This document shows positions 1 through 20,694 of a stretch of DNA of 20,694 nt, piece by piece (position 1 is the stretch's first letter; each line of letters starts with the position of its first letter). The DNA comes from a virus, in the IMG/VR virus record IMGVR_UViG_3300022925_000228, positions 1 to 20,694 of that record. One strand, 5' to 3'. The position numbers were made by a program, and so were the translations under genes. The notes under the pieces are model-generated. The model saw only the letters and a program-made list of their open reading frames with translations. It was not told the DNA's origin and did not search any database.

Positions 1-2
1 TA

Positions 3-3000
3 ATGGCCCTTAATTTAAATTCTTCACCTTATTACGATGATTTTGATCCTCAAAAGAATTACCATCGGGTACTTTTTAAGCCGGGGGTTGCTGTTCAAGC
101 TAGAGAATTGACTCAGCTTCAAACAGTTCTTTCCGATCAATTATCACAATTAGGTAGTTTTAATCTTAAAGAAGGTGCAGTCATTAGTGGCTGTGAGCAA
201 AAAATTGAAAACTTTAAGTTCGTTAAAATCCTCGATGAGGATGCTAATGAAGATCCTATTGCTAATGCCGATCTCGCTTCTTATGATGGTGCAATTCTAG
301 TCGGAGCAACTACTGGACTAAGGGCAAGAATTATTACACACAAGACTGGACAAATCACAGTCAGCGATTCAATTAATACAAAAGCATTATATATTGTTTA
401 CATAGATGAGAATGGCCAAAACGCAGACTTAACAACTAATCAATATCAAAGATTCCAACAAGGAGAAACATTAACAGTAGAGTCTGTAAACACGGAAATA
501 AAAGGACACACTTTTGTTACTCAAACTACTGAGGGGGGAACTTTTGGTAAGAGAGACTTTTATGCAGGCATAGCTCCTCATTTAACTATGTCTCCTGGCA
601 TAATTTATGCTCTTGGCAATTTTATTCGAACTAAAAATCTCTCTGTTTTTATTGATAGCTTTAGTCCTTATACAGATAAAAAGATAGGATTCTTAGTAAA
701 TCAATCTATCAAACAAGCGTCTGTTGATGGTACTCTATACGACAACGCTAGAGGAACTTTTAATGAGGGAGCTCCTGGTGCAGATAGATTGCAAAATACT
801 GTATCATTAATATCTTATAACAGAGATTCTTCACCAGCAGATAACTATTTCCAGATTGCAACATTCTCTAACGGAAAAATTACAAGAGCAGATATACAAA
901 CAGATCCTTTAGGCGGAATTAGAGAAATTCTGGCTAGAGAAACATTTGATAGACACGGTAATTATGTTTCAAAAGGATTGCAGGTTTATTTTACAGAGCA
1001 TTTGCGATCTTATCGTGGAAAAAACAACGGAAGATTTACGCCAAATGGTATAGGTGATGCTACTAAACTTATTCTAGGTGTTACTGCTGGCTCAGGAAAT
1101 GTTGCTGGATATCCTGTAGAGTATTTGAAAGAAACTGAATTTTCTTTTCCTAAACCAAGTGCTACTCAAATAGAAAATACTGTTTCTCAATCTACTTCGT
1201 TTGGTAACTATGTAATTGTCAATGATTTATGTGGCGCATGGGACACGGATGGCGCAGATACAAGTGCTAATGGTATTGTAAACCTACACAGCGTTGTATC
1301 TAATGGAGTTTCAGGCGGTGCGTATTCTAACACTTCTGTGCCAGGAAACATAGTAGGCACTGCAAAAATTAGATACATTGAATTATCGTCTGGTACACCT
1401 GGAACTGCAACCGCTGAATTCAAACTGTATTTGTTTGATATAAAAATGTTTGATGGAGAATTTGGTGCAGTAAGATCGATCTCTTATGAGAATGCCGAAG
1501 CAAACGCCTTTGCAGACATCGTACTCAACTCAGCAGGCGATGCACAAGTATATGAAAAGAATTCAAATAAATTTCTTTGGAATTTACCATATAAACATTT
1601 AAAAACTTTACAAGCCTCTACTGCTGGAGTTTTTGATTATAATTTTAAATTTATTAAAGAATATGATAAAATTGCACCTTCTGACGGTAATATAAATCTT
1701 GCAGCAGAAGGAGATCATACTTTCTTTTTTGGTAATGGCCCAGTATCGAATTCCGATGTCGCTAGTCATATTAAATTAGTAGCAAGAGAATCTTTTGAAC
1801 TAGACGGCACTGTGATTGAAAAAGGAGAATTTATTGATCTCACTGGTAAAGTAGTACAAGGCGAAATTAACTCTTTGACTATTAATTTAGGTAGTTTGAA
1901 CGATATAGGAGGAGCTCCTTTTGCGGTTAGAGTCTATGTCAATATGCAAGTTTCTAACGATGGTCCTATCACTAAGAGCCTAGAGAAAACAAAATATGTC
2001 AAAATAGAAGCAGATACAAATGAAAACTTTGCTAATAATAGATTCTGTCTCGGTGTGCCTGACGTATTCAGAGTAACAAGAATTACAGCCACATCAAACG
2101 CAGATTATACTACTGGTGCTAGAAATGTCTCAACCTTGTTTAATGTAGACTCTGGTCAAAGGGATAATTTTTATGGATTATCTTATATCGAAAAGAAAAC
2201 TAGCAGCGCAATAGACCTTACTGTTGAAAAATATCTTACAGTAGAATTTGATTACTTTGATAATGGCACAATTGACGGGCCAACTTTTGCTTGTATAGAT
2301 TCATATCCTGTCGATGATACTGGTTTAACTGGAATTAGAACAGAAGAAATTCCTATATATGTGTCTAAGTCATCTGGTAAAGTATTTGATTTAAGAAATG
2401 CTATTGATTTTAGACCTTTCATGGAGGCAACAGAAACGCCTGGCTCAACAGAGGCAACAGCTCCTGTCAATCCAAGTTCTTTTGAACAAATTAAACGTCC
2501 CCCCGGAGGACTTACTAATCCTATTCCTTCGGCTACATTTACAACAGATTTAGAATTTTATTTAGCTGAAGCATATAGAGTAGTTATTACTCCTTCTGGT
2601 AAAATAGATATAGTTAAAGGTGTTGCTTCGGTTTCACCTAAACTTCCTCCTCCTCCTGAAGGATCGATGACTCTAGCCACTGGAGTATTGCCACCGTATC
2701 CGTGTCTTTCGCAAAGAGCTGCAACAAATTATGGCCGAGAAGATTTGGCCATGACAATTGTTCCTGTAAAGAACAAAAAGTATACAATGAGGGATATAGG
2801 TGCTCTTGAACAAAGAATATCAAATCTGGAATACTATACTACACTTACTTTGTTAGAAAAGGAAGCAGGAAAAGTAGTCATCCCTGACTCTGACGGTATA
2901 GACAGATATAAAAACGGTTATCTTGTTGACTCTTTTTCGAACTTTAGTGTAGTTCAGGTTAATAATCCTGACAACACATCTTCTATTGATGTTAAGAAGA

Positions 3001-6000
3001 GGGAGCTTCGAGCGGCCTTTAAGACTTCTCAAATAGGATTCAAACCAATAGCAACTGGAACTACTGCTGGTCAGTCTGGTTATTTCTGGCATGTTCCTTA
3101 CAATGAAGCAATTTATACACAGCAAACTCAAGCTAGTTCTTATCGTAATGTGGTGGGAGAATTGTTTATAACTCCGCCTCCTGCTACAGAACAAGAAGCA
3201 GAAGAAACTGCTACAAATAATGGTGGTACAGGACAAGATCAGACAGAGACAGAACCTTCAACTAATGATACTGAAGCAAGTCAGAGAGGTACAACTCCAA
3301 CTTCTCCTAGTTATCATCTTATCAGATCAAAAACAACAGTTAATGAAGGTGACACATTTACTATAACATTAGAAACAACAAATGTTCCAGAAGGTACAGT
3401 TCTACGTTATACAGTCTTTGGTGTAACTAGCGATGATTATAGTACTGTTCCTACGACAGCAGCAGATGGAACAGGAACTCTTACTGTAGATTCAACTGGT
3501 TTTGCGTACTTAAGAGTTACTATCGCAGAAGATTTGACTACTGAAGGGACTGAAACATGGGGGATTACGCTGAGTGATATAGGAATAACAGCAAGCACTT
3601 CAGTGACAATCAATGACACTTCAGTTACACCTAGTGATAACAATAATAACAATAATAATAACAATAATAATAACAATAATAAAATCGCAACTGGTCCTTG
3701 GATAGGTAGCGCAGATGTACAGCCTCCTATTTCTAATTTCATAGATACTAATTACGAGGGAGAGCCTCTTCAAAATGACAATGGAGAATATGACCATTTA
3801 TTAAGAAGCAGCGGATTTAATAGTGAAGGATATTCATCTGGTTGGGAGTTGCAATGGGGTAACTGGGAATTTGCAACAGGTACGATTGGAGCTTTAGATC
3901 CAGGTGTAAACTTTGGAACTTCAGCAGATCCAGCCAATGCCATTGATCTCGGCGAAGACGGTTTATACATTCCAGAATACAATGCCACTTGGGTGAATCC
4001 AGAAGCTATAGATCCTAACTCAACTACTGTATGGGATTATCGGGAATATGATTATCTTTGGAATGGATCTAAAGAAGCACCTGTTTATGAAGACACGGCA
4101 GATCTTCGTGTTAAAACATTAGCAAGACAAGAAAATCTTCAGGTTCAATTTTGGGGGCTCAAGCCTGATACACCACACACCGTTTTTGTCAATGGTACAC
4201 CATATGGATCTAATGGAGGAGCTCCTCGAGTGAGTTTTGCGAGCGGAAGATTTACTGTAGGTGTACTCTTGAATCCTGGACAATGGCCCGCTAATGAATT
4301 GATTAGGATTGAAGCCGCAAATCATAATGATCCGTCTCAAGCAGATTCTCGTGCTGTTGGATATTTTTTACCTAATCACTCAGTAAGACGAGACGTAATA
4401 ACGAATTTGTCTACTAGATTTCCTAAACCGGCATACGATGTAGTATCACGACAAGTGAAAAGTAGTCGTCCCAGCTTAGAGAATGTAGTCGGAGTGAAAG
4501 GGCTTGACTTCGCAGGCTATAGACATGTTAAACTTACTAATGGTACAGAAGATCCTTGGGTATCAGTTAATCGTCTCGACGGTCAAGGCATGGTTCGTGC
4601 AAATAGGGTTCCAATTGAACAATTGGATCTTAATGATACTGTTCTCGGGGTTGAATGTGACCCTATATTCGGTGATAGTGGAGTATCTAGATCAGTTCTT
4701 CAAAGAGCCGATGGTACTAGATATGGAGTAGAAATAATAGATCCAGGGTGTGCTACATATAATGATTATATACAATCTCAGGCTACTCCTTCTATTCCTG
4801 AACAAGGGAAAGTTTATACTGAAATAGATTCAGTAAATACTGGTACAGTACAAGTTGAAACTTCACAAATACTTATTCTTGACGACTCTGGCACTGTAGA
4901 TACTGAAACAGGAACAGTTCAAACTATTGACGCATCTCGTTATACTCACGGAGATGCTGATGAGTCTACTGCTGATATTAACACAAGTGCGACTTCCAGT
5001 AGTTTGGGTGAAAGTAATATAAAACTAGACTCTTCTCTTACAAATAAAGATTTAGAAAAAACGGAAGTCATTAATGCTTCTAACGCTCTTTCTGTGTCTG
5101 GTGTAGATGATATAGATTCAGCTAAATTAGCTGAAATTGTTGCTGCGCTAGACTTTGATTTTTCAACACCAGAATTATGTATAGGCGAAACGCAAGATCC
5201 GTTAGCACAGTCTTTCTTTGTTGAGGGAATGGAAGGAGGAATGTTCATTACTTCTGCTGATATATTCTTCAGAAATAAATCAGCAGAGGAAAATAATAAC
5301 GGCATTACTCTACAGATCAGAGAAATGATAAACGGTGTACCAGGACCATATATTATAGCTGAATCTCATAAAACAAGATCAGAGTGTTTGGTATCTACTG
5401 AAGATGCTTCTGGTAATGTAACATTTAACTCTACTAACTTTAAATTTGATGGCCCTGTCCATCTTCAAAATAATACTGAATACTGTATGGTACTTAAGCC
5501 AGATGCAAATGATCGTGGCTATGAGGTTTGGTTAGGTAAACTAGGCGAGACTAGAAAAGGTTCAACTGAAGTTATAACAGAGCAAACACATTCAGGAATT
5601 CTATTTACATCTGCAAATAACAGAACTTGGTCTGCACATCAAGATGAAGATTTAATGTTTGTTGTAAGACGAGCTAAGTTTGAAGTTAATCAAGATTATA
5701 TTATAAACACAGTAAATAAAAATATTGATTGGATTAAATTCGATGCAGATGAGTGGGATCGAACTCCTAATGCAGCACTTGGATTTGACTCTGATAACAA
5801 TCCATTGACTCCTGCAAGTTATTTTCCCGCAGGCAATTTTGTACACGGATTTAAACTTACAATAACCAGCGCAGGCTCTTATGCTGAAGCCGAAGATGAT
5901 GCTACTTATGATTTAGTGTTTAATGATACTGGAACTAACGGCTCTAATGCTGCAGGAACATATACTGTTTCTGGTGGGGTAGTCACTGAAGTTACTTTGA

Positions 6001-7253
6001 CTAATCCAGGATCAGGATATACTTCAGCTCCTACAGTGAGCCTACCTTCTGGTAATCCAACAACTGCTGCAAATGTGTCAGTAACTCTCAATCGTGCAAA
6101 AGTTTCACGGTATGATAGAGGAGTTTCCAGTTATGAATTAGAAGTAAATAGTGGAAGTTTTGTAGTTGGTGATCTTGTTGGTAACGGGTTGACATCTACT
6201 AGGATTTCTGCTATCGAAGATAGAGACCTTAGTACCTATGTTGTTCAATATCACTCGATCAATCCTGACCAAATAGGAAAAATCACTCCAAAGATTGCAT
6301 TGACTACTTCTGGATCTGCTTCAGCAAACACTACACTGAGCGAGGCTGTTTTGCAAGCAACTGTAGAGCTTCCTGAACTCAAAACTGTGTACAGTTATTC
6401 AAATGAAATTGCTAGAGATGGAGAAAAGACTGCTAGAATACAATTTACTCTGAGAACTCCTTCTAACAATATCAGTCCAATTATAGATTTAGCGGCCATG
6501 GATATGTTAGCAGTAGCTAACAAAATAAACTATCCTAAAGATATTGACGGAAATTCTATAGTAGAAGAAGAAGTTCGCACTGGCGGCAATGCTCAATCTA
6601 AGTATATTACAAGAAAAGTTGTTCTTGCAGAAGGACAAGATGCAGAAGACTTGAAGATATTCTTAGATAATGCTATTCCTTCTAATGCAGCGGTTGAAGT
6701 TTATGCTAAACTACAAAATGCTGAAGACGATGGCGAATTTGCAAGTGATATCTATTGGAGAAAACTAGAAGTAGAAACATCTCCGTTTATTCCGACCAGT
6801 GGTTTCGCAGAATATTCTTATAAGATTCCAGAAAAATCTACTGGCACATGGGGCGTTGATAGTGCAACTGGTATTTTCGAATATGATGTTACTAGAGTTG
6901 CCTCTATTCCAGTAGTTTCGGGTGGAACATATACCTCTGCTCCGATTATTAAGATAACTGATAATGCTGGTGTTGGATATGGAGCTTCTGCTAAAGCAAT
7001 AATGAACGGTAATACAATCTCTGAGATTAGAATCACTAATCCTGGAAGATATTATTCTGCAGGCAATGTCAATGCAGAGATAGTATCAGGTACTGGTGGC
7101 GAAACAGTAGCAGGAACGCTAGGTACACCTACCACTTCAACTGTTACATATAAATCTTTCAAGCATTTTGCTATAAAGATAGTACATTTAAGTGACAATA
7201 GAGCAATTATTCCTAAGACTAAGACGCTTAGAGCATACGCACTACAGGTATAA
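3..7253 (+). CDS. Giant virion tail/baseplate protein (DUF4815-type)
   Basis: A 2416-residue structural protein, probably part of the baseplate or distal tail of a T4-like marine myovirus. Residues 1-60 have the family-like opening (SPYYDDFDP, then FKPGVAVQARELTQLQT). A family-type helical stretch follows at about 927-953 (YTMRDIGALEQRISNLEYYT), then DRYKNGYLVDSF near 970 and DPLAQSFF at 1732-1739. Between these lies what looks like an inserted module: a hydrophilic linker (1057-1103), a Calx-beta-like domain (about 1104-1205, VNEGDTF...EGTETWGI) and 14 consecutive Asn. The C-terminal part has two beta-type GxGYTSAPxV-like segments (about 2000-2012 and 2307-2320). The start ATG overlaps a TAA at 1-3, so an upstream gene probably ends there. 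The exact role (baseplate wedge, fibre base) is inferred from family context; assignment to a tail structural protein is fairly secure. Confidence 0.88.
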   Translation: MALNLNSSPYYDDFDPQKNYHRVLFKPGVAVQARELTQLQTVLSDQLSQLGSFNLKEGAVISGCEQKIENFKFVKILDEDANEDPIANADLASYDGAILVGATTGLRARIITHKTGQITVSDSINTKALYIVYIDENGQNADLTTNQYQRFQQGETLTVESVNTEIKGHTFVTQTTEGGTFGKRDFYAGIAPHLTMSPGIIYALGNFIRTKNLSVFIDSFSPYTDKKIGFLVNQSIKQASVDGTLYDNARGTFNEGAPGADRLQNTVSLISYNRDSSPADNYFQIATFSNGKITRADIQTDPLGGIREILARETFDRHGNYVSKGLQVYFTEHLRSYRGKNNGRFTPNGIGDATKLILGVTAGSGNVAGYPVEYLKETEFSFPKPSATQIENTVSQSTSFGNYVIVNDLCGAWDTDGADTSANGIVNLHSVVSNGVSGGAYSNTSVPGNIVGTAKIRYIELSSGTPGTATAEFKLYLFDIKMFDGEFGAVRSISYENAEANAFADIVLNSAGDAQVYEKNSNKFLWNLPYKHLKTLQASTAGVFDYNFKFIKEYDKIAPSDGNINLAAEGDHTFFFGNGPVSNSDVASHIKLVARESFELDGTVIEKGEFIDLTGKVVQGEINSLTINLGSLNDIGGAPFAVRVYVNMQVSNDGPITKSLEKTKYVKIEADTNENFANNRFCLGVPDVFRVTRITATSNADYTTGARNVSTLFNVDSGQRDNFYGLSYIEKKTSSAIDLTVEKYLTVEFDYFDNGTIDGPTFACIDSYPVDDTGLTGIRTEEIPIYVSKSSGKVFDLRNAIDFRPFMEATETPGSTEATAPVNPSSFEQIKRPPGGLTNPIPSATFTTDLEFYLAEAYRVVITPSGKIDIVKGVASVSPKLPPPPEGSMTLATGVLPPYPCLSQRAATNYGREDLAMTIVPVKNKKYTMRDIGALEQRISNLEYYTTLTLLEKEAGKVVIPDSDGIDRYKNGYLVDSFSNFSVVQVNNPDNTSSIDVKKRELRAAFKTSQIGFKPIATGTTAGQSGYFWHVPYNEAIYTQQTQASSYRNVVGELFITPPPATEQEAEETATNNGGTGQDQTETEPSTNDTEASQRGTTPTSPSYHLIRSKTTVNEGDTFTITLETTNVPEGTVLRYTVFGVTSDDYSTVPTTAADGTGTLTVDSTGFAYLRVTIAEDLTTEGTETWGITLSDIGITASTSVTINDTSVTPSDNNNNNNNNNNNNNNKIATGPWIGSADVQPPISNFIDTNYEGEPLQNDNGEYDHLLRSSGFNSEGYSSGWELQWGNWEFATGTIGALDPGVNFGTSADPANAIDLGEDGLYIPEYNATWVNPEAIDPNSTTVWDYREYDYLWNGSKEAPVYEDTADLRVKTLARQENLQVQFWGLKPDTPHTVFVNGTPYGSNGGAPRVSFASGRFTVGVLLNPGQWPANELIRIEAANHNDPSQADSRAVGYFLPNHSVRRDVITNLSTRFPKPAYDVVSRQVKSSRPSLENVVGVKGLDFAGYRHVKLTNGTEDPWVSVNRLDGQGMVRANRVPIEQLDLNDTVLGVECDPIFGDSGVSRSVLQRADGTRYGVEIIDPGCATYNDYIQSQATPSIPEQGKVYTEIDSVNTGTVQVETSQILILDDSGTVDTETGTVQTIDASRYTHGDADESTADINTSATSSSLGESNIKLDSSLTNKDLEKTEVINASNALSVSGVDDIDSAKLAEIVAALDFDFSTPELCIGETQDPLAQSFFVEGMEGGMFITSADIFFRNKSAEENNNGITLQIREMINGVPGPYIIAESHKTRSECLVSTEDASGNVTFNSTNFKFDGPVHLQNNTEYCMVLKPDANDRGYEVWLGKLGETRKGSTEVITEQTHSGILFTSANNRTWSAHQDEDLMFVVRRAKFEVNQDYIINTVNKNIDWIKFDADEWDRTPNAALGFDSDNNPLTPASYFPAGNFVHGFKLTITSAGSYAEAEDDATYDLVFNDTGTNGSNAAGTYTVSGGVVTEVTLTNPGSGYTSAPTVSLPSGNPTTAANVSVTLNRAKVSRYDRGVSSYELEVNSGSFVVGDLVGNGLTSTRISAIEDRDLSTYVVQYHSINPDQIGKITPKIALTTSGSASANTTLSEAVLQATVELPELKTVYSYSNEIARDGEKTARIQFTLRTPSNNISPIIDLAAMDMLAVANKINYPKDIDGNSIVEEEVRTGGNAQSKYITRKVVLAEGQDAEDLKIFLDNAIPSNAAVEVYAKLQNAEDDGEFASDIYWRKLEVETSPFIPTSGFAEYSYKIPEKSTGTWGVDSATGIFEYDVTRVASIPVVSGGTYTSAPIIKITDNAGVGYGASAKAIMNGNTISEIRITNPGRYYSAGNVNAEIVSGTGGETVAGTLGTPTTSTVTYKSFKHFAIKIVHLSDNRAIIPKTKTLRAYALQV
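3639..3680 (+). repeat. In-frame AAC/AAT microsatellite coding 14 Asn
   Basis: Fourteen consecutive Asn codons (residues 1213-1226 of the giant tail protein), made of AAC followed by two or three AAT, giving a 12-base period in the middle. It follows the Calx-beta-like domain and looks like a flexible linker. Slippage by whole units would keep the frame. Confidence 0.95.
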
Positions 7254-7501
7254 TGATGAGTATAAATAAGTTTGTACGTGTTGAAGACGATAAGACGATT
7301 GCCCGAGATACTGAATCGAAGGCAATCGTCAATATAGACAGTGCTTCATTGGCAGAATATAAAAAAATAAAGCAAAAAAGAGTTAAAAAGAATCAGAAAA
7401 TTCTTGAATGTGAGAATGATATAAATACATTAAAAGATGAAGTCACAGATATAAAAGACTCGTTGAGATTAATTTTAGACAAGCTGAATTCTCGGGATTA
7501 A
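7253..7501 (+). CDS. Small coiled-coil protein, probable virion component
   Basis: An 82-residue protein of unknown function. The N-terminal part (FVRVEDDKTIARDTESKAIVNID) resembles short proteins next to large tail genes in marine T4-like phages. Residues 33-80 are highly charged and helical with a heptad-like pattern (ENDINTLKDEVTDIKDSLRLIL), so a coiled-coil oligomer is likely. The ATG shares its A with the TAA of the giant tail gene (TAATG), which implies translational coupling; a second ATG follows at once at 7256. Only a weak Shine-Dalgarno is visible. It could be a connector or a chaperone for the neighbouring tail proteins; the sequence does not decide. Confidence 0.8.
   Translation: MMSINKFVRVEDDKTIARDTESKAIVNIDSASLAEYKKIKQKRVKKNQKILECENDINTLKDEVTDIKDSLRLILDKLNSRD
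7420..7427 (+). promoter_or_regulatory. Candidate T4-type late promoter box (TATAAATA)
   Basis: An exact TATAAATA octamer, the T4 late promoter consensus, 78 bases before the start of the next gene (7506). It lies inside the small coiled-coil gene, as some phage late promoters do. In DNA this AT-rich, a few such octamers are expected by chance in the window. Confidence 0.3.
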
Positions 7502-7505
7502 CTAG

Positions 7506-7988
7506 ATGGCTACAATTACATTAAGAACAGTTAAAGGAAGTCCTCTAACTAATACCGAGGTCGATGATAACTTTACTAATCTAAATACTGATAAGTATGA
7601 GTCTGGTGACAGTGTTGATGTCCACGATCTTTCAGTCTCTGGCAATACTATTTTTAGTATTGCATCTTCAATAGAAGCAGCAGGAACGACACAAGAAACT
7701 GCCACTAGCTTAACAACTAGTTACAGTATAGTAACAACTGCAACAACAAATCAAGGAGTGGTGTTGTCACTAGCAGAGACAGGCAAGAATGTCAAAATAG
7801 TAAACGCTACATCAGTAACAATCAAAGTATATCCAGCATCATCAGAAGAAATAGATTCTTTAGGAGTAAATACCGCAAAATCCCTAGCACCTGGTGCTAG
7901 TCTAGATTTAGTATGTATATCAAACTCACTTTGGAAAACATTACTATCTGTTGTTGTGTTTGACTCTTCTGGAACTCAATTAAACTAG
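7506..7988 (+). CDS. Short tail-fibre-like structural protein
   Basis: A 160-residue probable appendage protein. Residues 1-30 (LRTVKGSPLTNTEVDDNFTNLN) are a recurrent N-terminal module of phage tail fibre proteins. The rest is Ser/Thr/Val-rich and beta-strand-like (about 60-145), without charged helices. The C-terminus, VVFDSSGTQLN, resembles the end of the fibre protein at 18382-19512 (DVYNSAGTLLN), so the two may share a C-terminal element. GGGA at 7494-7497 gives a weak ribosome-binding site. Its TAG stop lies inside the ribosome-binding site of the next gene (cTAGGA), suggesting coupled expression. The fibre-family assignment is good; its exact place on the virion is unknown. Confidence 0.78.
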   Translation: MATITLRTVKGSPLTNTEVDDNFTNLNTDKYESGDSVDVHDLSVSGNTIFSIASSIEAAGTTQETATSLTTSYSIVTTATTNQGVVLSLAETGKNVKIVNATSVTIKVYPASSEEIDSLGVNTAKSLAPGASLDLVCISNSLWKTLLSVVVFDSSGTQLN

Positions 7989-7998
7989 GAACAACGAG

Positions 7999-9366
7999 AT
8001 GAACCCAATACGAATTAAGGCATCAGCCACTCCAATTGGATCTGCAAACTTTCAAGGTTTGCAGGAAATGACAAATAACGAAATCAACCAATATCTTTCT
8101 GCGGTAATTACTCAGAAGTTTGCTGATGATACAGATGGAACTGGAACTGCGGAAATTAATGTTGATACTACAAATTCTCTTTCTGGTACTTCTATAGGAT
8201 CATGGACGAATCAAATAAGAAATGATGCAATTGGAACTCATCCAACTGACGGATCTACTGTAAATACCACGTATTATTTCAAGCAAGTAACTTCTTCGGC
8301 TACTGAAAATATTACTACTAGACCTGTTGGATATGATGCTGGCATTAAAGAATTTTCAGATGCTGGTATCGATACTGACATACTTGATAATGTAATTGAA
8401 GATATGGTAATTGGATCTGGTTATACTGTTGGACAGTATCACTTATCTGCATCGGCGCCTGCAGGCGGTACTTGGACTGCTAGATATACTATTACTGATA
8501 GCACACAAGGAGGAAATAATACAGTTTATTTGTGGCAAAAAACCGCTCCTTCTTTATCCGGCAATGCAGACTTAGCATCACTCAAACTTGATGGCACAAA
8601 CGTAAAGATGATGTCTGATGCAGAAATTGAACAACTTGTTCCTAATTTTAGAAACAGAATTATTTCTACTGGAATAGGTACGTATAAACTACAAACTTCA
8701 ATTCCTTCTAGCGCAGGAACTTGGGTTCAGGCGGGAGATGCTCTCGTTGATACCAGACAAGAAGTTGCGTCAGAAAATTATTCTGGAACATACACTGGAA
8801 ACTATACTGGAAACTATACTGGTAATTATAGTGGCAATTATAGTGGCACTTATTCTTCGTATTACACAGGTTCTTTTACTGGAAGTTATACTGGCTTTTA
8901 TACTGGACCAGATACTTTTGTTAGTTCTTCGTCATCGTCCTTCTCTGGAACATATTCAGGAACATATGCAGGCTCTGGTTCTTATGCAGGAGCTTATTCC
9001 AATACTTTCGTCAACTGGAACCCGGTATATTATAGCGGATATGTAGCTGGATATTATGCAGGATTCTACACGGGATATTTTACAGGATTCTACACAGGGA
9101 CAGCTAACTATACTGGTTACTATACTGGTTCATATGATAGAACATACATAGGTTATTACGAAGGAACATCACAGTACGCAGGAACTTATACTGGATATTA
9201 CTCACGCAGTTTTTCTAGTAGCTTTGTTGGATCATACACTGGAGCATACACTGGAACATATTCTGGAACATATTCTGGAGACTATGCTGGTACATATGCC
9301 GGAGATACTATTCAAGCAACTACTGAAAACACATCAACAGTAAGACTTTGGTTAAGAACTGCTTAA
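7999..9366 (+). CDS. Virion protein with Tyr-x-Gly repeat domain
   Basis: A 455-residue protein, probably a fibre or surface appendage. Residues 1-140 are a non-repetitive Thr/Asp-rich region. A module at 145-183 begins GQYHLSASAP, contains GTW and ends YLWQKTA. A second, similar module starts at 227 (GTYKLQTSIPSSAGTW), breaks off at about 260, and its end (TVRLWLRTA) appears only at the C-terminus. The gap (residues 261-436) is a tract of more than 30 [Y/F]-x-G units such as YTGN, YSGT and YAGD, almost free of Lys. So the repeat looks inserted in a loop of a duplicated domain. AGGA at 7987-7990 is 8 bases before the ATG. Similar Tyr-Gly tracts occur in marine phage proteins as far as I recall; no function is known to me. 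Confidence 0.82.
   Translation: MNPIRIKASATPIGSANFQGLQEMTNNEINQYLSAVITQKFADDTDGTGTAEINVDTTNSLSGTSIGSWTNQIRNDAIGTHPTDGSTVNTTYYFKQVTSSATENITTRPVGYDAGIKEFSDAGIDTDILDNVIEDMVIGSGYTVGQYHLSASAPAGGTWTARYTITDSTQGGNNTVYLWQKTAPSLSGNADLASLKLDGTNVKMMSDAEIEQLVPNFRNRIISTGIGTYKLQTSIPSSAGTWVQAGDALVDTRQEVASENYSGTYTGNYTGNYTGNYSGNYSGTYSSYYTGSFTGSYTGFYTGPDTFVSSSSSSFSGTYSGTYAGSGSYAGAYSNTFVNWNPVYYSGYVAGYYAGFYTGYFTGFYTGTANYTGYYTGSYDRTYIGYYEGTSQYAGTYTGYYSRSFSSSFVGSYTGAYTGTYSGTYSGDYAGTYAGDTIQATTENTSTVRLWLRTA
8779..9306 (+). repeat. 12-base-period coding repeat ([Y/F]-x-G-x units)
   Basis: Degenerate repeat with a four-residue period, typified by tat-act-gga-aac. It is most regular at the start (NYTGNYTGNYTG) and the end (YTGTYSGTYSGDYAG) and is interrupted by a Ser run near 8924-8940 and an NWNP segment near 9015. 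Codons vary between units, so the array is old and selected at protein level rather than freshly amplified. Confidence 0.92.
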
Positions 9367-9383
9367 ATTGAGTTGAAATTGAT

Positions 9384-9406
9384 ACTATATAGTTATATAG
9401 TTTTTT
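9384..9406 (+). terminator. Possible weak AT-rich terminator hairpin
   Basis: A perfect 7-base inverted repeat (ACTATAT / ATATAGT) with AGTT loop is followed by five T. It lies between the Tyr-Gly repeat gene and the next gene. The stem has only one G-C pair, so it would be weak; it could also be a plain AT-rich spacer. Confidence 0.35.
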
Positions 9407-9424
9407 AAATAATGGAGTTAAGAT

Positions 9425-9913
9425 ATGTCAAATCTAGAAGTTGCAGTAGACACCTCTGTACAACAAGTGTCTACATCTATTCGCAAAAAGAAATATAAAA
9501 ATCCTTACTGGTCAAATAAAGATAATCGTCATCTTATTGTTACTATAGAACATGAAGACGGAACTAATTCTATGGCTTCTATTATGGATCCTGATAACAC
9601 AAATAAGGACATGAAAGAAGTTTTAAATCAATTCACCGAAGAAGAGATTGATGCGAATACTAAAGAAGGCCTAGAACGCCGAAACCAGAACATAAAACTT
9701 GAAATGGAAAGAAGAGAATCTCAAGCAGCTCGGAATATGCAGGAAGCATTGTTTAACTGTAAACTTGAAGCATTTGAGGTTGAAGCTATCAAGAACTCAA
9801 AAAATACAGAACTGAAGCGTATGATTCGTAAGTCTAAGTCAATCATGGAAGTTCAAGCATACGCTACTATTTTGTTAATGAAGGAACTTGAGAATGGCAA
9901 AGAAGCAGACTAA
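9425..9913 (+). CDS. Unrecognised charged helical protein
   Basis: A 162-residue protein I cannot assign to a named family. The N-terminal third holds a short basic stretch (IRKKKYKNPYWSN), then a beta-like segment with EHEDGTNSMASI. From about residue 60 it is strongly charged and probably helical (EEEIDANTKEGLERRNQNIKLE...), with a final amphipathic helix. No membrane segment or signal peptide is seen. GGAG at 9414-9417 is 7 bases before the ATG, a good ribosome-binding site. Its last 20 bases overlap the following glycosyltransferase gene. The position just after a repeat-rich fibre gene would suit a fibre assembly factor or a virion component, but this is only positional. Confidence 0.75.
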   Translation: MSNLEVAVDTSVQQVSTSIRKKKYKNPYWSNKDNRHLIVTIEHEDGTNSMASIMDPDNTNKDMKEVLNQFTEEEIDANTKEGLERRNQNIKLEMERRESQAARNMQEALFNCKLEAFEVEAIKNSKNTELKRMIRKSKSIMEVQAYATILLMKELENGKEAD

Positions 9914-10598
9914 AGGATTTGTCATTGTTGCTTCTGTCAAAAAAGGTTTTTATCGTTACGCAAAAGTACTAGCAGAATCAGTACGAGATTTTTATCCAGA
10001 AGCTAACATAACATTTTTCACATACGAAGAATGGGTTGAGCCCGAAGATTATACACTGTTTGATAACATTATAACTGAAGGCATTCCTCGGCACATCCGT
10101 GCTAAACTTTGGGCGCTTAACAAAACTCCATACGACATTACTTGTTATCTAGACGCTGACATGATGTGTGAGCATGAAGATATTCAGAATGTGTGGGACG
10201 AATTGCCTGATGATATGGATATCGTATTCACTAAGAATCGTCCATACAATGCCAAACTAACTAAGTTAGCAGAAGGCGAAGAGATGACTTGTCATTGTGG
10301 GTTCTTTATATATAGAAAGAATGAAGCAACGATGAATCTTATGGGAGCATGGTACACTGAGTTTCTAGCACAGACGGAACCAGACTACGACATGCTGCAT
10401 TATCCACAAGATGCTAGAAAGTGGGACACATTTACTATGTGGAGACTTCTTACATATGGTGAAAAAGGTGTTAAGTGGGGATATATTAAAGAGCCAGATG
10501 CTCGTTGGAACTTTGTGAACGGATATCATTTTGAAGAACTTCAAGGAACTGATATTGTTTTGTATCATCACACAATTCCACCAAATAAGTTAGACTAG
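9894..10598 (+). CDS. GT-A-type glycosyltransferase
   Basis: A 234-residue probable nucleotide-sugar glycosyltransferase of GT8-like type, which would act in the host cytoplasm. Residues 8-14 form the first beta strand (GFVIVAS), followed by a helix (YAKVLAESVRDFYP). CYLDADMM at 84-91 carries the metal- and sugar-nucleotide-binding DxD (D87, D89). Later features are the acceptor-side segment CGFFIYRKN and a C-terminal YHHTIPPNK. A TTG six bases upstream is in frame, but ATG at 9894 is preferred: AAGGAA at 9881-9886 lies 7 bases before it. The gene overlaps its neighbour by 20 bases. It is unlike the four minus-strand glycosyltransferases below in its N-terminus and DAD motif, so it is a separate lineage. 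Donor and acceptor are unknown. Confidence 0.82.
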   Translation: MAKKQTKGFVIVASVKKGFYRYAKVLAESVRDFYPEANITFFTYEEWVEPEDYTLFDNIITEGIPRHIRAKLWALNKTPYDITCYLDADMMCEHEDIQNVWDELPDDMDIVFTKNRPYNAKLTKLAEGEEMTCHCGFFIYRKNEATMNLMGAWYTEFLAQTEPDYDMLHYPQDARKWDTFTMWRLLTYGEKGVKWGYIKEPDARWNFVNGYHFEELQGTDIVLYHHTIPPNKLD

Positions 10599-10609
10599 GA
10601 GTTTAGATA

Positions 10610-11266
10610 ATGAAATGGATTAATATTAATAATACTGAAATATCAGAAATTTTAAACTCTTATAGTGATTGGTTTTTTGAACAAGACTTAACAGAACTAG
10701 ACAAAATTGCTAACAACGAAGAAAGGCACCAAGGATACACGCTACCAAAAGCATGTGGTCTTGAGCATCTAGAAGAAATTGTCTCTAAAGATGGCAAGCA
10801 TATAGGATATCCTGAGAAAACAATTTCAGTAGACATTGCTTCTGAAGGGAGAGTGCCTCCAGAACACAAGAAAAAATGCAGAGACATGGCGACTACACTG
10901 TGTTCTTATCTAGGTGCTAGAAATCAAGCTGTCAATGTGTATTATCCAGCAACAGGTTTCATGGGATGGCATAACAACTGGAATGCATCGGGATACAATA
11001 TTCTTCTATCTTATTCAAAAGAAGGAAATGGATTCTTTCGTTACAGAGATCCTATAACACACGAAGTTGTGAATATGCAAGATAGACCAGGCTGGACATG
11101 CAAGGTAGGATATTTTGGTAAAGGCAGAGAGCCTGACAAAGTGTTTTATCACTGTGCAGGCTCACATGAACAAAGAATTTCTCTAGGCTTTGTCATACCA
11201 CATTTAGAAATGTGGCGTGACATGATTGAAGACATTTCAGGCGAAGACGCTACTTCTTACCAATAG
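10610..11266 (+). CDS. Fe(II)/2-oxoglutarate oxygenase-like protein
   Basis: A 218-residue protein with the layout of a 2-oxoglutarate/Fe(II)-dependent oxygenase fold. GWHNNWN at 119-125 supplies the first metal His (H121). FYHCAG gives the second His (H181), followed eight residues later by R189, where such enzymes bind the 2-oxoglutarate carboxylate. Between them, strands SGYNILLSYS and NGFFRYRD fit the double-stranded beta-helix. The usual acidic ligand of HxD/E is Asn here (H121-N122-N123), so activity is uncertain; I recall related marine phage proteins with a similar WHTN motif. AGGAG overlaps the previous stop (TAGGAG, 10596-10601), 8 bases from the ATG. Possible roles are hydroxylation of a protein, nucleotide or sugar. 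Its 3' end overlaps the convergent methyltransferase-like gene by 17 bases. Confidence 0.7.
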   Translation: MKWININNTEISEILNSYSDWFFEQDLTELDKIANNEERHQGYTLPKACGLEHLEEIVSKDGKHIGYPEKTISVDIASEGRVPPEHKKKCRDMATTLCSYLGARNQAVNVYYPATGFMGWHNNWNASGYNILLSYSKEGNGFFRYRDPITHEVVNMQDRPGWTCKVGYFGKGREPDKVFYHCAGSHEQRISLGFVIPHLEMWRDMIEDISGEDATSYQ

Positions 11267-11933
11267 CCATAAATCGATCAAAGAAAACTTTACCTTCCCA
11301 GTTATAATAAAACTGCTCTATTTGTCCTGTGTAGAGTGGTTTTGTTATGCCTGTGTTTTCTAGATGCTCATCTATGTTAGACACACAGTTGATGCCATAC
11401 ATTTCCTGAATTACGTTACTAGACTGTAGAGCAAACATACAATCAGGATTCTTTGTTGTTAGTTCTTTGAGAGGATACATCTGTTCACAACCTAAAGAAA
11501 TAACAATATCAGTATCAAGCGCATTGATATCATGAAACGCAAATGGAATATCTAAACAGAGATGATTGATATCCATTCCTTGATCTGTGTAATACTTGTT
11601 AAAAACTTTAGACAATTCTAGTGCTTCGTTATCAATATCAATCAAATCCATGTGCTTTACTTTGATATTCTCACAGATTAGAGGTACAAGAGGAAAGCCC
11701 AGCCAAGAATTTAATACAATAATATTATATGCTTTCTGTTCAGATGGAGGAATCCCATCATTTTCAGCTTGTATTATTTTTACTAGATTTTCCATCATCC
11801 AAACAGCAGCATCCATAGTGTTTGGGTTCATAGACTTTCTAAAGTCATCATGTTTGTGAGGCATTTCGTGCTCAATCTTGTCAAGCGCCATGCCCCAATA
11901 TCTGAAACTAGTCAGAAAATTCAATTTTAACAT
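11250..11933 (-). CDS. Class I SAM methyltransferase-like protein
   Basis: A 227-residue protein, probably a Rossmann-fold SAM-dependent methyltransferase. After a helical N-terminus (1-65) come strand 1 with a loop in place of the GxGxG motif (YNIIVLNSWLGFP, 69-81), strand 2 ending in acidic residues (HMDLIDID, 94-101), LCLDIPF (125-131), strand 4 (TDIVISLGCEQM, 141-152) and a C-terminal strand FFDRFMAIGKK. The glycine loop is degenerate, so the call is moderate. ATG at 11933 is preferred over an upstream in-frame ATG (11990) because GGAGAG lies 8 bases before it and the first residues match the fold. It is last in the minus-strand operon and overlaps the previous gene by 26 bases. The substrate is unknown; a sugar or protein is suggested by the neighbouring glycosyltransferases. 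Confidence 0.58.
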   Translation of the reverse strand: MLKLNFLTSFRYWGMALDKIEHEMPHKHDDFRKSMNPNTMDAAVWMMENLVKIIQAENDGIPPSEQKAYNIIVLNSWLGFPLVPLICENIKVKHMDLIDIDNEALELSKVFNKYYTDQGMDINHLCLDIPFAFHDINALDTDIVISLGCEQMYPLKELTTKNPDCMFALQSSNVIQEMYGINCVSNIDEHLENTGITKPLYTGQIEQFYYNWEGKVFFDRFMAIGKK

Positions 11934-12612
11934 CTTGTGGTCTCTCCATCGAATCGTATAAACATATAAAAGGTGTCTCTCTGTATTCAAATTCTTTCAC
12001 ATCATTTGGGTATTGATACCCGTAGTTATAACTGTATACCCAACCACTAGGAAAGTGTCCTATATGATCGTGACTAAACTTGTTATAAAATAAATTATCT
12101 AGTCCTCTAAAATAGAAAAACATTTGACTAGGATAGTCTCTAATCATCTTATTGAATCTTTTCATTTCTTCTGATTCAATTAGACTATCGTTCCATCTTA
12201 ACACACTAGAATTTAAATCAGTATACTTGTGTGGTACATGCTCAGTATCTTTTTTCATTTTTTCTAGATTGTGCCACTCAGTCTTTACAAATAATAATTT
12301 GTTCTTGCACGGATGCTGTATAAAGTAGTCTATGTTTCTCTGAAGACCTATATCTAAATCCAAAAATAACTTTTCGCCTTTTTGTGTGACAACATTACTA
12401 TCAAACAAATAAAGTTTGTTCCACCACTTTTCATAGTAGTTATCTTCTGGCAAAGCTATGACATTGATAGTTTTGAAAAGTCCATCACTATCTTCAGTGA
12501 GGCAATAAAATTCAAAATCTTCTTCAACATTTTCTAAACAATGTTTGTATATCTCATTCACATGAGATGAAGAGTACTTTGTTCCCCATTTAACTGTATA
12601 GATGTGTATCAT
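11908..12612 (-). CDS. Glycosyltransferase-like protein, paralogue 4 of 4
   Basis: A 234-residue GT-A-type putative glycosyltransferase, fourth in transcription order of four tandem paralogues. Shared signatures: KWGTKY at 8-13 with V18-N19, a strand FYCLTEDSDGL, the DxD motif in LFLDLDIGLQ (D85, D87), LNSSVLRW, GLDN, and FPSGWVYSYNYG near the C-terminus. The ATG at 12612 overlaps the TGA of the preceding gene (ATGA), so translation is probably coupled; a TTG six bases upstream is less likely and no clear Shine-Dalgarno is seen. The middle part (WHNLEKMKKDTEHVPHKY) differs from the other copies, so acceptor or donor preference has probably diverged. The substrate is unknown. Confidence 0.78.
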   Translation of the reverse strand: MIHIYTVKWGTKYSSSHVNEIYKHCLENVEEDFEFYCLTEDSDGLFKTINVIALPEDNYYEKWWNKLYLFDSNVVTQKGEKLFLDLDIGLQRNIDYFIQHPCKNKLLFVKTEWHNLEKMKKDTEHVPHKYTDLNSSVLRWNDSLIESEEMKRFNKMIRDYPSQMFFYFRGLDNLFYNKFSHDHIGHFPSGWVYSYNYGYQYPNDVKEFEYRETPFICLYDSMERPQDVKIEFSD

Positions 12613-13427
12613 TGCCAATGCGCTAATAAGTCAGGATCTGCTAAGTCATCTTGTTTAGTGCTGCCACGACTTTTATCTTCAAATGGCAGCAAGTCAATGT
12701 TGAATACACAAAGAATAGCACCTGGGCGATAAGTATCTACTCTCAGATCATCTTCGTCCCAAGATCGGCCACGATTGTATGAGTATGCCATCCAACTTGG
12801 GAAATGTCCCCATAGCTTTTCTTTACTAAAATCACCCCATCGCCAACTGTGATAGTTGTCAGTACCGTCAGTGAATGTGAACCATATTTGTTCTTGATGC
12901 TTTAACACATCTTTCCAAATAACTTCACATTGATCGTCACTCCATACTTGACAGCTACCGTTAGTATAAGCACCATGAGCAAGTTTAAACTGTCGGGTGT
13001 TCATTGGTCGAGGGTCTTGCCACCAACTGCGAAGTTTAGTAGGACGATCTAAGTCGTATGTAATGATAGGCCCCATATCATTCTGGATAATAACATCCAG
13101 ATCCAAAAAGACGAAACGACCAGTAGGTTTATCTTCAGCAAAATTATGTGTGTTGAAGACAAATGTTTTAGGGCGATCCCAGCACCTAGCCATACCGTAT
13201 TTAAAATTATCACTACCAAACCAATACTTAGGGTGAATGCTGTCAATGTCAGGGAAGTCAATTACTTTAATCTCCTCGTCTAGACCTTCAGGATGCTCAG
13301 TATAGCAATAGAAGTGAAAGTCAAACTTTTCAGGATCAGTATGACGCTTTGCCATATTCTTTAGTTTGTTCACAAAGTGAGGACCATACTTAGTTCCCCA
13401 TTTGCAGCAGATGTAGTTTACTCGCAT
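12609..13427 (-). CDS. Glycosyltransferase-like protein, paralogue 3 of 4
   Basis: A 272-residue GT-A-type putative glycosyltransferase. KWGTKY lies at 9-14 with V19-N20, the DxD in VFLDLDVIIQND (D109, D111), then WWQDP, GTDNYHSWRWGDF, FPSWMAYSYNRG and LCVFNIDLLP near the end. It is closest to the next gene upstream (WQDP, DQC, SDNYHYWRRRDF), so these two are the most recent duplicates. It is the longest of the four, with an inserted segment around 65-80. Two in-frame ATGs are possible: 13433, with GAGG only 2 bases away, or 13427, with GAGG 8 bases away. I chose 13427, which also aligns best with the paralogues. It overlaps the upstream gene by about 10 bases and the downstream gene by 4. 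Confidence 0.78.
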   Translation of the reverse strand: MRVNYICCKWGTKYGPHFVNKLKNMAKRHTDPEKFDFHFYCYTEHPEGLDEEIKVIDFPDIDSIHPKYWFGSDNFKYGMARCWDRPKTFVFNTHNFAEDKPTGRFVFLDLDVIIQNDMGPIITYDLDRPTKLRSWWQDPRPMNTRQFKLAHGAYTNGSCQVWSDDQCEVIWKDVLKHQEQIWFTFTDGTDNYHSWRWGDFSKEKLWGHFPSWMAYSYNRGRSWDEDDLRVDTYRPGAILCVFNIDLLPFEDKSRGSTKQDDLADPDLLAHWQ

Positions 13428-14176
13428 TTCCATAACCTCAATAAATCTTTATCTTTCAAGTCTTCAAGTTTTATCTGTGTTTTAGCTCTAGGATCAGGCG
13501 TTAGGTCTGTATTGAATACGCACAATTTAGCATCGGGTCTGTATTTAAATAGCTCTAAATCATCTGGATAACTCATGCCTCTATTGTATGAGTATACCCA
13601 ATCAAAAGGAATGTTTGACCAGAAATCTCTGCGTCTCCAATAGTGATAGTTATCAGAACCTTTATAGAATGTCTTGAAAACCATTTCATCTTCAAACAAG
13701 ACTTCATGGTATATTCTCGCACACTGATCTTCTTTCCAAAGCATCATACTTGAGTTATAGAAAGTCCCTCTCATATCAATAAACAGTCTTTCGTGTTTCT
13801 GTTTAGGATCTTGCCATGTTGAATATACTATTCTTGGCTTTTCTGCAAGACCATCAATTTCGTCTATGTTGTTTTGAATGATAACATCTAAATCAAAATA
13901 ACACCACTTGCCTTCATATCCTAACCATTTGTGTGAATTGAATACAATAAACTTTGCACGATCCCAACAATATCCTTCTTTGCCAAACCAATGATCTGGA
14001 TGTAGAACACCGTCATCAGGAATAGGATGCGTGTCACATTCTAGGCCTTCAGTGTCGTCCGTGTAGCAAGTAAATGTAAAAGGCTTCGTATAGTTCTTCT
14101 CAACCATACGAAAGAGATTATTTACATAATCAGGAGTGTATTTGTCACCCCATTTTATGCATACAAAGTTCATCAT
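13418..14176 (-). CDS. Glycosyltransferase-like protein, paralogue 2 of 4
   Basis: A 252-residue GT-A-type putative glycosyltransferase. Motifs in order: KWGDKY (8-13) with V18-N19, FTCYTDDTEGL, WDRAKFIVFN, the DxD in CYFDLDVIIQNNID (D95, D97), STWQDPKQ, FYNSSMMLW, GSDNYHYWRRRDF, WVYSYNRG, LCVFNTDLTP. These match the downstream neighbour almost step for step. Two ATG codons in a row (14176, 14173) follow a weak GAGAAAG; a TTG at 14188 is in frame but less likely. The gene overlaps the end of the upstream gene by 32 bases in another frame. Metal-dependent sugar transfer is inferred from the DxD; the sugar and acceptor cannot be read from the sequence. Confidence 0.78.
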   Translation of the reverse strand: MMNFVCIKWGDKYTPDYVNNLFRMVEKNYTKPFTFTCYTDDTEGLECDTHPIPDDGVLHPDHWFGKEGYCWDRAKFIVFNSHKWLGYEGKWCYFDLDVIIQNNIDEIDGLAEKPRIVYSTWQDPKQKHERLFIDMRGTFYNSSMMLWKEDQCARIYHEVLFEDEMVFKTFYKGSDNYHYWRRRDFWSNIPFDWVYSYNRGMSYPDDLELFKYRPDAKLCVFNTDLTPDPRAKTQIKLEDLKDKDLLRLWKCE

Positions 14177-14792
14177 ATTCTTTCTCAATGTCGGGAAAGT
14201 CTGCTTGCCCGTTTAATAATGCTATCGTATATTCAGGCTTGTAAGTTCCGCCTGAGAATTTGTAAGAGTAAATCTCGTTTTCTGGGAAATGCTCGAAAGT
14301 AAAGTTTTCATGGTACAAGAATCTATCGTCACCTGCGTATTTAACCATGTAATAATCTTTGTTTTCTTCCCAATACTTATATATATGCGTTGCGTCTTCC
14401 CACAACATTACACTAGAATTGAAGTTACTTAGGTAATTAAACGACCACCTAGCGTCTTTATGATAAGGAAAGTTTTTATCTTTCCAATAAGTATAACAAA
14501 CGATAGGAGTATTGTCAAGCATATCAAACAAATGATCTACATCATGCTGTATTCTAACATCTAGGTCTAGATATAGAATCTTTCCAAAGGTATTTAATTT
14601 AAATAATTTTACCTTTTCCCAGTGTCCTTCTATCTCTTCATCAATAGGAATTGTATAAATATCAGGATGAAGACCTTCTATGTCATCTGTAACGCAGACG
14701 TAGTTATATTTGTTATTGGTAGCCTCAACAATACGATTAACGTCATTCGCCGTATACTTGTCACCGTACTTTAATGTTAAAATTGTCTTCAT
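14145..14792 (-). CDS. Glycosyltransferase-like protein, paralogue 1 of 4
   Basis: A 215-residue GT-A-type putative glycosyltransferase and the first gene of the minus-strand operon. It has KYGDKY (8-13) with V18-N19, YVCVTDDIEGL, WEKVKLFKLN, the DxD in LYLDLDVRIQHD (D76, D78), FNSSVMLWED, then AGDDRF where the paralogues have GxDN, and a reduced FPENEIYSYKFSG. It is the most compact of the four and lacks the WQDP segment of the middle pair. ATG at 14792 is chosen because KTILTLKYGDKY matches the paralogue N-termini. An in-frame ATG at 14858 would add an unrelated hydrophobic leader running through the divergent spacer and into the opposite gene. No strong Shine-Dalgarno is visible. Confidence 0.77.
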   Translation of the reverse strand: MKTILTLKYGDKYTANDVNRIVEATNNKYNYVCVTDDIEGLHPDIYTIPIDEEIEGHWEKVKLFKLNTFGKILYLDLDVRIQHDVDHLFDMLDNTPIVCYTYWKDKNFPYHKDARWSFNYLSNFNSSVMLWEDATHIYKYWEENKDYYMVKYAGDDRFLYHENFTFEHFPENEIYSYKFSGGTYKPEYTIALLNGQADFPDIEKEYDELCMHKMG

Positions 14793-14809
14793 AGTAAGAT
14801 TTATTTTCT

Positions 14810-14817
14810 TATAAATA
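14810..14817 (+). promoter_or_regulatory. T4-type late promoter box (TATAAATA)
   Basis: An exact TATAAATA octamer in the 51-base spacer between the minus-strand glycosyltransferase operon and the plus-strand fibre cassette, 26 bases before the ATG at 14844. T4-type late transcription starts a few bases after the box, giving a leader of roughly 20 bases with the ribosome-binding site AGGA at 14833-14836. The intergenic position and spacing make this the best promoter in the window. Confidence 0.65.
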
Positions 14818-14843
14818 AAAGAGTGAACACATAGGATAATCAA

Positions 14844-15170
14844 ATGGCTGGAATACAAAATTTAGTTATAGATCAGGGAACTACGTTTGATCTTACTATT
14901 AATGTAACCTTAGACGATGGGTCACCGACCGATCTCACTGATTATACTATTTCTTCTCAGATTCGTAAAAGTTATTATACTAGTACTTATACAGCCTTTA
15001 CAACAAGTAAAGTAGACTTGACCGGCGAAATTACGCTTTCTTTAACACCTACGCAAACATCTGCGTTGAAAGCAGGTAGATATGTTTATGATGTTGAGAT
15101 GGCTTCACCTGATGAAACTGTAAGAGTAATGGAAGGCATAATAACTGTAACCCCAGAGGTAACACGATAA
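14844..15170 (+). CDS. Small Ig-like virion structural protein
   Basis: A 108-residue all-beta protein of a type common in marine myophage tail regions. It reads as one compact sandwich: DQGTTFDLTINVTLDDGSPTDL, then YTISSQIRKSYY, a GEITLSLTPTQTSALKAGRYVYDVEM strand pair and a closing strand GIITVTPEVTR. The pattern is like BppU or Ig-type baseplate and fibre-support domains, so a structural role at the tail tip is likely. It is the first gene after the late promoter; AGGA lies 7 bases before the ATG. Its TAA shares its last A with the next ATG (TAATG). No catalytic motif is present. Confidence 0.75.
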   Translation: MAGIQNLVIDQGTTFDLTINVTLDDGSPTDLTDYTISSQIRKSYYTSTYTAFTTSKVDLTGEITLSLTPTQTSALKAGRYVYDVEMASPDETVRVMEGIITVTPEVTR

Positions 15171-15397
15171 TGGCAATCAAAGTTTCGGTCCCGTCTAGCA
15201 ACCCAAGAATTGTTTCAACGGTTGCTACAGGATCAAAAAGAGTAACCTCAGCCAAAGTAGAACAATTAGCTAATGTGGACTCTACTACGTTGGAAGATGG
15301 TTATACACTAGTGTATGACGAGGCATCCGGAAAGTGGGTAGCTCAAGCGATTAGTTCTTCGCTTCAGCTAGAAAACTTAGACGGTGGTACTTATTAA
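15170..15397 (+). CDS. Mini fibre/connector protein with C-terminal LDGGTY tag
   Basis: A 75-residue structural protein. The core has the fibre-type short repeat LANVDSTTLEDGYTLVYDEASGKWVAQ (residues 33-59), a module often seen repeated in phage tail fibre proteins, here as a single copy. The C-terminus, ENLDGGTY, matches the end of the next fibre protein (NTLDGGSY), so a docking or processing signal may be shared. Translation is probably coupled to the preceding gene through TAATG. It is too small to be a fibre itself; a linker or cap is more likely. Confidence 0.7.
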   Translation: MAIKVSVPSSNPRIVSTVATGSKRVTSAKVEQLANVDSTTLEDGYTLVYDEASGKWVAQAISSSLQLENLDGGTY

Positions 15398-15407
15398 AAA
15401 AATATAT

Positions 15408-15415
15408 TATAAAAA
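15408..15415 (+). promoter_or_regulatory. Late-promoter-like box (TATAAAAA)
   Basis: A 7-of-8 match to TATAAATA in the A/T-rich 55-base gap before the large fibre gene, 37 bases ahead of its ATG. A perfect 10-base palindrome, GAAGTACTTC, follows at 15419-15428. A separate promoter would fit the isolated unit ending at the terminator at 17221-17246. The run of A makes a chance match possible. Confidence 0.4.
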
Positions 15416-15452
15416 AAAGAAGTACTTCAATTAATAAAGGAGAAACGCCAAC

Positions 15453-17204
15453 ATGGCAACTGTAATTCAGATTAAACGCTCAACGGCAGCAACTGCCCCT
15501 ACTACGAGTGCATTGCAAGAAGCGGAAATGGCTTATGCACAAGACAAAGCCAACGACGGTGCAAGTGCGATTCTATACATCGAATCCGTCAATAACGACA
15601 ACTCTGCTGCTATTCACAAGGTTGGTGGTAAGTACTACACTGACTTAGTAGATGGCGCAACTTCAGCCAAAACTAACAACGCTATTGTTAAGCGTGATGG
15701 TTCTGGTGCAATCTCTGCTGATGTAACTGGTGATCTCACTGGTAACGCCGATACTGCATCTGCATGGGCAACTGCTCGTACAATCACACTTGCTGGTGAC
15801 CTTTCTGGTTCTGTAAGCATCGATGGTTCAGGCGATGTTACACTTACTGGTACTGTATCAGGCGCAGACGCAACTACTTTGACCGGTGATGTGTTCGCAG
15901 CAGATGGTACTTCTAAAGTACTTGAAAACGGCACTGACGGCACTGACGCTACTTTCACTGGTGACGTAACTGGTGACCTCACTGGTGACGTAACTGGCGA
16001 TCTCACTGGTAATGTTACTGGTGACGTAACTGGCGATCTCACTGGTAATGTTACTGGTAACGTAACTGGCGATGTGACTGGTAACGCTGATACTGCAACT
16101 GCTCTTGAAACTGCCCGCACTATTGGTGGTGTTTCATTCGACGGTTCTGCAAACATCGATCTTCCTGGTGTAAACACTACTGGTAACCAAGACACTTCAG
16201 GCAACGCTGCTACTGCATCTGCGCTTGAAACTGCTCGCAACATCAGCACTTCAGGTGACGCAACTGGTACTGTAAGTTTTGACGGTTCTGCTGATGCAGA
16301 CATCACTCTTACACTTGCTAACTCAGGTGTTACTGCTGCAACATACGGTTCGACTACTGCTGTTCCACAGATTACTGTTGACGCAAAAGGTCGTGTAACT
16401 TCCGTATCTGAGCAAGCAATTGCTACTTCATTCGACATTACTGACGGTACAACTACTGATACTGTTGCTGGTGGCGAAACTCTTACTTTCGAAGGCACAA
16501 CTAACGAAACTGATGTTGTTGTTTCTGCTAACAAAGTAACTATTGGTCTCGTAGACAACCCAACTATTGGTGGTAACCTCACTGTTTCTGGTAACTTGAC
16601 TGTTTCTGGTACAACTACTCAGGTTAACACTACTAACATGGCAGTCACAGATTCACTCGTAGCCTACGCTACTGGTAACTCTTCAGACGCAGTTGACATT
16701 GGTTTCTTCGGTAAGTTCAACGACGGTGCTGCTAAGACTACTGGTCTCTTCCGTGATGCGAATGACGGCAAGTTTAACTTGTTTACATCACAAGAAGACA
16801 TTACTGGCAACACTATTGACAAGACTGCAACTGGCTATACCGTTGCGACATTGGTTGCTAACCTCGAAGGTAACGTAACTGGTAATGTTACAGGCAACGT
16901 AACTGGTAACGTAACTGGCGATGTAACTGGTGATCTCACTGGTAACGTAACTGGTAACGTAACTGGTAACCTCACAGGTGACGTAACTGGTTCACTCTCA
17001 GGCGGTACTGTTTCAGGTCTTTCTGCTGCAATCGCAGTAGCAGACGGTGGTACTGGCGCAGGCACATTCACTAGCAACGGTATCGTTTACGGTAACGGAA
17101 CTGGTGCATTGCAAGCAACTGGTGCAGGTACTGACGGTTATATCCTCTACTCAAACGGTGGTACTCCAGATTGGACTAACACTCTTGATGGCGGTTCATA
17201 CTAA
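15453..17204 (+). CDS. Large repeat-rich tail fibre/appendage protein
   Basis: A 583-residue fibre protein. The N-terminal docking-type module covers about 1-67 (IQIKRST...AEMAYAQDK...GGKYYTDLV). Two tracts of TGDV/TGDL/TGNV repeats (169-211 and 473-513) alternate with beta segments such as VSFDGSANIDLP. A fibre domain at about 385-445 reads TTTQVNTTNMAVTDSL...DIGFFGKFND...GLFRD...FNLFTS. The end is typical of phage fibres (VADGGTGAGTFTSNGIVYGNGTG, then TNTLDGGSY). It probably forms a trimeric shaft. AGGAGA lies 9 bases before the ATG, and a strong terminator follows. Its Phe codons are 10 TTC to 3 TTT, against 0 to 15 in the fibre gene at 19524; this suggests high expression or a different origin. 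Confidence 0.85.
   Translation: MATVIQIKRSTAATAPTTSALQEAEMAYAQDKANDGASAILYIESVNNDNSAAIHKVGGKYYTDLVDGATSAKTNNAIVKRDGSGAISADVTGDLTGNADTASAWATARTITLAGDLSGSVSIDGSGDVTLTGTVSGADATTLTGDVFAADGTSKVLENGTDGTDATFTGDVTGDLTGDVTGDLTGNVTGDVTGDLTGNVTGNVTGDVTGNADTATALETARTIGGVSFDGSANIDLPGVNTTGNQDTSGNAATASALETARNISTSGDATGTVSFDGSADADITLTLANSGVTAATYGSTTAVPQITVDAKGRVTSVSEQAIATSFDITDGTTTDTVAGGETLTFEGTTNETDVVVSANKVTIGLVDNPTIGGNLTVSGNLTVSGTTTQVNTTNMAVTDSLVAYATGNSSDAVDIGFFGKFNDGAAKTTGLFRDANDGKFNLFTSQEDITGNTIDKTATGYTVATLVANLEGNVTGNVTGNVTGNVTGDVTGDLTGNVTGNVTGNLTGDVTGSLSGGTVSGLSAAIAVADGGTGAGTFTSNGIVYGNGTGALQATGAGTDGYILYSNGGTPDWTNTLDGGSY
15957..16085 (+). repeat. TGDV/TGDL/TGNV coding repeat, block 1
   Basis: A 12-base-period array (act-ggt-gac-gta and variants) coding residues 169-211 of the large fibre protein, mostly TGDV, TGDL and TGNV units. 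It ends in GNADTATALETARTI, a segment that also recurs in variant form elsewhere in the protein. Confidence 0.93.
15984..16055 (+). repeat. Exact 36-base tandem duplication
   Basis: Bases 15984-16019 and 16020-16055 are identical over all 36 positions, coding GDVTGDLTGNVT twice. No synonymous change separates them, so the duplication is recent or kept identical by recombination. Confidence 0.95.
16869..16991 (+). repeat. TGNV/TGDV coding repeat, block 2
   Basis: A second 12-base-period array in the same gene, coding residues 473-513 (GNVTGNVTGNVTGNV...GDLTGNV...). It is largely built from ggtaacgtaact units and is similar in DNA to block 1 about 0.8 kb upstream, so the two could recombine. 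Confidence 0.93.
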
Positions 17205-17220
17205 ATAGTAGTAGTAATAG

Positions 17221-17246
17221 AGAGGGGAGGAAACTCCCCTCTTTTA
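17221..17246 (+). terminator. Strong intrinsic terminator
   Basis: A perfect 9-base stem (AGAGGGGAG / CTCCCCTCT) with a GAAA tetraloop runs into TTTTA. The stem is G+C-rich in otherwise AT-rich DNA and starts 16 bases after the stop of the large fibre gene. It closes that transcription unit. Confidence 0.92.
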
Positions 17247-17272
17247 CTTAACATAACAAAGGTGAAAATATA

Positions 17273-17848
17273 ATGGAAAACGAAAACTTGATTAATGCTT
17301 ATATTGCAAATCTTGCAAAGAGCGTGAATGATTTAACACTTGAAAATCTTCTTTTGAAATCAAAGCAACAAAATACTGTTACTGAAACGGCAGAGATACA
17401 AGAAAAAGTAAGAAATCAGGCTCAAGAGATTGAAGAGCTAAAGGACACTGAAGAGAAATTGAGGAATGAAAACTTCGATCTTCAGCGAAAAGCTAAGGAT
17501 GATGCAGATTTCATTTCAAGACTAGAAGGTGGTATTGAACAAGCTAATGGAATTATAGCGCAATTTGAAACAGAAAAGGATGCGGCATTAGCTAAAGTTG
17601 CAAGACTTGAGAAAGAAGCCAAGCAACAAGTAGTAAAAGCACCTACTGATACTAAAAAATTAGAAGAAGAAAAAGCTACATTATTCAATCAAAATGTTAA
17701 GTTACTAAAAGATTTAGATTATGCCGAGAATAAAATTAAAGAGCTTAAAGAAAAGCTCAGAAATAATACAAAAGAGGAATCGGTAAATGGCAACAATAAT
17801 CAAGCCGAAACGGTCGGAAACACAGGGCTCAATACCGAGTTCAGGTGA
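17273..17848 (+). CDS. Long coiled-coil protein
   Basis: A 191-residue protein, almost wholly alpha-helical and charged. Heptad-rich stretches include EIQEKVRNQAQEIEELKDTEEKLRNE (about 42-68), a middle helix to about 120, and EEEKATLFNQNVKLLKDL...IKELKEKLRN (130-165). The last 25 residues are Asn/Gly/Glu-rich and probably disordered. No domain is recognised. It contrasts with its all-beta neighbours and could be a trimeric fibre stalk, a scaffold or a fibre chaperone. AAGGTG lies 8 bases before the ATG, just after the strong terminator, so a promoter between 17246 and 17272 or read-through is needed. Its last 62 bases also code the start of the next gene in another frame. Confidence 0.78.
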   Translation: MENENLINAYIANLAKSVNDLTLENLLLKSKQQNTVTETAEIQEKVRNQAQEIEELKDTEEKLRNENFDLQRKAKDDADFISRLEGGIEQANGIIAQFETEKDAALAKVARLEKEAKQQVVKAPTDTKKLEEEKATLFNQNVKLLKDLDYAENKIKELKEKLRNNTKEESVNGNNNQAETVGNTGLNTEFR

Positions 17849-18140
17849 TCTAGCTGTAGGCGAAATTGCAGTCAACCCAACTGACAAGAAAATTTATGTA
17901 AAGAAGTCTGACGGTACCGTTGTAGATATGAATCCAGGGGTAACTGCTTCGGATACAGATTCAACACAAGCAGTATCTAAGTTTACATTTGCAGATACAG
18001 AAACAGGAAACATGTTTGTTGATTTTGATTCTGAAGCTGGTACAGCAATTGTTAAAGTAGCAATTAATGCTGACCAAGACTACGGTCTAATCACACAGAC
18101 GGTAGCTGATTATAACTCAATCGATTACGGGAGTCTCTAA
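17787..18140 (+). CDS. Small fibre protein with KRSET-type head and DYGSL tail
   Basis: A 117-residue appendage protein. The N-terminal module (IIKPKRSETQGSIPSSGDLAVGEIAVN...KIYVKKSDGTVVDMN, about 4-50) is shared with the gene at 19524. The rest is a short beta segment ending in DYGLITQTVADYNSIDYGSL, a type of ending I recall from marine phage structural proteins. GAGGA at 17774-17778 is 8 bases before the ATG. It starts inside the coiled-coil gene, overlapping by 62 bases; the strong match of the head to other fibre genes supports this start. A virion adaptor role is inferred. Confidence 0.8.
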   Translation: MATIIKPKRSETQGSIPSSGDLAVGEIAVNPTDKKIYVKKSDGTVVDMNPGVTASDTDSTQAVSKFTFADTETGNMFVDFDSEAGTAIVKVAINADQDYGLITQTVADYNSIDYGSL

Positions 18141-18142
18141 CA

Positions 18143-18370
18143 ATGGCTAGTAGAATTAGATTTAGAAGAGGCACTACTACCGAACATGCATCGTTCACTG
18201 GTGCTGAGGGCGAGATTACTGTAAACACAACAAAAGATACCATTGTATTACATGATGGAAGTACAGCAGGTGGTTTCGAAATGTTGCGTTCTGACTTAAA
18301 CAACCTGGATAGTGGAACAGCTATTCCTGCGGCAAACATAACCGATATTGACTGCGGCACTTATAGCTAG
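18143..18370 (+). CDS. Mini fibre protein, duplicate of the next gene's head
   Basis: A 75-residue protein made almost only of an N-terminal fibre head (IRFRRGTTTEHASFTGAEGE, then ITVNTTKDTIVLHDGSTAGGFEM) plus a short tail ending DIDCGTYS. The head is a near copy of residues 1-47 of the following fibre protein. GGGAG at 18128-18132 is 10 bases before the ATG. Its stop lies in the ribosome-binding site of the next gene (TAGGAG). It is either a free adaptor occupying the same docking site as the larger fibre, or a remnant of a fibre gene that lost its shaft; the intact tag argues for the former. Confidence 0.75.
   Translation: MASRIRFRRGTTTEHASFTGAEGEITVNTTKDTIVLHDGSTAGGFEMLRSDLNNLDSGTAIPAANITDIDCGTYS
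18164..18207 (+). repeat. 44-base perfect direct repeat, copy 1
   Basis: Identical at all 44 bases to 18403-18446, codon-aligned at residues 8-22 of both genes. Downstream the proteins stay alike but the DNA differs at many synonymous sites. It contains the near-palindrome GAACATGCATCGTTC. Confidence 0.95.
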
Positions 18371-18381
18371 GAGAATAGAAA

Positions 18382-19512
18382 ATGCCAACAATACTACAAT
18401 TAAGAAGAGGCACTACTACCGAACATGCATCGTTCACTGGTGCTGAAGGAGAAGTTACTGTCAATACTACTAAGGATGCTCTAGTAGTTCACGATGGTTC
18501 AACACAGGGCGGCTTTGAAATGGCCCTTGCAGATTTGTCTAACACCAATGCTGCTATTGGACAGGCAGTTGCTACTAGTGACAGTCCTACTTTTGCAGGA
18601 TTGACACTCACGGGAAACCAAGAAATCACAGGTAACATTGTACCCAGTGCAGACGTTACTTATGATTTAGGTTCTTCTACAAAACAGTGGCGGGATATTT
18701 ATGTAGGTCCTGGTTCGTTATATGTTAACGGACAACAAGTGGTATCTGATAACTCAGGTACAATTACAATTTCTGCTGATGCTAACCAAGACGTAGCTGT
18801 ACAGACTAGTGGTTCGGGTGATATTTCTCTTGATCCTACAGGTTCTGGTATTGTTCAGGTTAAATCTGCATTCCAAATTGAAGATGGTAATAACATTACT
18901 AACTCAGCAGGCAATCCTGTAGCTTTTAGTGGTGGTATTAAAGCAGATAGTGTAACACCTAACTCAGCTGATACTAGTTTAACACTTTCAGGGGCTGGTA
19001 CTGGTACTGTAGCAATTGCTGACAATACAGCAATCACAGGCACACTGTCTACTACCGGTAATGCAGACATTGGTGGTGACTTAACAATCACTGGTAATCT
19101 GCAGGTTGATGGTACTACAACTACTATTAACTCTACTTCACTTTCAGTAGATGACCTTAACATCACAGTAGCTTCAGGTGCAGCAAACGCAGCAGCAGCT
19201 AACGGTGCAGGTATTACAGTAGACGGAGCATCAGCTACGATTAACTATGCCTCTGCTGGTGATAAGTGGACCATGAACAAACCTTTAGACATGGGTGCCA
19301 ATTCTATCACTACTTCAGGTGGTGTTACTGCTGATGTAACTGGTAACTTGACAGGTACAGCTTCTAATGCTTCAACAGCAGTTACACTTACTGGATTAAA
19401 CGCAACTATTGCTGAATTGAATTATGTTGATGGTGTTACTAGCAACATTCAAACTCAAATCGACAACAATCGAATAGATGTTTATAATTCAGCTGGTACA
19501 TTGTTGAACTAA
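18382..19512 (+). CDS. Tail fibre protein
   Basis: A 376-residue fibre protein. The head (RRGTTTEHASFTGAEGEVTVN...HDGSTQGGFEM, 1-47) is followed by the fibre segment SDSPTFAGLTLTG (66-78). Next come VTYDLGSSTKQWRDIYVG (91-108), a motif widespread in phage tail fibres, and a Gly/Thr/Ser-rich shaft. A later segment reads DGTTTTINSTSLSVDDLNITVASGAANAAAANGAG, and the end is GLNATIAELNYVDGVTSNIQTQIDN with terminus YNSAGTLLN. GGAG overlaps the previous stop, 8 bases before the ATG. No receptor-binding tip or chaperone domain is recognised, so it may form a mid-fibre segment or whisker. The C-terminus resembles that of the 160-residue protein at 7506. Confidence 0.85.
   Translation: MPTILQLRRGTTTEHASFTGAEGEVTVNTTKDALVVHDGSTQGGFEMALADLSNTNAAIGQAVATSDSPTFAGLTLTGNQEITGNIVPSADVTYDLGSSTKQWRDIYVGPGSLYVNGQQVVSDNSGTITISADANQDVAVQTSGSGDISLDPTGSGIVQVKSAFQIEDGNNITNSAGNPVAFSGGIKADSVTPNSADTSLTLSGAGTGTVAIADNTAITGTLSTTGNADIGGDLTITGNLQVDGTTTTINSTSLSVDDLNITVASGAANAAAANGAGITVDGASATINYASAGDKWTMNKPLDMGANSITTSGGVTADVTGNLTGTASNASTAVTLTGLNATIAELNYVDGVTSNIQTQIDNNRIDVYNSAGTLLN
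18403..18446 (+). repeat. 44-base perfect direct repeat, copy 2
   Basis: Second copy of the 18164-18207 repeat, 239 bases downstream. Recombination between the copies would delete the mini fibre gene in frame and leave one intact fibre head. Confidence 0.95.
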
Positions 19513-19523
19513 GGTAGTGAATT

Positions 19524-20694
19524 ATGGCTATAGTATATCAAGTAAAACGAAGTGAGACTAGCTCATCTACTCCAGGATCAGGAGATCTTGCGGTAGGTGA
19601 GCTGGCATTAAATTTAACTGACGCTAAAATATTTTCTAAAAAATCTGATGGAACTATAGTTTCTTTTAATACTACCACAGAAACCCCTGTGTTTTTTGCG
19701 GATGAAGTTGATTTAGGAAATCTTACTACTGCTACAAATACTTATGATATGTCTAGCCTCGATGGCGGTTCACCAGCTTCAGGTGGCGGCATTGCTTTTA
19801 CTGATTTAAGTGTAACAACTAACTCAGCAGGCACTGCAGCACTATCATACAATAATTCTACTGGAGTATTTACTTATACTCCTCCTGACTTATCAAGTTA
19901 TCTAACAAGTTATACAGTAACAGAATCAGATGTAACAACACATCAAGAAGCCCTGTCTATCACAGAAAGTCAAATTAGTGACTTACAGACTTATTTAACA
20001 AGCGAAACATTTACTAGTTTAGTTCAAGATACTACACCACAGCTTGGCGGCGATCTTGATCTTAACTCAAATGATATTACAGGTACCGGTGACATTAATA
20101 TCACTGGTGACATTACAGGTGTTGATTTATTAAGAATCAATGAAACCGGCACTGGCTTAAGAATGACCAATGTGGGTGCGTTTGATAACAGTAGTGGCAA
20201 CTTTAGAATATTTTCAAATGGTGATTTGATACTTTCTACTAATGGCGATAGCGGCACAGCAGTTACATTTGATCAAACAACCAAAGATGCTACATTTTCT
20301 GGCGCAATTACAACATCAGGTAATATAGAGATAGATGGTATCTTAACTCAAGGTACTGATTCATATTACACACATCAATATGTCCTTCATGGCACAACCA
20401 CAGATGCAACTGAAACAGAAATTCTCACAACAGCATCTACAAGAATTCCAGTAGCTACAGATACTACAATTTTTTATGAAGTGTCTATTGTAGCACGAAG
20501 AACAGATGCTACAGGCGAAAGTGCCTCTTGGCATCTAAAAGGTTGCGCTGATAATTTTAGCGGAACCGTAGCTGATGTAGGTAGTGTATACGAAATCGCA
20601 GTAGCACAAGACGATGTTGCGCTGTCAGTCGATGTTCGAGCTGACGATACAAATAATGCGATTAATGTTTTTGTAACTGGAGCAACAAGTAAAA
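19524..20694 (+). CDS. Tail fibre protein, 3' end beyond window
   Basis: At least 390 residues with no stop before the window ends. The head (VYQVKRSETSSSTPGSGDLAVGELALN...KSDGTIVSFN, 4-50) is of the same type as in the gene at 17787. It is followed by SLDGGSPASGGGIAFTDL, a fibre segment (LSYNNSTGVFTYTPPDLSSYL), the TTPQLGGDLDLNSNDITG motif common in phage fibres, and a shaft. From about residue 290 comes a beta-domain (VLHGTTTDATETEIL...YEVSIVARRTD...SASWHLKGCADNF) of a kind found near the ends of marine phage fibres. AAGG at 19511-19514 is 9 bases before the ATG and overlaps the previous stop. All 15 Phe codons seen are TTT, unlike the fibre gene at 15453. Confidence 0.83.
   Translation, partial: MAIVYQVKRSETSSSTPGSGDLAVGELALNLTDAKIFSKKSDGTIVSFNTTTETPVFFADEVDLGNLTTATNTYDMSSLDGGSPASGGGIAFTDLSVTTNSAGTAALSYNNSTGVFTYTPPDLSSYLTSYTVTESDVTTHQEALSITESQISDLQTYLTSETFTSLVQDTTPQLGGDLDLNSNDITGTGDINITGDITGVDLLRINETGTGLRMTNVGAFDNSSGNFRIFSNGDLILSTNGDSGTAVTFDQTTKDATFSGAITTSGNIEIDGILTQGTDSYYTHQYVLHGTTTDATETEILTTASTRIPVATDTTIFYEVSIVARRTDATGESASWHLKGCADNFSGTVADVGSVYEIAVAQDDVALSVDVRADDTNNAINVFVTGATSK

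Follow-up and report, generated by a model that had tools for sequence, protein, structure and literature searches.

The seven genes at positions 9894–14792 of the window (the whole 20,694-nucleotide stretch analysed, IMG/VR record IMGVR_UViG_3300022925_000228) probably belong to a fibre-modification system. According to this reading, to which we give a rough probability of 0.6 from sequence comparisons and gene linkage, a glycosyltransferase (GT1) and a predicted 2-oxoglutarate (2OG) oxygenase (OG) would modify the Tyr-Gly (YG) repeat fibre S4, and four more glycosyltransferases (GT2–GT5) and a methyltransferase (MT) would elaborate the glycan. The core formed by S4, a small protein S5, GT1 and OG is the strongest part of this reading, the role proposed for GT2–5/MT being weaker.

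The genes occupy the host-recognition region, from VrlC to gp13/14, of a T4-like marine phage. Upstream they are bordered by S1 (3..7253, + strand), a large VrlC-like baseplate/fibre protein following gp8 (27–29% identity to VrlC of phage Mosig, blastp E 6e-46; also PHROG 358), and downstream by T1 (14844..15170, +), an L-shaped tail-fibre-assembly-like protein (PHROG 1084, 1.5e-29; PHROG 3304, 2e-19). A 125-kb relative has the order gp25-gp6-gp8-S1, which in this and a 46-kb relative extends as gp25-gp6-gp8-S1(VrlC)...T7-gp13-gp14. A nucleotide search of the seven-gene island against annotated phages gave no match. A cyanophage origin is unsupported, as psbA is absent from 11 relatives and gp23 is nearest to the capsids of methylophages and pelagiphages (70%).

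The YG fibre and its linked enzymes

The proposed substrate, S4 (7999..9366, +), combines a conserved N-terminal domain with Tyr-x-Gly-x repeats, tetrads of the form Y/F-[TSA]-G-x, and its repeat region (8779–9297) holds 40 Tyr in 173 residues. Tyrosine is the favoured candidate for the modified residue; it cannot be the sole purpose of the repeat, since Phe makes up 44% of the repeat aromatics in a second lineage, that of phage C48C1. Glycosylation of Asn at sequons is not favoured despite five N-x-S/T in the window's repeats, because position 4 of the tetrad is variable.

The linkage between fibre and enzymes was assessed in both directions. When DNA was scanned for the pattern (Tyr-Thr-Gly-x)3 without regard to the enzymes, 50 distinct YG-dense genes followed by 2 kb or more of sequence were obtained; right behind them stood S5 in 50/50, GT1 in 49/50 and OG in 49/50 cases. 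In the two exceptions the gene is rearranged rather than missing (OG is inverted in L385, and GT1 lies behind a second YG gene in L458). Starting from the enzymes, a YG/S4-type fibre precedes GT1 in 140/140 loci, OG follows it in 142/144 and S5 adjoins it in 138/140. The core is kept at 30–38% identity in the C48C1 lineage without GT2–5/MT (S5 shares 38% identity with CDS0202 of C48C1, where T1 is directly 3′ of OG), and 80 more contigs carry it in this reduced form. Among the annotated phages S4 and GT1 both match one record only, C48C1, whereas gp23 matches 2,511. A literature search on phage C48C1, and on tyrosine/hydroxylase fibre modification in phages, found no paper.

An earlier note on this DNA had drawn attention to the Tyr-, Thr-, Ser- and Asn-rich fibres on both sides of the enzymes and proposed to examine whether the island tracks their Tyr-Gly or TGDV repeats. 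The composition is as described, yet it is the Tyr-Gly fibre upstream, and not the other, that goes with the enzymes. A TGDV fibre was rejected as the partner in view of cyanophage S-RIM2, whose fibre has TGNV/TGDV-type repeats, no Tyr-Gly repeats and no adjoining glycosyltransferase or oxygenase gene. Virion fibre modification, also suggested in that note, is therefore favoured for GT1 and OG; the treatment of all seven genes as one island is not supported (see below).

Within the core, S5 (9425..9913, +) is a small conserved protein whose gene overlaps the start of GT1, and the two open frames overlap in 97% of cases. The T4-type late promoter octamer TATAAATA is absent at the S5-GT1 (0/155) and GT1-OG (0/150) junctions; a late octamer occurs at 29/150 YG-S5 junctions against a 2% background. 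This arrangement suggests that the co-directional S5-GT1-OG genes ride on the late transcript of the S4 fibre.

GT1 (9894..10598, +) is a glycosyltransferase of GT-A type and a candidate glycogenin/GT8-like enzyme, from a family separate from the genes GT2–GT5. Its matches to the Pfam families GT2 and GT8 are weak (E 0.002–0.014, the GT8 value of 0.014 lying below the cut-off). In a profile search of the PDB every match below E 0.08 was a glycogenin (best E 0.0099, itself weak), so that a kinship with glycogenin, a tyrosine glucosyltransferase, is indicated weakly. The DxD motif (D87, D89) and H225 are invariant in 17 sequences of 35–83% identity, and the only phage record matched is C48C1.

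Neither Pfam nor the PHROGs identified OG or MT, which is why structure models were used; sequence profiles against the PDB gave nothing usable for OG, MT, GT3 or GT5. The AlphaFold model of OG (10610..11266, +; pLDDT 87) matches the double-stranded beta-helix fold of the Fe(II)/2OG oxygenase superfamily, with Foldseek hits to PHD2, P4H and AlkB folds (2.6e-5, probability near 1, TM-scores only about 0.3) and to viral 2OG proteins, and we predict that it is an enzyme. The H121-x-N123 motif, the distal H181 and R189 are invariant in 18 divergent sequences. R189 has the 2OG-binding position after the distal His, and H181/R189 presumably correspond to H374/R383 of PHD2. The His-x-Asn...His arrangement replaces the canonical metal triad His-x-Asp/Glu...His, and without the carboxylate ligand activity is not assured; naturally carboxylate-free Fe(II)/2OG oxygenases do exist, e.g. 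AspH and the halogenases (PMC13168262).

The minus-strand unit

The earlier note had listed five GT-A-like genes, an oxygenase-like and a methyltransferase-like gene, and this inventory is borne out by PHROG 1962 matches, AlphaFold folds and a DxD motif invariant in each glycosyltransferase alignment. They do lie together in the fibre region, as it held, though not as a single run: GT1-OG, on the late fibre (+) strand, converges with GT5-GT4-GT3-GT2-MT on the minus strand. Moreover, no GT2–5/MT genes are found near OG at 45 of 97 distinct loci, which represent the large C48C1 lineage, and the seven genes are thus not one indivisible island.

The unit begins with GT5 (14145..14792, −; PHROG 1962, annotated 'glycosyltransferase', 8.7e-13) and continues with GT4 (13418..14188, −; its start probably a few codons downstream), its paralogue GT3 (12609..13433, −; hhalign 100%, E 2.5e-59), GT2 (11908..12618, −; PHROG 1962, 1.4e-7) and MT (11250..11933, −). 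All are accessory to the core, and GT2–GT5 form one paralogous family of GT-A type (97.9–100% probability by profile comparison). MT most likely starts near 11933, at an invariant Met that falls within the terminal part of GT2, as the alternative at 11990 is only a TTG; its model (pLDDT 82) has the class I SAM methyltransferase fold, Foldseek retrieving BioC and O-methyltransferases (best 3e-8).

Where GT4 is present, in 58 contigs, the island order is identical as far as each contig extends, and in comparisons with close relatives most genes have a dN/dS of 0.02–0.1, a mark of purifying selection, with higher values for GT2 and, between its two allele types, for MT; together these observations argue that the arrangement is not due to chance. 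GT3 is the region's most conserved gene (mean pairwise identity 82% versus 51–53% for the flanking T2 and S2; dN/dS 0.02–0.05), and its matches in a scan of prokaryotic genomes were one distant homologue and two contigs of phages that had been misbinned in MAGs. GT2 and MT are exchanged jointly as two allele types (MT of at least 84% identity going with GT2 of at least 70%, and MT of at most 61% with GT2 of at most 59%); such a swap as a unit would give related phages different glycan ends. A search for a conserved late promoter of the GT5-MT unit was negative; the octamer TATAAATA that is invariant at this place (14810..14817, +; 26/26 distinct divergent intergenic regions have it) points towards T1.

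Readings other than fibre modification

The absence of GT2–5/MT from the C48C1 lineage and their opposite orientation make it a serious, if lesser, possibility that the fibre is the target of GT1 and OG only, with GT2–5/MT acting on the host surface or on another virion protein, the more so as C48C1, Mosig and P1 have relatives of GT5 that are not located beside fibre genes. On the other hand, 58/58 fetched GT4 loci hold the island between OG and T1 as far as the contigs reach, no GT2–5 set of the island type was seen apart from the YG module, and in L458 a YG-S5-OG set is directly followed, on its own strand, by a GT5-type gene.

A second alternative is that the glycosyltransferases and MT alter the host lipopolysaccharide (LPS) or another surface glycan, late or early, blocking superinfection or freeing progeny, with the fibre linkage merely positional. 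This is the published reading of glycosyltransferases in the pelagimyophage host recognition cluster (PMC7029224); GT8-type enzymes are frequent in LPS core synthesis, and the GT5-MT unit, on the minus strand and outside the fibre operon, might be expressed early. We find it unlikely as an account of the whole region, since it does not predict that GT1 and OG should invariably stand behind one particular repeat fibre or be carried on its late transcript, and the unit has no membrane protein, flippase, sugar-nucleotide or lipid-carrier gene, with no transmembrane helix in any of the seven proteins (maximal 19-residue hydropathy 1.52). For GT2–5/MT it remains the rival to glycan elaboration.

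Part of the linkage may be a matter of inherited gene order, as almost every locus is found in one and the same interval of T4-like phages, VrlC-gp13, and S4-S5-GT1-OG could be passed on vertically together. That the linkage reflects nothing else, the enzymes being old neighbours functionally unrelated to the fibre, is rather improbable: unlike the core, the slots around it (radical SAM/SPASM, methyltransferase, Fe-S, DNA-ligase-like and ThyX-like genes) are freely gained and lost, the VrlC-gp13 interval exists without the core in Mosig and S-RIM2, and the rearranged L385 and L458 retain the partnership.

DNA-base glucosylation, which the T4-like character of the phage and its glycosyltransferases might suggest and which the earlier note ranked lower, is highly improbable: no thymidylate-synthase/dCMP-hydroxymethylase family (PF00303) gene occurs in the 11 relatives (fragments, including the 125-kb contig), none of the seven genes matches a T4 alpha- or beta-glucosyltransferase in Pfam, the enzymes are linked to late fibre genes, and only one of >100 SAR11 genomes has a restriction-modification system (PMC7029224).

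Proposed mechanism and comparison with known systems

In the fibre-modification reading, S4, S5, GT1 and OG would constitute one late unit of transcription and inheritance. OG would oxidise either the sugar or a residue in the S4 repeats; GT1 would add the first sugar, in the cytoplasm and while assembly proceeds, with S5 perhaps acting as an adaptor or chaperone; GT5–GT2 may then lengthen the sugar and MT cap it with a methyl group. More tentatively, and again from gene content, one may picture a phage counterpart of the collagen modification known from animals and giant viruses, in which the His-x-Asn-His oxygenase hydroxylates (or halogenates) residues in thousands of marine-phage Tyr-Gly repeats, the glycogenin-like GT1 glycosylates these repeats on tyrosine, and the swappable GT2-methyltransferase pair sets a serotype-like sugar end.

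The glycosyltransferases of marine T4-like phages have so far been interpreted as acting against the host surface. If a fixed core instead modifies one repeat fibre, a common class of ocean-virus genes changes meaning, and host-range proteins would carry post-translational chemistry invisible in sequence alone. Such a core would also provide a clean substrate-enzyme set that lends itself to tests in E. coli. The oxygenase with its His-x-Asn motif would represent a new variant of the iron site, and the exchange of GT2-MT could be a phage analogue of a change in serotype.

The pelagimyophage cluster (PMC7029224) shares with this region the VrlC to gp14 location, tail fibres, several glycosyltransferases and T4-like marine phages. 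It was described as hypervariable and read as modifying the host O-chain; in the present region the core is constant and linked to a single repeat fibre, and the site is occupied by a conserved island of seven genes, the order being fixed in 58 and 80 contigs and GT3 more conserved than the flanking fibres. No genes of O-antigen modification by GtrABC-type serotype conversion (membrane flippase, membrane-bound bactoprenol glucosyltransferase, multi-pass glucosyltransferase) lie between S5 and T1. The family of P1 PmgQ and P7 HdmD (PHROG 1962), reached from GT5 by tblastn, is matched by GT5 and GT2 at only about 25–31% identity.

As in virus-encoded systems of structural-protein glycosylation, glycosyltransferase genes are linked here to the structural gene presumed to be modified, S4. 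Mycobacteriophage-encoded glycosyltransferases decorate virion proteins, mainly the capsid and with no paired oxygenase in the account cited (Freeman et al. 2023, cited in PMC11256854), as opposed to a repeat tail fibre. Chlorovirus PBCV-1, an algal virus, likewise has glycosyltransferases together with methyltransferases (A064R/A061L) capping a structural-protein glycan, the N-glycan of its major capsid protein (PMC9614988), although the enzymes are unrelated as far as tested. In Mimivirus, L230 unites the functions of a glycosyltransferase and a lysyl hydroxylase and acts on viral collagen repeats, and R707 is a glycogenin homologue (PMC9614988). Unlike L230, the predicted enzymes described here are separate, the repeats are Tyr-x-Gly-x rather than Gly-x-y, the oxygenase is of the His-x-Asn type and the host is bacterial. 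In both cases, a viral 2OG hydroxylase-type enzyme and a glycosyltransferase are paired with a Gly-rich repetitive structural protein, and an enzyme resembling glycogenin, here by a weak match, is encoded by the same virus.

Gene layout and enzyme identities

The window is a virus record of 20.7 kb. The open frames of two island genes, GT1 (9894-10598, +) and OG (10610-11266, +), lie tail to tail with GT5, GT4, GT3, GT2 and MT on the minus strand, and adjoining frames of the island overlap. Profile comparison places GT2-GT5 in a single family (GT5 and GT2 match the PHROG 1962 glycosyltransferase; P1 PmgQ and P7 HdmD were found with GT5 as query), with GT1 forming a family apart. GT1 is assigned as a glycosyltransferase from a DxD motif (kept, with a C-terminal His, in 17/17 GT1 sequences), from PHROG 1903 and from weak hits in Pfam and the PDB, none of them to a close relative of solved structure; PDB chains below E 0.08 with the GT1 profile were all glycogenins (best E 0.0099, a weak match).

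A Pfam search with OG and MT returned no match. The AlphaFold model of OG, from an alignment of relatives, resembles 2-oxoglutarate (2OG) oxygenases of the PHD2/P4H/AlkB type, at low TM-scores, and viral 2OG proteins; the corresponding MT model matches SAM methyltransferases. The canonical 2OG oxygenase motif is His-x-Asp/Glu...His, and His-x-Asn...His...Arg is kept in 18/18 OG sequences at ~30% identity. The carboxylate can be missing, as in AspH and 2OG halogenases (PMC13168262); a limited literature search found no description of a natural Asn at this position. A second OG-like protein (L062:8001-8675; 40130-40804 in phage C48C1; 32% identity, His-Thr-Asn motif) is encoded beside a DnaB-like helicase gene, distant from the fibres.

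Linkage of GT1 and OG to the Tyr-Gly repeat fibre

The earlier note asked whether its proposed glycan-modification island (9894-14792) tracks Tyr-Gly or TGDV repeats. For GT1 and OG, tracking of the Tyr-x-Gly-x (YG) repeat fibre S4 (7999-9366, +) is borne out in both directions. IMG/VR loci are fragments, and counts are on distinct sequences because several scans gave identical contigs. Starting from the enzyme, a YG/S4 gene lies upstream of GT1 in 140/140 sequences with at least 1.5 kb upstream, the small core protein S5 (9425-9913, +) beside GT1 in 138/140 and OG downstream in 142/144. An enzyme-blind search of IMG/VR DNA for three consecutive Tyr-Thr-Gly-x units sampled the opposite direction: among the matches listed, 14/115 newly fetched loci lacked a YG-dense frame, and 50 distinct YG-dense genes with at least 2 kb downstream had S5 in 50/50 and GT1 and OG in 49/50 each. 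Both exceptions keep the partner: L385 has OG inverted, and in L458 GT1 follows another YG gene.

One neighbourhood was recovered from three scan starts (GT1, S5, the S4 N-terminal domain). C48C1, of a second lineage devoid of GT2-5 and MT, keeps the gene order, with a giant fibre of Tyr-Gly repeats followed by homologues of S5 (38%), GT1 (37%), OG (30%) and the tail-fibre-assembly-like border gene T1 (37%), with no further gene within the run; at least 80 further IMG/VR loci related to its GT1 share this layout, also without GT2-5/MT. Searches of the annotated phage collection gave a single matching record for S4 and for GT1, C48C1 in both cases, and 2,511 for gp23 of a relative. The core (S4-S5-GT1-OG) was not found in the structural interval of pelagiphage Mosig or cyanophage S-RIM2. 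Tracking of TGDV repeats did not hold: S-RIM2 has a TGNV/TGDV-type fibre with neither YG repeats nor an adjoining enzyme.

Two points argue against the main alternative, that the linkage is inherited gene order: the partnership persists where loci are rearranged, and the core stays constant while the contents of adjoining slots vary freely (among them SPASM-type, methyltransferase and Fe-S genes).

Individual loci show further arrangements. L458:3099-10410 holds two YG fibres: GT1 comes after one of them, and S5, OG and a GT5-type gene come after the other, with T1-like or fibre genes close to each. In L013 the gene for a 440-aa protein that weakly matches AMP-binding enzymes (E 0.006) has been inserted between S4 and S5, in the reverse orientation (12765-14084). 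One contig from a Bifidobacterium breve MAG (L243, CALPIE020000128.1) and one from a Flavobacteriales MAG (L244, PCBP01000045.1) carry the phage island (YG, S5, GT1, OG, MT, GT2-5 or parts); both are most likely misbinned phage contigs.

Genomic setting, variation and expression

A 125-kb relative reads gp25, gp6, gp8, S1, S2, S3, S4, S5, GT1, OG, then MT to GT5 reversed, T1 to T7, gp13, gp14, gp15/gp3, gp17, gp18, gp20, gp21, gp23. Given this order and S1 being a VrlC homologue, the island falls within the pelagimyophage host recognition cluster interval, where glycosyltransferases have been described before and interpreted as modifying host O-chains (PMC7029224). The closest capsid proteins (70%) are from Methylophilales phages and pelagiphages. 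S1 contains a 14-Asn run (3639-3680).

Island order is the same in 58 GT4-bearing IMG/VR loci, as far as each reaches. GT3 is the most conserved (mean pairwise identity 82% vs 51-53% for T2 and S2). Comparison with close relatives gives dN/dS values of mostly 0.02-0.1; those for GT2 are higher, as are those for MT between its allele types. The two allele types of MT and GT2 change together, independently of GT1, OG and GT3, which argues that the two are exchanged as one unit. Distant relatives encode between GT3 and GT4 a 500-aa protein (L041:8758-10260; L156:15398-16885; L133:13773-15269; L296:16707-18215) whose C-terminus bears a SPASM-type Cys motif (Pfam E 0.003) and whose N-terminus is GT-like by eye.

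In 97% of cases the open frame of S5 runs into that of GT1. The T4-type late octamer TATAAATA was not found at S5-GT1 (0/155) or GT1-OG (0/150) junctions and occurs at 29/150 YG-S5 junctions vs a 2% background; GT1 and OG therefore appear to share the late transcript of the fibre. Before T1 the octamer occurs without exception (26/26), directed towards the structural genes. At 14793-14843 T1 has an AGGA, and the GT5 start shows no visible Shine-Dalgarno sequence; the divergent GT5/T1 gap of some relatives (e.g. L044, L052) contains TATTTATAAATA, the late octamer on both strands.

A candidate fibre-modifying system

Obligate two-way pairing with the fibre, late co-transcription and the soluble nature of the enzymes make modification of the YG repeat fibre by GT1 and OG the best explanation, with a probability of roughly 0.7. 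A weaker proposal, at about even odds, would have GT2-5 and MT lengthen and cap that same fibre glycan. The substrates, sugars and oxidised residue are all as we infer them. Glycogenin glucosylates a tyrosine, and the S4 repeat region is Tyr-rich (40 Tyr / 173 residues); a glycogenin-like GT1 linked to such a fibre would fit tyrosine as the target, which is suggestive rather than proof, since Phe makes up 44% of repeat aromatics in the C48C1 lineage. The nearest working models are two proteins of Mimivirus: L230, an enzyme that both hydroxylates and glucosylates the collagen of the virus, and R707, a glycogenin homologue (PMC9614988).
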